From Actinomycetes bacterium (lineage in GTDB: Bacteria > Actinomycetota > Acidimicrobiia > Acidimicrobiales > Palsa-688), in contig JAJYMB010000031.1 in the NCBI GenBank assembly GCA_021787365.1, forward strand, positions 1-64,000: a stretch of DNA of 64,000 nt, read 5' to 3'. Both the position numbers and the translations under genes were made by a program. Numbering within the stretch: position 1 is the first letter of the stretch; every line of letters begins with the position of its first letter. The notes under the pieces are model-generated. The model did no database searches, had not been told where the DNA came from, and saw nothing but the letters and a program-made list of their open reading frames with translations. This document shows, one piece after another, positions 1-64,000 of this stretch.

Positions 1-1
1 A

Positions 2-115
2 GTGCGCTTCGGCAAACGAGCCCACAACCCGTACGTGCTCGCCGCCGGGTTCGCCGAGACCGACGTCCCGGTCCCCTGGTGGGGAGGGCGCAGGCTCAGG
101 CTGGCCTTTGGTTGA
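2..115 (+). CDS. 3' end of an unidentified CDS running in from the left edge (VRFGKRAHNPYVLAAGFAETDVPVPWWGGRRLRLAFG*)
   Basis: Open frame from the window edge to TGA at 113-115; no start codon in the window. Confidence 0.4.
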   Translation: MRFGKRAHNPYVLAAGFAETDVPVPWWGGRRLRLAFG

Positions 116-206
116 CCCCGGGCCGCCGTTGTGTTAGCCCGTAAAACCTACGTGGGAGTCCAGGCTAGTGCCGAGCTGGTACAACAAACAAACCAAGGAG
201 GTTCAC

Positions 207-920
207 ATGCATCCTCATCATGAGCACTGGGCCAGAGGGCCCCGGGCAATAGTGAAGGGCGGCCCCGGGGCTTGGTTCGGGCCACCGTGGGCAGAGCACG
301 GTGACGAACCGCCCGAGGAGTTCGGGCCTGGGCCAGGTCCACGCTGGCTCACGCGGTGGGGGCCGGGCCCGGGGGGCGGCGCTTGGGGTCGTGGCGGTGG
401 CTGGGGCCGGGGCGGAGGGCGCCGGGCACGGCGCGGCGACGTCCGCAGCGCCACGCTCGCGCTCCTCTCGGAGCGCCCCATGCACGGCTACGAGATCATC
501 ACCGAGCTGTCGCAGCGGACCGAGGGCTTCTGGCAACCGAGCCCAGGTTCCATCTACCCCACCCTCCAGTTGCTGGAGGACGAGGGACTGGTGACAGCCG
601 AGCCTGACAGCGAAGGCGGCAGGCGCCGGTTTTCGCTCACGGAGGAGGGCCGGCGGGCCGCAGACCAAGTGAAGGCAGGCCCGTTGCCCTGGGAGCAGTT
701 CACCGCCGGCACACCCGCCGGAGCCTGGGAGCTGCGCCGGGCAGCCCGCAGCCTCTTCGCCGTGGTCGCCCAGGTCGCCATGGCCGGCGGGACCGAAGAG
801 CATGAGCATGCCATCCGCATCCTGGAGGACACCCGCCGGCAGCTCTATTCGGTGATGGCCGCCCAGAAGGCCGGCGGGAAAGAGACCGGCGGTGGCCCGC
901 CGGCGGGTGCAGAGGGCTGA
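207..920 (+). CDS. PadR family transcriptional regulator with His/Gly/Trp-rich N-terminal extension
   Basis: AAGGAGG upstream of ATG at 207; LALLSERPMHGYEIITELSQRTEGFWQPSPGSIYPTLQLLEDEGLV is a typical PadR winged helix. Confidence 0.9.
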   Translation: MHPHHEHWARGPRAIVKGGPGAWFGPPWAEHGDEPPEEFGPGPGPRWLTRWGPGPGGGAWGRGGGWGRGGGRRARRGDVRSATLALLSERPMHGYEIITELSQRTEGFWQPSPGSIYPTLQLLEDEGLVTAEPDSEGGRRRFSLTEEGRRAADQVKAGPLPWEQFTAGTPAGAWELRRAARSLFAVVAQVAMAGGTEEHEHAIRILEDTRRQLYSVMAAQKAGGKETGGGPPAGAEG

Positions 921-1216
921 GCAGGGCCTGGTGGAGCCGCCGGCGGGGCTGGAGCCGCCGGCGCCGCGCCGGCTGGGCCGCTCGGTCCCCTCGATCCGGG
1001 TGCAAAAGTCTGTACTCGGTGCGCTCGGCGTCACCCAAGCACTTCCTGCTGCACCCGGAACGCGGGAGCGCACCGAGAAAGAGGCCCTGCGGTCAATCCC
1101 GGTGCGCCTGCCGACCCTGGCGAGCTTGCCTGCTTGAACCGCGAAGCCCCGAGGCTCGAACAGGGGCCTTCAACTGCTCCCAGAAGGCCTGGGCTCTAGC
1201 CAGATCCCGCCGGCGC

Positions 1217-1861
1217 TCAACCGGAGGGGCGCAGGCCCTGCTCCAGCGCCTCCATCACCTCCGGCCCGGGCACGAACTCGCCGAGCGGGGGGAGGTCCTC
1301 GACGCGGTCCAGCCCTAGGCGCTCCAAGAACAGCGCCGTCGTGCCGTACAAGACTGCCTGCCCAGGCCCTGGGTCGTGACCGACCTCGGCGACGTAACCC
1401 CGTTGGCAGAGGGTCCGCAGCACCCCGTCCGAGTTGACGCCCCGGATGCTCGCGACCTGGGCGCGAGATACAGGCTGCTTGTAGGCGACGATCGCGAGGG
1501 TCTCCAAAGCTGCGGCCGACAGGCGCGAGGGTTGGCCCTCCAGCACGAAGCGCTCTATGTAGGGCGCGAGGTCCGGGTGGCTCTGGAACCGGAACCCGCC
1601 GGCGACCTTCACCAGCACAAAACCCCGCCAGTCCCTCAGGTACCCCTGGGCAAGCTCCTCGCACAGCGCCACCACCCGGGCGGGGCTGACCTCGAGCAAC
1701 TGGGCCAGGATCGCCGGCTCCACCGGCGACTCGGCCACCATCAGCACCGCTTCGATGGCCCTCTTCCGCTCGGCATCGGCCTGCTCCCCGCCGGCGAGCA
1801 GCCCCTGCTCGTCCGCTCCCCCCCCGTTGTACTCCTCGGCCCCGGGCTCGTCGAATGCCAT
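1217..1861 (-). CDS. scpB: Segregation and condensation protein B
   Basis: AIEAVLMVAESPVEP...LETLAIVAYKQPVSRAQVASIRGVNSDGVLRTLCQRGYV; directly downstream of scpA. Confidence 0.93.
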   Translation of the reverse strand: MAFDEPGAEEYNGGGADEQGLLAGGEQADAERKRAIEAVLMVAESPVEPAILAQLLEVSPARVVALCEELAQGYLRDWRGFVLVKVAGGFRFQSHPDLAPYIERFVLEGQPSRLSAAALETLAIVAYKQPVSRAQVASIRGVNSDGVLRTLCQRGYVAEVGHDPGPGQAVLYGTTALFLERLGLDRVEDLPPLGEFVPGPEVMEALEQGLRPSG

Positions 1862-1864
1862 CTG

Positions 1865-2743
1865 CTAACCCTCGTACTCGTCGGCGCCGGCCCCGACCAT
1901 CGCCGCCCGGACGTCCAGCCCGCTCACCCCGCCCAGCCCGGCGGCCGTCGTCGCGCCAGCCAAGTATTCTCCCTCCTCGCCGGCCCCGAGCCAGGTGACC
2001 TCGAGGTCGGCCAGCTTGCCGGCCTGGGCGAGGTCGACCATACCCCGCTTGTAGAGCTCCAAGAGCGCGAGGAAGTGGACGATCACTTGGAGCCGCTCGT
2101 GCATGCCCTCCGTGATCCGGCGGAACGTCGTGCTCCCCTCCACCGGCAACCGCCCCACCAAAACGGCCACGGCGTCGCCGACGCTGGCCCTGATCGGCGC
2201 CACGTGGTCGGTGTTGACCACCGGTAGAGGCTCGGGCATGAGCAGCCTGACCATGGCGTCGCGCAGCCTCGTTGCCTTCACACCCTCGAGCAGGTCTGGG
2301 GCCAAGCCTATGAAGCGCTCCTCCAGGCCGGCCCGGCGGGGGACCGAGAGATCGGCCTCCTCCATCAGGCGGGCCATGGTGGTCGACGCCTCCTTGAAGG
2401 TCTTGCACTCGAGCAACCTGGCCAGGAGCAAGTCCCTCTCCTCCCAGAGGGCCAACTCCTCCTCTTCGTCGGGCCGGGCGGGCTCGGGGAGGAGCCGGCG
2501 GGCTTTCAGCTCCAGCAACAAGGCGGCGATCAGCAAGAACTCAGTGGCAACACCGAGGTCGAGCGCGCGCATCTGCTCCAACGTCGCTACGTACTCGTCC
2601 ACGATCGAGGAGAGGGAGAGCTCCCAGATGTCGACCTGCTCCCGGCTCACGAGGTGCAACAACAGGTCGAAGGGCCCCTCGAAGACAGGCGTGCTCACCT
2701 GGTAACCCACCGACGCCAAACTACCCCTGGGAGGGGTGCCCAT
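1865..2743 (-). CDS. scpA: Segregation and condensation protein A (the 687-aa ORF in the track is over-extended across trpS)
   Basis: VSTPVFEGPFDLLLHLVSREQVDIWELSLSSIVDEYV; ATG (MGTPPRGSLAS) at 2743. Confidence 0.9.
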   Translation of the reverse strand: MGTPPRGSLASVGYQVSTPVFEGPFDLLLHLVSREQVDIWELSLSSIVDEYVATLEQMRALDLGVATEFLLIAALLLELKARRLLPEPARPDEEEELALWEERDLLLARLLECKTFKEASTTMARLMEEADLSVPRRAGLEERFIGLAPDLLEGVKATRLRDAMVRLLMPEPLPVVNTDHVAPIRASVGDAVAVLVGRLPVEGSTTFRRITEGMHERLQVIVHFLALLELYKRGMVDLAQAGKLADLEVTWLGAGEEGEYLAGATTAAGLGGVSGLDVRAAMVGAGADEYEG

Positions 2744-2756
2744 TGGTGGACCCTGC

Positions 2757-2930
2757 GGCTGCCGGCCCGCCAGGACGGCTGGACCGCAGGACCGCTGCAC
2801 CGCTGCACCGCAGGACCGCCGGGCCGCAGGACGGCTGGGCCGCAGGACGGCTGGGCCGCTGCACCGCTGCACCGCTGGACCGCCGGACGGCTGCACCGCA
2901 GGACCGCTGGACCGCCGGCGGACTAAATCG
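2757..2930. repeat. Degenerate GC-rich short-unit minisatellite (ggaccgc / aggacggctgggccgc / tgcaccgc motifs)
   Basis: Many tandem variants of gcaccgctgcaccgcaggaccgc... in the scpA-trpS divergent intergenic region. Confidence 0.85.
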
Positions 2931-2968
2931 GCTAGCCCACCTCTCCCGGACCGGTACCCTGCCACTTC

Positions 2969-4021
2969 GTGGACGAACAGCAAAAGCCTGGCCAACCTGC
3001 CCCGCCGGCCAAGCCCGCCCGGAGGGTGTTCTCCGGCATCCAGCCGACCGGCGCCCCCCACCTCGGGAACTACCTCGGGGCGCTGCGGTGGTGGGTCGAT
3101 TTCCAGGACCGCTACGACGCCTTCTACTGCGTAGTCGACCTGCACGCCTTGACGGTCCCGGGCGACCCCGAAGAGCTCTCCAAGTCCACCCTCACGATGG
3201 CCACCCTGCTCCTCGCCTGCGGTCTCGACCCGGCCCGCTGCACCCTGTTCGTGCAGAGCCACGTCCACTACCACGCCGACCTCACCTGGCTGCTCGAGTG
3301 CACGGCCAGCATGGGCGAACTGTCCCGCATGACCCAGTTCAAGGACAAAGCCCAAAAAGGTGGGGAAGAATCCGCCCGGGTCGGGCTCTTCGCCTACCCC
3401 GTGCTCATGGCGGCCGACATCTTGCTCTACGACACTGACCTCGTACCCGTCGGCGACGACCAGCGCCAGCACCTCGAACTGACCCGTGACCTCGCGCAAC
3501 GCTGGAACTCCCGCTACGGCCCCACCTTCGTCGTCCCCGAGGCGGCCATCCCGCCCGTCGGCGGTGGCGCGCGGGTGATGGACCTCCAAGAGCCCAGGCG
3601 GAAAATGTCCAAGTCGGCCGACTCCGACGCCGGGGTCGTCTACCTCTTCGACGACCCCAAGGTGATCGAACGCAAAGTGAAGCGAGCCGTCACCGACCTC
3701 GACCCGCCGGGACCGGGCTCGGTGCGCTGGGACCCCGAGGAAAAACCAGGCGTCTCCAACCTCCTCGAGCTGCTCGCCACCATACGCGGCGGCAAGCCCG
3801 AAGACATTGCCCGCGCTTACGACGGCTACGCCAGGTTGAAGTCCGACGCGGCGGACGCCGTCGTGTCGTTGGTGCGCCCGCTCCAGGAGCGCTACCGGGA
3901 GCTCTCCCAGGACCCGGGAGCGGTGCAAGCCGTCCTGGCCGCTGGCGCCCGCAAAGCCGAAGAGGTGGCAGCCGCCACCTATGACCGCGCCCGCACGGCC
4001 ATGGGGCTCCTCACGGCCTGA
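2969..4021 (+). CDS. trpS: Tryptophan--tRNA ligase
   Basis: FSGIQPTGAPHLGNYLGALRWW signature and RRKMSKS; GTG start. Confidence 0.96.
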   Translation: MDEQQKPGQPAPPAKPARRVFSGIQPTGAPHLGNYLGALRWWVDFQDRYDAFYCVVDLHALTVPGDPEELSKSTLTMATLLLACGLDPARCTLFVQSHVHYHADLTWLLECTASMGELSRMTQFKDKAQKGGEESARVGLFAYPVLMAADILLYDTDLVPVGDDQRQHLELTRDLAQRWNSRYGPTFVVPEAAIPPVGGGARVMDLQEPRRKMSKSADSDAGVVYLFDDPKVIERKVKRAVTDLDPPGPGSVRWDPEEKPGVSNLLELLATIRGGKPEDIARAYDGYARLKSDAADAVVSLVRPLQERYRELSQDPGAVQAVLAAGARKAEEVAAATYDRARTAMGLLTA

Positions 4022-4077
4022 ACACGCTCAGGAGGGTTGCAGACGCCTCGCCTACGGGCGCTTCAGCCCGGTGGCCG

Positions 4078-4413
4078 TCACCGCTTCTTGGCAGCGCAGT
4101 TGATGCAGTACCGGGCGGTCGGCACGGCTTCGAGGCGAGCGGGCGCGATCTCCTCGTGGCAGGCCTCGCATTGCCCGTATGTGCCGGCGTCGAACTTGGC
4201 AAGGGCATGCTCGACGTCCCGCAAGTTGGTCGCGAGAGTCGTGACGAGTGCCTCGGCTTCGCCTCGCTCGGCGGTCACCTGGCTCGAGTCGGCGAAGTTG
4301 GGGTCATAAGCCCGGACCTCTGCCCCGTAGCCCAGCTCTTCGAGCTCGTTGCGCAACGAGGCGCGCTGGGACTCCAGCTCCTCGCGTAGGGCAATCGTGG
4401 CGTTGGCCTCCAT
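4078..4413 (-). CDS. TraR/DksA-type C4 zinc-finger protein
   Basis: YGQCEACHEEIAPARLEAVPTARYCINCAAKKR zinc finger; coiled-coil N-terminus; start at 4413 preferred. Confidence 0.88.
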   Translation of the reverse strand: MEANATIALREELESQRASLRNELEELGYGAEVRAYDPNFADSSQVTAERGEAEALVTTLATNLRDVEHALAKFDAGTYGQCEACHEEIAPARLEAVPTARYCINCAAKKR

Positions 4414-4468
4414 AACGGCAGTGTAGACCCAAAGCGAGAGAGCGCGAAGGGCTCCCTTCAAATTGTGC

Positions 4469-5434
4469 TCAGCCGTCGCGGGCGCGCGGGTGGCTGGCCA
4501 GGTACGCAGACTTCAGGCGTTCGGGCGACACCTTGGTGTACACCTGAGTGGTGCTGATCGAGGCGTGACCGAGCAGTTCCTGGACCACGCGGATGTCGGC
4601 GCCGTGGTCGAGCATGTGCGTAGCACAGCTGTGGCGCAGCACGTGAGGCGAAAGGCGGCCGTCGAGACCGGCCAGCGCGCCGTAGTGGCGCACGATGCCC
4701 CACGCCCCTTGCCGGGAGAGCCTCCCACCTCTGTTATTGAGAAAGACGGCATCCGCGTCGCCCCTTCGCGCCCAGCGCCGGGGCACGAGGGTGGGGCGCC
4801 CGCCCGGGCCGAGCCATGCCGCCAGCGCCTCGCGCGCGTAGCGGCCCAGAGGCACCAGCCGTTCCTTGCCTCCCTTGCCGAACACCCGCGCCAGCTGCTC
4901 CTCGACCACGAGGTCGCCAAGGGACAGCCCGATGAGCTCGGAGATGCGCACCCCGGTCCCGTAGAGGACCTCGAGCACGGCCCGGTCCCGGAGCGCCAAT
5001 GCGCCGGCGCCGGTCACCGCCGCCAGCAGCGACGCCACCTCGGCCTCGGCGAGGGCCTTGGGGATGCTCTCTCCGACCCTGGGGGGGCGCAAGCCCGAGG
5101 CCGGGTCCGCCCCGGCACTGCCTTCTTGCGCCAAGAAGCGGTAGAGCGAGCGCACGGCTACGAGCGCCCTCGCCACCGACGCCGGCGCCAGCCCCGACTG
5201 GCGCAGGTAGGCCACGTACTCGGCCACCGTCGCCTCGTCGACGTCGCCGGTCCCGTGGCGAGCGGCGAGCCAGGCCTCGTAGGCGGCCAGGTCGCGCCGG
5301 TAGGCGGCGAGCGTGTTGGCGCTCCTCCCCTTCTCCACTGCCAGCCAAGACAACATCTCCTCGGCTGGAAGGCTGAGCACCGCGCGCGACCTCGGTACTG
5401 CCGAAGGGGCGAGGCCAGCCGCGCCGCTCCCCAT
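4469..5434 (-). CDS. xerD: Tyrosine recombinase XerD-like
   Basis: GTGVRISELIGLSLGDL ... SPHVLRHSCATHMLDHGADIRVVQELLGHASISTTQVYTKVSPERLK. Confidence 0.92.
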   Translation of the reverse strand: MGSGAAGLAPSAVPRSRAVLSLPAEEMLSWLAVEKGRSANTLAAYRRDLAAYEAWLAARHGTGDVDEATVAEYVAYLRQSGLAPASVARALVAVRSLYRFLAQEGSAGADPASGLRPPRVGESIPKALAEAEVASLLAAVTGAGALALRDRAVLEVLYGTGVRISELIGLSLGDLVVEEQLARVFGKGGKERLVPLGRYAREALAAWLGPGGRPTLVPRRWARRGDADAVFLNNRGGRLSRQGAWGIVRHYGALAGLDGRLSPHVLRHSCATHMLDHGADIRVVQELLGHASISTTQVYTKVSPERLKSAYLASHPRARDG

Positions 5435-5509
5435 TTCCCCTACGGCCCATTTCCCCTACGGCCCATTTCCCCTACGGCCCATTTCCCCTACGGCCCATTT
5501 CCCCTACGG

Positions 5510-5510
<1 letters not shown>
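5431..5510. repeat. Five perfect tandem copies of a 16-bp unit (ccatttcccctacggc)
   Basis: Read directly: 5431-5446, 5447-5462, 5463-5478, 5479-5494, 5495-5510. Confidence 0.98.
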
Positions 5511-7808
<2,298 letters not shown>

Positions 7809-7952
7809 TCACGTGGCCGGCGGAGGCGCCCAAGCCCAGCGAGAGCCGCGCCCGGCTCCGCTGGCTAGGCCGTCTCAGGTGGCCACCCCAGGCTACCAGA
7901 GGCGCCCCCGCTCACCGGTGGATGCCGCCGAGCTCGCCGGGGGCCGCCCGGG

Positions 7953-9023
7953 TCAGTAGAGCACGCAGCGGGCTTGGTGCCCCGGCCCCACCTGGCGCCA
8001 TTCCGGCAGAGCCTCCGTGCACTCCTTGCGGACGTGCGGGCAGCGGGCGGCGAACGGGCAGCCGCTCGGCAGGTTGGCCAGGTCCGGCGGGTCGCCCCGG
8101 GCCTCGAAGCGTCGGCCGGTGCCGAAGTGGCTGGCCGGGTCGGGCGCGGCCCGGCGGAGCAACTGCGTATAGGGGTGGCGGGGCTCCCCCATGACCCGCT
8201 CCGAAGGCCCCACCTCGACCAGGTGCCCGGCGTACATGATCGCGATGCGGTCGCTCATGTAGGAGGCCCCGGCCAGGTCGTGGGTCACGAACACGAGCGA
8301 GAGGGACTCGGCTTTTTGCAGGTCCAACAACAGGTTCATGATGGAGAGCCGGATCGAGACGTCGAGCATGGACGTCGGCTCGTCGGCGAGCAGCAGTGCG
8401 GGGCGCGCCGCGAGGGCGCGCGCCACGCCCACCCGCTGGCGCTGGCCTCCCGAGAGCTGGTAGGGGTAACGCCGGAGGAAGTCTTGCGGCGGCACCAGCC
8501 CGACCTGGGTGAGCAGCCGGTCCACCGCCTCCGCGTGGGCAGCTTTCGGCGCCACCTTGAAGGTTTGCAGCGGGCGGGCGACGCTGTAGCGCACGGTGTG
8601 GAGCGGGTCGAGCGAAGTGTAGGGGTCCTGGAAGACCATCTGGACGTGGCCGCGGTGCTCGCGGAGACGTGCTTGGTTGAGCCGGTTGGGGACTCCCCGC
8701 CCGAGGAGGCGGATCTCGCCCGACGTGGGCCTTTCCAGCAAGGCGACGGTGCGCGCAAAGGTGGTCTTGCCCGAGCCGGACTCCCCCACCAGCCCCAACA
8801 CCTCGCCCCTCATAACGCTGAGGTCGACATTGGAGAGCGCCCTCACCAACTTGGCCTTGCCAAACCGGCCCACCGAGTAGGTCTTCGTGAGCCCACGGAC
8901 CTCGAGCACGGGTACCTGGCTCCCCTGCGGCCCGGCTCGTAGGCCTTCTTCACCTAGGGTGCTGACCAAGGCCTGCCCTCCTCCCCGAACCCGCCCAGGA
9001 GCCTCAATTCGTGGCCCCTTCAC
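7953..9023 (-). CDS. Opp/Dpp-type ABC transporter ATP-binding protein (OppF-like)
   Basis: GESGSGKTT, SGGQRQRVGVARAL, C-terminal Cys-rich oligopeptide/dipeptide extension. Confidence 0.93.
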   Translation of the reverse strand: MKGPRIEAPGRVRGGGQALVSTLGEEGLRAGPQGSQVPVLEVRGLTKTYSVGRFGKAKLVRALSNVDLSVMRGEVLGLVGESGSGKTTFARTVALLERPTSGEIRLLGRGVPNRLNQARLREHRGHVQMVFQDPYTSLDPLHTVRYSVARPLQTFKVAPKAAHAEAVDRLLTQVGLVPPQDFLRRYPYQLSGGQRQRVGVARALAARPALLLADEPTSMLDVSIRLSIMNLLLDLQKAESLSLVFVTHDLAGASYMSDRIAIMYAGHLVEVGPSERVMGEPRHPYTQLLRRAAPDPASHFGTGRRFEARGDPPDLANLPSGCPFAARCPHVRKECTEALPEWRQVGPGHQARCVLY

Positions 9024-10086
9024 CGGGTGAGAGCCCTATGGGTTGGCCGGCCACCCGGGCCCCGTTCCCCCGCGAGCCGAGGGCCTCCGGCCCGGCCTCG
9101 GGCAACGGCCGAGACGGCACCGTCTCCGCGTAGAGGTGGCACGACACCCGGCGCCCCTCGGTTGTTCTGACCTCCGGCGGCGCCACGGTGTCGCAGGTCC
9201 CTTGGATGAACCTCGTGCACCGAGGCGCGAAAGCGCAGCCGGGGGGCAGCCGCCGAAGGTCGGGCGGTTGGCCGGCCAGCCCCTCGAGACGTTTGCGTTT
9301 GCCTCCGACGGGGGGAAAGGCGCTCATCAGTGCTGCCGTGTACGGGTGCTCGGGGCCTTGGTAGAGCAATTGCGCCGGGGCCTCTTCCACGATGGCACCG
9401 GCGTACATGATGGCGATCCGGTCGGCTATCTCGACGAGCAGCGACAAGTCGTGGGTGATGAACACGACCCCGAAGCCGAGGTCGTGGCGCAAGTCGTTCA
9501 GCATCTGGATGATCGAGCGTTGCACCACGACGTCGAGCGCGGTCGTGGGCTCGTCCAAGAAAACCAGCTTGGGCTCGAGGCAAAGGGCCAACGCGATCAC
9601 CGCGCGCTGGCGCATCCCGCCGGAGAGCTGATGGGGGTAGGCGTCGAGGAACCGTTCGGGGAGCTTGACCCGGGCGAACATCTCCTTGGCGCGCGCCGAG
9701 GCCTCGTCCGCCGAACCGACGCCGTGGGCTTTCATCGCGTCCTTGAACTGCTCCCGGATGCGCGTCACCGGGTTGAGCACGTTCATCGACGCCTGGAAGA
9801 CCATGGAGATCCGGGCCAGGTGAAGGGCGCGGAGCTGCTCGGGGGGCAGCTCCAGTAAGTTGGTGCCCTCGAAGAGGACCTGGCCCGCTAGGGCCCGTCC
9901 CGGCGGTTCGAGCAGGCCCGCAGCCGCGAACGCGAGCGTGGTCTTCCCGCAGCCCGACTCGCCGGCCAGTCCTACGACCTCGCCTGGCGCCACCGTGAGG
10001 TTGACACCGCGCACGATCGTGGTCACGTTGCGCTCGTCCCAGCCGTAGCCGATGTAGAGGTCCCGGACCTCGAGCAGAGGGGGCAA
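9004..10086 (-). CDS. Opp/Dpp-type ABC transporter ATP-binding protein (OppD-like); likely TTG start at 10086
   Basis: GESGCGKTT, LSGGMRQRAVIALAL; GGAGGGG 7 nt upstream of TTG; the 496-aa ORF over-extends into the permease gene. Confidence 0.88.
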   Translation of the reverse strand: MPPLLEVRDLYIGYGWDERNVTTIVRGVNLTVAPGEVVGLAGESGCGKTTLAFAAAGLLEPPGRALAGQVLFEGTNLLELPPEQLRALHLARISMVFQASMNVLNPVTRIREQFKDAMKAHGVGSADEASARAKEMFARVKLPERFLDAYPHQLSGGMRQRAVIALALCLEPKLVFLDEPTTALDVVVQRSIIQMLNDLRHDLGFGVVFITHDLSLLVEIADRIAIMYAGAIVEEAPAQLLYQGPEHPYTAALMSAFPPVGGKRKRLEGLAGQPPDLRRLPPGCAFAPRCTRFIQGTCDTVAPPEVRTTEGRRVSCHLYAETVPSRPLPEAGPEALGSRGNGARVAGQPIGLSPGEGATN

Positions 10087-10088
10087 CT

Positions 10089-11018
10089 TCAGCCCCTCCC
10101 CGGGCTCAGGCCCGCGCCCTCGTCGACCAGCTCGCCAGGGGGGCCGACGAGCCCGAGAGAGGGAGCGACGGTCGCCTTGGCCGGCGCCGGCTCGTTCCTC
10201 CTGAGGCGCGGGTCGGCGACCTCGTCCACGGCAAAGTTGAGCAAGCCGAAGCCCGTCCCGAGCGCCAGGATGCACAGCCCCGGCACGAGCAGGTAGATCC
10301 ACTGACCTAGGAGCATGGCGTTCGCGCTCTGGGCCCAGTAGAGCATCGTCCCCCACGAGACTTCGTTGACATTGCCCAACCCTAGGAAGTTGAGCCCCGC
10401 TTCGGCCAGCACCGCGTAGAGGGCCGCACCGAAGAAGTTGGCCACCAGGATCCCGAACATGTTGGGCACGATGTTGAACACCGCGATGTGCCAAGGCCTC
10501 TCACCGGACATGCGCGCCGCCTCGATGAAGGGCCGGTCGCGCAGCGCGATCGCCTGCGACCGCAGGACCCGGGCGCCCCAGGCCCACCCGGTGATGGCGA
10601 GGACCCCGATTATCACCCCGAGGCTCTTGTTGGTGGCGTACGACGTGATGACGATCAACAGCACCAACCCCGGCAGCACCAGGAAAATGTTGGTGATCGA
10701 CGAGAGCACCGCGTCCACCCACCCACCCACGTAGCCGGAGAACACCCCCATGACCAGCTGGATAAGGGAGATGACGGTGGCCGTGATGGCCCCTACTTCG
10801 AGGCTGTCGCGCGACCCGTAGACCAGTTGGGAGAACACGTCCTGGCCTTGGGGCGTGGTACCGAGGAGGTGCTTGGCGCTCACGCCGAGCATGGGCACGA
10901 AGTTGATGTCGTTCGGCGAATAGGGGGCGATCTCGGGAGCGAAGATCGCCACCAGGCTGAAAAAGACCAGGATCCCCGCGCCGGCCAGGGCGCGCCGGTT
11001 GTGGAGCAGCGCCCTCAC
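10089..11018 (-). CDS. Opp-type ABC transporter permease (OppC-like)
   Basis: MRALLHNRRALAGAGILVFFSLVAIFAPEIAPYSPNDINF...LLGTTPQGQDVFSQLVYGSRDSLEVG. Confidence 0.93.
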   Translation of the reverse strand: MRALLHNRRALAGAGILVFFSLVAIFAPEIAPYSPNDINFVPMLGVSAKHLLGTTPQGQDVFSQLVYGSRDSLEVGAITATVISLIQLVMGVFSGYVGGWVDAVLSSITNIFLVLPGLVLLIVITSYATNKSLGVIIGVLAITGWAWGARVLRSQAIALRDRPFIEAARMSGERPWHIAVFNIVPNMFGILVANFFGAALYAVLAEAGLNFLGLGNVNEVSWGTMLYWAQSANAMLLGQWIYLLVPGLCILALGTGFGLLNFAVDEVADPRLRRNEPAPAKATVAPSLGLVGPPGELVDEGAGLSPGRG

Positions 11019-12001
11019 GAGCGCGCCTCCACCCGGATGCGGGGGTCGAGCAATACGTAGAGGAGGTCGGCCAAGAAGTTGGCTATCAGCACGCCCAGCA
11101 CGATGACCAAGAAGATCCCCTGCATGAGGGGGTAGTCGAGGCTGGTGACGGCCTGGTAGAGAAGGTAGGCAATGCCTGGGTAGTCAAAGACGTACTCGAT
11201 GAAGATCGCTCCCGCCACCACGAAGCCGAGCGCCAAGGCGAAGGAGGTGAAGTTGGGCAAGATAGCATTGCGGGCCGCATAGCGGGAAGCCACCACCCGG
11301 TCGGGCAGCCCCTTGGCCCGGGCGAACTTTACGAAGTCGTCGTTCAGCACGGTAATGGTCGTGTTGCGCATCAAGATGATGTAGCCGCCGAGCGACACGG
11401 CCGTGAGGGTGATGGCCGGCAAGGCGGCGTGGCTGATGATCGCGCCGAAACCCGAGACGGAGGCGAGGCCCTGCCCCCCGGTGGCGCCGCCGCCGACCGG
11501 GAACCAACCGAGCTTGAAGGCAAAGACGTACAGCACGAGCAACCCGATCCAAAAGACGGGCATGGCGCTCAACATGACCCCCGTCGGCACCATGATGCTG
11601 TCCAGGGCGCTGCCTCGGTGCCAGGCCGCGAGCGCCCCCATAGCCGTCCCGACGATGAACGCGACCACCGTCGCGAAGCCCACCAGCCCGAGGGTCCAGG
11701 GCAGGGCTTGGCCGATGAGCGTCGTGACCTTCTCGGGGAAGTAGGTGAGCGAGAAGCCGAGCCTGCCAGTCAAGGTGTGGCCCAGGTAGGTGAAGTACTG
11801 GGCGAAGATGCTCTGGTTGGTCTTCAGGCCGAACGCGATCTTCAACGCGTTGGCGGCCGCCGGGTTGAGCCTGCCCTGGAACCGCGCGAACATCACCTGG
11901 ATAGGGTCCCCGGGCATGAGCCGGGGGAGCACGAAGTTGACCGTGAGCGCCGCCCACCCTGTCAGCAGCAGCAGCCCCAGCCGCCGAGCCAAGTACCGCA
12001 T
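11015..12001 (-). CDS. Opp-type ABC transporter permease (OppB-like)
   Basis: MRYLARRLGLLLLTGWAALTVNFVLPRLMPGDP...; 4-bp overlap with the OppC-like gene. Confidence 0.93.
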   Translation of the reverse strand: MRYLARRLGLLLLTGWAALTVNFVLPRLMPGDPIQVMFARFQGRLNPAAANALKIAFGLKTNQSIFAQYFTYLGHTLTGRLGFSLTYFPEKVTTLIGQALPWTLGLVGFATVVAFIVGTAMGALAAWHRGSALDSIMVPTGVMLSAMPVFWIGLLVLYVFAFKLGWFPVGGGATGGQGLASVSGFGAIISHAALPAITLTAVSLGGYIILMRNTTITVLNDDFVKFARAKGLPDRVVASRYAARNAILPNFTSFALALGFVVAGAIFIEYVFDYPGIAYLLYQAVTSLDYPLMQGIFLVIVLGVLIANFLADLLYVLLDPRIRVEARS

Positions 12002-12066
12002 GGCCTACCTTCTCCCTCCCTGCCCGCTCACAGGCCTGTCTCGTTCCCAGCCCGACAATAACCCAA

Positions 12067-12095
12067 GCAGGGCCCACCATTTGGGTGAGCCCTGC
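12067..12095. promoter_or_regulatory. Hairpin GCAGGGCcCACC-attt(g)-GGTGaGCCCTGC between substrate-binding-protein and permease genes
   Basis: Inverted repeat read directly; one mismatch; no long T-tract. Confidence 0.6.
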
Positions 12096-12150
12096 CGTAC
12101 TGGGTAAAGCACCGCCTCGCCTTAGGAGCCCACCAATGTGCGGGTCAGCG

Positions 12151-13842
12151 TCACTTCAGGTGGACGTTGAGGTAGGTCATCTCTCCTCCGCCCCCGAAGC
12201 CGTCCCCGGGGTCACCCGAGTTGTAGGGGTTGGAAGGGCCAGGCCACCCAACGAAGGACCTCGTGGAGTAGTCCAAGAAGTTGGGCCGGCCCGTCAGGGG
12301 TATGACGGGGACGTTTTGGAGGACCTCCTTCTCGATGGTGGCCATCGCCGACTTCTGGATGGCGAGGTTGGTGGTGCGAGCGTAGGCGTTGAGCGCCGAC
12401 GTGACCGCCGGGCTCGTGTAGCGCTCCCAGTTGGTCGAGGCAAACTTGCCTATTGGCGCCGAGTTGTTGGGATGGAAGAGGTAATAGTACATGTAGTACG
12501 GCGTCACGTTGGCGTTGTTGCCCCAACTGATCATCATCGAGTAGCGGCCATAGTTGGCAGACGACGCGTAGGTGGAATAGGGCTCCTGCTCGACCGTGGT
12601 GTGGATCCCGAGGGGCAGCAGCTCCTGACCGATGGTCTGCGCCATCGAGATGAAGTCCGACCAGCCCGCGCCGACCAGGATGTTGAACGTCGGGAGCGGC
12701 TTGCCGTCAGGGGCCTGGAGCGACCCGCCCGAGAGCTTGTAACCGTGCGACTCGAGCAACTTCACTGCTCCGGAGGGGTTGTACTGCCAGCCAAGCGAGC
12801 TGACCGAGGTCGGCACCCAGTCGTGGACCTGCCCCGGGGTCACGCTCGCGCGCAAGGCGCCCGACGCAGCCGGGATCGCCCCGAAGTAGGCCCTTACGGC
12901 CACCGCATTGACGTTGATCGTCATCGCCAGTGCCTTGCGGAAAAAGGCGTCATTGAAGGGAGCGGCGCCGTTGTTCAAGTAGAGCAAGTTGAGGTTGGTC
13001 ACCGGCCACCAGTAATGGTTGAAAGCCTTGTTGTGGGCGACGAAGCTTCTCCCCGGGTCGGTGATGGCGTCGTATGTGAACGAAGCGGCACCGTTCATCA
13101 CGAGGAGCTGCGCGGTGGCGTTGGACTTGACCGCCTGCATGGTCACCCCAGCCAAGTACGGCCTCCCAGGCATCCAGTAGTGCGGGTTTTTCACGTAGCT
13201 GACCTGGGTGTTGCTGTACGACTCGAGCAGGAACGGGCCCGTCCCGACCGGGTGCGGGTTGGCGAACGTGACCGGGTTGGACACTTTGGACCAGACGTGC
13301 TGGGGGACGATCTCCTGCCCCACTATCTGGGGGAAGAGCGACGTCTGGGGAGAGCGGAACTGGAACACGACCGTGTTCGGGCCAGTGGCAGTCACCGAAG
13401 CCAGCGCGCTCTTCCAGAAACCGTTCACGTCGAGGGCCGGGTACTTCTTCACGTAATTGAAGGTGAAAGCGACATCGGCAGCCGAGAAGGGCTGGCCGTC
13501 GCTCCACTTGACGCCCGTACGAGTGGTTAGGGTGAGCGTCTTGTTGCCATTGGACCACTTGTAGCCTGTCGCGAGGAGGTCGGTGGCCTTGCCGGTATAG
13601 ACGTTCTCGTAGATGAGCGGCTCGTAGAGGAGGCTCCCGGTACCTCCAGCCGTACCCCCAGTGCCTGCGGGGTTGAGCGGGTTGAAGTTGTCCGGGATCG
13701 TCGTCCACGAACTGACGTATTTGAGCACGCCGCCATAACGGATGCTCGAGGCGCTGGCGCTCGTGACCGGTGCTACGGCGAGCCCGAGCGCGACGGTTGC
13801 GCCGCTTGCGAGCAGCGCGAGAGAACGTGAGGCTTTGTTCAT
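12151..13842 (-). CDS. Family-5 extracellular solute-binding protein of the Opp-type transporter
   Basis: Signal peptide MNKASRSLALLASGATVALGLAVAPVTSASAS; SLLYEPLIYENVYTGKATDLLATGYKWSNGNKTLTLTTRTGVKWSDGQPFSAADVAFTF. Confidence 0.9.
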   Translation of the reverse strand: MNKASRSLALLASGATVALGLAVAPVTSASASSIRYGGVLKYVSSWTTIPDNFNPLNPAGTGGTAGGTGSLLYEPLIYENVYTGKATDLLATGYKWSNGNKTLTLTTRTGVKWSDGQPFSAADVAFTFNYVKKYPALDVNGFWKSALASVTATGPNTVVFQFRSPQTSLFPQIVGQEIVPQHVWSKVSNPVTFANPHPVGTGPFLLESYSNTQVSYVKNPHYWMPGRPYLAGVTMQAVKSNATAQLLVMNGAASFTYDAITDPGRSFVAHNKAFNHYWWPVTNLNLLYLNNGAAPFNDAFFRKALAMTINVNAVAVRAYFGAIPAASGALRASVTPGQVHDWVPTSVSSLGWQYNPSGAVKLLESHGYKLSGGSLQAPDGKPLPTFNILVGAGWSDFISMAQTIGQELLPLGIHTTVEQEPYSTYASSANYGRYSMMISWGNNANVTPYYMYYYLFHPNNSAPIGKFASTNWERYTSPAVTSALNAYARTTNLAIQKSAMATIEKEVLQNVPVIPLTGRPNFLDYSTRSFVGWPGPSNPYNSGDPGDGFGGGGEMTYLNVHLK

Positions 13843-14291
13843 TGTTCCCCCTGGACCTTCCTTTCTACTCATTGGTCTTCTTGTTCCCACGTGCACTTGA
13901 ACGGCGGACGGGACCTGAAAATCCCGACCCCGCCCAAGCCACTGCCGTGAGATCTCTCTTCGCTGCCCAGACAGCGACGTCGTGAAGCATTACGCGCCAC
14001 CAAGGCACTTGTCCGAGTATGGCGCGCCGTGCTAGTTCGCCAGTAGGGCCTAAAGTCACGCGTTTTGGAGCGCTTACCGCCACCGCTAAACTCGTCGGGC
14101 TCAACGCCCGTAAACTCTTCGGGGCCCGTAAACTCTTCGGGCGCAAGGCCGCGCTCGGGACTGCCCACCCTGCAGACCGAGAGGCCGCAGGCAGCACCCG
14201 CTGCTGCTTCCACACAAGACTTAAACTAACCCCTGTCAGCTCCGTAGTCAAGGCACTCCCGGCCCATCCGAAAGAAGGCTCCCGCATGGGG

Positions 14292-15551
14292 CTAACCGAC
14301 CCCGCTCCGCCGGCGTCGCGTGGCTGTGGACGGCCTAAGCGCACCGCCGTTCGAGAGCAACTCGTCCACCACCAGCATGGACGCCCCGAGCGCCACGGCA
14401 TCTGCGCCAAAGTGGCCGACCTCGATACTCACCCGGCTGGCCGTGTACTCGAGGGCCTGGCGCTCGACCGTCTGGCGGATCTTCTCGAGCAGGACCGGGG
14501 CCAGCTTCATGCCCACCCAGCCCCCGATCACGATCTTTTCCGGGTTGAACAGGTTGGCCAAGTTGGCCACGCCCACCCCGAAGGAGACGGCCACAGAGTC
14601 GAGAGCGGCCGCCGAAAGTACGTTGGAGCCGGAGGCCTCGATAAAGCGGTCCAGCCACGCCTCTGAGTCAGGGTCGGGCAGGGGGGTCGCTGCCGGGTCT
14701 GTCCGGTACCACTCGGCGAGGATTGCCCGACCGCCTACATAAGCCTCCAGGCAACCCGACGCGCCGCAGCGGCACGGCTTGCCACCAGCGACGATGGCCG
14801 TGTGGCCCCATTCGCCGGCGCTCGAGGTAGCACCGCGGTAGACGGCTCCATTGGTGAAAATGGCGGCGCCCACGCCGGTGCCCCAGAGCACCACGACGGC
14901 ATGGCGGGTGCCGCGCCCCGCCCCGAGCCACATCTCGGCTTGCCCGAGCGCCTTGGCCCCGTTGTCGGCAAAGAGGGGGAGGCCGAGGCGCTTGGAGATG
15001 GGGTCGAGGGCCACGTCGCGCCAACCGATGTTGGGCGCGTGCACCCTGAGCTGGCCGTCCTGGTAGCCCACGATGCCCGGCACCGCCATCCCGACGCCCA
15101 GGAGCTCCCGTCCCTCCCTGGCGAGCCGCCGCCTCAGCTTGTCCACGGCCTCCACGACCTGGTCCAAGGTCTGGCCGGCCTCGTGGTGCTGCGGGTGCGC
15201 CGAGACATCGGCCGTCCCGAGCACTCCCATGCCCAGGTCGAAGGCATCGACCCGGATCCGCGTCTCGCCCAGCTCGACGCCTATCAGCACACCGAAGTCC
15301 GGGTTCACCTCGAGCAGTGTGCTCGGACGGCCGCCGTCGGAGTCCTCTTGGCCGGCTTCGACCACGAGGCCCTCGTCCAAAAGAGCTGCAGTCACGTTGG
15401 TGATGCTCCCGCTGCTCAACCCGGTGAGGCGCACCAAAGCGGCGCGATTGAGCGGCCCTTCTTGGAACAATCTCGTCAGCACGGCGGCGCGGTTGACCCT
15501 ACGCAGGTCCCGCACCGTTGCCCTCCCAGACGTCAAGGCCACTTCTCTCAA
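14292..15551 (-). CDS. ROK family transcriptional regulator/sugar kinase-like protein
   Basis: N-terminal wHTH (RDLRRVNRAAVLTRLFQEGPLNRAALVRLTGLSSGSITNVTAALLDEGLV); ROK Zn motif CRCGASGCLEAYVGG. Confidence 0.92.
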   Translation of the reverse strand: MREVALTSGRATVRDLRRVNRAAVLTRLFQEGPLNRAALVRLTGLSSGSITNVTAALLDEGLVVEAGQEDSDGGRPSTLLEVNPDFGVLIGVELGETRIRVDAFDLGMGVLGTADVSAHPQHHEAGQTLDQVVEAVDKLRRRLAREGRELLGVGMAVPGIVGYQDGQLRVHAPNIGWRDVALDPISKRLGLPLFADNGAKALGQAEMWLGAGRGTRHAVVVLWGTGVGAAIFTNGAVYRGATSSAGEWGHTAIVAGGKPCRCGASGCLEAYVGGRAILAEWYRTDPAATPLPDPDSEAWLDRFIEASGSNVLSAAALDSVAVSFGVGVANLANLFNPEKIVIGGWVGMKLAPVLLEKIRQTVERQALEYTASRVSIEVGHFGADAVALGASMLVVDELLSNGGALRPSTATRRRRSGVG

Positions 15552-15894
15552 AGCTTAGCATAAGGCGTTGTCCAGCATGTCCCCGACGTCCCCGACGTCC
15601 CCGATGAGCAAGTGCGGCTAGTGCTTGCACCCTTCGCCACCTCGGGGCGGCGAAACTCCGTCCCGGCCAGCCAATTCGGCCACGAGTACCACGTGCATGG
15701 CGTGCGACCACTGTCGCAACCCAACTGGGTGCGTTCGTGGCTTCTCGGTGCAAAAGCTTGTGCTCTAGCAACGCTGGGCGCGCCCGCTACGCAAAATCGC
15801 GCCCAGAAAGCCTCCCGTCAGCACATCGACTCGGGCACTGCCCTTTTTTGGAGTTCCCCTGCAACGACGTGACCCGATGCAGCCCCCGCCCTGC

Positions 15895-17931
15895 TCAGCG
15901 CCGGCCGGCTCGGCTCCGCCCGCCGGCGCCCCCCGCATCGCCGGCACGTTTCGCCCCGCCAGCACGTTTCGCCCCGCCGGCACCCCCCGCATCGCCGGCG
16001 CCCCCGGCATCGCCGGCGCCCTTCGCCTCGCCGGCACCGCGCAGCAACTCCTCTGCATGCTCCCACGCAGCTTTGCTGTGGGGGTGGCCCGAGAGCATCC
16101 GTGACAGCTCGACCACCCTGTCCTCCCCTGCCACCTGCACCGCGTCCGTGACCGCGCGCCCCGCCCGCTCTGACTTGCTCACGGCCACCTGGGCGCCGGC
16201 AAAGGCAGCCACTTGGGCCAGGTGCGTGACCACTACCACCTGGTAGCGCCGCCCCAGTTCGGCGAGCGCTCTCCCCACGGCGAGCGCCGCTTCGCCTCCG
16301 ATGCCGGCGTCGACCTCATCGAAAACGAGTGTCTCGGGGCCTGCGACGCTCTCTCTCGCCGTCGGCACGCCAGCGCTTGCGCCGGCAGCCAGCAAGACCA
16401 GGCGTAACGCAAGCATGGCGCGAGCCAGCTCCCCGCCCGACGCCACCTTGGCCAGCGCCAGCAACGGCTCCCCCGGGTTAGCGGCGAAATAGAAGCACAC
16501 CTCTTCTCCCGAAAGCTCCCTCAGCTCGCCTGAAATTTCCCGCAAGCCCTCCCGGGCCTCCCGGCCCTGCTGGTCCTCCCGGGCCTCCCGGCCCTGCGGA
16601 ACGGCCTGCACCGCGCTGGAAGCATCGTCTCGCCGCACCCCACTCTCCGCGCCCTCGCCCCACAGCCGGCCGGCGTTGGCGCTGCCCGCACCGACGCGCA
16701 CCTCGAAGCGCGCTTTCGGCATGGCGAGCCGGCGCATCTCGGCCTCGACCGCGCGACCGAGCTTCGTCGCGGCCGCCCTCCGAGCCACCCCCAGTTCTTC
16801 GGAAGCCCGCCGCAACTCTGCCAGTGCGCCGGCGTGCTCGCCGGCCAACCGGCGGGCCTCGCCGGCCAGGTCCTCCAGTACTTGGAGGCGCACCCGAGCG
16901 GCGGTTTGCCACTCCAACACGGCTGCCAGGGTTCCGGGCAGCGCGTTGCGCCCTGGCTCGCGCGACGCAGTTGCGCCCCCGTCGCCGCCCAGGCGAGACG
17001 CACCTGCACCAGGACCGTCACCCGAGAGGGGCTTCGCTCCGTACTTCCGCCGCAGCTCGTGCAAAAGGGCGCGGCGCGACATCACCTCGGCCAACCGCTC
17101 CGGGTCGTCTTCGAGCGACTCGGCCAGGGCGCGGGCCTCGCCGGCGGCGTCCGAAAGTTCCGCGGCCAGGCCACGAAGCCGTTCGTACAGCCCGGCGAGA
17201 GGAACCCGCCCCGACAGGCGGCTCAAGACCTCGCCCAGCCGGTCCACGACCTGGTCCTCCCCGGCCAGAACTTCCTGCACAGCTACTGCGGCTGCCCGGT
17301 GCTCCGAGGCGCGAGCGAGCGATTCCTCTTCTGCGGCGAGCTCGTCGTCTTCCGACGCGCTGGTGAGCTTCGCCGCCTCCAGCTCGGTTAGCTGGTACTC
17401 GAGCAGCTCGATCTCCCTCTGGCGTGCCTCGGCGCTGCCGCCGGCGCCGGCCAACGCCGCTTCCAACTGGCGCACCCTCTCGCGCGCCGCGTCCCGGCGG
17501 GAACGGTCCACGCCGGCGTACAAGTCCAGCGCGTCCCGCTGGGACCCGGCGGAGAGCAACGATTGGTGTGCGTGCTGGCCATGCAGGTCGACCAGGCCCG
17601 CACCCAGTTCGGCGAGAGCGCCGGCCGCTGCCATGCGGCCGTCCACATAGGCGCGCGAGCGCCCGTCCCGGGGCACGACCCGGCTCAAAACCAGCTCTTG
17701 TTCCCCGCCAGTCCCGTCGGAAAGGACGAAGCGCCCCTCGACGACAGCCTCGGCAGCCCCCGGGCGCACGAGCACGGGGTCGGCCCGCCCCCCGAGCAGA
17801 AGCTCGACGGCTTCCACGACGAGCGTCTTGCCGGCGCCCGTCTCGCCGGTCAGCGCTGTCATGCCGGGCCCGAAGACCAATGAGAGGTCCTCGATAACCC
17901 CCAACTCTTTGACCCTGAGCTCGCTCAGCAC
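15895..17931 (-). CDS. recN: DNA repair protein RecN with low-complexity insert and Ala/Gly-rich C-terminal tail
   Basis: MLSELRVKELGVIEDLSLVFGPGMTALTGETGAGKTLVVEAVELLLGGRAD; LAKVASGGELARAMLALRLVL; TLVFDEVDAGIGGEAA. Confidence 0.95.
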   Translation of the reverse strand: MLSELRVKELGVIEDLSLVFGPGMTALTGETGAGKTLVVEAVELLLGGRADPVLVRPGAAEAVVEGRFVLSDGTGGEQELVLSRVVPRDGRSRAYVDGRMAAAGALAELGAGLVDLHGQHAHQSLLSAGSQRDALDLYAGVDRSRRDAARERVRQLEAALAGAGGSAEARQREIELLEYQLTELEAAKLTSASEDDELAAEEESLARASEHRAAAVAVQEVLAGEDQVVDRLGEVLSRLSGRVPLAGLYERLRGLAAELSDAAGEARALAESLEDDPERLAEVMSRRALLHELRRKYGAKPLSGDGPGAGASRLGGDGGATASREPGRNALPGTLAAVLEWQTAARVRLQVLEDLAGEARRLAGEHAGALAELRRASEELGVARRAAATKLGRAVEAEMRRLAMPKARFEVRVGAGSANAGRLWGEGAESGVRRDDASSAVQAVPQGREAREDQQGREAREGLREISGELRELSGEEVCFYFAANPGEPLLALAKVASGGELARAMLALRLVLLAAGASAGVPTARESVAGPETLVFDEVDAGIGGEAALAVGRALAELGRRYQVVVVTHLAQVAAFAGAQVAVSKSERAGRAVTDAVQVAGEDRVVELSRMLSGHPHSKAAWEHAEELLRGAGEAKGAGDAGGAGDAGGAGGAKRAGGAKRAGDAGGAGGRSRAGRR

Positions 17932-18055
17932 GGTACCCGGACCATTTATTATTGCTTCCTCCAGGGACGTCCCTTCGGTTCGCGCACCGAAGAGCCCCGC
18001 CCTTGAGCCGCACGCCTCCTCGAGTACAACCGGGCCAACGCTGCCTGCCGTGGCA

Positions 18056-18910
18056 CTAGCGGTCGCTCAGACGGAACTTGCTTTTCAGGACCCACTCGAA
18101 ACTATGGTCGCCGAAGCCGACCAGCAAGGCATCGTGGGCTCCCGCCCGGCAGACCAGCCGCTCGCCCACGTCCACCTGCCCGCAAAACTCGCCATCGAGT
18201 ATCAGGTCGGCAGCGAAGCGTCCGTCCACGCGCAGGCTCACATCGTCCGACGCGTCGAGGACCAGGCTCCGGTCGAACAGCATGTGAGGAGAGACCGGCG
18301 TGAGCACGAGGCAGCGCACCTTCGGCGAGACGATCGGGCCCCGGGCGGAGAGGTTGTAACCCGTGGAGCCGGTCGCCGTCGACACGATAATGGCGTCTGC
18401 CGTGTACGAAAGGAACTGCCGCCCGTCGACCCACGACCTGACGTGCACGGTGTGGGCGCCGGCGGGACGGGCGAGCACGGCGTCGTTCAGAGCAGTAGCC
18501 CGAAGGCGCGGGGTGCGTGACCCCTCGGGCAACACCGCGGCGTCGACCGTCATCCTGCGCTCCAGCACGTAATCGCCGGCAAGGAACCGGTCTATGGCTT
18601 CGTGCAGCCCCTCGGGCTCGGCCGACGTCAGGTAACCGAAGCGCCCGAAGTTGACCCCGAGCACCGGGATCGCCCTCCGCGCCACCATCCCGACGGTGCG
18701 CAACATCGTGCCGTCGCCGCCCAGGCTGACCAGGAGGTCAAGGCCCCCGACGGCATCAGCTCCGCCCTCGGGCTGGCATGCCGCTTGCGAGCTGAGCTCG
18801 GGTAGTAAGACCGCGACGTGACCTCTGCTCTCCAGCCATAAGGCAGTCTCCTTCGCGACCTCGACCGCCCGGGGGCGCTCCCCGTGCGGGACAAGCCCTA
18901 TCCGTGCCAT
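18056..18910 (-). CDS. nadK: NAD kinase
   Basis: LLVSLGGDGTMLRTVGMV ... NFGRFGYLTSAEPE; TATGSTGYNLSARGPIVSP. Confidence 0.95.
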   Translation of the reverse strand: MARIGLVPHGERPRAVEVAKETALWLESRGHVAVLLPELSSQAACQPEGGADAVGGLDLLVSLGGDGTMLRTVGMVARRAIPVLGVNFGRFGYLTSAEPEGLHEAIDRFLAGDYVLERRMTVDAAVLPEGSRTPRLRATALNDAVLARPAGAHTVHVRSWVDGRQFLSYTADAIIVSTATGSTGYNLSARGPIVSPKVRCLVLTPVSPHMLFDRSLVLDASDDVSLRVDGRFAADLILDGEFCGQVDVGERLVCRAGAHDALLVGFGDHSFEWVLKSKFRLSDR

Positions 18911-18914
18911 AACG

Positions 18915-19781
18915 TCAACGCGGCGCGCCGGCCGAGGCCAGCGCCGAGAGAGCGACCTCCTCGAAGTTCACCATCGCAGCAGCATCGCCTTCCCCAGGGC
19001 ATACGTGCAAGAAGAATTCAGTGTTGCCGCGGGTCCCTAGCAACGGGGACGCCATGGCCCCCACCACGCCGGCACCGGCGGCCACGAAGGCGTCGGCCAC
19101 GGACCGCAGGGCGCCGGCCCAGGCGCCGGCGTCGCGCACGACCCCCCGGCCCCTTGACACGAGCGCCTTGCCCGCTTCGAACTGTGGCTTTACCAGCACC
19201 ACCAAGTCCGCCCCCGGCCGCGCCAAACCCACCAGTGCGCCCGCGACCATGGTCAGGGAAATGAACGACAGGTCGGCCACCACTATGTCGAAGCGCCGGC
19301 CGCCCACATCCTCTGGGCTCAGGTAGCGGATGTTCCTACCCTCCATCACCTCGACGCGAGGGTCTGCCCTGAGCCGAGCCAGCAGCTGCCCCCTCCCGAC
19401 GTCCACCGCCACCACCCGCGAGGCTCCCCACTGCAGCAAGCAATCGGTGAAACCACCGGTGGAAGTGCCGGCGTCGAGGGCCTCTTTCCCCTTCACCTCC
19501 ACCCCGAAGCCCCGGAGGGCTGCGTCCAGCTTTTCCCCTCCCCGGCTGGCGAAACGGGGGAGGGGCTCGGTAACGACGAGGGGCTCGGAAGAGCTGACCT
19601 GGCGGGAGGTCTTCTCGGCCACGGCACCGGCCACCAGCACGCGGCTCGCAGCCACAAGCGCGCCCGCCTCGGAGCGGCTGGAAGCCAGGCCCCTGGTGAC
19701 GAGCTCTACGTCGAGACGCCTCCGGGCAGCCAGCTCAGGACCGCCCCGGGCTTCGGCGCGGCGCGGCCTTCCGGGCACCAC
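18915..19781 (-). CDS. tlyA: TlyA family rRNA (cytidine-2'-O)-methyltransferase; start near GTG 19781/19778
   Basis: S4-like RRLDVELVTRGLASSRSEAGALV then FtsJ fold: LDAGTSTGGFTDCLLQWGASRVVAVDVGRGQL; the K/P-rich N-terminus in the ORF track is out-of-frame reading of the upstream gene. Confidence 0.9.
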   Translation of the reverse strand: MVPGRPRRAEARGGPELAARRRLDVELVTRGLASSRSEAGALVAASRVLVAGAVAEKTSRQVSSSEPLVVTEPLPRFASRGGEKLDAALRGFGVEVKGKEALDAGTSTGGFTDCLLQWGASRVVAVDVGRGQLLARLRADPRVEVMEGRNIRYLSPEDVGGRRFDIVVADLSFISLTMVAGALVGLARPGADLVVLVKPQFEAGKALVSRGRGVVRDAGAWAGALRSVADAFVAAGAGVVGAMASPLLGTRGNTEFFLHVCPGEGDAAAMVNFEEVALSALASAGAPR

Positions 19782-20412
19782 CAGCCGGCCCGGTCGGGCC
19801 GGCAGCCTTACCTGCCCGGCCTGCTTTGTTGGCGCCGGAAGCTTTGTTGGCGCCGGCTGCTTTGTTGGTGGTGGCAGCTTTGTTGGCGCCGGCAGCTTTG
19901 GTGGTGGTGGCGACCGGCCGAGCTTTTTCGGCTTTTGCCGCTTTGGCCGCTTTGGCCGCTCCAACTGCGCCGGCGGCCTCTGTCGTTTTCGCCGCCCCAC
20001 CTGCTTTCCGAGCGCCGCCCGCTTTCGCTGCACGTGCCTTCACTGCGCCACTCGCCTTGGCCGCGCCCGCTGCCTTCGTAACGCTGGCCTCTACTACGCC
20101 CGCCGCCGGCCCTCCGCCCGCCGGCGTGGTCAGCGTGCCACCTCGTGGCTCCTCGTCGCGTCGCAGGTCGCGCTCCAGACGATCCAGGTCCCTAAAGACC
20201 ACGGCGACCTCCCGGCGAAGGGCGCCCACGACTTCGGCGGCGGCGCGCCTCCCCTCGTCCACGAGCGCTTCCGCCCTCTGCTTGGCTTCGGTCCTGGCTC
20301 GGTCCGAGGGGCGGAGCAGCTGGTCGGCCACCTGCCTCGCCCGGGCGGCCGCCACTCCCATCAGTGCTGCCGCTGCTTGTCCGGCCCTGCGAAGGTCGTC
20401 TTCTGTGGCCAT
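19735..20412 (-). CDS. Uncharacterised alpha-helical protein with histone-H1-like Ala/Lys-rich C-terminal tail
   Basis: MATEDDLRRAGQAAAALMGVAAARARQVADQLLRPSDRARTEAKQRAEALVDEG... followed by TKAAGAAKASGAVKARAAKAGG...KAAGANKASGANKAGRAGKAAG. Confidence 0.8.
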   Translation of the reverse strand: MATEDDLRRAGQAAAALMGVAAARARQVADQLLRPSDRARTEAKQRAEALVDEGRRAAAEVVGALRREVAVVFRDLDRLERDLRRDEEPRGGTLTTPAGGGPAAGVVEASVTKAAGAAKASGAVKARAAKAGGARKAGGAAKTTEAAGAVGAAKAAKAAKAEKARPVATTTKAAGANKAATTNKAAGANKASGANKAGRAGKAAGPTGPAGGARKAAPRRSPGRS

Positions 20413-20523
20413 GAGAAGAGTGTACGGCCGGCCGGCGCCTCGAAACCGTAATGAAAAGACCCGGGGCTCGAAACGCCTGCCTGGGCCCTGCGCCACGGCT
20501 CCCGCCTCCGGCCCTGCCCGGGA

Positions 20524-21213
20524 GTGCCGCTGGTAGGGTCGGTGGTCGTGGCAACGGACGGGCAACGCTGGGACCTGGTGATCTTCGACAACGACGGCGT
20601 CGTCGTGGACAGCGAACCGCTGGCCAGCCTGGCCATGCACGAAACCCTCGCCGGCCTGGGCCACCAGATGACCGTCGACGAGATCGACGACCAGCTGAAA
20701 GGGGGCACCCTCGGCCGAACCCGGGGCGTGCTCGAGCAGCGCTTCGGGCCGCTCCCACCCGACTTCGAGGACAACTACACCGCCAAGCTGTACGAACTGA
20801 TGACAGATCAGCTCCGCCCCGTCCCGGGCATCGAGGCGGTCCTGGACGGGTTGGACGCTGCCGGCGTCCCTTACTGCATCGCCTCTTCAGGCCGGCGCGA
20901 GCGCGTCCGGTTTGCGCTGGAGACAGCCAGTGTGTCCCGGCGCTTCGGCGACCGGTACTGGGGTGCGGAGGACGCGCCGAGGGGCAAGCCGGCGCCGGAC
21001 CTCTTCCTCGCCGCTGCTTCCGGCATGCACGTCGCACCCGAGCGCTGCGTGGTGGTCGAGGACTCAGAGCTCGGTGTCCGGGCGGCGCACGCCGCTCGTA
21101 TGACGGTGTTCGGCTTCGCGGGGCGCACGCCGGCCGACCGCCTCGCCTCCGCCGACGCCGTCTTCAAGGACATGGCGGACCTGCCGGCGCTGCTGCTTGG
21201 CCCAGCCCGCTGA
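20524..21213 (+). CDS. HAD superfamily hydrolase (beta-phosphoglucomutase-like)
   Basis: DLVIFDNDGVVVDSEPLASLAMHETLAGLG; GAEDAPRGKPAPDLFLAAASGM; VVVEDSELGVRAAHAARM. Confidence 0.92.
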   Translation: MPLVGSVVVATDGQRWDLVIFDNDGVVVDSEPLASLAMHETLAGLGHQMTVDEIDDQLKGGTLGRTRGVLEQRFGPLPPDFEDNYTAKLYELMTDQLRPVPGIEAVLDGLDAAGVPYCIASSGRRERVRFALETASVSRRFGDRYWGAEDAPRGKPAPDLFLAAASGMHVAPERCVVVEDSELGVRAAHAARMTVFGFAGRTPADRLASADAVFKDMADLPALLLGPAR

Positions 21214-21227
21214 CCTCGCCCACGCGC

Positions 21228-21300
21228 GGGCATCATCGCCCGGCGGCGGGCATCATCGCCCCGGCTGCGGGCATCATCGCCCCGGCTGCGGGCATCATGG
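21228..21300. repeat. Four tandem copies of ~20-21 bp unit (gggcatcatcgccccggctgc)
   Basis: gggcatcat at 21228, 21248, 21269, 21290. Confidence 0.95.
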
Positions 21301-21315
21301 CAACGCACGCGCGCC

Positions 21316-21425
21316 AAAAGCTCACCGATGTGCTGGCGCCAGGCGCACATCATCCGGAAACGTGACCGTTTCCGGCCCAAAAACCTACCGATGTGCGGTT
21401 TGGGATTTCAGATCCGTCAGAAAAC
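21316..21425. repeat. Intergenic nested inverted-repeat element, copy 1 (related to 60812-60916)
   Basis: ctcaccGATGTGC-tggcgccaggc-GCACATC; CCGGAAACG-tgac-CGTTTCCGG; cctaccgatgtgc...gatccgtcag; collinear with copy 2. Confidence 0.7.
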
Positions 21426-21499
21426 CTTCCAGGGCGGAGGCCGTCGCAGGCCGCCGCCGGCGAGCCCACGCCACCAACACCGAGGCGCAGCCGGCGAGC

Positions 21500-22306
21500 T
21501 CATGCTGCCCGGGTCCGCTCGCCGGCAAGGGGCGCCAAAGCGGCCGTCGTGCGCGGGCGGAACAGGTAATTGCGGGCGTGCGGGCAAACTCCCTCGGACC
21601 GGAGCCAGTTGCCTTGCCAGGTGTACATGCAGTAACCGTGCCGCTCGAACCAGGCGACGACCTGTTCGGGCTGGTGGCCGTAGCGGGCTGTATGGCGCTC
21701 CTCGATCTCGACCAACACCGAGGGCCGCCATTTGCCGATCACGCCCTCTCCCCCTTCCAGCACCTGCAGTTCGGCGCCCTCCACGTCGATCTTCACGAAA
21801 TCGACCCGGGGGACCCCATTTTTCTCGCATAGCGCGTCCAGGGTTTCCACATCGACGGTGACGCCCAAGTGGCCGTCGAACTCGGCGTTGGAACCCACCT
21901 CGCAGGGCGCCTGCGCAAGGAAGGACCTGCCCGTCACGAGACCGCTGCGCCGGACGGGCACTTTCATGACGGCCCGCCCCGGCTGGGCGCCGAGCGCCAC
22001 GCCGTGGTGGCGCACGTTGCCGGCGTCGCGCGCACCGAGCAGCCGGGCGCAGGCCGGGTGTGCGAACCGCAGCGGCTCGACGCTGTGCACCTCACCCTTC
22101 GGCCCGGCAAGGTGCGAGAGCGCCAGCGTGTAGAGACCGGCCGCCGAACCGACGTCCACGCAGACGCTCCCCTCCGCGACGACCTCCCGGAGCCCCAGCA
22201 TCTCGGGCTCCATGTAGGGGGTCCACCGGGCGGCGAACATGATCGCCGCGTTCATGAACCTCGCCCTGGCCGTCCGGTAGCTGATGGCGGTTTCCTTGCT
22301 GTCCAT
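21500..22306 (-). CDS. FkbM family methyltransferase
   Basis: CVDVGSAAGLYTLALSHLAGPKGEVHSVEP ... VDFVKIDVEGAELQVLEGGEGVI. Confidence 0.88.
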   Translation of the reverse strand: MDSKETAISYRTARARFMNAAIMFAARWTPYMEPEMLGLREVVAEGSVCVDVGSAAGLYTLALSHLAGPKGEVHSVEPLRFAHPACARLLGARDAGNVRHHGVALGAQPGRAVMKVPVRRSGLVTGRSFLAQAPCEVGSNAEFDGHLGVTVDVETLDALCEKNGVPRVDFVKIDVEGAELQVLEGGEGVIGKWRPSVLVEIEERHTARYGHQPEQVVAWFERHGYCMYTWQGNWLRSEGVCPHARNYLFRPRTTAALAPLAGERTRAA

Positions 22307-22448
22307 GACCCAATACCGTAAATGACAGCCGGCACCGACCGAAATATGGCTAAAGCGGCGTCTCCTCGGGTGTAGGGGCACCCCGGGGCCACCGGCCCCC
22401 TGGCAGACTGGTCGCTCGCCACGCGCGCTGGCCAACCTCACCCGGCGG

Positions 22449-22761
22449 TTGTCACAGCAATGGTGCGGCGTGCCCATTGCCAACCCCTACCTGCTGGCGC
22501 GCTCCGTGCTCGGGCCTACCGCCCAGGCCGAAGTGGCCAGGCGGGCCCGCCACTTGGCCCAGGCCAGTTCCCCGAAGGCGCTAGGCGAGCTCCGTGACCT
22601 GGTACGGGGCATCCACCCGTCCGTGCTCGCCTACCGCGGCCTCGTGGACGCGTGCGCGCCCTGGCGCTCGATAAGCCCTTGCGGTGGAGGCGCCGGCGGA
22701 GGTGACGGCCGCCGTCGACGGACGGCTGCCGGCGCCGGCGCTGCCGGCCTTTCCCACCTAG
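22449..22761 (+). pseudogene. Remnant of a HisKA_3/NarL-family sensor histidine kinase, truncated and frameshifted
   Basis: ALGELRDLVRGIHPSVLAYRGLVDA | VRALALDKPL | (P)VEAPAEVTAAVDGRLPAPA, in three frames in order; no HATPase N/G boxes. Confidence 0.72.
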
Positions 22762-23954
22762 TTCCAGATGGCGAGCCCGGTGTCGGGGTCGAAGAAGTGC
22801 AGGCGGTCGAGCTCGACCTGGAACACCGCTCGGTCGCCGGCCTTCAGCAGCGAGCGGGGTGAAATCCGGGCCACGCCCTCGGTCTTGTTGCCACCCATCT
22901 GCAGCACCGGCACACCGCCGAGCTCCTCGGCCCCGGTGGCCGCTTCGGTCGCCTTGGAGTGGACCGCGGACGCCTCGATCAGGAAGTGCACTTGCAGCTC
23001 GTTGCCGAGCGCCTCGACCAGCTCCACGTCGGCCAGGAGCGTCGCACCAGGCGGCGGCGCAGCACCAAGAGCAGCGTCGATCAGGCTCTCGGGCCTGATC
23101 CCGACCACGACCTTGCGGTCCCGGTACCCTGCCAGCGCCGGCCGAGCCTGGCGGAGAGTGTCGGGCAGCCCGAGGGTCTGCGCGCCGATCTTCACCTCGT
23201 CACCCGTCGGCGAGATCATGGCCTCGAAGAGGTTCATGGCCGGGGAACCTATGAACGCAGCTACGAATAGGTTGTCCGGCCGCTCGTAGAGGTCCTGGGG
23301 GGTGCCAACCTGCTGGAGCTCGCCCAAGTGAAGGACCGCGACCCGGTCGCCCATCGTCATGGCTTCGACCTGGTCGTGGGTCACGTAGAAGGTGGCCACG
23401 CCCACTCGGCGCTGGATGCGGGAGATCTCCGAACGCATCTGGACACGCATCTTGGCATCCAAGTTGGAGAGCGGCTCGTCCATCAAGAACACAGACGGCT
23501 CGCGCACGATCGCCCGGCCCATGGCGACCCTCTGGCGCTGGCCACCGGAGAGCTGTGCGGGCTTGCGGTCGAGGTAGTCCCCGAGGCCGAGCAGCTGCGC
23601 CGCGTCCTTCACCTTCCGCTTGATCTCGTCCTTGGGGACCTTGCGGAGCTTGAGCGAGAAGCCGATGTTCTCCGCCACCGTCATGTGGGGATAGAGGGCA
23701 TAGCTCTGGAACACCATGGCCACGTTGCGGTCCTTGGGCGCCAGGTCGTTGACGACCTTGCCGCCCATGAGCAGTGTGCCCGAGCTGATCTCCTCCAACC
23801 CGGCCACCATGCGCAAGGCCGTGGTCTTGCCGGATCCCGACGGGCCCACCAGCACCATCAGCTCCCCTTCGGAGACGTCGAGGTCGAGCTCTTTCACGGC
23901 CTCGAAGCCGTTCGGGTAGACCTTGCTCACCTTCTCGAGGGTCACCGTTGCCAT
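22758..23954 (-). CDS. Carbohydrate ABC transporter ATP-binding protein (UgpC/MsmK type)
   Basis: MATVTLEKVSKVYPNGFEAVKELDLDVSEGELMVLVGPSGSGKTTALRMVAGLE ... LSGGQRQRVAMGRAIVREPSVFLMDEPLSNLDAKMR; C-terminal TOBE region. Confidence 0.95.
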   Translation of the reverse strand: MATVTLEKVSKVYPNGFEAVKELDLDVSEGELMVLVGPSGSGKTTALRMVAGLEEISSGTLLMGGKVVNDLAPKDRNVAMVFQSYALYPHMTVAENIGFSLKLRKVPKDEIKRKVKDAAQLLGLGDYLDRKPAQLSGGQRQRVAMGRAIVREPSVFLMDEPLSNLDAKMRVQMRSEISRIQRRVGVATFYVTHDQVEAMTMGDRVAVLHLGELQQVGTPQDLYERPDNLFVAAFIGSPAMNLFEAMISPTGDEVKIGAQTLGLPDTLRQARPALAGYRDRKVVVGIRPESLIDAALGAAPPPGATLLADVELVEALGNELQVHFLIEASAVHSKATEAATGAEELGGVPVLQMGGNKTEGVARISPRSLLKAGDRAVFQVELDRLHFFDPDTGLAIWN

Positions 23955-24086
23955 AGAGTTTCTCCCTTTACTCCTTTTGGTCCCGGTCCGTCTGGCGGAC
24001 CTGACATTTTTGCGCCAGGTCCACCTGGCTGCCTACGACGTTACATCCTTTCGGGCCCGGAGAGCCAACACCGCCCGGGCCACGTG

Positions 24087-24845
24087 TCAATGCGGTCTCC
24101 TAACATATTCGCGAACGAGCCCTGCCAAGTCGTCCGCCACCAGGTCGGGCGCCGGTTCTACGGGCAGGTCGTCGCGCCGGGTGACCCCCGAGAAGACGAG
24201 GCCGAAGCGCGCCCCGAGGCGCTTGGCAAAGAGGCCGTCGGTGTCCGGGCGGTCCCCGGCCATCACTTCGACCTGCCCGTAGCGCCGGCGAACGAGGTTG
24301 GCCATCGCCTCGTGAGGCTTGCCGGCGACCTCGGGCTCGCGCCCAGACGCCGTGGCCAGGAACGCGACGAGCGCCCCCGCACCAGGTAACAGCCCGTCCC
24401 CGGTCGGGAAGGTGGCGTCCGTGTTGGTAGCCACGAAACGCGCGCCGGCCCGCACTGCACCCGCAGCCGCGGCCAGCTCGTCGTAGTCGAGCTCGACGGT
24501 CCGCCCGACCACCACCGCGCTCGGGCTGTCATGCGGGGCGACGACCTCCACCGAGCGCTCGGCCAGCGCCTCGTAAATGCCCTCGTCGCCGACGACTGCC
24601 ACCCGGCTGCCCGGCGAGATCAGGCTGGCCGCGGCCTCGGCGGAAGTGACCAGGTCCCCCGCCTCGCACCTGATGCCGACCGCCGCCAGCTTGGCCAGGT
24701 GTCCGGCGAGGCGCGGGCCCGAATTGTTGGTCAGGAAGACGACCCTATCCCCCGCCCGGCGAAGCTGCTCGACCGCCTCCGCCGCCCCCGGCAGGGCCTC
24801 GCCGGCCAGCCAGACGACCCCGTCCAGGTCGACAGCCCAGGTCAC
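24087..24845 (-). CDS. HAD-IIA family phosphatase (NagD / glycerol-3-phosphate phosphatase-like)
   Basis: WAVDLDGVVWLAGEALPGAAEAVEQLRRAGDRVVFLTNNSG; VMAGDRPDTDGLFAKRLGARFGLVFSGVT. Confidence 0.92.
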   Translation of the reverse strand: MTWAVDLDGVVWLAGEALPGAAEAVEQLRRAGDRVVFLTNNSGPRLAGHLAKLAAVGIRCEAGDLVTSAEAAASLISPGSRVAVVGDEGIYEALAERSVEVVAPHDSPSAVVVGRTVELDYDELAAAAGAVRAGARFVATNTDATFPTGDGLLPGAGALVAFLATASGREPEVAGKPHEAMANLVRRRYGQVEVMAGDRPDTDGLFAKRLGARFGLVFSGVTRRDDLPVEPAPDLVADDLAGLVREYVRRPH

Positions 24846-24854
24846 GGGCGCGCT

Positions 24855-25916
24855 CTAGAGCCCCCGCGCCACGTATGTGAACTGGAAGCCGGCCACCGCA
24901 ACCGCGACCACCAGCACGTACATGGCGGCCACGGACACCCGCTGGTGGGCGGCGAGCGCATGGTAAGCGATGGCGGCCGGGCTGTTTCGCCTCGTCCAGC
25001 GATGGAACAGCTCGTAACCGCCCAGGACCAAGATGACGAGCGCGATCGGGCTCGGGTTGTAAAACTCCCATACGAGCAGCCCGGCCAGCCCCACCAACCA
25101 AAGGACCGGGTGCAGCGCTGCTGCGGCCCGCCCTCCGTCCAGGGGCAGGACGGGCAGCAGGTTGAACAGGTTGACCAAGAACCCCAAGGCCCCGAGCTGG
25201 AGCAGGAAGTCGGACCCGACTGCGTGGCCCCACACGGCGACGGCGGCCGACGCCGCCGTACCGAAGTAGGGGCCGGCGAGCCCCGAGACCGCCTCCTGGT
25301 AAGCGTTCCTCGGCATCTGGCGCATATTGACAAACGCCCCCAGGAACGGGATGAAAAGTGGCGCCGACGCCGGCACCCCCTGACGGCGGAGCACGATCAC
25401 GTGGCCCATCTCGTGCACGAAGATCAACAGGACGAACCCGACGGCGAAGCTCCAGCCGAAAAACAGCGTGTAGGCGACGACCGAGATGCCCATCGACAGC
25501 ACTAGGCCGATGTACTTGAGCTTCAGCAAAAGGGCGCCGAACTTGGCCAGGAAAGCGCCCGTAGCCGCCAGCGCAGTGACGAAGCGCTGCCAGGCTCGCC
25601 GGAGCTTGCCGGCGGGCTTGCCCTCGTTCACCTGCCGGCTGGTCCCCGCCCTCCGAGCACGGCCTTGGCTGAGCCCTGCGCCGGCCCGTCCGCCGCCGGC
25701 CCATTTCTCGCCCGCACCGCCTTGGCCCCATCCGGCACCGGCCCCCTCCTCGCCGGCGCTTCCTTGCGGCCACCAGGCCTCGTACCCCTGGGGCGCCCCC
25801 TCGTGCTCTTGTGGCGCGCCTCTCAGAAGGGCATGCTGCTCACCCTGGCCAGGGACCGGCCAGTCCAAACCTTGCTCGTCGTCGGGCGCCGGCCCTCGTA
25901 TACCCCTCAGCTCCAC
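24855..25916 (-). CDS. Site-2 protease / M50-family membrane metallopeptidase (start uncertain; long Gly/Ala-rich N-terminus may not be translated)
   Basis: FVLLIFVHEMGHVIVLRRQGV active site and NLFNLLPVLPLDGGRAAAAL. Confidence 0.88.
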   Translation of the reverse strand: MELRGIRGPAPDDEQGLDWPVPGQGEQHALLRGAPQEHEGAPQGYEAWWPQGSAGEEGAGAGWGQGGAGEKWAGGGRAGAGLSQGRARRAGTSRQVNEGKPAGKLRRAWQRFVTALAATGAFLAKFGALLLKLKYIGLVLSMGISVVAYTLFFGWSFAVGFVLLIFVHEMGHVIVLRRQGVPASAPLFIPFLGAFVNMRQMPRNAYQEAVSGLAGPYFGTAASAAVAVWGHAVGSDFLLQLGALGFLVNLFNLLPVLPLDGGRAAAALHPVLWLVGLAGLLVWEFYNPSPIALVILVLGGYELFHRWTRRNSPAAIAYHALAAHQRVSVAAMYVLVVAVAVAGFQFTYVARGL

Positions 25917-26070
25917 GGCCCACCTGCACCGAAAGGCGCTTTCCTCACGGCTACACCGTACCGGGCACCCGGTCTCTCTGCGATTCAGGCGCCCGCGGGC
26001 CGCTCCAGTTGAGGCCCCGGCGGGTGGCTGTTCGCTTGCCGGCGCTGGCTGGCGCTGCTAGCCAGGGGGC

Positions 26071-27456
26071 ATGCCGCGCCTACTCCCGTTCCGGGGCCTG
26101 CGACCCAATCCCGCCGTCGCCCCGCTCACCGACGTCGTATGCCCTCCCTACGACGTGATCAGCGAACAACAGCGCGCCGAACTGTTGGCCCGCAGCCCCT
26201 ACAACGTTGTCCGCGTCGAACTGCCAGCCGGCGACTACGAAGGCGCGGCCGTCCTGCTGGCGAAGTGGAAGGCGAGCGGCGCTCTGCGGAGGGAGGCTGC
26301 GCCGGCGCTCTACGGGTACCGCATGACCCACCGAGGCCCGGGGGGCGCACAACGCGAGACCCTCGGTGTGATGGGCGCGCTCGTGCTCGAACCGCCCGGA
26401 AAGGGGATCCTTCCCCACGAACAGACCACCCCCAAGGACAAGTCGGACCGCCTCGAGCTCATAAGGGCGACCCGCGCCAACACCTCCCCCATATGGTGCC
26501 TGTGCAGCGAGCCGGGCCTCGGCGCCTTGCTCGGAGGTGGCGAGGCTCCGCCGTCGCATGCAGCCGCCGGCGCGGGCGAAAATGGCGTTCGAGCTGCCCG
26601 TTCTTGGCCGGCGGCCGAAGCGGCCCAAGAGGCCGCGGGCTCCGCAGCGTCGGCGGACTTAGCCGCCAGCGCCGTGGACGACGACGGCGTGACGCACGAG
26701 ATCTGGCCCATCTTCGGCCCGGCTGCCTATGAAGCCATCTCGAAGCTGACAAGCGCCGCTCCCCTGCTCGTGGCCGACGGCCACCACCGCTACGAGACCG
26801 CCCTCACCTACCTGGCCGAGGTCGCTCAGGCCAGCGCGCTGGCCGACCTGGCCGGCCACCCGCTCGCCTTCGGCGCCGGCTACACCCCCAGTGCAGGCGA
26901 CGCTCCGGGCGCCGGCGACACGGCCGGCCCGGGCGCCGGCGACACGGCCGGCCCGGGCGCCGTCTTGGCCCTCGTCGTCGAACTGTCCGAGCAGTACCTC
27001 CAGGTGATGGCTATCCACCGCAGCGTTTCCGGGTTGCCTGCTGGGACAGACGTGCTCGCCGCTTTTGCCGAGGGCTTCGAGCTTTCCAGAGCGGCTGCCG
27101 ACGGGCCGGCGCTCCTCGACCAGATGGTGCGCGTCGGGGCCGTCGCGGTGGTCACCGGCCGGGGGTCGTTCCTGGCCAAAGCGAGGCCAGGGCACCCGAG
27201 CGCCGCCTTCGAACTCGACTCGAGCCGGGTGGACGCAGCCCTGGCCGGCCTCCCGCCCCACCGGCTTTCCTACGAGCACGACTTGGAGCGCGCCCTTGCC
27301 GGCGTGCGCGAGGGCCGTCTGGACGCCGCCATACTTTGCCGCCCGGCAACGGTCGCCCAGATAGCGGCGACCGCCCACGGGGGCGAGCGCATGCCGCCCA
27401 AGACCACCTTCTTTTGGCCCAAGCCCCGCACTGGCATGGTCCTTCGCGACTGGTAA
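26071..27456 (+). CDS. DUF1015 family protein
   Basis: LLPFRGLRPNPAVAPLTDVVCPPYDVISEQQRAELLARSPYNVVRVELP; PLLVADGHHRYETALTYL. Confidence 0.9.
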   Translation: MPRLLPFRGLRPNPAVAPLTDVVCPPYDVISEQQRAELLARSPYNVVRVELPAGDYEGAAVLLAKWKASGALRREAAPALYGYRMTHRGPGGAQRETLGVMGALVLEPPGKGILPHEQTTPKDKSDRLELIRATRANTSPIWCLCSEPGLGALLGGGEAPPSHAAAGAGENGVRAARSWPAAEAAQEAAGSAASADLAASAVDDDGVTHEIWPIFGPAAYEAISKLTSAAPLLVADGHHRYETALTYLAEVAQASALADLAGHPLAFGAGYTPSAGDAPGAGDTAGPGAGDTAGPGAVLALVVELSEQYLQVMAIHRSVSGLPAGTDVLAAFAEGFELSRAAADGPALLDQMVRVGAVAVVTGRGSFLAKARPGHPSAAFELDSSRVDAALAGLPPHRLSYEHDLERALAGVREGRLDAAILCRPATVAQIAATAHGGERMPPKTTFFWPKPRTGMVLRDW

Positions 27457-27541
27457 ACGCAGGTTCAGTCACAACTCAGCCTGCTCTTACCTCGTGAGCG
27501 CATAATGCGGTCCATAGCCGCCTCGGCGATAGGAGGAAGCC

Positions 27542-27916
27542 ATGACGACCGAAGAACATGAGGCGACCGTCTACCGGTTCACGCCTCCGCCTCCGTCGCC
27601 TTCGCGCGCCGGTGGAGAGCCAGGCGGGAGCTCCGGCCTCGGGCACCCCGCTGGCACGGCAGGCCCCGGCAGGCCCTCGGGCACCGGGGAGCCTCGGAGA
27701 TCCAGGCGCCGCACCCGGGTGACAAAGACGGCGGCCGGCTTGGCCCTCGTGCTCGGGACAGGTGCCGGCGCCGGCGCGGTCATCATGGCCACCTCCTCGG
27801 GTGGCGCCCCTTCTCTCGCATCGACGAGCGCCGCCTCGTCGAGCGGTGCGACGACGACGGGCTACATCATGGGCGGCCCGTTCCAGGGCGACGACCCCGG
27901 CGGCGCGGCGGCGTAA
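27542..27916 (+). CDS. Small single-pass membrane protein, Pro/Gly-rich N-terminus
   Basis: GGAGG just upstream of ATG 27542; one hydrophobic segment TAAGLALVLGTGAGAGAVIMA. Confidence 0.6.
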   Translation: MTTEEHEATVYRFTPPPPSPSRAGGEPGGSSGLGHPAGTAGPGRPSGTGEPRRSRRRTRVTKTAAGLALVLGTGAGAGAVIMATSSGGAPSLASTSAASSSGATTTGYIMGGPFQGDDPGGAAA

Positions 27917-28007
27917 CCCCTTACCGGGCAGCGCCGTGCACCGAGCCGCCCCTCGCCGGCCTCAGCGGGGGGCGGCTCAGCGGGCGGCGACTCAGCGGGC
28001 GGCGAAC

Positions 28008-29453
28008 TCACCGGGCGGCGAGCTGAAACGCTCCCTGTATGGCTCCGATCAAGGTCCTCGTAGCGGTAGGCCCGATCGTGTGCGACGGGTTCTCGGCCAG
28101 GACGCTCACCACATAGCTGTGGCCGGAGGTGGTCGTGGCCATGTAGTTGAGGGTGAGGACGCCGGGTTCTGACCCGCCCTTGAACCACACGGACTTCCAC
28201 AGGCGCGAGTCGAGCGCCAAACCGCCGTTGTTTATCTCGAGCAAAGAAGAAAGAGGAGCGAGCTTCGGCTGATGGGCGAGCGATGCAAGGTGGCCGAACA
28301 AGTGGCAGATATCCATGGGAGATGCGAACCATCCGAGCGTGCTCACGTCACGCGGGGAGGTCCACGACGAAGCCGCCTTACGAAGTTGCCCGAGCGGGAT
28401 TGGGTCAACTGTCCCCCGGAGGAACCCGAGGCGCTTGCTCGCGGGAAGGGCGAGGTAACGCTTGGCGAGGCTGGGCCAGTCGGCCAGCTTCAAGGCGAAC
28501 ATTTCCCTCGTCTTCAAGAAGGGCACGTTGAGCGCCGGGTCGGCCGTCCCCGAGCCCTTGACCGCGGCTTCCACGTTCTTCCGGCCAATCAGGTCGATCA
28601 GCATGTCGGCAGCGGTGTTGTCACTTAGGGAGATCATTTTCGAAGCGACCGCCTGAACAGTGAGGCGCGTACCGTTCGGGTAGCCCTGCAACCCCCCGGC
28701 CGGGAGGCTCTTGGCGCCAGCCGTGACGGGCACTCGTTGCACCCAGCTGACCTTGCCCTTGGCAATCGCCTCGGCCAAGGCGTCCAGCACGTACAGCTTG
28801 AACGCAGAACCAAGGGGCATCGGCGTCGTCGCGTTGATCGAGTGGACCGGCTGGCACGAACTGCCGTTCACCGACGCCACGAGCAACCCCACCTTAGGGG
28901 CGACCGAATGCACCTTTTGGTCTACCGCGGCCCAGGTGGTCGCCGTCGGGGTATAAGGCTGGAACAGCAGCGCCCGCACCAAACCGTGCGCATCGACCAG
29001 GAGGTCGAGCGTGAGCTCCGTGCCCGTCTTGGTCTGGAGCAGGGCCGAAAGCCCCACCTTTTGGCTAGTGCCGATGGACAGGAGCGTGACGGGCCCCCAT
29101 TTCCCCAACTCGACGTTCAGCTGGGCGGGCGGCACCTGGGAAAGGAACTGGACATCGAAATGAGACCTCACCTGGGACAGCGGTACGGGGAGATGCGCCA
29201 TGGCTTGGACGAGCCACTTGGCCTGAGCGCCCGCCGGCGTCTTCGGGAAGCTGGCCGCGCTGGTGCGAGCCGCCTCCACTTGACGGGCCGGGGCCGACGC
29301 CGAGGCTGCAGGTGCCGGGAGGCCCACGCTCGGGAAAGACCCCACGCTCGGGAGAGACAACGTGGAAACCGCTGCCAGCACCGCTCCGGCGCGGCGCACC
29401 CGCCGCCCGCGCCTTGACCACAGTTTGTTTGGGATCGCCATGGCCGCCATCAT
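28008..29453 (-). CDS. Secreted serine hydrolase: Orf12-type N-terminal domain + class-A beta-lactamase-like domain
   Basis: Signal-like N-terminus; PLGSAFKLYVLDALAEAI (SxxK), SLSDNTAADMLIDLIG (SDN), WFKGGSEPGVLTLNYM (KGG). Confidence 0.82.
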   Translation of the reverse strand: MMAAMAIPNKLWSRRGRRVRRAGAVLAAVSTLSLPSVGSFPSVGLPAPAASASAPARQVEAARTSAASFPKTPAGAQAKWLVQAMAHLPVPLSQVRSHFDVQFLSQVPPAQLNVELGKWGPVTLLSIGTSQKVGLSALLQTKTGTELTLDLLVDAHGLVRALLFQPYTPTATTWAAVDQKVHSVAPKVGLLVASVNGSSCQPVHSINATTPMPLGSAFKLYVLDALAEAIAKGKVSWVQRVPVTAGAKSLPAGGLQGYPNGTRLTVQAVASKMISLSDNTAADMLIDLIGRKNVEAAVKGSGTADPALNVPFLKTREMFALKLADWPSLAKRYLALPASKRLGFLRGTVDPIPLGQLRKAASSWTSPRDVSTLGWFASPMDICHLFGHLASLAHQPKLAPLSSLLEINNGGLALDSRLWKSVWFKGGSEPGVLTLNYMATTTSGHSYVVSVLAENPSHTIGPTATRTLIGAIQGAFQLAAR

Positions 29454-29620
29454 GGCACAGCCTCGACGGGGAGGGGCCCCCAAGTCTTGGGGAGCCCTGC
29501 CCGCGTTTTGGGCCGCCGGCCGGTCGCCCGCTGGGCGCGTAGCCAAGTACGCCGGCGCAGCCGCCACACGCCGGTCGCCTCCTGGCAGCCAAGGCGGCCA
29601 GGGCGCTAGTCTCATCGCCC

Positions 29621-30376
29621 ATGACCAAGGACATACGAGGAGACCTGAAAGCTCAGACGATCATGGTCCGCGGCCATGGCGACCAGGAGATCGAGGCCTA
29701 TTTCGCGGAGCCACTAGGCGAGGGACGGTACGGCGGAGTCGTGGTCATCCACCACATGCCCGGGTACGACCGGAGCACCAAGGAGATCGCGCGGCGCTTT
29801 GCCGCTATGGGCTACCTGGCGGTCATGCCCAACCTCTACCACCGCGAGGCACCAGGAGCTTCACCCGACGATGCCGCGGCCGCGGCCCGAGCGCAGGGAG
29901 GCGTGCCCGACGAACGTCTTGTCGGCGATGTCGCCGGGGCCATTGCCTACTTGAAAGCCCACCAAAAGTCCAACGGCAAGGTTGGCACTATCGGGTATTG
30001 CTCGGGTGGCCGCCAGAGCTTTCTCTCGGCGGTCTCGCTCCCGCTCGACGCCGCCGTGGCCTGCTACCCGGGCGGCGTCGTAAACGCGCCGCCGGCGGGT
30101 GCGCCGGTCAGCTTCACCCCGCTCATCGGCCGGTCCAAGGACCTTTCGTGCCCTCTCCTCGGGCTGTTCGGCGAAGAGGACAAGTTCCCCGGGCCAGACG
30201 AGGTCGCCACCCTCGACAAGGAACTGTCCTCCCTCGGCAAGGAACACGAGTTCCACTCCTACCCCGGTGCCGGCCACGCCTTTTTCGACGTGGACCGTCC
30301 CTCGTACCGGGTGGAGGCGGCCCTCGACGGATGGAAGCGCATCGAAGCCTTCTTCGGGCGCCACCTCGCGTCATAA
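29621..30376 (+). CDS. Dienelactone hydrolase family protein
   Basis: GYCSGGRQSFLSA nucleophile elbow, GEEDKFPGPDE, YPGAGHAFFD. Confidence 0.93.
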   Translation: MTKDIRGDLKAQTIMVRGHGDQEIEAYFAEPLGEGRYGGVVVIHHMPGYDRSTKEIARRFAAMGYLAVMPNLYHREAPGASPDDAAAAARAQGGVPDERLVGDVAGAIAYLKAHQKSNGKVGTIGYCSGGRQSFLSAVSLPLDAAVACYPGGVVNAPPAGAPVSFTPLIGRSKDLSCPLLGLFGEEDKFPGPDEVATLDKELSSLGKEHEFHSYPGAGHAFFDVDRPSYRVEAALDGWKRIEAFFGRHLAS

Positions 30377-30434
30377 GGGCGTCATAAGGGCGTCATAAGG
30401 GCGTCATAAGGGCGTCACAAGGGCGTCATAAGGG
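30369..30434. repeat. Six tandem copies of an 11-bp unit (cgtcataaggg; copy 5 cgtcacaaggg)
   Basis: Read directly; the first unit contains the dlh stop codon, the last merges into the next gene's SD. Confidence 0.97.
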
Positions 30435-30449
30435 AGGAAAGAAAACGCG

Positions 30450-30710
30450 ATGTGCACCTACTACACCGACCACGTGGCCCTGGAAGGAAGCGGCAAGGGG
30501 CCGCAGGGCTGGTTCTCCCTCGGAGAGGCCTCGGTTTACTACGACCACCCGGTTCACGCGCCCGCAGAGCACACCGTCAACATCGACTTCCTCAACCGCT
30601 CGCTCGGCCCGTCGGCCCGGGTGGCTGTTGAGCTCGACCCCGCTTCGGCCCGCGAACTGGCTCGAGCCCTGTTGGCGGCGGCTGACTCCGCCGGCGCCCT
30701 TCCCGCTTAG
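30450..30710 (+). CDS. Conserved small protein (tentatively DUF6295-like)
   Basis: MCTYYTDHVALEGSGKGPQGWFSLGEASVYYDHPVHAPAEHTVNIDFLN; strong SD agggagg. Confidence 0.75.
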   Translation: MCTYYTDHVALEGSGKGPQGWFSLGEASVYYDHPVHAPAEHTVNIDFLNRSLGPSARVAVELDPASARELARALLAAADSAGALPA

Positions 30711-30807
30711 CCCCACTCGCCTTAGCCCGCACTCTGCCGACGCCGGCGGAGTGCGCCCCTGGGGAGCCACTGGCCCTCGGGGCCACCCAGCTCACTTGCC
30801 CGCCAGC

Positions 30808-32622
30808 TCAGTTGTCTGCCAGCACTCCCTCGCTCCAAGCCTCGAACAGCCGGGCGTAGTGGCCGCCGGCCTCTATCAGTTCCTGGTGGCTCCCTACCTC
30901 GGCTAGCTCTCCGTCGCGCACGACGGCGACGCGGTCGGCGCGTTCGGCCGCGTTGAGGCGGTGGGCCACCACGATGAGGGTGCGCCCCGCCGCCAGCCGC
31001 TCCAGCGCGGCCTCTGCCTGGCGCTCGGTGCCAGGGTCGATGCTGGAAGTGGCCTCGTCCATGATGAGGACGGCCGGCTCGGTAAGGGCTGCCCGGGCCA
31101 AGCTCACGAGCTGGCGCTCCCCCGCGGAAAGGTGCGAGCCGCGCTCGCCTACGTCGGTGTCCTCCCCCTGAGGCAAGCTGGCCACCCACTCCTCCAGGCC
31201 GAGCTTGCGGATGGCGGCCCGGGCCTCCTCGGGGGTCGCGCCGGGCCGGCCGAGGGCGACGTTGTCCAGCACGGTGCCCCGGAAGAGAAAGCCCTCTTGC
31301 GGCAACACCACGATCCGCTCCCGGACGTGGGAGAGGAGGGCCTTGCGCAGGTCAACCCCGCCGAAGCGGACCGCGCCCGAGAGCGGGTCGTAAAGCCGCC
31401 CCGCCAACTTGGCGATCGTCGACTTGCCACCGCCCGTGGGCCCGACAAGAGCGAGCCGCTCCCCCGCCTCGACCCGCAGGTGCACGCGCTCGAGCACCAA
31501 GCGCTCGTCCAAGCCCTCGTCGTCCTCCGACGAACCGCCACCGTAGGCGAAGGCCACCGAGTCCAGTTCGAGCGGCCCTCGCTCGGGAAGCGGTGAGGGC
31601 TGCACCGGGTCTACCATGGCGGGGTCCACCGAGAGCAGCCTGTAAACGGTGGCCAGCGCCGCCCCCGAGGACTGCAACAGGTCGAACAGCTGCGAGAGCC
31701 CGGCGATCGCGTTGAAGAGGTTGGCCAAGTACAGAACGAACGCCGCCACCGTGCCCACCGACGTGAGGTGCGCATTGACCATAAGGGCGCCGGCGATGAG
31801 CACCACCGCCATGCTCATCACGCCGGACCACTCGATCTTCGGGAAAAACCGGGAGGACAGCCGCACCGTCTTCAGCTCGCCGTCGAGCTGGGCGCCGTTC
31901 ACCTCTTTGAACCGCTCGATCGTGGCCTCTTCCTGGCGGAACGCCTGCACCACCCTCACTCCGGCCAGGCTCTCGTCGAGGGTCTCGAGCGCGTCCCCGA
32001 TCAGCTCGCGCACATCCCCGTAGGCCTTGATCGCACGCTTGCGGTAGCGCGCTGCCGCCATTACGGCCGGCACGAGCGAGACCACCACCACGAGCCACAG
32101 CAGCGGCGACATCACGAAGAGCACCACCATCACCGCCGTGAAAAGCCCGATGCTCGTGACGAAGCTCGAAAGCCCGCTCTGGACCAGGCTCTCCAGCACG
32201 TCGATGTCGGCGGTCATCCGTGAAAGCAGCTGGCCCGAGCTCTCGGACTCGAAGAACCCGAGCGGCTGCACGAGGAGGTGGCTGAAGACGCGCTTGCGCA
32301 GGTCGTTCAGGTACTGCTCGCCGGTGCCCGACACCATGAGCGTCTGCACCCGCGTGAGCACGAAGTACGAGGCGGCCAGCGCCACGTAGAGCGCGCCGGC
32401 GATGTCCACCACCCGCATCGAGTGGTGGTGCACGAGCCCGTGGTTGATGGCGTACCCGACCAGTGCCGGGCCGGCCAGCGACGAAGCCAGTGTCGCCAGC
32501 AGTACGAGCACGGCCAGGAAAATCCGCCGGCGGTAGGGCCGGAGCGACGCCAGGACCATCCGGAGGAACCCCGGGGGCGCCTCCACCCGGCTCCGCGTAG
32601 GACGCCTGCGCCCCGCGCTCAT
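30808..32622 (-). CDS. ABC exporter half-transporter (TMD-NBD)
   Basis: GPTGGGKSTIAKLAGRLYDPLSG, LSAGERQLVSLARAALTEPAVLIMDEATSSID. Confidence 0.95.
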   Translation of the reverse strand: MSAGRRRPTRSRVEAPPGFLRMVLASLRPYRRRIFLAVLVLLATLASSLAGPALVGYAINHGLVHHHSMRVVDIAGALYVALAASYFVLTRVQTLMVSGTGEQYLNDLRKRVFSHLLVQPLGFFESESSGQLLSRMTADIDVLESLVQSGLSSFVTSIGLFTAVMVVLFVMSPLLWLVVVVSLVPAVMAAARYRKRAIKAYGDVRELIGDALETLDESLAGVRVVQAFRQEEATIERFKEVNGAQLDGELKTVRLSSRFFPKIEWSGVMSMAVVLIAGALMVNAHLTSVGTVAAFVLYLANLFNAIAGLSQLFDLLQSSGAALATVYRLLSVDPAMVDPVQPSPLPERGPLELDSVAFAYGGGSSEDDEGLDERLVLERVHLRVEAGERLALVGPTGGGKSTIAKLAGRLYDPLSGAVRFGGVDLRKALLSHVRERIVVLPQEGFLFRGTVLDNVALGRPGATPEEARAAIRKLGLEEWVASLPQGEDTDVGERGSHLSAGERQLVSLARAALTEPAVLIMDEATSSIDPGTERQAEAALERLAAGRTLIVVAHRLNAAERADRVAVVRDGELAEVGSHQELIEAGGHYARLFEAWSEGVLADN

Positions 32623-34505
32623 GCGTGGACCCTCAGGCCGGCGCTGTCGCCGCTCTCTTCATCGCCCAGGTGGTCGAGCCCGAGCACCTGGCGGTAACGG
32701 GCGGAGCTCGCCATCAACGACTGGTGGGTGCCCTCGGCCACCACGCGGCCCCCTTCCACCAGCACCACCCGGTCCGCCACCGCGATCGTCGACGGCCGGT
32801 GGGAAATGATGAGCGTCGTCTTACCCGTCCGCGCCTCTGCCAGGGCACGGACGACCTGCAGCTCCCTGGGCGCGTCCACGGAGGACGTGGCGTCGTCGAG
32901 CACGAGGACACGTGGGTCGGCCAGGAGCGCGCGTGCCAGGGCGACCCGCTGGCGCTGCCCGCCCGAGAGGGCGAGGCCTCGCTCCCCGACGGGTGTCTCG
33001 TAGCGGAGCGGCAGCTCGTCGATGAACTCGTCGGCCTGCGCCAGGTGCGCTGCCCGGTCCATCTCCGCATCGGTCGCCGACGGCCGCCCCACCCGCAGGT
33101 TGGCCCCGATGGTGTCGTCGAAAAGGAAGCTGTCCTCGAACACGACGGCCACCGCTGACCGCAACGTCGCCAGCGAAAGCTGGCGGACGTCCACACCGTC
33201 CACTCGGACCCAACCTGCGTCGGGGTCGTAGAGGCGCGCCAGCAGCGACAGCACGGTGGTCTTGCCCGAACCGGTGGGCCCGACCATCGCCACCACCTCT
33301 CCCCCCTCGATCGACAAGTCGAAGCCGTCCAGCACCAGCCTGGCCTCGGGCCCCGGGTACGCGAACTTGACCCCGGAGAACTCGATCGCCCCAGGCCCGG
33401 GAGGCAGAGCCACCGGGGACTCAGGCTCTGGTACGGCGCTCTTGCGCCCGATTATCGAGCCGAGCCGGTAACCCGAGACGACCGCCCGCTGGAGCATCAC
33501 TATGTAGGCCCCGATCGACTGCAGCGGGCCCGTCAAGCTGGCGAGGTAGGCGTTGAAGGCGACCAGCATGCCCACGCTCAGGCGCTGGTGCAGCACCAAG
33601 TAGCCCCCGACCCAGTTGACCGCTGCGAGCTCGATCATGGGCACGGTGTTCAAGACGGGCATGAACCTCGCCCTCGTCCGCACCACCCGCATCGCCTCGC
33701 GCCAGACCCCGTCGGCGCTCGCGCCGAGACGCTGGCCCATCTCCGGCTCTGCCCCGAACCCTTTCACCGCCCTGACGCCAGAGATCGTCTCCTCCACGAC
33801 GCCGGCGAGGCCGCCTCTTTGGCGCTGGAGGTCCGCGATCGCATCCCGCACCCGCTTGGAGAACCGGTTGGAAGTCACCGCCACGAGCGGGAGCGCCACG
33901 AGGGCCACCGCAGCGAGGAGTGGGCTGGTCACGAACATGATCACCGCGACGGCGATCGCGAGCGCGGCGTTGCCCACCCAGAAGGGCGCTGACGCCACCA
34001 CTGCTTGGATCTGGAACAGGTCGCTCGTCACCCTCGACAGCAGCTGCCCCCGGTTGACATTCGAGTGGTAGGCGATGTCCAAGGACAACAGGCGGTCGTG
34101 GAACGCCCTCCGCATCTCGGACTCGACCTGGCGCGATGCGACACCGTTCCACCAGCGCCGTCCCCCGGAAGCGACGGCCTGGAGCGTCCCGAGGAAGGCC
34201 ATCGCCACGACGTAGAGGGCAAAGTGCCCCCAATGGTGCCCGAGGAGGCCTTCGTTGACGGCGTCGCCGAGCAGCAACGGCACCGATGCGACGGAGCCCG
34301 CCGCTACCAGGGCACAACCGACCGAGATCCAAAGCACTGGCCAGTGGCCAGCCATGGAGCGCCGCATGAAGGCCCAGCCCTCAACGGCACGGCGCCTGCT
34401 GTCGGTCACCCCCGACGACGCGAGCGACTTCTCACTCGCACCCGTGCGCCCTACTGCCACCTGCTTGTCTAATCCTCCCCACGCACCACTCGAGTCGGTG
34501 TCCAT
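32619..34505 (-). CDS. ABC exporter half-transporter (TMD-NBD); likely heterodimer partner
   Basis: GPTGSGKTTVLSLLARLYDPDAG, LSGGQRQRVALARALLADPRVLVLDDATSSVD; 4-bp overlap with the next gene. Confidence 0.95.
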   Translation of the reverse strand: MDTDSSGAWGGLDKQVAVGRTGASEKSLASSGVTDSRRRAVEGWAFMRRSMAGHWPVLWISVGCALVAAGSVASVPLLLGDAVNEGLLGHHWGHFALYVVAMAFLGTLQAVASGGRRWWNGVASRQVESEMRRAFHDRLLSLDIAYHSNVNRGQLLSRVTSDLFQIQAVVASAPFWVGNAALAIAVAVIMFVTSPLLAAVALVALPLVAVTSNRFSKRVRDAIADLQRQRGGLAGVVEETISGVRAVKGFGAEPEMGQRLGASADGVWREAMRVVRTRARFMPVLNTVPMIELAAVNWVGGYLVLHQRLSVGMLVAFNAYLASLTGPLQSIGAYIVMLQRAVVSGYRLGSIIGRKSAVPEPESPVALPPGPGAIEFSGVKFAYPGPEARLVLDGFDLSIEGGEVVAMVGPTGSGKTTVLSLLARLYDPDAGWVRVDGVDVRQLSLATLRSAVAVVFEDSFLFDDTIGANLRVGRPSATDAEMDRAAHLAQADEFIDELPLRYETPVGERGLALSGGQRQRVALARALLADPRVLVLDDATSSVDAPRELQVVRALAEARTGKTTLIISHRPSTIAVADRVVLVEGGRVVAEGTHQSLMASSARYRQVLGLDHLGDEESGDSAGLRVHA

Positions 34506-34527
34506 CCAGGGTACGCCATCTGGGAAC

Positions 34528-34562
34528 TTTGATCAAACGATTTACCAAACGCTCCTTGGTAA
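34528..34562. promoter_or_regulatory. Candidate operator: TTTGATCAAA palindrome and TTACCAA-acgctcc-TTGGTAA inverted repeat upstream of the ABC exporter
   Basis: Two palindromes in a local AT-rich stretch 23-57 nt upstream of the exporter ORF. Confidence 0.45.
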
Positions 34563-34961
34563 GCCCTCCCTACCTGGTACGACGACGGGCAACGTTGGCC
34601 CCGGGCAACCGCAGTCCCGCAGTGCGCAAGAGGGCGTTCTCCCGACCCAACCGGGCCACCTTCCTCGAGCAGCCCGACCCACAGGCCATGGGTTCAGGAG
34701 ATGCTTAGGTTGTCCTCAGCCCCCGTTCACCGCTTGGTGACAGACTCGGGGATTGTGAAAGTGAGGTCTCGCCGGTTGCACCACTGACTTCGACGGCTAG
34801 GTTTATTTTCCTCCTCAAGTGCCTCGGGCCGATGCCGAAAGAAGTGCGGAGAGATCAAGCTTTCGCTGTCCCTGGCTGAGCGCGACGGGTACCCCCTCCC
34901 CGACCAGCGCTCGCCAGGGATGGAGCGTCTGCCTGCGGGCACAAGCTGGCCTGCAGGCAGA

Positions 34962-35018
34962 CGGTTTCCTTTTTTCAGGCGGTTTCCTTTTCAGGTCCAG
35001 GCGGTTTCCTTTTCAGGC
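34962..35018. repeat. Three tandem-like copies of (g)cggtttcctttt(tt)cagg
   Basis: acggtttccttttttcagg / cggtttccttttcagg / cggtttccttttcagg. Confidence 0.85.
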
Positions 35019-35092
35019 GGGCCGTCCTCTCGAGTCCTCCGAGACAGCCTCGGCGAAGCCCGGGAGCTACCGGAGGCAGCCCTGTCCGCGCA

Positions 35093-37849
35093 CTACGGTC
35101 TCTCGCCGGCGCCGTCCCCGGGCACCCCGGTGCCTTTCGCGGCCCCGTCTTTCCGGGCTGGCCGAGGCGTCCGGGCCGAGCCCCACTCCTCCTCGTCCCT
35201 GCTCCCGAGGTCGGGTACGCCGCGCGGCCCCGACGACGAATAGTACGAGGGCACGAGCAGCCCTGTGCACTGCTGGGCTGGGAGCGGCTTGGACAGGTAG
35301 TAGCCCTGCGCGGAGTGGCAGCCGAGGGCGGCGAGGCGTTCCAGGGTCCGCTTGTCCTCGACGCCTTCGGCGGTGGCCACCTTGTCGAGCCCCTGGGCGA
35401 GCTGGATGATCGAACGTACGACCGCCTCGTCATCCTCGGCCTGGCACATGTCGGAAACGAAGCTCCTGTCTATTTTCACCTCGTCAAAGGGCAGGTCCCG
35501 AAGCCTGGAGAGCGACGAGTAGCCGGTGCCGAAGTCGTCGATCGAAAGCCGCACGCCCAGCCCGGACAGGTCGCTCAGGACCTCGTGGCCGGCGTCGGAA
35601 GTCACAGAGGATTCGGTCAGTTCGAGGCGGAGGGCACCCGGCGCGAGCTGCCAGCGGGACAGGAGGCCTTGGACCCGTTCGACCAGGTCCGGTGCGGCCA
35701 GGCTACGGGCCGAGAGGTTGACGGCGACCGCGAGGCCGGGGACGACCTCGCGCCACTGCTTCAGCTGAGAGAGCGCCGCGTCGAGGGCCCACCACGTCAG
35801 CGAGTCGATCAGGCCACTGCGTTCGGCGACCGGTATGAACTCGTCCGGCCCGATCGGCCCGTACTGGTCGTGCGACCAGCGAGCGAGCGCCTCGAAGCTG
35901 ATGACCTCGCCGCTCGCGACCTCGATCACAGGCTGGTAATGAAGTTGGAGCTCACCGGCCTCGAGCGCTTTGCGTAGCTCGGTCGCCAGGCTGAGGCGCC
36001 GGAGCGAAGAGGAGTCCGAAGCGGCCTCGTACATGCTGGCGCCGCCCCCGTAGCTCTTGGCCCGGTACATGGCCACGTCCGCCTTGCGCAGCAGCCGGCC
36101 GGCATTGGTATGGCGGGCCGTCTCGATCACCACACCGACGCTCGCCCCCACCGCCAAGTCGAAGTTGTCGATCGTCATCGCACGGCTGGCCACGGCCACC
36201 ATCTCCTCGGCCTTGGCCAGGCACTCCTCGTCGCTCGGAGCGTCTTCCAGCACGATGACGAACTCGTCGCCACCGAGGCGGGCCACAAGCGCCTTCGGCC
36301 CGCTGAAGCCCTCCAGCCGCCGGCCCACCTCGACCAGCATGGCGTCGCCCACCCGGAAGCCGAGCGTCTCGTTGACCTGCTTGAAGCCGTCGAGGTCGAG
36401 CAGGAGCAGCCCCACCCTGGCTCCTTCTGCGGCCTCACGGATGGCCCTTTCGAGCCTCTGGGAAAAGTTGGCCCGGTTGGGAAGGCCGGTCAGTCCGTCG
36501 TGGTACGCCTCGTACATGCGCGCAGACGACTCGCGACGGAGCCTATCCATGATCCCCGTGCGCTTCAGCACCATCTCGGCGTTGGCGGCCACGGTCTCCA
36601 GGAGCTTCACGTCCTCGTCACCGAAGCCCTCGTGGGCGTACGGGCGGTCGCCTACCAGCAGGTACCCCGGGATCGCCCCCGTGGGAGACAAAGGCACCGC
36701 CACCGCGTCGCGCATGCCATCAGCAGCTAGGGCCCGGCGTAACACGGGGTCCTCGTTGCTGCGCCGCACCACGAGCGCCCCCCTCTCGGTGACGAGGGGC
36801 GCCAACCCGCCGGCGATGGGGCCCTCCTCGTAGGTCGCCGGCCCGTCACCCGAAAGCGTCCAGCGCAGGGCCATGCCGTCCAACGGGCGGCGCAGCGGGG
36901 CCATGAGCGAGGCCTTGCTGGCGGTCAGCAGCTTGCGGGCCTCCTCCAAGATCGCCGGCACCAACTCGGCCTCGCCGCCATCCGAGGAGGCCATAGCCCC
37001 GATGTGCCTGAACACCTCCTTCACCGTCCTGTCCTGGTGCTGCGCCCGAGCCACCAACCGCCGGCCGATCGTGAAGGCCGCCAACGTGCCGGCGAGCAGG
37101 ACGGTGGCCAGTGCGGAGGACCAGACGAGGGTGATCCCGATGATGGCGCCGGCGGAGTTGACGACAACGTCGATGCCGAGTTGGACCACTGTCTCCTTCA
37201 GCGGCACCCGGCTGTGGAAGCCCCTGAGCCACACCCAATAGCCGAGGGCCAAGGCCACGTCGACGGTCGCCAAGACCAGGAGCGCGATAGCAACGGCCAA
37301 CCAACCCCGCTCGCTCACCAGCTTGGCCCGGCCGAGGACATCGTGGCACACGATGATCGCCAGGCTCAGCGCCAGCACGGCCTTGGTCGAGGTCATGGCC
37401 TTCTTCGGCATCGGGCGCGGGTGCTGGAGATTGGCAACGAAGTTGCCGCTGAAAACGGCCAGCAGGGCACCGAGGGGCGAGAGGAAGGCGACCCCGATCA
37501 TGCAGGCCACGCCGTCAGGCACCAGATGAAGGCTGAAAGTCCTGGTTCTGATCGGGAAGCCCTGGTAGACGGCGAACCACTCGGCCAGCGCCACGAGGGG
37601 CCAGAGCCACAGGCGCTCGCCACCCGCCGCCTTGAGCGCTGCCAGCTTCCAGACGTACAAGCCGGCCGTGGCAGCCACCACCGCGGGGACAGGGGCCCAG
37701 GAGCGCCACAGCTCCGAGCGCCTGCCACGGTCCTTTGTCTCTGCAACCTTCGTTTCGGTCTTCACTCGCCGCCCCGGCTCCCGGACACTCTCCTTTACAG
37801 GTTTCGGGCCATCTGCACTCTCCCTGAAGTTCCCTCCGTTGTGACGCAT
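35093..37849 (-). CDS. Membrane GAF-GGDEF-EAL cyclic-di-GMP turnover protein
   Basis: Multi-TM N-terminus, GAF-like middle, LARLGGDEFVIVLEDA, SFEALARW, DDFGTGYSSLSRLRDLPFDEVKIDRSFV. Confidence 0.93.
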   Translation of the reverse strand: MRHNGGNFRESADGPKPVKESVREPGRRVKTETKVAETKDRGRRSELWRSWAPVPAVVAATAGLYVWKLAALKAAGGERLWLWPLVALAEWFAVYQGFPIRTRTFSLHLVPDGVACMIGVAFLSPLGALLAVFSGNFVANLQHPRPMPKKAMTSTKAVLALSLAIIVCHDVLGRAKLVSERGWLAVAIALLVLATVDVALALGYWVWLRGFHSRVPLKETVVQLGIDVVVNSAGAIIGITLVWSSALATVLLAGTLAAFTIGRRLVARAQHQDRTVKEVFRHIGAMASSDGGEAELVPAILEEARKLLTASKASLMAPLRRPLDGMALRWTLSGDGPATYEEGPIAGGLAPLVTERGALVVRRSNEDPVLRRALAADGMRDAVAVPLSPTGAIPGYLLVGDRPYAHEGFGDEDVKLLETVAANAEMVLKRTGIMDRLRRESSARMYEAYHDGLTGLPNRANFSQRLERAIREAAEGARVGLLLLDLDGFKQVNETLGFRVGDAMLVEVGRRLEGFSGPKALVARLGGDEFVIVLEDAPSDEECLAKAEEMVAVASRAMTIDNFDLAVGASVGVVIETARHTNAGRLLRKADVAMYRAKSYGGGASMYEAASDSSSLRRLSLATELRKALEAGELQLHYQPVIEVASGEVISFEALARWSHDQYGPIGPDEFIPVAERSGLIDSLTWWALDAALSQLKQWREVVPGLAVAVNLSARSLAAPDLVERVQGLLSRWQLAPGALRLELTESSVTSDAGHEVLSDLSGLGVRLSIDDFGTGYSSLSRLRDLPFDEVKIDRSFVSDMCQAEDDEAVVRSIIQLAQGLDKVATAEGVEDKRTLERLAALGCHSAQGYYLSKPLPAQQCTGLLVPSYYSSSGPRGVPDLGSRDEEEWGSARTPRPARKDGAAKGTGVPGDGAGERP

Positions 37850-38040
37850 TGCGCAAAACCCGAACTTGACGCCAAACCAGAAAACCTGGCAATATCGGAA
37901 GCGATGAAACTGCGGCAGCTAGTGCGGAACGGGGCAGAGGAGCGATCCACGGCTTGCCACTTGCTGCTCGCGGCGAGGGGAGGTGCACCCATGCGTACCG
38001 TTACCTGCGACTGAACTCACCAAATCGACGTTTGAGCTGT

Positions 38041-38064
38041 GAGCCGAGGTTGGTGCCTCGGCTC
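38041..38064. other. Perfect 9-bp hairpin GAGCCGAGG-ttggtg-CCTCGGCTC in the GGDEF-EAL/HNH intergenic region
   Basis: Read directly; no T-tract on either side. Confidence 0.6.
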
Positions 38065-38475
38065 TGACCGCGTTCGCCAATCTTTCCACCGCGAGCCCCC
38101 TTACCGTCGGGTCCCCCGCCCCTCCAAGGTGCGCGGGCCAGTGCTGTGGGTCTTGTCTCGCCCCCGCCACCTGGACAAACTTCTGGCACTCCGTCTGTGC
38201 CGCCCTCTTGCCCGCTCAACTCCGGCCGCCGACTTGCTACCCGCCGGCGCAGCGCTCCGGCCGCCGGCTTGCCTTCCCGGCGCCGCGTTCCCGCCGCCCG
38301 CTTGCCTTCCCGGCGCCACATCTCCGGCCCAGGACGGACCTCCCCCTCCAGCCATCCTTCGGCACTCCACCGTGCCTGCCGCTGTGCCTGCCGCCGGCGT
38401 CGTGCTGCACCCTTGCCCTGCCCCCGAGCAAGGAGTCCCGTATGCCCAAAAAGCTACAAATTGTGCCGGAAGGGC

Positions 38476-38491
38476 TCGAACGCGTGTACGA
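38476..38491 (+). promoter_or_regulatory. LexA-type SOS box TCGAAC-gcgt-GTaCGA overlapping a TACGAT -10-like hexamer
   Basis: 11/12 match to the actinobacterial consensus TCGAAC-N4-GTTCGA; ends 9 nt before the ATG at 38501. Confidence 0.65.
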
Positions 38492-38500
38492 TGAGAACCA

Positions 38501-39679
38501 ATGGCGCCAGCGGTGGCAGACCTCGTGGAGATGGTGGACGGCCTCGTCATCTCGCCCGAGCCGGGCGACCTCGAAGCTGCCCTCGGAGCGATCGACCGCC
38601 TGCAGGCCAAAGTCTCTTACGCCCTCGAGGCCTTCGACCTGAAGGAGGGCTGGAAGGAGGACGGCTCGCTCTCCCTCACCGCCTGGCTCGCCCACCATGG
38701 CCGGCGCACCCGCCGGGAGGCCCACCGCGAGGCGCTGGCTGCCAAACGACTGGCGGCCCTGCCCGCGACCCGCTTCGCCTGGGAGGAGGGCAGGCTCTCG
38801 TCTGGGCAGGTGGACGCGGTCATGGCCAACCTCTCCGAGCACCACCTCGGGCTCTACGCCGAGCAGGAAGAAGGGCTCGTGGAGGCCCTGGACGAGCTCT
38901 CGGCGACCGAGACGGCAGCTGCCGTGCGCCACTGGAGGCTCCGGGCAGAGGCCCTCGACGACAACCCACCTCCTCCTGAGCGCCCAAGCGAGCTCCACCT
39001 GTCGAGGACCCTGGAGGGCCGGCGGGAGATTTCGGGCCACCTGCGCCCCGAGGACGCCGCCATCGTGGAGGCTGCCCTTGCGGAGGCTGCCCAACAGCCG
39101 GCACCTGGCGAGGGAGGCAAGCGCTCCTCCGAGCTGCGGGCCGACGCCCTCATTGACATTTGCAGGTGGTTCCTCGCCAACCGGGAGCGCCACCCCGCCG
39201 GCTCGCGGGTCCGGCCCTACCTAAACGTCGTGGTGGACCTCGAGGACCTCGACGGCGGTGGCCCTGGGCAGATGGCCGACGGGACCTGGGTCCCTCCCGA
39301 CGTAGTCTCCTGGCTCTCCTGCGACTGCGAGCTCCACCGGATCGTCTTGGCGGGGCGCTCGGCCGTGCTCGACTACGGGAGGGCCACCCGCACCATCCCC
39401 TCGTCGCTTTGGTCCGCCCTCGTCGTGCGTGACTCCCACTGCCGCCACCCGGGCTGTGACCGCCCGCCGGCCTGGTGCGAGGGCCATCACGTCGTGCACT
39501 TCTCCAAGGGCGGGCCGACCAGCCTTTCCAATGTCGTGCTGGCCTGCGCCCGCCACCACCATTTGTGGCACCAACCCGGCTGGTCGCTTACGCTCAGCGC
39601 GGACGGCACCCTCACGATCGTGACGCCATGGAGTACGACGCTGGTCAGCAGGCCCCCACCGCGCTGGGCGCCCACGTGA
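38501..39679 (+). CDS. DUF222 + HNH endonuclease domain protein (13E12-repeat family-like)
   Basis: C-terminal SHCRHPGCDRPPAWCEGHHVVHFSKGGPTSLSNVVLACARHHHLWH; DUF222-like N-terminal region. Confidence 0.9.
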   Translation: MAPAVADLVEMVDGLVISPEPGDLEAALGAIDRLQAKVSYALEAFDLKEGWKEDGSLSLTAWLAHHGRRTRREAHREALAAKRLAALPATRFAWEEGRLSSGQVDAVMANLSEHHLGLYAEQEEGLVEALDELSATETAAAVRHWRLRAEALDDNPPPPERPSELHLSRTLEGRREISGHLRPEDAAIVEAALAEAAQQPAPGEGGKRSSELRADALIDICRWFLANRERHPAGSRVRPYLNVVVDLEDLDGGGPGQMADGTWVPPDVVSWLSCDCELHRIVLAGRSAVLDYGRATRTIPSSLWSALVVRDSHCRHPGCDRPPAWCEGHHVVHFSKGGPTSLSNVVLACARHHHLWHQPGWSLTLSADGTLTIVTPWSTTLVSRPPPRWAPT

Positions 39680-39771
39680 AACGCGCTCACCACTCGCCCG
39701 GCCGGTCTCCGCCAAGGGCAGTGCCTCCGCTGTGAAGCTGAGCCGCTCGGCCGCGTTCCGGAAAGCCGCGC

Positions 39772-42700
39772 TCACCACTCCCCCGGCCGGCCGCCGGCGA
39801 AGCTCTCCACGGCCGTGTAGCTCCGCCATACCTCCCAGCTTTCCCGCTGCGGCTCCTGCAACGGGTGGATGCGCTGGCGGAGGACCAGCTTCAGCCGCCG
39901 GTAGACATCGTCGACCTTGGCCGGCCGACCCTCGCGGCCGAGCGCATGCATCCAGAGACGGAACAGTTCTTCCCGGGTCGGCTCCAAGCTCAGCCCCTTG
40001 TCCACCGCCCAGTACACGGTTGGGAAGTCGCCGGCCTCCAAGGCGAGCTCCCCTAGGTCCTGGGCCACGTCGACGGCCTTGGCCGCAAGCGTCATGTCGA
40101 GGTGCTCGCTCGCCACCCACTCGAAGAACTGGCTGGCCAACGCGCCCCCGAACGGCTCTCCTCGGACCAGTTCCAGGGCGGCTCGAAGGTGAACGGCGGC
40201 TTCCTCGCCGTGCCGGCTGCGGGCCATGGACACGTGCTCATCGAAGCGCGCCCAGTCCGAGCCGACCTCGCTCGAGAGGCGGTACCCCTGTGGCCCGAGT
40301 ACCAGGCGCTCTTTCCCATTCGTCCCATAGCCGAGGACAGCTCGTGCCCGTGACACTGCGTTCATGACCGTTTTGCGCTGCGGGCCTCCGTAGTTCTCCT
40401 TCGTCGCGTCAAGGGGCCACAACGCGCTCGCCAACTCTTCTGCCGGCACCGGGCGCGGGTGCGCCGCCAGGTACGCCAGCACGCCGAGCGCCGCCATGAT
40501 CCTCGAACTGCCGACGGCCTCCATGTCACCTCCCACCACGTCCACCGGGCCGAGAAGGCGGATCTCCACCTCGTGGCGCTCGAGCCGGGCCGCGGCGCCA
40601 ACAGAGGCCCCATTGCCGTTCGTCGCTCCCGTAGTGATATCTACGAGCCTCTCCTCGCTTGGGCCACCCACTGCCTCACTCAGCAACGCAACCTCCTCAG
40701 CGTCAAAAGCACTCACCAGTTCGACTCGTAATTCCTCGGTTGCCGCCGCCTCTCCGCCTCCACCGTCAAGTTCCTGCGCCACGTTCGGCTCGCCGTCGCC
40801 GTCCAAGGGCTCTAGCGACCCCGTGTCGCCACGGAGGGCCCCGTCAGTGGACGGGGCCCTTTCGGCGAGCTGAGTTACCTCGCCGGCCGGGCCATAGAGC
40901 ACAGCCCTCGAGCTGCCTTCCAGTGAGAGCCTCCAGGTGGCCCCGTCCACGGGGCCTGCCACCACCAGGGCTACGCCGCTTTGCTCGGGCACCGCCGCTT
41001 CGCCCAAGCACCGAAGGGCATCCGCGGGGGTACCAGCAAATGCAATGGCGACATTGGGCAGCGCCTCGCATGCGACGGCCCGGACCGTGGATAGAGAAGC
41101 TGCTCCAGCCAGTTCCTGGCGCGCCGTGGCCATGCCGTCGAGCTTCTCGGCGAGGTCCATGGCCGCCGCCGGCTCGACATGCTGCACGCGGCCCGGAAGC
41201 CCGGCCAAAAGGGGGTGCTCCCCGACTGCGTACAACCCACCCAGCATCTCGTCAGCCCAGGGCTGGGTGGCGAGCTGGAGCGCGATGGCGGCCAGCGTGC
41301 CCCGCACCCGACCGGGAGGTCCTTCAACCGACAGCACTCCGGCGTGCTCCAGATTGAGCAGCACGGTGCTACCGTCCGCCTCGCCCACGGCGACCAGTGC
41401 CGGCCACGCCGGCCAGCGCTCGCTGGCCAGAGCCTCGAGGTCCTCGAGGCCGATGTCAGGGTCGAGGACGTGCACTGTTGCTTCGGGGTTGGGTGAGAAC
41501 CAGCCAAAACGCCCCGCCGGCGCCGGCGATAGCACGACCTCGAAGCCACCGGCGCCTACGCGCACCATGACGAGCGAAGGGACGCCCGCGGTGTTTCGCG
41601 AGATCTGCTGCGCCGGCGGCACCGCCTCGCCTCGCGAGCCGTCGCCTGCCTTCCACCACCGCTCGAAAGCGATGTCCTCAGCGCCGCCGGGCACGGGCAC
41701 GGGGACCCCGGGCACTTCGGGCGCGGGGATCGCCGAGTCGTCCGGGCCAGGACGACGGTCAGCCCGGTCCTCGGTGCCAGCTTCTCCTCTCGAGGCCGCC
41801 CCAGCCTCTCTCGACGCCGCCCCAGCCTGGCCATCTGCAGCGAGGTCGGCGTCCTCCGGCGGCAAAAGGCCAAATGTCCCTCCCGTAACGGCATCGCAGG
41901 CAGCCTGCTCCACCAGCGCCCCCAGGTACCGGAGGCCCAGGTCCACCCAACGCATCGCCTCTTCGGAAGCCACCGCCCGGGCACGCCGCTCCGCCGCCTG
42001 CACTGGGGGACGGTTGGGGCCGTATACACGTCCCCTCGGCCTGGCGTGAGCCCGCTCGCGGCGCGCCCTCTCGACCCGCCACACGACCCCGGCGGCTGCG
42101 ACAGCACCAAGGCCGGCCAACACCACCGACTCGGCGTCTCGGTGGCTTACCTGCTCCGTCGGGTGCCCGCCGGCACCCTTCGGTGGTGAGTGTTCCTCGG
42201 CGACCGCGCCTTTCTCTTTGCCTGTGCCGTGCGGGGCCACAACCGCAAATCCGGGTCCCGGGTGTTCCGCGCGGCTCGTTTCGGGCGGCGCGGCCGAGCG
42301 TTCGCCGGCGTGGCCGTCTGGCCCTTTCCGCGATGCAGCGCTCTGACTTGGCGGCCTCACGCCCCGGACCGCGCTGTGCGCCGCAGAACCAGCCGGCGCT
42401 GCATGGTGCGCCGGCGCTGCCTGGTGGCCCGACGCTGCGGCGTGCGCGGGCGTTGTGCCATTTGCCGGCACTCCCCTCGTTGACGACGACCTTTGCGCTT
42501 CCCGCCGGCCCGTCGCGGCCGCGTCCCCGTTGGCCTGCGGTCTTTCGCCCGGCGTCACCCCGACGCCCTGTGCTTCCGCGCCCGCCGCGGTCCCGTTGCC
42601 CGGTGGTTCTCCCCCGGCCTCCGTTCCATTGGCATGCGCTGCCCCCCTGGGCCCTTTTTCGTGCGCTTCGGGCTTTCCAGCCGCCGGCCCAGACCGGCCG

Positions 42701-43887
42701 ACATTTATACGCGCCTCCGAGCCGCTGACCGTCTCCCCTCTGCCCGTTGCTGCGCAGGTCTCGCCATGGGTGCCCTTATCCCCGCTCTCCGCCCGGGCGG
42801 GAGGTTTGCTGGCCACCTTGGTGCTTGCGCGGGCGTCGTTGTCAGCACCCTGCGTTGCAGGGTTGGCAACACTTTCACCGTTGGGTACCCCAAGCCCTTC
42901 CCCACGCATGCCACCGTGGTACGCCGCGGTGGTTTCGCCCACTACGATCGTGCCGACAGCGCTTTGGGGCATTACCAGGACCCATCCGGGGTATATCCAG
43001 TGGTCGTCCACCAGGGCCAGGCCGTCTGGTTGAGGGCGCCCATAATTGAGCGCCTCGATCTCGGTGTCCAAGCGCCAGTCCCCGAGGTAACGCTGCGCTA
43101 TTACGGACAAACAGTCCCCGGGCTGCACGACGACAACCTTCGTACCTTTGGGAAGGCCGGCAAAGCCGTTCTCTACGCTTGGGACGACCCCGTGCGTCGG
43201 CGCGAAGGCCGCCTTCGGCGGCGGCACGTGCTGGAGGTCGCCTGGGTGCGGGAAATGCCGGCCAACCGCCGTTGTGCTGACCCTCGCCATCGGGGCACCG
43301 ACCAGATCGTCGCTTGTGCGGCTCACCGGGTCGCTAGCGACCGGGTGCCGATGCCCCCCGGCGAGGGTTTTCGCCTTAGTGAAGACGATTCCCGGCGCCC
43401 TTGCGAGGCTCGTTGCCGTCACGCGCGCTGGCTGAGAGGGCGCACTCGTTGCAGCGACCGACCCCTGTGGCCCGGTGGACCGCACAAACGCAGTTGCCCT
43501 CGGAGCAGGTGACGCGAACGCACCGCCGACCGATGTGCCGATGGCCGACGCCGCCAGCGACGCCACCGCAACCGCGTCCACCACTCGCCGCACCCACGGG
43601 ATCGTCACTCGCCTCGATCGCCTGAGCAACCACTTGTGGCCGCTGAGGGCAGCTACCGCGTACAACAAGGTACTGAGCACGAGCCAACCCGAGATCGCGA
43701 GGCCCAGCAGCCGCACCAGCGCGCTCAGGGCTCTTGCGGGGCTCGTGGTGTCCAGCCACTGGCTGAAGTGCGCGAAATCTACCGACCCGAGCACCGGCCG
43801 GGACTCCCAGAAAAAGACCACCAGCGCGACCTCGCAGGCGAGAACTGCGCCAACATCGACATAGCTCCGCAGACGTGACCGTCGCAT
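39772..43887 (-). CDS. Transmembrane LysM protein with C-terminal OmpR-like wHTH + BTAD (SARP-type) regulator
   Basis: N-terminal TMs; LysM KVVVVQPGDCLSVIAQRYLGDWRLDTEIEALN; TM SVVLAGLGAVAAAGVVWRVERARR; EIRLLGPVDVVGG...ELASALWPLD...VMNAVSRARAVLG; BTAD RPAKVDDVYRRLKLVLRQRIHPLQEPQRESWEVWRSY. Confidence 0.88.
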   Translation of the reverse strand: MRRSRLRSYVDVGAVLACEVALVVFFWESRPVLGSVDFAHFSQWLDTTSPARALSALVRLLGLAISGWLVLSTLLYAVAALSGHKWLLRRSRRVTIPWVRRVVDAVAVASLAASAIGTSVGGAFASPAPRATAFVRSTGPQGSVAATSAPSQPARVTATSLARAPGIVFTKAKTLAGGHRHPVASDPVSRTSDDLVGAPMARVSTTAVGRHFPHPGDLQHVPPPKAAFAPTHGVVPSVENGFAGLPKGTKVVVVQPGDCLSVIAQRYLGDWRLDTEIEALNYGRPQPDGLALVDDHWIYPGWVLVMPQSAVGTIVVGETTAAYHGGMRGEGLGVPNGESVANPATQGADNDARASTKVASKPPARAESGDKGTHGETCAATGRGETVSGSEARINVGRSGPAAGKPEAHEKGPRGAAHANGTEAGGEPPGNGTAAGAEAQGVGVTPGERPQANGDAAATGRREAQRSSSTRGVPANGTTPAHAAASGHQAAPAHHAAPAGSAAHSAVRGVRPPSQSAASRKGPDGHAGERSAAPPETSRAEHPGPGFAVVAPHGTGKEKGAVAEEHSPPKGAGGHPTEQVSHRDAESVVLAGLGAVAAAGVVWRVERARRERAHARPRGRVYGPNRPPVQAAERRARAVASEEAMRWVDLGLRYLGALVEQAACDAVTGGTFGLLPPEDADLAADGQAGAASREAGAASRGEAGTEDRADRRPGPDDSAIPAPEVPGVPVPVPGGAEDIAFERWWKAGDGSRGEAVPPAQQISRNTAGVPSLVMVRVGAGGFEVVLSPAPAGRFGWFSPNPEATVHVLDPDIGLEDLEALASERWPAWPALVAVGEADGSTVLLNLEHAGVLSVEGPPGRVRGTLAAIALQLATQPWADEMLGGLYAVGEHPLLAGLPGRVQHVEPAAAMDLAEKLDGMATARQELAGAASLSTVRAVACEALPNVAIAFAGTPADALRCLGEAAVPEQSGVALVVAGPVDGATWRLSLEGSSRAVLYGPAGEVTQLAERAPSTDGALRGDTGSLEPLDGDGEPNVAQELDGGGGEAAATEELRVELVSAFDAEEVALLSEAVGGPSEERLVDITTGATNGNGASVGAAARLERHEVEIRLLGPVDVVGGDMEAVGSSRIMAALGVLAYLAAHPRPVPAEELASALWPLDATKENYGGPQRKTVMNAVSRARAVLGYGTNGKERLVLGPQGYRLSSEVGSDWARFDEHVSMARSRHGEEAAVHLRAALELVRGEPFGGALASQFFEWVASEHLDMTLAAKAVDVAQDLGELALEAGDFPTVYWAVDKGLSLEPTREELFRLWMHALGREGRPAKVDDVYRRLKLVLRQRIHPLQEPQRESWEVWRSYTAVESFAGGRPGEW

Positions 43888-44550
43888 TTATCCCGTCTCC
43901 TCCCCTGTGCCGCCGGCCCGCTTTCTATCCTGCGAGGGGCGGCACATGCGAACGTGGCGGCGGCCGTTCGGCATTTTGACTGGCGCCCCACACGCGTGAA
44001 ACCCGAAGGTTTCGTAATAACCGACCAGCTTCTCCGAGCCCGCGTCCAGCACGAGCGACCAGCCGTCGGCGTCGGCCTCTCGACAAACGGCCAGCATTAG
44101 TTCCCGACCGGCCCCGCGCTTGGTGCTCGCCAGCGAGTACACATGCTTGTGCCGGCCGCGAGGTGTCTTGTGCGCCAGACGCGCCTGCGCCGGCAGCGCC
44201 CTTGCACCAGCCACGCCGAGCGGCAACAACACGCCGGCTACTACTATCAGCAAGGCCACTGCCGCGTCTGGTGAGACAGCGCCCGCAAGAACGGTAGCCA
44301 GCATGAGAGCTACCACGCCGCCTATGACTCGCAACCATCTCAACCCGAGCAGGCACACGGCCTGGCCGCTCTCGTGCACCCGGCGTTCGTAAGCGAGTAG
44401 CGCCACCGCCGTGCCGGCGCGCAGGGCGGCGCGCCTTGCCCGGCTGAAGTGCTCGACCCTGTCGAACGCTTCCACCACGACGCCAGACAATTGCACGAGC
44501 GAGGGCGGGCGGGCGTCCTCGAGGAGCAACCCGCTGTTACCAGGGCCCAT
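43888..44550 (-). CDS. Membrane-anchored GNAT-like acetyltransferase
   Basis: Two hydrophobic helices then HKHVYSLASTKRGAGRELMLAVCREADADGWSLVLDAGSEKLVGYYETFGFHA; TAA directly abuts the next ATG. Confidence 0.72.
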   Translation of the reverse strand: MGPGNSGLLLEDARPPSLVQLSGVVVEAFDRVEHFSRARRAALRAGTAVALLAYERRVHESGQAVCLLGLRWLRVIGGVVALMLATVLAGAVSPDAAVALLIVVAGVLLPLGVAGARALPAQARLAHKTPRGRHKHVYSLASTKRGAGRELMLAVCREADADGWSLVLDAGSEKLVGYYETFGFHACGAPVKMPNGRRHVRMCRPSQDRKRAGGTGEETG

Positions 44551-44572
44551 AAACACCGGCCGCCTGGCCACG

Positions 44573-45418
44573 CTACCCCTCCCCGGTCGGCACAAGCACC
44601 GAACGCACCTGTTGCACCGTGTACGTAGCCTGGAACGGCTGCGAATAGTAAGTACCCAGCGGTTCGGTGCCGCTCCCGCCGGGGCCGGCATAGCTGAACG
44701 AGCCTGTGTACTCGACCGAAACCGATACCTCGTACGAGCCGGCCTGTGTGTATGTGTGGGTCACCGAAGGGGACGTCGGGCTGCCGGCGCTCGTGGACGT
44801 AGCTGTCGTCCCATCGCCAAACCGCCAAACATAGGCAATCGGTATCGCATCCGTGGTGATCGTGTACCCAGCGATGGACCTGCTCACATGCACCGCTTGC
44901 CCTACTCCCTGCGCCCAGAAGAACGTTGGCAGTTGTGTCAGACCGACCCGCACCGGGTTGAACTCGATGACGGCCGCCGGCAGCGGGGCCTCGCCCTGGA
45001 CCTCCGTCGCGCTCGGTGGCGGCGGGGGCGGTGGCGGCGCCGGCGTGGGCGTATTGTTCTTTGGGCTCGGGCACATGGGCTCGGGAGCACCGACCGCTCG
45101 GCCCTGCGCGTCGTACTCCTGCCAGTACTGCGCCGCGCTCCCACCAGGGCACGTGTCGTACCCAGGCCCAGCCACCTGCTCCCAGTAGTAACCCTGCGAA
45201 TTCGTGTGCTTACCGGCCGGCGCAGGCTGAGGCTGAGGCTGAATAGGATTACCCCCTTTGCAATCCGCCCTCACCTGCACCGCAGGACCAATGCTGCCGA
45301 ACCCCATACACGCTGAAGGGCCTGCATTTCCTCCGCCGTTAATGCTCCCAAAGGCACGGGCTGAAGTCATTAGAATCCAGCAAGACAAGACAAGACAGAA
45401 CACCGCGATACGGCTCAT
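44573..45418 (-). CDS. Secreted PKD-domain protein
   Basis: Signal peptide MSRIAVFCLVLSCWILMTSARAF; YVWRFGDGTTATS...SVTHTYTQAGSYEVSVSVEYT; ATGA overlap with the upstream gene. Confidence 0.82.
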   Translation of the reverse strand: MSRIAVFCLVLSCWILMTSARAFGSINGGGNAGPSACMGFGSIGPAVQVRADCKGGNPIQPQPQPAPAGKHTNSQGYYWEQVAGPGYDTCPGGSAAQYWQEYDAQGRAVGAPEPMCPSPKNNTPTPAPPPPPPPPSATEVQGEAPLPAAVIEFNPVRVGLTQLPTFFWAQGVGQAVHVSRSIAGYTITTDAIPIAYVWRFGDGTTATSTSAGSPTSPSVTHTYTQAGSYEVSVSVEYTGSFSYAGPGGSGTEPLGTYYSQPFQATYTVQQVRSVLVPTGEG

Positions 45419-46107
45419 CGTTTGTTCACAATCTCCTGCTCCCACCGCTGCAGACTTTCGTGTAGCAGAATGGCATAGTAACCAGAAATCACGAATTGGC
45501 CATTCGCGACCCTTTGCGCTAGTGTAACTCGCCAAGCTTTCGGCCCCGTACCTTTTGCTGTGTGTCCCACTACTCTGTCGGAAGCGTCGAGGTATGGCTC
45601 CGTGACTTGTCTTACTACGACGTCCACAGCTCCGCTCGTGTACGCACGTCTGTGACCGACTGACAACACATTCCCGTGTTTTCCATGAAGTAGGATCGGT
45701 TTTTCTGTGACAACCAAGAAGTCGATCTGGGTTGGCGTTGGAGGCAGATGCCAACCACGCTTCTTCATTTGTGCCATTAAGTACTTTTGCGCAGCGAAGA
45801 TATCCGATGACGGTGCAGCGTAATTTATCACTAAGTTGGGATTAGGGTGGCTGCCAACCCAATCTGAATACCTGGTCAGGGTAAGAAACGCCGTCTTCAT
45901 GTTCGGGCTGTAGGCGCCGGCGAGGCTCGGCGGGTACGGCTTAGCCGCCGGCCAGGTCGCCGGCTTGCCCCCACCCATGACCGTCGTGGTCGTGGTCGCG
46001 TTTGCCGGCGGCTTGGTTGAACGGTGCGTCGTGCCGGCCAGTGCGCCTTGGCCGCCCGTAACGAGTAACAGGGACACCATAAGTAGCGCTATCAGAGATC
46101 GTCTCAT
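45415..46107 (-). CDS. Secreted protein of unknown function in the Tad operon
   Basis: Signal peptide MRRSLIALLMVSLLLVTGGQGALAG; no recognised domain. Confidence 0.78.
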   Translation of the reverse strand: MRRSLIALLMVSLLLVTGGQGALAGTTHRSTKPPANATTTTTVMGGGKPATWPAAKPYPPSLAGAYSPNMKTAFLTLTRYSDWVGSHPNPNLVINYAAPSSDIFAAQKYLMAQMKKRGWHLPPTPTQIDFLVVTEKPILLHGKHGNVLSVGHRRAYTSGAVDVVVRQVTEPYLDASDRVVGHTAKGTGPKAWRVTLAQRVANGQFVISGYYAILLHESLQRWEQEIVNKR

Positions 46108-46129
46108 CTCGCCTCCTCGTCTCGCTTGT

Positions 46130-46834
46130 TCATGGGCAGCCGTTCCCGGACACCGAACCGATCGGTTGGCTCGTGGCCTCTGCCGCGACCACGAGGGGCC
46201 GGTCGCCCTCTACCAACTTCAACAGCGTCAGGTGCACGTCCTTGCGCAGCACGACTGTTATCTCATTGCCAGCCGGCGCCACCTGGACGTCCACCGACGC
46301 CAAGTCGCCGAGCCCGGCCTGGGAAGCCAGGTTGGCCTGCGCCAGGGGCACGGCAACCGCGGGGTTCAGCAAGATGCAACCCGACCGACGGTATACCGCT
46401 ATATTTATGCCCGACGCGCCGGCAGTCGCCGCATCCTCCGCCGCCGACTGCAGTTGGCGCTGGACCGCGATGCCGTGCCACAGGTCGATGGAGAGACCTC
46501 CCAGGGGCAGCAGTAAGACGGCCAGCAGAAGGCACCAGACGACCATGGCGTCGCCCCTGTCCCGGTCATCGCCCCTGTCACGAGCGTCGCCCCTATCTGT
46601 GGCCTGGGCCCCCTCCCTCGCGTCCCTCTCGATCTGCGTGCTCGCCGAGCCTCCCTCCCCCACCGCATCTCTGTCGTTGGCCAGTCCTGTTTCGCCAACT
46701 GCCGGCATACGTGGCGAAGACGCAGGTCGCGATCGGCCGGCCTCCAAGCCCCGACCTATCCTCGCCGGGCACCCAGGCACGACGCCCTGCCACAAAGTTC
46801 CCACTCCCCCATGGGCACGCGATCGCCGGCTCAC
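46130..46834 (-). CDS. TadE/TadG-like pilus assembly protein
   Basis: RGDAMVVWCLLLAVLLLPLGGLSIDLWHGIAVQRQLQSAAEDAATAGASGIN. Confidence 0.82.
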   Translation of the reverse strand: MSRRSRAHGGVGTLWQGVVPGCPARIGRGLEAGRSRPASSPRMPAVGETGLANDRDAVGEGGSASTQIERDAREGAQATDRGDARDRGDDRDRGDAMVVWCLLLAVLLLPLGGLSIDLWHGIAVQRQLQSAAEDAATAGASGINIAVYRRSGCILLNPAVAVPLAQANLASQAGLGDLASVDVQVAPAGNEITVVLRKDVHLTLLKLVEGDRPLVVAAEATSQPIGSVSGNGCP

Positions 46835-47253
46835 GATGTCGACTCCTCATAGGTGTCCACGTGTTCCGTGGAGCTAGCCGTGTAGTGCAGGCGTCCGATC
46901 GAGCCGAGCCCGGGCACCTCGCCGGCGGGGATCACTACCGTCACCGACGCCGTAACCGAACCCCCGGGCGCGAGGTCACCGGAGTATGTGACCCTGACGT
47001 CGCTCGGCGCCAGGCCGTCGTTGTATGCCAGTTCGTCTATGGCGTTGTCGGCCGCCGCACGCCCGCTCGCCCAATTCGGAGCCGTGGCCAGTACCCTTGC
47101 CGCCGCGCGAGCGGCGTCCTCTGCGTCGACCGCTCGCTGCTCCCACGCCGGCAGCGTCAGCACCAAGATCATCACTGGGAAGACAACCAAAGTCAGCCCG
47201 AGCATGAGCGTGAGAGGTGTGGCAGCGCCCTGCTCGTTACCGGGAACGGTCAG
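46831..47253 (-). CDS. TadE-like pseudopilin (start approximate)
   Basis: NEQGAATPLTLMLGLTLVVFPVMILVLTLPAWEQRAVDAEDAARAAARVLA. Confidence 0.72.
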   Translation of the reverse strand: MTVPGNEQGAATPLTLMLGLTLVVFPVMILVLTLPAWEQRAVDAEDAARAAARVLATAPNWASGRAAADNAIDELAYNDGLAPSDVRVTYSGDLAPGGSVTASVTVVIPAGEVPGLGSIGRLHYTASSTEHVDTYEESTS

Positions 47254-47642
47254 CCGGCTACTTCGTACTCGCCGCCCCTTGGAGGTCCCTAGGCAGCTTG
47301 CTCGTGCCTGTCCGTGGAGCGCGCGCCACCCACCGGTCCCCTCCTGGTCCGAGCGACCGGCGCTCGCCGCCGACGAGCCCGGTCTTTCCCCTTCTCCTCG
47401 TACCGAACCTCGAGGGAGGGGCCTCATCTCCGCGTTTCCGGGCGCGAAAACCCCAACTCGGTGCACTCGACAGCACCCCGACGACGCCTCTTGCACCCGG
47501 GAGCAGACAATGCACCCAGAACGCGCCCTCCACCTCCTTCTTGGTGCAGCGGGCGCTCCACCGCGCCCAAACCACAGCCCCAAGCGGCCCGTGGCACCGA
47601 CCAGGGGCTCGGCGCGGCAGTTCCCGGCTCGTTCCCGCCCGG

Positions 47643-48029
47643 TCATTGCGCCGGCGCTCCCTGCACGACCGAGAGCCCGCTGACCGATACCTGCAAATGA
47701 GGCACCGCCGGCAGGAGGCTGGGTAGGTCGCCGCTCGCGGTCGCAAGCATCAGACCGCCAGCAAGGACCTGGCAGGTTATGGTCACGTCCGCCCCGAAGG
47801 AGCCGTGCAGCAGGCCTCTCTGCACCTGTTCTGCCTCCGCCTGGCACGCCTGCAGAGAGCCGCCGGCGGCTGCGCCGGCCTGTGCCGCCTCGTCTACTGC
47901 GGTACGGAGCGCCCCTTTTGCGTACTCGTCGAGGACGAAGTTGGCGCAGCCGGCGAAGATGGCCAGCAAAATCGCAATGCCAGCAGCACCGACCACCACC
48001 GTCGACCCACGCTCGCAACTGGCGAACCG
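47643..48029 (-). CDS. TadE-like protein (start approximate)
   Basis: ERGSTVVVGAAGIAILLAIFAGCANFVLDEYAKGALRTAVDEAAQAGAAAGG. Confidence 0.7.
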   Translation of the reverse strand, partial: RFASCERGSTVVVGAAGIAILLAIFAGCANFVLDEYAKGALRTAVDEAAQAGAAAGGSLQACQAEAEQVQRGLLHGSFGADVTITCQVLAGGLMLATASGDLPSLLPAVPHLQVSVSGLSVVQGAPAQ

Positions 48030-48439
48030 CCCCGGCCGAGGGACACCTCGCGAAGCAGGGCGGGCGCCCAAGCGGTCCGCCACGCGCCGCCGCAGCCGCC
48101 GGCGCTGGCGCCGGTGGTTGGGCCGAGCGCGAAGCGGACCGGGCGCGGGCAAAAGGCAACCGAGAGGATGGCGGCTGGCACGCCGAGAGCCGAGAGAGAG
48201 CGCACCCGGCGCCGCGACTGGCGCCGGCGCCGGCGCCGGCGCCACATTGCGACTAGCTCCGACCGGCCCTGGGGGCGGCGCAACACCAAGTCCTGGGGCC
48301 GGGGCAGCGCCGAGCTTTGGGACCGGGGCAGCGCCGAGCGTTGGGACCCCGGCACCTCCGGCGCCTCGGACCGCGCCGGCACGAGGCCCTGCCTCGCGCG
48401 CTCGACCGCCAGGGGACCGATCAGCCCTGCCGGCCGTCA

Positions 48440-49156
48440 CTAACCGGCACCTCCGCCTGAGCTCAACCCGAGCTGAGTCGTCACCCAATTGAACACCGTC
48501 TTGTCCAAACCACTGATCAAGCCACCGATGGCAATGATGGCGACGATGCCGATCACGACCAGGCCGAGGTTGTCGGTTATCTGGCTGCCCCTTTGGTCGG
48601 CCGCCCTGGTCCGCCAAACTCCGTAGGCCGCCGACAACCACGCCCGCAGCTTCCCGGGAAAATGGGCAAAGTTCGGCCGCAGCTCACCGCTCCGCCGACT
48701 CGACACCGCCCCGGTCCCCACCAACCACCGGCCCGAACGCCGCGCCAACCCAGCCAGGCCCCACACAATCCTTGCTGCCAGCGCAACGAGCCATTGGGCC
48801 GAATGCCCCAGCCGCCCTGTGAGTGATGCGACGAGGTCGGCCCCGAGGTCTCCGGCGGGAGCAACGGCCGAGGGGGCGTCAATCGGGCGCACATCGCCGA
48901 GACCGCCGGCGGGGCCAACTGCCGAGGGGGCGTCAATCGGGCGCACATCGCCGAGACCGCCGGCTGGGTCAACGGCCGAGGGGGCGTCAGCGGGGGGCAT
49001 GTAGGCGGGACCGCCGGCTGGGTCAACGGCCGAGGGGGCGTCAGCGGGGGGCATGTAGGCGGGACCGCCGGCGAGGCCCAGGGTCGAGGCGCCGGCCAAG
49101 CTGGCCGCGGTGGTGTAGGGGGCCTCTGCGAGGCCCTGCTTCGTCTGGGTGAGCAT
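48440..49156 (-). CDS. Repeat-containing small membrane protein, Flp-pilin-like C-terminal helix
   Basis: GSQITDNLGLVVIGIVAIIAIGGLISGLDKTVFNWVTTQLG; four 18-aa repeats at the N-terminus. Confidence 0.72.
   Translation of the reverse strand: MLTQTKQGLAEAPYTTAASLAGASTLGLAGGPAYMPPADAPSAVDPAGGPAYMPPADAPSAVDPAGGLGDVRPIDAPSAVGPAGGLGDVRPIDAPSAVAPAGDLGADLVASLTGRLGHSAQWLVALAARIVWGLAGLARRSGRWLVGTGAVSSRRSGELRPNFAHFPGKLRAWLSAAYGVWRTRAADQRGSQITDNLGLVVIGIVAIIAIGGLISGLDKTVFNWVTTQLGLSSGGGAG
48848..49063. repeat. Four in-frame 54-bp repeats coding (PAYMPPADAPSAVDPAGG / LGDVRPIDAPSAVxPAGx)
   Basis: Seen in the translation and DNA. Confidence 0.95.
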
Positions 49157-49185
49157 TCTTAGTCTCCTTTTCTCATGAGCGAGCG

Positions 49186-50115
49186 TCAGTTTCCGAACAG
49201 CAGCTGGGGAAGTGGGGCAAGCAAGAACGCAAACAGGACCGGGGCCATAAAGACCAGCTGGGGGACCACGAGCGACATCGTCCGGCGGGCGGCGCTCCGC
49301 TCGACCTCTTCGCGCCGCTGCACACGGAGTTCGCTGGCTTGGTCGAGGAGAGCCCGGGCGAGATCCAAACCGCCGGCGGTGGCGGCAGCCAAGAACCGGT
49401 AGAAACGGGAGGCCGCCGGCTCGGCGGCCTCGGCTGCGATCAACTCGAACGCCCCCGTCTCGCCGTAGCCGGCGTTGATCAGGTGCACGGCGCGGCCCAG
49501 GTCGTCAACGACAGGCCCGCTCCCCCGAGCCACCAGGTCGGAGACAGCGACGACGAGGCTCTTGTGGCTCTCTATCTTCAGGGCGAGGACCGCCGCTACG
49601 GTAGGCAGGTCGCTGCGCACCGCCTCGTTGCGCCGCCTGGCGAGCACCTTTAATCTCTCGGGTAGCCGGCGGCTCCCGGCGTACAGGCCGGCCAGGAAAA
49701 ACAGCACCACCAACGAAGCCCGGCCCGTGAGCGCGCCGAGCGCCCCCAGCGCCAGCGGCGTCAGGGCCAACCACCGCAGGTACTGCCGGCGGTACTCCTC
49801 GACGCTGATACTGAGCCCCGCCTGACGCAAGGCGAGTTCCAGGTTGCCCCCCGGCGCGTTTCGCAGGGGACGGCTCGCCACCGCGACCAACGCGCCTGCC
49901 AGCGGCCCGAGCACGCGCCGAAGAACTTCACCGACCATCACAGGATTGTCGGGACCGCCGGGCGCACCGCCCAACTGCGACCGGGCCGTCTCCAAATAGA
50001 AAGCCATACGCGGCCCCGGTGGCCGCCGAGTGTGTGCGACCCGCACGCCGGCCCAAGCAACAGCGGTCCCCGCCGACGCGCCCGCCAGCGCAGCATCGAG
50101 CCCCACCGGTCCCAC
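49186..50115 (-). CDS. Type II secretion F-domain protein, TadC-like
   Basis: Hydrophobic C-terminal helices, LARRRNEAVRSDLPTVAAVLALKIES..., adjacent to TadB/TadA. Confidence 0.85.
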   Translation of the reverse strand: MGPVGLDAALAGASAGTAVAWAGVRVAHTRRPPGPRMAFYLETARSQLGGAPGGPDNPVMVGEVLRRVLGPLAGALVAVASRPLRNAPGGNLELALRQAGLSISVEEYRRQYLRWLALTPLALGALGALTGRASLVVLFFLAGLYAGSRRLPERLKVLARRRNEAVRSDLPTVAAVLALKIESHKSLVVAVSDLVARGSGPVVDDLGRAVHLINAGYGETGAFELIAAEAAEPAASRFYRFLAAATAGGLDLARALLDQASELRVQRREEVERSAARRTMSLVVPQLVFMAPVLFAFLLAPLPQLLFGN

Positions 50116-51033
50116 CTAGGGCTGCCTCCCCTCGGCGAACACACGCCTCGTCGTGGCGATCGGCCGCACCAGCCGGCGAGATACGGCGAGGCCGGCGAGC
50201 GACACCACCGCGCCGGCGAACACCACGACCAACCCTGCCGGCTGGGAAAAATAGTGCCGGTAGGCGCTGTTGGTCGTGCACAAGACGAACAGCACCACAT
50301 AGGGGAGCGCGAAACAGCCCCAAGTGGCCGCCCGCGACTGCGTCTGCAAGGTCCGGACTTTCTCAGCCAGCTGAAGGTCGGCCGTGATCTGGGAGCCAAG
50401 GTCCGACAGCACCCGGAGCACGGTCCCCGTGCCTTCCTCTATCGCCCCGGCAAAGGCGAGGAGAACCGGGTCGGAGATCGGGTCGGCCAGTTCCGCCCGT
50501 ACGGCCTCGAGAGCGGCCCGGTCGCCGACACGCCCCGCCAGCCGGGCGTAGCGCGCCATCGGCGGCCGGAGCGGCTCGGGGCCCGAACGGGACAGCTCCT
50601 CGAGCGCCTCGTGGAGCGTCGCCAGCCCCGCGCCCAGCACTCCGACGAGGTAGCGGAGAGCGTCGGGCCACGCGGCGCTCCGGGCTACCGCCAGTTTCCG
50701 CCTCTCAGACGACCAGTAGGCATAGGGGACAGCGCCGGCGGCCCCCGCCGGCAGAGCTGCCACCACCGCGGTCCGGGATATGGCGAAAAGCACAATAAAC
50801 ACGGCGAGAGCAACACCGGCCGAGACGGCGACGAACTGCCGAGCGGTCACCCCCGCCCCGGCCTGCGACAGCCACACCTGGAACGGCACTCTGCGACCCG
50901 CTCGCCGGCGCCCCAACACCGCACCCCGCCTCCGCTCCGCGCCACGACGACCCGGCAGGACACCTTCGCCGGACACCAACCGCGCCAGCGCCCAGGCACA
51001 GCACCCGGCGCAAATGGCGGCTAGTACGCTCAC
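50116..51033 (-). CDS. Type II secretion F-domain protein, TadB-like (GTG start, GTGA overlap with tadA)
   Basis: SVLAAICAGCCAWALARLVSGEG...PDALRYLVGVLGAGLATLHEALEELS.... Confidence 0.85.
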   Translation of the reverse strand: MSVLAAICAGCCAWALARLVSGEGVLPGRRGAERRRGAVLGRRRAGRRVPFQVWLSQAGAGVTARQFVAVSAGVALAVFIVLFAISRTAVVAALPAGAAGAVPYAYWSSERRKLAVARSAAWPDALRYLVGVLGAGLATLHEALEELSRSGPEPLRPPMARYARLAGRVGDRAALEAVRAELADPISDPVLLAFAGAIEEGTGTVLRVLSDLGSQITADLQLAEKVRTLQTQSRAATWGCFALPYVVLFVLCTTNSAYRHYFSQPAGLVVVFAGAVVSLAGLAVSRRLVRPIATTRRVFAEGRQP

Positions 51034-52316
51034 CAGACGACCTCGGCACCCTTCAGCACGTCGGCCAGCTCCAAGCCGTAGCGGGCCAACAAGCGGTTGC
51101 AGCGGCGCTCGAGCCTTTCTCCCACTGCCCCACTGCGCAGCTCCATGGGCTCGCCGATATCGCTCCGGCTGAAAATAGGCGTCACCGCGACGCCTCCCGT
51201 CGCCGTGCTGAGCTGGGGCGGAACGACCGCTATCTCTGTAATCTGGCGCCTCGCGAGCTCTCCCGAGTCGTCGATGTCGCAATAGACCACCACGTCGAAC
51301 ATGGCCGCAAAGCGCGCCTCGATCTCCGCGAAAGGGGTGGCGGGCACGGCTTTCGTAGCGCAGACGGCGAGAGCTTCGAACGCGCCGGCCGTGTCCTCGG
51401 CGTGAACGGCCGCCACAATGCCCACCCCGAGCGTCCCGGCCATGAGCAGTTCCCAGGCCTCGGGGCCTTTTAGCTCGCCCAGCACGATCAGCTCAGGTGA
51501 AGCCACCCGCGCCGAGCGCACGAGATCTGCCAGCGACTCGACCTTCGAGGCTTGCCAGTACTCGCCGTTCAAGAGAGGGGCGTTCAGTTCTCGCTGCTCC
51601 TCGGCGCAGATCGTACGCCGGTTGGGAGGCGCTGCCCGCAACAACGCCTCGAGAAGCGTGGTCTTCCCCGCGCCAGGTGCCCCTGCCACCAGCATGCGCA
51701 CCCGCCGGATGCGCATCAAGACCTCCAGGAACGTGGCCGCTTCGGGTACCAAGGAGCCAAATGACACGAGGTCGCGCAGGGTGGTATTGCGCTTTTGTGG
51801 CACCCTCAAGCTAAACGACACCGTCCCGTCGATCCTCGGCGGCACCGATACCGACAGGCGTGCCTGGCGCCCACCTGGGAGGATGACCCGCACGCCGTCG
51901 ACCTTTGGGTGCGAAGCGTCGAAGTTTTCTCCGACCGCGGCCACCAAGCGCTGCAAGACTGCGAGCACCGCCCCGGCTTGCGCCGGCGCTTCGCTGTAGC
52001 GGGTCGCCCCTCCCACCAACCGCGCCGTTATCTCGCCGTCGAAACCGTAAATCTCCTCCACCAGAGGGTCCTCCACCAGCTGGTCCAACTGGGCGCCAAT
52101 ACCCACGAGCTCCGTCATAAGGCGCTCGACTACGTCGGCCGGGTCGACAAAAGGCGCCAGGCCGGCCAGCGCGCCACGCATAAGCTGTCTCTGAAAACGC
52201 TCGGTCTCGGATTCGACGAGCCGCCTCGCCGCCCCGGGGTCGGCGCCGACGTCGATATCCCTCGCCGCCAGCAGCCCGAGGACGCGGCCCCGCAATTGCT
52301 CGAACGCCGTCGCCAT
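51030..52316 (-). CDS. tadA: CpaF/TadA family secretion ATPase
   Basis: VAGAPGAGKTTLLEALLRAAPPNRRTICAEEQRELN; ASPELIVLGELKGPEAWELLMAGTLG. Confidence 0.93.
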   Translation of the reverse strand: MATAFEQLRGRVLGLLAARDIDVGADPGAARRLVESETERFQRQLMRGALAGLAPFVDPADVVERLMTELVGIGAQLDQLVEDPLVEEIYGFDGEITARLVGGATRYSEAPAQAGAVLAVLQRLVAAVGENFDASHPKVDGVRVILPGGRQARLSVSVPPRIDGTVSFSLRVPQKRNTTLRDLVSFGSLVPEAATFLEVLMRIRRVRMLVAGAPGAGKTTLLEALLRAAPPNRRTICAEEQRELNAPLLNGEYWQASKVESLADLVRSARVASPELIVLGELKGPEAWELLMAGTLGVGIVAAVHAEDTAGAFEALAVCATKAVPATPFAEIEARFAAMFDVVVYCDIDDSGELARRQITEIAVVPPQLSTATGGVAVTPIFSRSDIGEPMELRSGAVGERLERRCNRLLARYGLELADVLKGAEVVW

Positions 52317-53608
52317 CAGGTCCTCCCCGACCCGTTGGAAGCCGCGGCCAGCGCGACGTTGTCACCTCGCTGGCGAGGGCCAGTTGGACCGCCCAGGGTC
52401 TCGCCGGGGCCACCCCCGACCGGCGCAACGGCCGAGACCGACTTGGCCGTGAGCTCCCGGACGGCGTCGAAAAACGCGCCCCTCCGGACGAGCTCGCCGT
52501 TCCAGCGGGCACGCCCCACGGCCGGGTCCTCTGGCAGGAAGGCAAAGCCAGCAAAGCGATGGCGGCCCGTATTGGACTCGACAACCGAGCGCAGGTGCTC
52601 CCGCTCGTACCGGCTGGACCTGGCCCGGCCAAAGGCCGCAAACGCCGGCGCCCCCACGCCCGCGGCCAATGCGGCCGCCTTCCACTGCACGAGCCTGCCC
52701 GCCCCCTCGGGGTCGGCGGCCGCCAGGACGACAATCGAAGCCGCCAAGCGCAGGACGGCGAGCGCCGAGCTAGGGCGCTGGCGCGCCCCGCCCAGCCCCA
52801 CCAGCCACGACGTCTCGACCAGCACGTAGTTGTAACGCAAGGTCGCCTCCCCGAGAAACCTTTCCAGTTCGAAGGGGTTTATCGGTTGCGCGATGGTGGG
52901 AGCGGCGCAGACCACATCGAAGTGCCCTACCGGCCCCGGAGCGCCCGGCCTTGGTGGGGAAAGGGCCTCGGGCAGGGCAGGAAGGCCCTGCGCGGCGCGC
53001 GACAAGGCCCAAGGCAAGCCGCCCTCGGGCGAACGTGACAGGCGCGAAAGCATTACCGGCGCCACCTCTTCGGCCTCGACGAGCAGCACGCGGCCCCGCC
53101 TCGACAACTGCTCCGCCGCAGCCACAAGAGCTTCCGAAAGCCCGGCCCCCCCGCTCACCTTCGTCCAGGCGCCAACCACGCCCGGGCCCCTCCGGCCGTT
53201 CCCGTCTCCCTCGGGCACGAATGCCCCCTCCTCGGACCGGTACAGCGCCCTCAATTTCGGTCTCGATTCCACGGCCTCGCGCACCGCGGCCAATAGCTCG
53301 GCCGGCGAAAGCGAAGCGGGCAGCACCTGGTCCGGCCCGAGGCCGCTCACGTACTGGTGCCCGGCGCCTCGCGCCTGGTCGAACACCCCTACCACGTGCA
53401 CGCCGTAGCTCTCCGCCCGAGATATGTCCGCGACGGAGAAAGTACGCATGATGTCGTCGAGCACGAGCACATCGAGCCCACCGAGAGCTTTCTCCAGGCC
53501 GGGGCGGTCCATCACGACCTCGATGCTCACGTCCTGGCTATGGTCCCGGACGTAACTGCGCAGGGCGGCGCTCCAAGGCGCCGTGGTCGCCGCCAGGCCT
53601 ACCCTCAC
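52316..53608 (-). CDS. TadZ/CpaE-like protein with degenerate P-loop
   Basis: Receiver-like N-terminus; VSGGAGLSEALVAAAEQLSRRGRVLLVEAEE in the place of KGGVGKT...; position in the Tad locus. Confidence 0.75.
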   Translation of the reverse strand: MRVGLAATTAPWSAALRSYVRDHSQDVSIEVVMDRPGLEKALGGLDVLVLDDIMRTFSVADISRAESYGVHVVGVFDQARGAGHQYVSGLGPDQVLPASLSPAELLAAVREAVESRPKLRALYRSEEGAFVPEGDGNGRRGPGVVGAWTKVSGGAGLSEALVAAAEQLSRRGRVLLVEAEEVAPVMLSRLSRSPEGGLPWALSRAAQGLPALPEALSPPRPGAPGPVGHFDVVCAAPTIAQPINPFELERFLGEATLRYNYVLVETSWLVGLGGARQRPSSALAVLRLAASIVVLAAADPEGAGRLVQWKAAALAAGVGAPAFAAFGRARSSRYEREHLRSVVESNTGRHRFAGFAFLPEDPAVGRARWNGELVRRGAFFDAVRELTAKSVSAVAPVGGGPGETLGGPTGPRQRGDNVALAAASNGSGRT

Positions 53609-54387
53609 CGGGTGGAGCCCTTCCGGAGCGCACCGCGGGGCGCCGGCTCGTACGCGACGTGCGCGGCCCGCTGTTCACCACTCGAACGCACGAGTTCGAT
53701 CCCGCCGGCCCCGCCCGCTCCAGCACCTCCGCCCGCCAGAGCAGCCGCTATCCGCAAGGCCGCTTGCTTGCCGACGGCCACGACCACGTAATAGTTCGTG
53801 GACGAGCCGAGGAGGGCGCCGTTGCCCAACGAGGGCGCCACGGCCACAATTCGAAGGCCCTGCGCCACATAGTGCGCGCCACCCGCTCCATTGCCCGCGA
53901 TCACGTCCACCCGGTCACCGGGCGCGAGCCTCCCGCCCACCGCTTGGTCGATAGGGACGGCAATGCTCATCTCCCCGAGCACTGGGCCTTTGGCCGGCAT
54001 TGATATTTCGCTCGAAGTCACCGGTTCGCCCGCCGGTATCGGCACGGTTGCGACCCAGCCCTCGCCCAGTTGGGGTGGCGTCACCAAGCCCCGCAACAGC
54101 GACCGGTCCACCGAATGCACTCTGACAAGGCGTGTGTCGCCGGCGTCTACGGGTGCTCCCGCCGGCAATTCCGACCTCGTCACCACGATTTCTGTCATGG
54201 CCGAACGCCCCTGGAGCGCCTCGTACGCGAACCCGGCTGCGAGCACCCCGAGGGCAACCGGGACTGCCACCCCTGCCGTCACGCGCCGCGGCCGGCGCTG
54301 GCGGCGCAAGCCTGCCGGCGCGAAACCAGCGCCTGGAGGCTCGTCGCCCCCCTCCGAGGCCCGGGCGGGGCGAAGCTCAGCGCGCAC
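53605..54387 (-). CDS. CpaB/RcpC-like SAF-domain pilus protein
   Basis: VVTRSELPAGAPVDAGDTRLVRVHSVD...MSIAVPIDQAVGGRLAPGDRVDVIAGN. Confidence 0.85.
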   Translation of the reverse strand: MRAELRPARASEGGDEPPGAGFAPAGLRRQRRPRRVTAGVAVPVALGVLAAGFAYEALQGRSAMTEIVVTRSELPAGAPVDAGDTRLVRVHSVDRSLLRGLVTPPQLGEGWVATVPIPAGEPVTSSEISMPAKGPVLGEMSIAVPIDQAVGGRLAPGDRVDVIAGNGAGGAHYVAQGLRIVAVAPSLGNGALLGSSTNYYVVVAVGKQAALRIAAALAGGGAGAGGAGGIELVRSSGEQRAAHVAYEPAPRGALRKGSTR

Positions 54388-55096
54388 CAGTCACCGCCAC
54401 AGCTAGGCCCGAGAGCGCCAACAACGGCCCGAGCGCTACAGGTCTTCGCCCCCTCACCAACCCCGGGCGGGCCCCCTCCCGCAGTCGTCCCCAGGCGCCG
54501 GCCGTCATGACCGAGCACGCCAGCGCCACCACCGTGCCCGCCGGCGAGGCCGCACCGGCGCCCAACGCCACGAGGCACGCCATCCTCGCATCCCCAAAAC
54601 CGAGGCTTCCCGGCGCCAATACCGCCCAGGTGGCGAACACCGCCCAGGAAGCGAGCGCGCACGCCCCGCCCCGCACGAGCGGGCCCCAGTCCCCTGTCAA
54701 AGAGCAGACCAGAGCGGCCAAAACGGCGGTCGTCCCAGTGGCCGCGCGCACCAAAAGCGTCGGCACGACTCGCTCGGCGAGATCTACCAACCCGAGCAAT
54801 GCGACCATCACCGCCCAGGGGACCACCCACCCCCACTCCGCCAGCCGCGTTGGCCCCGAAGACCCGTGAAGCCCGCCGGCCAGGACGAGCGGCGCCGTCA
54901 CCACCGCGGCCGCCGTCGCCCCGGCAACCGCCCACACCACCCGCCGGCGGGCCCAAGTTGACACCGGCAATACCAGGCCGTTTTTCGTCCCCGCCCGGGC
55001 CAAAGCCACGGCCCCGGCCAACAAACGGCTGCCCGGGGCCCACCAGCTGACGATGGCCGCGACGCCACTAACGCCAGCGGCGAGAATGATTAGCAC
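54377..55096 (-). CDS. Prepilin peptidase (A24, TadV/CpaA-like)
   Basis: SLGFGDARMACLVALGAGA motif; multi-TM. Confidence 0.85.
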   Translation of the reverse strand: MLIILAAGVSGVAAIVSWWAPGSRLLAGAVALARAGTKNGLVLPVSTWARRRVVWAVAGATAAAVVTAPLVLAGGLHGSSGPTRLAEWGWVVPWAVMVALLGLVDLAERVVPTLLVRAATGTTAVLAALVCSLTGDWGPLVRGGACALASWAVFATWAVLAPGSLGFGDARMACLVALGAGAASPAGTVVALACSVMTAGAWGRLREGARPGLVRGRRPVALGPLLALSGLAVAVTGAR

Positions 55097-55332
55097 GCCT
55101 CACCCACCCCTGCCACTACCTCCACCCTCTTACCGGCCCGCGTGCACCGCCAGTTTCAACAACTTTCTCGCGGCTCCTGCCATGGCGGACTGTTCGCAAT
55201 TACAGCACCCCGAAGGCGGCGCATCAAGAGGCAAACATTCGCTCGCAAACCACAACCTGGCAATTTTCAGCGCTGTAACTTAGCGACCGAATTCAGTGAC
55301 TTGTAACGGTACGGAAGGTGTGCCTCCCGAAA

Positions 55333-56415
55333 TCAATGCCGATTGAGCAGCGATTCGTACAATTCGAGGTAGCGACGCGCGAGCGCGTCGAGGGAGAGCT
55401 CGGCCGCCCGGAGGCGGGCGGAAGCCCGCATTGCCTTCACTTCTGGCCCGCCGGCGAGCGCTTCGCCTAGCGCGGACGCCAAGGCGCCAGGGTCGCCCGG
55501 CGGCACCAACAGAGCGTCCCGTCCCGGGCGGGCGACGCTGCGGTACCCGGGGATGTCGCTCGCGACCACGGCTGCGCCGGCCGCCATGCCCTCGAGGAGC
55601 ACGATCCCGAAGCTCTCGCCGTGGAGCGAGGGGGCCACGAGGACATCGGCGCCCTTCAGGCGGCGCAGCTTCTCCTCTTCGCTCACGGTCCCCAGCCACA
55701 CGAAACGACGGTCGCCGAGTGTCTTTTCGCGTATCGCGGCGGTTTGCGGGCCCTCGCCGGCCACCCACACCTGAGCCTTCAGGCCGCCGCGCACCACGGC
55801 TTCGACGAGCACACCGAGACCCTTCCTCGGCTCGTGCCGGCCAACGAAGAGCACGGTCGGCCCCTCCGTCGGCCATGGTTCGGCAGCGCGTACCGCCGCC
55901 ACGTCGACACCGTTCCAAACCAGTTCGTACCTGCCCCCTAGAGCTTGGCGCGCCGTGTCGACGGCGAGGTCCGAAACGGCGCAACGCAGTGCCAGACGCG
56001 ATACGGCCCAGCGGGCCGGGCGCCGCACGGCTCGGTACCACGAGATGGTGCCGGCACGGTGGAACGTCCCGACGAGCGGCCCGTCGCTGAAGACGAGGGC
56101 GGTCAGCGCCGGCCCCGGCACCAGGGGCTCGTGGATGTGCACGGTGTCGAAACGTTCGTCGCGAAGGGACCTGATCGTGCGGAGGGCCGCCGCAGGATCG
56201 GGCGCTATCGGGGCTACGGAACCGTTACCCGCAGCGGGCACCGAGGCCCCGAGCGGCGTTACCCAGGCGGCGGGGGGCGGCCCGTCGCAGGGGGCCAGGA
56301 CCCGAGCCTCGACGCCGAGCGCCCGCATTGCCCGCGCGATCCCCATCACCTGCCCCTGCACTCCCCCCGGGATGCTCAAGCTGTAGGGGCAGACCATGCC
56401 CACACGAAGGTCCAC
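55333..56415 (-). CDS. pimA: GT4 glycosyltransferase, phosphatidylinositol mannosyltransferase PimA-like
   Basis: RVGMVCPYSLSIPGGVQGQVMGIARAMRALGVEARVLAP ... SLHGESFGIVLLEGMAAGAAVVASDIPGYRSV. Confidence 0.9.
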   Translation of the reverse strand: MDLRVGMVCPYSLSIPGGVQGQVMGIARAMRALGVEARVLAPCDGPPPAAWVTPLGASVPAAGNGSVAPIAPDPAAALRTIRSLRDERFDTVHIHEPLVPGPALTALVFSDGPLVGTFHRAGTISWYRAVRRPARWAVSRLALRCAVSDLAVDTARQALGGRYELVWNGVDVAAVRAAEPWPTEGPTVLFVGRHEPRKGLGVLVEAVVRGGLKAQVWVAGEGPQTAAIREKTLGDRRFVWLGTVSEEEKLRRLKGADVLVAPSLHGESFGIVLLEGMAAGAAVVASDIPGYRSVARPGRDALLVPPGDPGALASALGEALAGGPEVKAMRASARLRAAELSLDALARRYLELYESLLNRH

Positions 56416-56421
56416 CGCGTC

Positions 56422-57423
56422 TCAATGGCTTCCGGGTGACACCTCGGCGCGCTTGGCCTCCTGCGCCTGTACCTCTCGGGCCTGCCGCCTGCGGGCGCCG
56501 GCCGACCCGGCCCAGGTCCTGAAGTTCCGGAGCGGCGGGTCGTCGGGCCAGTTGGGCTGCACGAGGTGCCACTGGGTAGGTGCGTGGCGCACCAGATCCT
56601 CGAGCTGCCGGGCGAGCTCCTGGGTGCCGAGGCGCACCCGCTCACGGAACTTTCCCGGCAGGGATCCGAGCTCGAGCGGCGGGCGGAAGACCAGGGTGTG
56701 CGACTCGGCCTCGCGGCCGTAGTAGATCGCGGCCGGGACGAGAGGCGCGCCCGAGCGCAGGGCCAGGGTGACGGGGCCGGCGGGCAGCATCAGCTTGGCG
56801 CCGAACAGGTCGACCTCGACCCCGCTCGTCTGGCCCACCAACCGGTCGCAAAGCAAGCAGAGCGCCTCGCCCGAAGCCAGGGCGCTCAGCATCGCCGCCC
56901 CGGCACCCTGTCCCACCGGCACGACCTTCATCCCGAGGCGGGAACGGAACTGCACGAACCACTCGAAGACCTCTGGAGGTTCCAGCGGCTCGACGGCCGC
57001 TGTAACAGGTACCCCGCCCCGCACCAGGTATATCGCCCCCCATTCCCAACCCCCGAGATGAGGCGCCGCAATGATCGCCCCGCGGCCGGCGGCGAGGGCG
57101 GCGTCTAGGTGCTCCCGGCCGACCGTGATGATGCCCGCCTCCACCTCGGCGTCCGAAAGCGTGGGCAAGCGCAGGCTCTCGGCCCAGTAGCGGCCGTAGT
57201 TGGCGAACACCTGGCCCACCATCCTGCGTACCTCCCGCTCCTGGAGCGGCCGTCCCATGGCGCGACCCATGTGGGACGCAACCAGCGCCCGCCGGCCGTC
57301 GTAATCGGGTAGAGCAGCTATGGCCCGGCCCACGGCGCGCCCGAGCGAGCAGGCCAGGTCCCCTGACAACGCCGCTGCGACAGCGGCCGCAGCCTGGTAC
57401 ACGGCGAGCTGCTTGCTCAGCAC
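56422..57423 (-). CDS. Lipid A/PIM acyltransferase family (PatA-like)
   Basis: RGAIIAAPHLGGWEWGAIYLV; LLCDRLVGQTSGVEVDLFGAK; adjacent to pimA. Confidence 0.9.
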   Translation of the reverse strand: MLSKQLAVYQAAAAVAAALSGDLACSLGRAVGRAIAALPDYDGRRALVASHMGRAMGRPLQEREVRRMVGQVFANYGRYWAESLRLPTLSDAEVEAGIITVGREHLDAALAAGRGAIIAAPHLGGWEWGAIYLVRGGVPVTAAVEPLEPPEVFEWFVQFRSRLGMKVVPVGQGAGAAMLSALASGEALCLLCDRLVGQTSGVEVDLFGAKLMLPAGPVTLALRSGAPLVPAAIYYGREAESHTLVFRPPLELGSLPGKFRERVRLGTQELARQLEDLVRHAPTQWHLVQPNWPDDPPLRNFRTWAGSAGARRRQAREVQAQEAKRAEVSPGSH

Positions 57424-57517
57424 GGACGGGCCTCGTTAGACATTGGCCTGAACGCTACGCGACTCCAGCCGCCCCCGGCAGCACCGGCACTTCCAGGTGC
57501 CACTGAGCTGGGCCCTG

Positions 57518-58327
57518 CTAATCCTGGCGGCGGCGGGCGGCACGGCGCTCGTGCCAACGCCCCCCGCCCCTGGCTGGCCGCCGCGTGCCGGCGAAGAACC
57601 GCGTGCCGGCGGCCGAGCCGGTACCCCGCTGGGGCCGGGCCCGCCAGGCGGCGTCCTTGCCCGCCAGCTCCTCCCGCCAGGCCCTCCACCGAAGGGCGAC
57701 GGTGCCCCGCTGCAACGGCACGCGCGCCAGTGGTGCCGGCGGGGGCGGCTTCCCCGCCTGGCGCCAGACGACCACGAAGCGCTGCGCCGCTGTAATGCAG
57801 GAGAGGGCGAAGACGGCGCCCAGAAGCCATAGCATCTCGGCCGAGAACGCTAGGGAGGCACAGATCACGACGACCCGCTCGCCCCGCTCCATCAGGCCGG
57901 CCTTGGCGTCGATGCCGAGGGCGTCAGCCTTGGCACGGATGTACGACACGAGCTGTGACACCCCGAGCACGGCCAAGGGCACGAGGGCAGCGTGGCCACC
58001 GAAGCGGTCTTGGGCGTACCAGGCGATCCCGGCGAGCACGACCGTGTCGTTGACCCGGTCGCCCACCGAGTCGAAGAACGCTCCCCGCCGGCTCGTCCGC
58101 CCGGCGGCCTTCGCGAGGCTGCCATCGAAGAGGTCCGGAAGAGCCGAGGCGATGTACACGAGCAGGCCGATCAGCAGATGACCAGTTGCTATGGCCCAGG
58201 CGGCCGGTACGGCGAGCAATATACCGGTAGCAGTCAGGTGGTCGGGGGACAACCCCGTGCGCCGCAAGACCCGGCCGGCGGGTGCCACGGCCCGGTCCAC
58301 GGCCGTCCGGAAGCGTGCGTCGAACAA
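57518..58327 (-). CDS. CDP-alcohol phosphatidyltransferase (PIP synthase-like)
   Basis: DLFDGSLAKAAGRTSRRGAFFDSVGDRVNDTVVL; operon with PatA/PimA-like genes. Confidence 0.9.
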   Translation of the reverse strand: MFDARFRTAVDRAVAPAGRVLRRTGLSPDHLTATGILLAVPAAWAIATGHLLIGLLVYIASALPDLFDGSLAKAAGRTSRRGAFFDSVGDRVNDTVVLAGIAWYAQDRFGGHAALVPLAVLGVSQLVSYIRAKADALGIDAKAGLMERGERVVVICASLAFSAEMLWLLGAVFALSCITAAQRFVVVWRQAGKPPPPAPLARVPLQRGTVALRWRAWREELAGKDAAWRARPQRGTGSAAGTRFFAGTRRPARGGGRWHERRAARRRQD

Positions 58328-58581
58328 CTACTGCTCCTATGAGGGCCTTGTTCCTCGCTCGAAAGCGTACCGTGTTTGCCGCCCAGCCCGGCTGCTAAGC
58401 CAACACGGCCCCCCCTACCAGCCCAGCAGTGCCCCCCTCCCCCCGGGGCTGGGCCCGCAACCCTGCCCGCCCCCAACCCCTCCATGGCCCCTGCCAGCCG
58501 GCGCGACCACCAGAGGCAGGGAGTAGCCTGGGGTCGGCCGCACCCGGACGGCCGGAAGGGGACAACCTAGGAGGTGCTCGC

Positions 58582-60681
58582 ATGAAGGCCTACTCACCAG
58601 CCCAGGTCCGAAACGTTGCCCTGGTGGGCCACGGAGGCTCCGGCAAGACCACGCTCGCCGAGGCCATGCTGCTCTGCTCGGGAGCGGTCAGCCGGGCTGG
58701 GAAGACCGACGACGGGACAGCCGTCCTCGACTTCGAACCGGAAGAGCACTCTCACCACATGTCGACCTCTCTTGGCCTGGCCGCGCTCGAGTGGCGTGGT
58801 TACAAGATCAACGTCTTGGACTGCCCGGGCTACGCCGACTTCGTCCCCGAGGCGCTCGCCGGTCTCGCGGTCGCCGACATCGCCATCGTCGTCGTGAGCG
58901 CGGTCGACGGTGTGGAGGTCCAGACCGAGGTCTTGTGGAGGGCCGCTGCCGAGCTCGGCATCCCCCGCCTGGTCTTCTTGAACAAGCTCGACCGAGAGCG
59001 CTCCGACTTTTCCTCCGCCCTACAACAGGTGCAGAAGGCCTTCGGCGCCGGCATCGCCCCCCTCGAGCTACCCATAGGCCAGGAGCACAGCTTCTCCGGC
59101 GTGGTCGACCTGCTCACCGACACCGCTTTTACCTACGCTCCCGGTAAGCACACTGCCACCGCCGGCCCGATCCCGGCCGAGATCGCCGAGCGCGAGCACG
59201 CCGAGCACGACGCGATGGTGGAGGGCATCGTCGTCGCCGACGACGACCTGACCGCCCGCTACCTCGAGGGCGAGGAGATATCGACCGACGAGCTCGCCAA
59301 GACGCTCGCCAAAGGCGTGGTCGCGAGCCAGGTCTTCCCGGTCGTGTGCGGCTCGGGTGCCAGCTTGATCGGGGTGGACCGCCTCCTCGACGCCATCTGC
59401 GACGTGGGCCCCTCGCCTCTCGAGCGCCCGCCGGCCCGGGCCCACGCCCCCGGCAGCGACGAGGTCGTGGAGGTGCCGTGCGACCCGGCTGGTTCCCCGC
59501 TCGCCCAGGTGTTCAAGACCGTCGCCGACCCGTACGTGGGGAAAATCTCCCTCTTCAGGGTCACCTCTGGTACGGTCCGGCCCGACGCCGTGCTCTACAA
59601 CCCGCGGGGCAAGGCAGAAGAGCGCCTCCACGCCCTCTTCACCCTGCGTGGCAAGGAACAGCTCCCTCTCACCGAGATAGCCGCCGGCGACATCGGGGCC
59701 GTGGCGAAGCTGGCGTCCACCAACACCACCGACACCCTCACGCCGCGCAACATGCCCGTGGAGATCGACCAGGCCGGCGCCGGCTGGCTCGGCGAGCTGT
59801 CGGCCCCCGTCCTCTCGGTCGCCATCAGGCCCAAGAGCAAGGCCGACGAGGACAAGTTGATGACCGCGCTGCACCGCCTCCAGGAAGAGGACCCCTCCCT
59901 CAGTGTCCGCCGCGACGACGAGACCCACCAGACCGTGCTCTCGGGGACGGGCGAGACGCACCTGGCCATCTCCATGGAGCGTCTGGCTCGGAAGTTCGGC
60001 GTCGCCGTGGAGACGGAGGACCTGGTCACGCCCTACCGCGAGACGGTCACTTCCACCGCCGAGGCCGAGGGCAAGTACAAGAAACAGACCGGTGGCCACG
60101 GCCAGTTCGGCGTGGCCTCGCTGCGCATCGAGCCGATGGAGCGGGGGGGCGGCTTCGAGTTCGTGGACAACATCGTGGGCGGCGTCATACCCCGCCAGTA
60201 CATCCCGGCAGTCCAAAAAGGTGCCGAGGAAGCCCTGGGAGACGGAGGTGCCTTCGGCTGGCCCGTCGTGGACGTGAGGGTCACCTGCTTCGACGGCAAG
60301 AGCCACCCTGTCGACTCCTCGGAGCTCTCGTTCAAGATGGCCGGCGCCCTGGCGGTCCGCGAGGCGCTCGCCAAGGCGAGCCCGGTCGTCCTCGAACCGC
60401 TCTCACTCCTCGAAGTGACGGTCCCCGACTCCTACCAGGGCGACGTCCTCGGCGACCTCAACAGCCGCCGCGGCCGGGTCCAGGGAACCGAGACCGCCGG
60501 CACCGGTGAGTCGCTGATCACGGCGCTCGTCCCGACGGCTGAGATCGTGCGGTACGCCATCGACTTGCGCAGCCTGACCGGGGGCCGGGGCCGGTTCAAG
60601 GCCCGCCACTCCCACTACGAGGTCATGCCCTCCAACTTCTGGGACAAGGTACGCCGAGAGCGCGCCGGCACAGAGAAGTAG
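58582..60681 (+). CDS. Elongation factor G-like protein (EF-G2/FusA2 type)
   Basis: RNVALVGHGGSGKTTLAEAMLL; DCPGYADF; NKLD; SD ggaggtg before ATG 58582. Confidence 0.93.
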   Translation: MKAYSPAQVRNVALVGHGGSGKTTLAEAMLLCSGAVSRAGKTDDGTAVLDFEPEEHSHHMSTSLGLAALEWRGYKINVLDCPGYADFVPEALAGLAVADIAIVVVSAVDGVEVQTEVLWRAAAELGIPRLVFLNKLDRERSDFSSALQQVQKAFGAGIAPLELPIGQEHSFSGVVDLLTDTAFTYAPGKHTATAGPIPAEIAEREHAEHDAMVEGIVVADDDLTARYLEGEEISTDELAKTLAKGVVASQVFPVVCGSGASLIGVDRLLDAICDVGPSPLERPPARAHAPGSDEVVEVPCDPAGSPLAQVFKTVADPYVGKISLFRVTSGTVRPDAVLYNPRGKAEERLHALFTLRGKEQLPLTEIAAGDIGAVAKLASTNTTDTLTPRNMPVEIDQAGAGWLGELSAPVLSVAIRPKSKADEDKLMTALHRLQEEDPSLSVRRDDETHQTVLSGTGETHLAISMERLARKFGVAVETEDLVTPYRETVTSTAEAEGKYKKQTGGHGQFGVASLRIEPMERGGGFEFVDNIVGGVIPRQYIPAVQKGAEEALGDGGAFGWPVVDVRVTCFDGKSHPVDSSELSFKMAGALAVREALAKASPVVLEPLSLLEVTVPDSYQGDVLGDLNSRRGRVQGTETAGTGESLITALVPTAEIVRYAIDLRSLTGGRGRFKARHSHYEVMPSNFWDKVRRERAGTEK

Positions 60682-60694
60682 GAGATGTAGGCGG

Positions 60695-60811
60695 CGGCAG
60701 CCACTGAGGGGCCGCGCCGCGGCACGAACTGTGGGCGCCGGCAGCTACGAGGGCCCGAGCCGCGGCACGAACTGTGGGCGCCGGCAGCTACGAGGGCCCG
60801 CGCCGCGGCAC
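60695..60811. repeat. ~2.7 copies of a 43-bp tandem repeat (ccggcagctacgagggcccgagccgcggcacgaactgtgggcg)
   Basis: Units starting at ~60695 (degenerate), 60738, 60781. Confidence 0.95.
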
Positions 60812-60916
60812 GAAACTGACGGATGTAGTTGCGCCAAGGTCACATTCGTCAGAATCATGGGTAATTTTTGGCCTTGAAACTGACGGATGTGGCGTTCCCG
60901 GATTTGCATCGGCCAG
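60812..60916. repeat. Intergenic nested inverted-repeat element, copy 2 (related to 21316-21425)
   Basis: CTGACGGATGT (60816) ... ACATTCGTCAG (60842) ... CTGACGGATGT (60880) ... gcatcggccagtt. Confidence 0.75.
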
Positions 60917-61024
60917 TTCCCGGGCGGGTCTGTGGCCGGGGCGACCCGCCGGGCGCTCACTGGCGGGGTCGCTCACCACCGGCGGAGCGGCTCATTGGTA
61001 GCGCCGCTCACTTTTCCTGGCCGC

Positions 61025-61939
61025 TCACTGGACAAGCACGACCGCCGGCTTGGCCTCCTCACCCCCGCGGCGCTCGTACACCGCGAGGAGGTCCCCGCCC
61101 TCGCTCAACACGGCCCAGGGGCCGCCACCCCGGGCGCCGGCAGCCTCCAGGACCTCCCGCGCCAGGACCTTCCCGTGCGCCACCGCGCCCGCCAGCTCAC
61201 CTCCGACCACCGCCCGTGCCATGCCCGGCAAGGCCCCCGCCGGCGCCAGCACGTAGCGGGACACGAGCTCTTCCGGACCGGCCTCGAGCGTGCCCAGGCT
61301 GACGGCGTCCTCCAAGGAGAAGGGCCCCACCGAGACCCGGCGCAACCGGCGCAGGTGCGCCCCGCCCCCAAGAAGCGCACCCAGGTCCGCAGCCAGGCTC
61401 CGCACGTAGGTGCCCGAGGAACACTCCACATCGATGGCGAGGACGGGCCCGTTGTCGCCGGCGCCGGCCAACTCGACGTCAAAGCGAGCCACGGTGACGG
61501 CCCGGGGTGCCCGCTCCACCTCCACTCCGGCCCGGGCGAGCTCGTGCAGGCGCCGGCCCCCCACCTTCAAGGCGGAGACCATCGGGGGGACCTGGGTTAT
61601 CTCGCCCGTCAGCCGGCCGGCGGCAGAGCGAGCTGCTTCCACGGTCACACCACGCATGTCCCAGGACTCTGTGACCTCGCCCGAGGCGTCGAGGGTCGTC
61701 GTAGCGACACCCAGCACGACTTCGGCCGTGTACCTCTTGGGTAGACCGGTGAGCCACCTGAGCAACCTCGTCACCTGCCCGAGACCGACAAGTAGGACGC
61801 CGGTGGCATCAGGGTCAAGGGTGCCCGCGTGGCCGACCTTGCGCTGGCCGAAGATCCGCCGGCACCGGTCGACCACGTCGTGACTGGTACACCCGGCTGG
61901 CTTGTCCACGACCAGGAGGCCGTCGGTCCGAGGGGCCAC
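61025..61939 (-). CDS. truB: tRNA pseudouridine(55) synthase
   Basis: DGLLVVDKPAGCTSHDVVDRCRRIFGQRKVGHAGTLDPDATGVLLVGLGQVTRLL. Confidence 0.97.
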   Translation of the reverse strand: MAPRTDGLLVVDKPAGCTSHDVVDRCRRIFGQRKVGHAGTLDPDATGVLLVGLGQVTRLLRWLTGLPKRYTAEVVLGVATTTLDASGEVTESWDMRGVTVEAARSAAGRLTGEITQVPPMVSALKVGGRRLHELARAGVEVERAPRAVTVARFDVELAGAGDNGPVLAIDVECSSGTYVRSLAADLGALLGGGAHLRRLRRVSVGPFSLEDAVSLGTLEAGPEELVSRYVLAPAGALPGMARAVVGGELAGAVAHGKVLAREVLEAAGARGGGPWAVLSEGGDLLAVYERRGGEEAKPAVVLVQ

Positions 61940-61960
61940 CGCTAGATCAGCTCGAACCCG

Positions 61961-62473
61961 CTAGTGGTCGGAACCACCGGGCTGGTCAGGGGCAACCGGC
62001 TGGTCAGGGGCAACCGGCTGGTCAGGGGCAACCGGCTGGTCAGGGGCAACCGGCTGGTCAGGGGCAACCGGCTGGTCAGGGGCAACCGGTGGCACCTCGC
62101 CGGCGGTCGCGCTGCCCTTCAAGCCTCGCAGGACCTTCTCGACCCTCTCGCCGTACGCAATAACGGGGTCGGCCCCGAACGAGAGCTGCGGCGTGCGCTT
62201 CATGCGGACCTGGCGGGCAATGGAAGCCTGGAGGCGCGGTCGGGCTTCACCGAGGGCCTCGGCCACCGGCGCCGGAAGTGAGTCGAGCAGCACCGTGGCG
62301 TGGCGCAGGTCGGGGTCGCATTCGACCGCCGTCACGGTGACTAGCTCCAAGCGCTCGTCGGTGCCCGCCTCCGCCTCGATCGCGTCGGCAAGGACTTCGC
62401 GCAGGACCTCGTTGACCCTCGCCATGCGCGGGTACCTGGAACGCGAGTACTGGGGCAGCCGGTGCCGCGTCAC
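61961..62473 (-). CDS. rbfA: Ribosome-binding factor A with repetitive VAPDQP C-terminal tail
   Basis: RYPRMARVNEVLREVLADAIEAEAG...LVTVTAVECDPDLRHATVLLDSL; between DUF503 and truB. Confidence 0.92.
   Translation of the reverse strand: MTRHRLPQYSRSRYPRMARVNEVLREVLADAIEAEAGTDERLELVTVTAVECDPDLRHATVLLDSLPAPVAEALGEARPRLQASIARQVRMKRTPQLSFGADPVIAYGERVEKVLRGLKGSATAGEVPPVAPDQPVAPDQPVAPDQPVAPDQPVAPDQPVAPDQPGGSDH
61982..62089. repeat. Six perfect tandem copies of 18 bp (ctggtcaggggcaaccgg) within rbfA
   Basis: Read directly; encodes (VAPDQP)x6. Confidence 0.98.
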
Positions 62474-62757
62474 GGTCCCCACCAGTGGCGTTCGCAGGAG
62501 AGGACCTCCACCTCGGTGAAGGACCAAACGAAGCGCTCCACCGAGTCGAGAACGTCATCGACATGGTGCGCCGTCGAAGCGACCGCGGCGAAGGCCAGTT
62601 CGCACGCCTGCCAAAGATCCTGCTTGCCCACCTCGGCCGCTGCCACCCCGAAGCGGTGGCGGCTCCCCTCGAGTATCGGCTTGATAACGGCCCGCTTCTC
62701 CTTCAGCGAACGGACCTCGGGTAAGTGCAGCTCCACGGAGAGCGCGGCGGCGTGCAA
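62470..62757 (-). CDS. DUF503 (YlxP-like) family protein
   Basis: SVELHLPEVRSLKEKRAVIKPILEGSRHRFGVAAAEVGKQDLWQACELAFAAVAS; infB-DUF503-rbfA-truB order. Confidence 0.9.
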   Translation of the reverse strand: MHAAALSVELHLPEVRSLKEKRAVIKPILEGSRHRFGVAAAEVGKQDLWQACELAFAAVASTAHHVDDVLDSVERFVWSFTEVEVLSCERHWWGP

Positions 62758-62906
62758 GTGGCCTCAGCTACTTGGGAAAGACTTGCCAGCTGGGCCAGAT
62801 GGGCGTGACGTACGCCCACCTTGGCTAAGACGTCCAACTGGCTCGGGATGTGAGAAGGAGAAGGCAGGCATGCGCCGCTCCCATCTGTCCATGGGGCAAG
62901 TTTCCC

Positions 62907-64000
62907 CTAGGTATGGGGGATCTCCCGCTCGTCGAAGGTCTCGATGACGTCGCCCTCGCGCAGGTCCTGGTTGTTGGACAGGCCGATGCCGCACTCGAAA
63001 CCCTCGTGGACCTCGCGCACGTCCTCCTTGAACCTCCTGAGCGACGTGATCGTCCCCTTCCAGATGATGACCCCATCACGCAGGAACCTGACCTTGGAAC
63101 CTCGGGTGATCACGCCGCTGCGGACGTAGCAACCCGCGACCGCCCCGACCCGCGGGATCCTGAATATCTCCCGGACCTCGGCGTCGCCGGTCACAACCTC
63201 CTCGTACTCGGGCGCCAGCATGCCGACCATGGCGGCCTGGACGTCTTCGATCAACTTGTAGATGATCTCGTAGGTCCTGATCTCGACGCCCTGCGCCGCT
63301 GCCATGGCTCGCGCCTCGCGCCCGGGACGGACATTGAACCCGATGATCGTCGCGTTGGACGCCGCCGCCAAGGCCACATCGTTTTCGGTTATCCCGCCGA
63401 CGGCGCGGTGGATGAAGGCCAGCTTCACCTCGTCGCGTTCGAGCTTGCGAAGGCTCTCGGTCACAGCCTCCAACGAACCTTGGACGTCCGCCTTCACCAC
63501 GAGGTTGAGCGTCGCCGTTTCGCCCCGCTGGATCTGCTCGAAGATGTCCTCGAGCTTGGCCCCACCGCTCGTGGCCGCGGAGCTCCGGCGCAGGTCGGCG
63601 CTACGGAAGCGCTGCTCGCGCTGCTCTGCCACCTCGCGGGCGGTGCGCGCGTTGGCGACGGCGCGCAGCTCGTCGCCGGCCGCCGGCACCGAATCGAACC
63701 CGAGCACCTGGGCCGGGAAGGCGGGAGGCGCTTCTTTTATGTTGTCGCCCTTGTCGTCGATCAGCGCCTTCACCCGGCCCCAAGCCGCGCCGGCCACGAC
63801 GTTGTCGCCGACCCGGAGGGTCCCGTTTTGGACGATGACGGTCGCCACCGGCCCCTTGCCCGGGTCCAGGTTGGCCTCGAGGACCACCCCGCGGGCCCTG
63901 GCTTCGGGGTTGGCCCGCAGTTCCTCCACTTCGGCCACGACCATCAGCTGCTCGAGGAGGTCGTCGATGCCCAGGTTTTGGAGCGCGGAGACTTCGACCA
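62907..64000 (-). CDS. infB: Translation initiation factor IF-2, 3' part (5' end beyond the window)
   Basis: [69 protein letters not shown] ... C-terminal [31 protein letters not shown]. Confidence 0.97.

Follow-up and report, generated by a model that had tools for sequence, protein, structure and literature searches.

Two copies of one intergenic element

What kind of element is the intergenic pair of inverted repeats that begins near position 21,316 of this stretch of DNA and recurs, with its arms in the same order, near position 60,812? The window, i.e. the whole stretch of 64,000 nucleotides that was analysed, is part of contig C34 of a 4.56-Mb draft genome (G000) of an acidimicrobial bacterium, which belongs to an uncultured lineage of Acidimicrobiaceae type. 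Dispersed palindromic repeats of bacteria have mostly been read as transposon debris or as RNA hairpins, and both readings had been put forward for this locus in an earlier note, which proposed a dispersed or MITE-like element, possibly made of transposon ends, or else a structured RNA.

The features of the two copies are listed in Table 1. From A-tract to last arm, copy 1 covers 21316-21420 and copy 2 covers 60813-60916. Both have the order L1-R1-middle-L2-R2, with arms resembling CTGACCGATGTG and 13 nt inside each arm pair; the middle segment is 26 nt long in copy 1 and 27 nt long in copy 2. The two collinear copies with their GATGT-type arms, as well as the additional perfect hairpin of copy 1, have the sequence and the position that the earlier note had given for them. 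The TTTTT that usually follows R2 in the family alignment has been lost in copy 1. Short tandem-repeat arrays with 21-bp and 43-bp units (21226-21298 and 60686-60814) directly adjoin both copies; tandem repeats were also seen beside several other copies of the family, and such arrays are abundant in the intergenic regions of this genome.

Table 1. Positions of the two copies in the window, their arms and their neighbouring genes
Feature	Position	Strand or orientation	Basis
Copy 1, whole element	21311..21425	+	profile match 21316-21420, E=7e-20
Copy 1, left A-tract	21316..21319	+	sequence; column conserved across family
Copy 1, arm L1, CTCACCGATGTG	21321..21332	+	sequence, family alignment
Copy 1, arm R1, CACATCATCCGG	21346..21357	-	sequence; starts exactly 13 nt past L1
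Copy 1, perfect 9-bp central hairpin, CCGGAAACG-tgac-CGTTTCCGG	21354..21375	.	sequence
Copy 1, arm L2, CCTACCGATGTG	21384..21395	+	sequence, family alignment
Copy 1, arm R2, CAGATCCGTCAG	21409..21420	-	sequence, family alignment; exactly 13 nt past L2
Copy 1, neighbours: HAD hydrolase gene (+), FkbM methyltransferase gene (-)		convergent	Pfam
Copy 2, whole element	60809..60925	+	profile match 60813-60920, E=7e-21
Copy 2, arm L1, CTGACGGATGTA	60816..60827	+	sequence
Copy 2, arm R1, CACATTCGTCAG	60841..60852	-	sequence
Copy 2, arm L2, CTGACGGATGTG	60880..60891	+	sequence
Copy 2, arm R2, TGCATCGGCCAG	60905..60916	-	sequence
Copy 2, neighbours: EF-G-like gene (+, ends 60681), truB-like gene (-, 61025-61939)		convergent	ORFs; names read from translations

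A family of constant geometry

Within the window, the evidence for a repeat family was modest: when as many as 3 mismatches were allowed, AAACTGACGGATGT had 7 matches against 1.75 expected, and a shorter 11-mer arm motif occurred at chance level. Genome-wide, the arm pattern MTGRCSGATGT had 57 matches against 14 for the reversed control, and the bipartite half-site AAAACN6ATGTG had 50 matches, 47 of them inside elements, against none in the control. A third AAAACN6ATGTG site of the window (45667-45682) was inspected and is not an element. A profile was built from 15 hand-picked and aligned elements using sequence only, so that no structure was imposed. Search of the genome with this profile yielded 6 partial and at least 61 full-length copies, the latter a lower bound as 150 of 1,089 candidates were scored; most of the full-length copies had E-values between 4e-26 and 2e-11. 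The two window copies were in the training set of the profile, most of the 61 copies were outside it. The description as a dispersed repeat was thus correct, and the resemblance between the two window copies is not due to chance. The earlier note had named the lack of further copies, together with the lack of covariation, as the outcome that would reduce the resemblance to chance; further copies exist, and the covariation, which is indeed absent (see below), counts only against the RNA reading.

The length of the element, approximately 105-112 bp, is strikingly constant across the family, and so is its anatomy: an A-tract, N6, ATGTG, exactly 13 nt, CACAT, 26-27 nt, and then the block again. 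Each element thus consists of two near-identical palindromic blocks (A-tract - N6 - ATGTG - 13 nt - CACAT - N6 - A/T-tract), whose centres are 63-64 bp, or about six helical turns, apart. Loop 1 was 13 nt long in all 57 scored copies and loop 2 in 56 of the 57, while the middle segment was 26 or 27 nt. The spacing is equal in the two main subfamilies, A (consensus GCGCGCAAAAACTGACCGATGTG..TGCGCGTTTTCGCGCC..GTTTTTTGCGCG) and B (consensus CAGAACTGGTGGACGTGG..TTTTTTCTCCC..CACGTTCACCAGTTCC). Around three copies of subfamily B (L064, L065 and L054) similarity runs at least 60 bp past both element ends, i.e. these copies are contained in a larger repeat. According to a home-made gene caller essentially all copies lie between genes, the single copy in a predicted ORF being in one that is possibly spurious. 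Some contigs end in or beside elements (L078 and L094 at the ends of C77 and C53 of G000; L150 and L325 in the related genome G001). The G001 copy in L140 bridges both G000 contig ends, which suggests that C77 and C53 adjoin.

Inheritance in place and the search for a transposon

The element was present in 4 of 61 genomes: its own, two others of the same genus (G001 and G002), and G025, a member of a different genus. The DNA around the single G025 copy (L174, contig C25) is approximately 91% identical to the G000 locus L059, which makes binning contamination the probable source. A second profile, built from G002 copies, raised the G002 count to about 27 and found nothing beyond the same G025 copy in the other genomes of the family that were searched. 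The element family is genus-specific.

G001 is a sister species whose coding DNA is about 91% identical. Of its 40 loci with copies, approximately 35 have flanks matching those of G000 copies, and the same holds for eight copies of G002. This number of orthologous copies indicates that the elements are old. G001 has copy 1 and G002 lacks it, and the copy 2 locus of G002 carries a very diverged copy with an unchanged layout. No recognisable copy was found at L066 in G002 or at L089 in G001 either, so that, with the copy 1 locus of G002, at least three orthologous sites are without one and no single site is indispensable. The family is old and has been inherited mostly vertically, with some gain or loss, and the differences in presence between the species may reflect past mobility. 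At one locus two elements lie approximately 1.4 kb apart in all three species (L075, L147, L173). In the ortholog pairs L057/L125 and L037/L099 the elements are identical or nearly so, while in one flank L125 matches L057 at just 88% identity; this pattern may be the result of recombination, or of a chimeric or cross-binned contig.

A full insertion sequence with the termini of the element, as the transposon-end proposal would have it, was not found among the five loci of rve-type (IS481/IS3-class) transposases of the genome: neither an element nor a half-site was present at their ends. The Y1 transposase domain (Y1_Tnp, PF01797) had no match in the genome, which is 91% complete, while 5 of 14 control genomes were positive. 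A blastn search of the element against phages and plasmids gave no match. The loop-2 motif RATGTGCGGYTAACGAYTTCAC had no exact match in 85,000 genomes and viral contigs, a search in which the pattern was too strict for G001 and G002 and from which the own and near genomes were possibly absent. Clean empty sites were not found at orthologous loci lacking a copy, the intergenic DNA being too diverged to locate a junction at which target-site duplications would show. With some 35 copies at orthologous positions, no rve transposase bearing such ends and no Y1 match in the genome, the idea of MITE-like transposon ends did not hold up as a current mechanism, and a recent transposon is disfavoured.

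Conservation of length and of A/T tracts

Thirty G000-G001 ortholog pairs were used to compare the element with the next 8-60 bp outside it; the G001 orthologs had been located by the profile, which may favour well-kept copies. Substitutions amounted to 0.128 in the element and 0.199 in the adjacent flank, and indels to 2.8 and 45 per kb, respectively, so that the indel/substitution ratio was 0.021 in the element versus 0.226 in the flank (Fisher p=5e-19). With stricter gap costs the ratios were 0.021 and 0.097, with laxer ones 0.069 and 0.514. The direction is therefore robust to the gap penalty, with a ratio 4.6 to 11 times lower in the element (p 1.5e-6 to 3e-28), and at all gap costs tried the indel rate per base was 9- to 16-fold below that of the neighbouring intergenic DNA. 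The indel profile has sharp edges, which coincide with both ends of the element. Among substitutions, the ATGTG cores changed at a rate of 0.03-0.09, as compared with 0.12-0.18 for the outer arms, the loops and the segment after R1. A/T sites changed at approximately 0.05-0.14 inside the element versus 0.24-0.27 outside, whereas G/C sites outside the cores (0.15) were near the flank rate (0.165). The A/T tracts and the TGTG cores are thus conserved inside the element.

These rates bear on the possibility that the family is a decaying MITE, that is, an old, non-autonomous and now immobile transposon with terminal inverted repeats of approximately 25 bp, which drifts neutrally and owes its geometry to its ancestor. 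Dispersed intergenic copies, terminal inverted repeats of the form GCGCG-AAAAAC..GTTTTT-CGCGC, two main subfamilies and presence/absence differences between species would all fit such an origin. Neutral relics, however, should show neither a deficit of indels nor cores and A/T tracts that stay while G/C sites drift, and both were observed; nor do the transposase and the phage and plasmid searches described above provide a carrier of these ends. We consider neutral decay of a MITE unlikely.

Base pairing is not conserved

If the element acted as a structured RNA or as a bidirectional intrinsic terminator, the transcript would form L1/R1 and L2/R2 hairpins or one long rod, with outer U-tracts (AAAAA..TTTTT in the DNA). 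The nested inverted repeats and the A5/T5 tracts at the outer ends are compatible with this, and RNA folding was better than for shuffled sequences (z=-5.6 for copy 2, z=-2.9 for copy 1), as expected for any inverted repeat. The placement of copies is suggestive in the same direction: among the approximately 54 full-length copies with both neighbours known, 20 were convergent, about 27 tandem and 8 divergent by home-made gene calls, compared with 7 convergent, 37 tandem and 6 divergent gene pairs in the window (n=50). Convergent gaps are therefore enriched, but the copies between divergent genes do not fit a terminator.

The pairing itself was not maintained. Within subfamilies, pairing of the arms (L1:R1, L2:R2, L1:R2, R1:L2) did not exceed that of permuted data; the signal that appears in the full copy set stems from the split between A and B. 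Double changes between orthologs, scored for four alternative helices, kept pairing in 8 cases and gained or lost it in 15, and no excess of compensatory changes was found between the orthologs. In G002 none of the four helices showed more outer-arm pairing than permuted data. An unbiased scan for coupled columns returned mostly adjacent columns and subfamily differences, and no helix; adjacent columns within arms R1, L2 and R2 were strongly coupled (e.g. CA/TG/GG in R1). The central hairpin of copy 1, which in the G001 ortholog reads CCAGAAATA-tgac-CATTTCTGG with two compensated pairs and one broken, speaks for an RNA and is a local exception to the lack of pairing constraint. A search of the window and seven loci against Rfam gave no match. 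A terminator scan made no call at either window copy; as it admits loops of 3-8 only, loops of 13 nt escape its detection. Given the lack of covariation and the unpaired outer arms of G002, a conserved RNA hairpin is unlikely, and we regard the RNA or terminator reading, the second proposal of the earlier note, as quite improbable.

The same observations apply to a REPIN- or BIME-type element that owes its copies to an undetected, domesticated transposase of the single-strand (HUH) type. Two palindromic units in an intergenic element of about 100 bp, present in tens of copies per genome, are reminiscent of such elements, and long vertical inheritance has been described for REPINs (PMC8049555). 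On the other side, besides the missing Y1_Tnp domain and the unconserved hairpin pairing, a conserved tag of the GTAG or CGTC kind was not seen at the foot of the hairpin when the 61-copy alignment was inspected; the arms begin with CTG(A/G) after the A-tract. The chances of this alternative appear very small.

Helical phasing

What is conserved, in place of pairing, is length and helical phase. The per-column A+T content is mirror-symmetric about the element centre (r=0.86 in G000, 0.89 in G002). A 10.5-bp period dominates in G000 and, more strongly still, in G002 (block-shuffle p<0.0005), with peaks near 0, +-11, +-21, +-41 and +-52; the ladder of A/T peaks is broken at -31 by the GC-rich loop 1. 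In single copies the mean 10.5-bp power was 3.9 versus 1.1 in the flanks, although in copy 2 alone the strongest A+T signal lay at a period of 13 instead of 10.5. Gyrase sites have a 130-bp motif in which A+T and G+C alternate with a helical repeat of 10.75 bp (PMC6379681). The A+T profile of the element was also run along phage Mu, for which the gyrase cut is annotated at 17879-17880: it gave a peak 5 bp from this cut (z 2.8-3.0, rank 44-78 of 36,600), at most a suggestive match, and was out of phase (negative) at the cut itself.

A candidate site for a DNA-wrapping protein

Fixed length combined with inheritance in place is expected of a DNA site that is bound or wrapped by protein, and not of an RNA hairpin or of a freshly jumping element. 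We therefore favour, with somewhat better than even confidence, the interpretation that the family is a dispersed, helically phased candidate protein-binding or DNA-wrapping site of approximately 105-112 bp, specific to the genus. The protein, probably acting as a dimer on each block or as an oligomer spanning the two, would bind the TGTG/CACA cores and bend or wrap the phased DNA. Selection on the protein-DNA complex would hold the spacing, leaving the loops and the arm hexamers to drift. By analogy with BIMEs and strong gyrase sites, the use might be in chromosome organisation or in supercoil management at gene ends. The present copies probably arose through ancestral copying, which has since slowed down or come to an end.

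A more specific version, which we put forward only tentatively, is that the element is a dedicated chromosome-organising site of this genus: a nucleoid or topology protein particular to the lineage would wrap four half-sites held in fixed helical phase, at 61 or more intergenic places, and selection would keep these sites for their geometry and not for their sequence or pairing. To our knowledge, little is known about the nucleoid of Acidimicrobiia. If the binding protein were found, the family would represent, for this group, a new class of site for DNA wrapping or topology that is present in many copies. The family can be traced at orthologous positions across three species and allows the transposon-debris and the RNA-hairpin readings to be separated.

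Comparison with known systems

ERIC/IRU (127 bp) and the Correia/NEMIS elements (PMC2229807) are, like the present element, small, palindromic and intergenic and occur in tens of copies, and the Correia element binds IHF in vitro (PMC2229807). They come from other taxa, and their sequences are unrelated to it. For ERIC, terminal repeats of 7 bp and target duplications are described (PMC2229807), which were not seen here, and we know of no description of four phased half-sites at fixed spacing for ERIC/Correia-type repeats. REPIN/REP elements with their RAYT are similar in having two palindromic units per element, in being intergenic, in numbering tens of copies and in persisting vertically. 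REP palindromes, however, are 20-40 bp long with a GTAG/CGTC-type tag at one foot (PMC3733652); the units of our element are 37 bp with 13-nt loops, and they differ further in the absence of a detectable Y1 transposase and GTAG/CGTC foot and in stem pairing that is not maintained.

BIME-2 and the strong gyrase sites of E. coli and phage Mu (PMC6379681) resemble the element in being intergenic, about 110-130 bp long, symmetric and present in many copies per genome. The two also share phasing by the helical repeat, with an A+T/G+C alternation of 10.75 bp in the gyrase motif (PMC6379681) and of 10.5 bp in the element. The likeness is one of sequence pattern; the phase at the element centre does not match the gyrase cut in Mu. 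Moreover, specific TGTG cores and spacers of fixed length are retained in the elements described here, in contrast to the highly degenerate gyrase motif.
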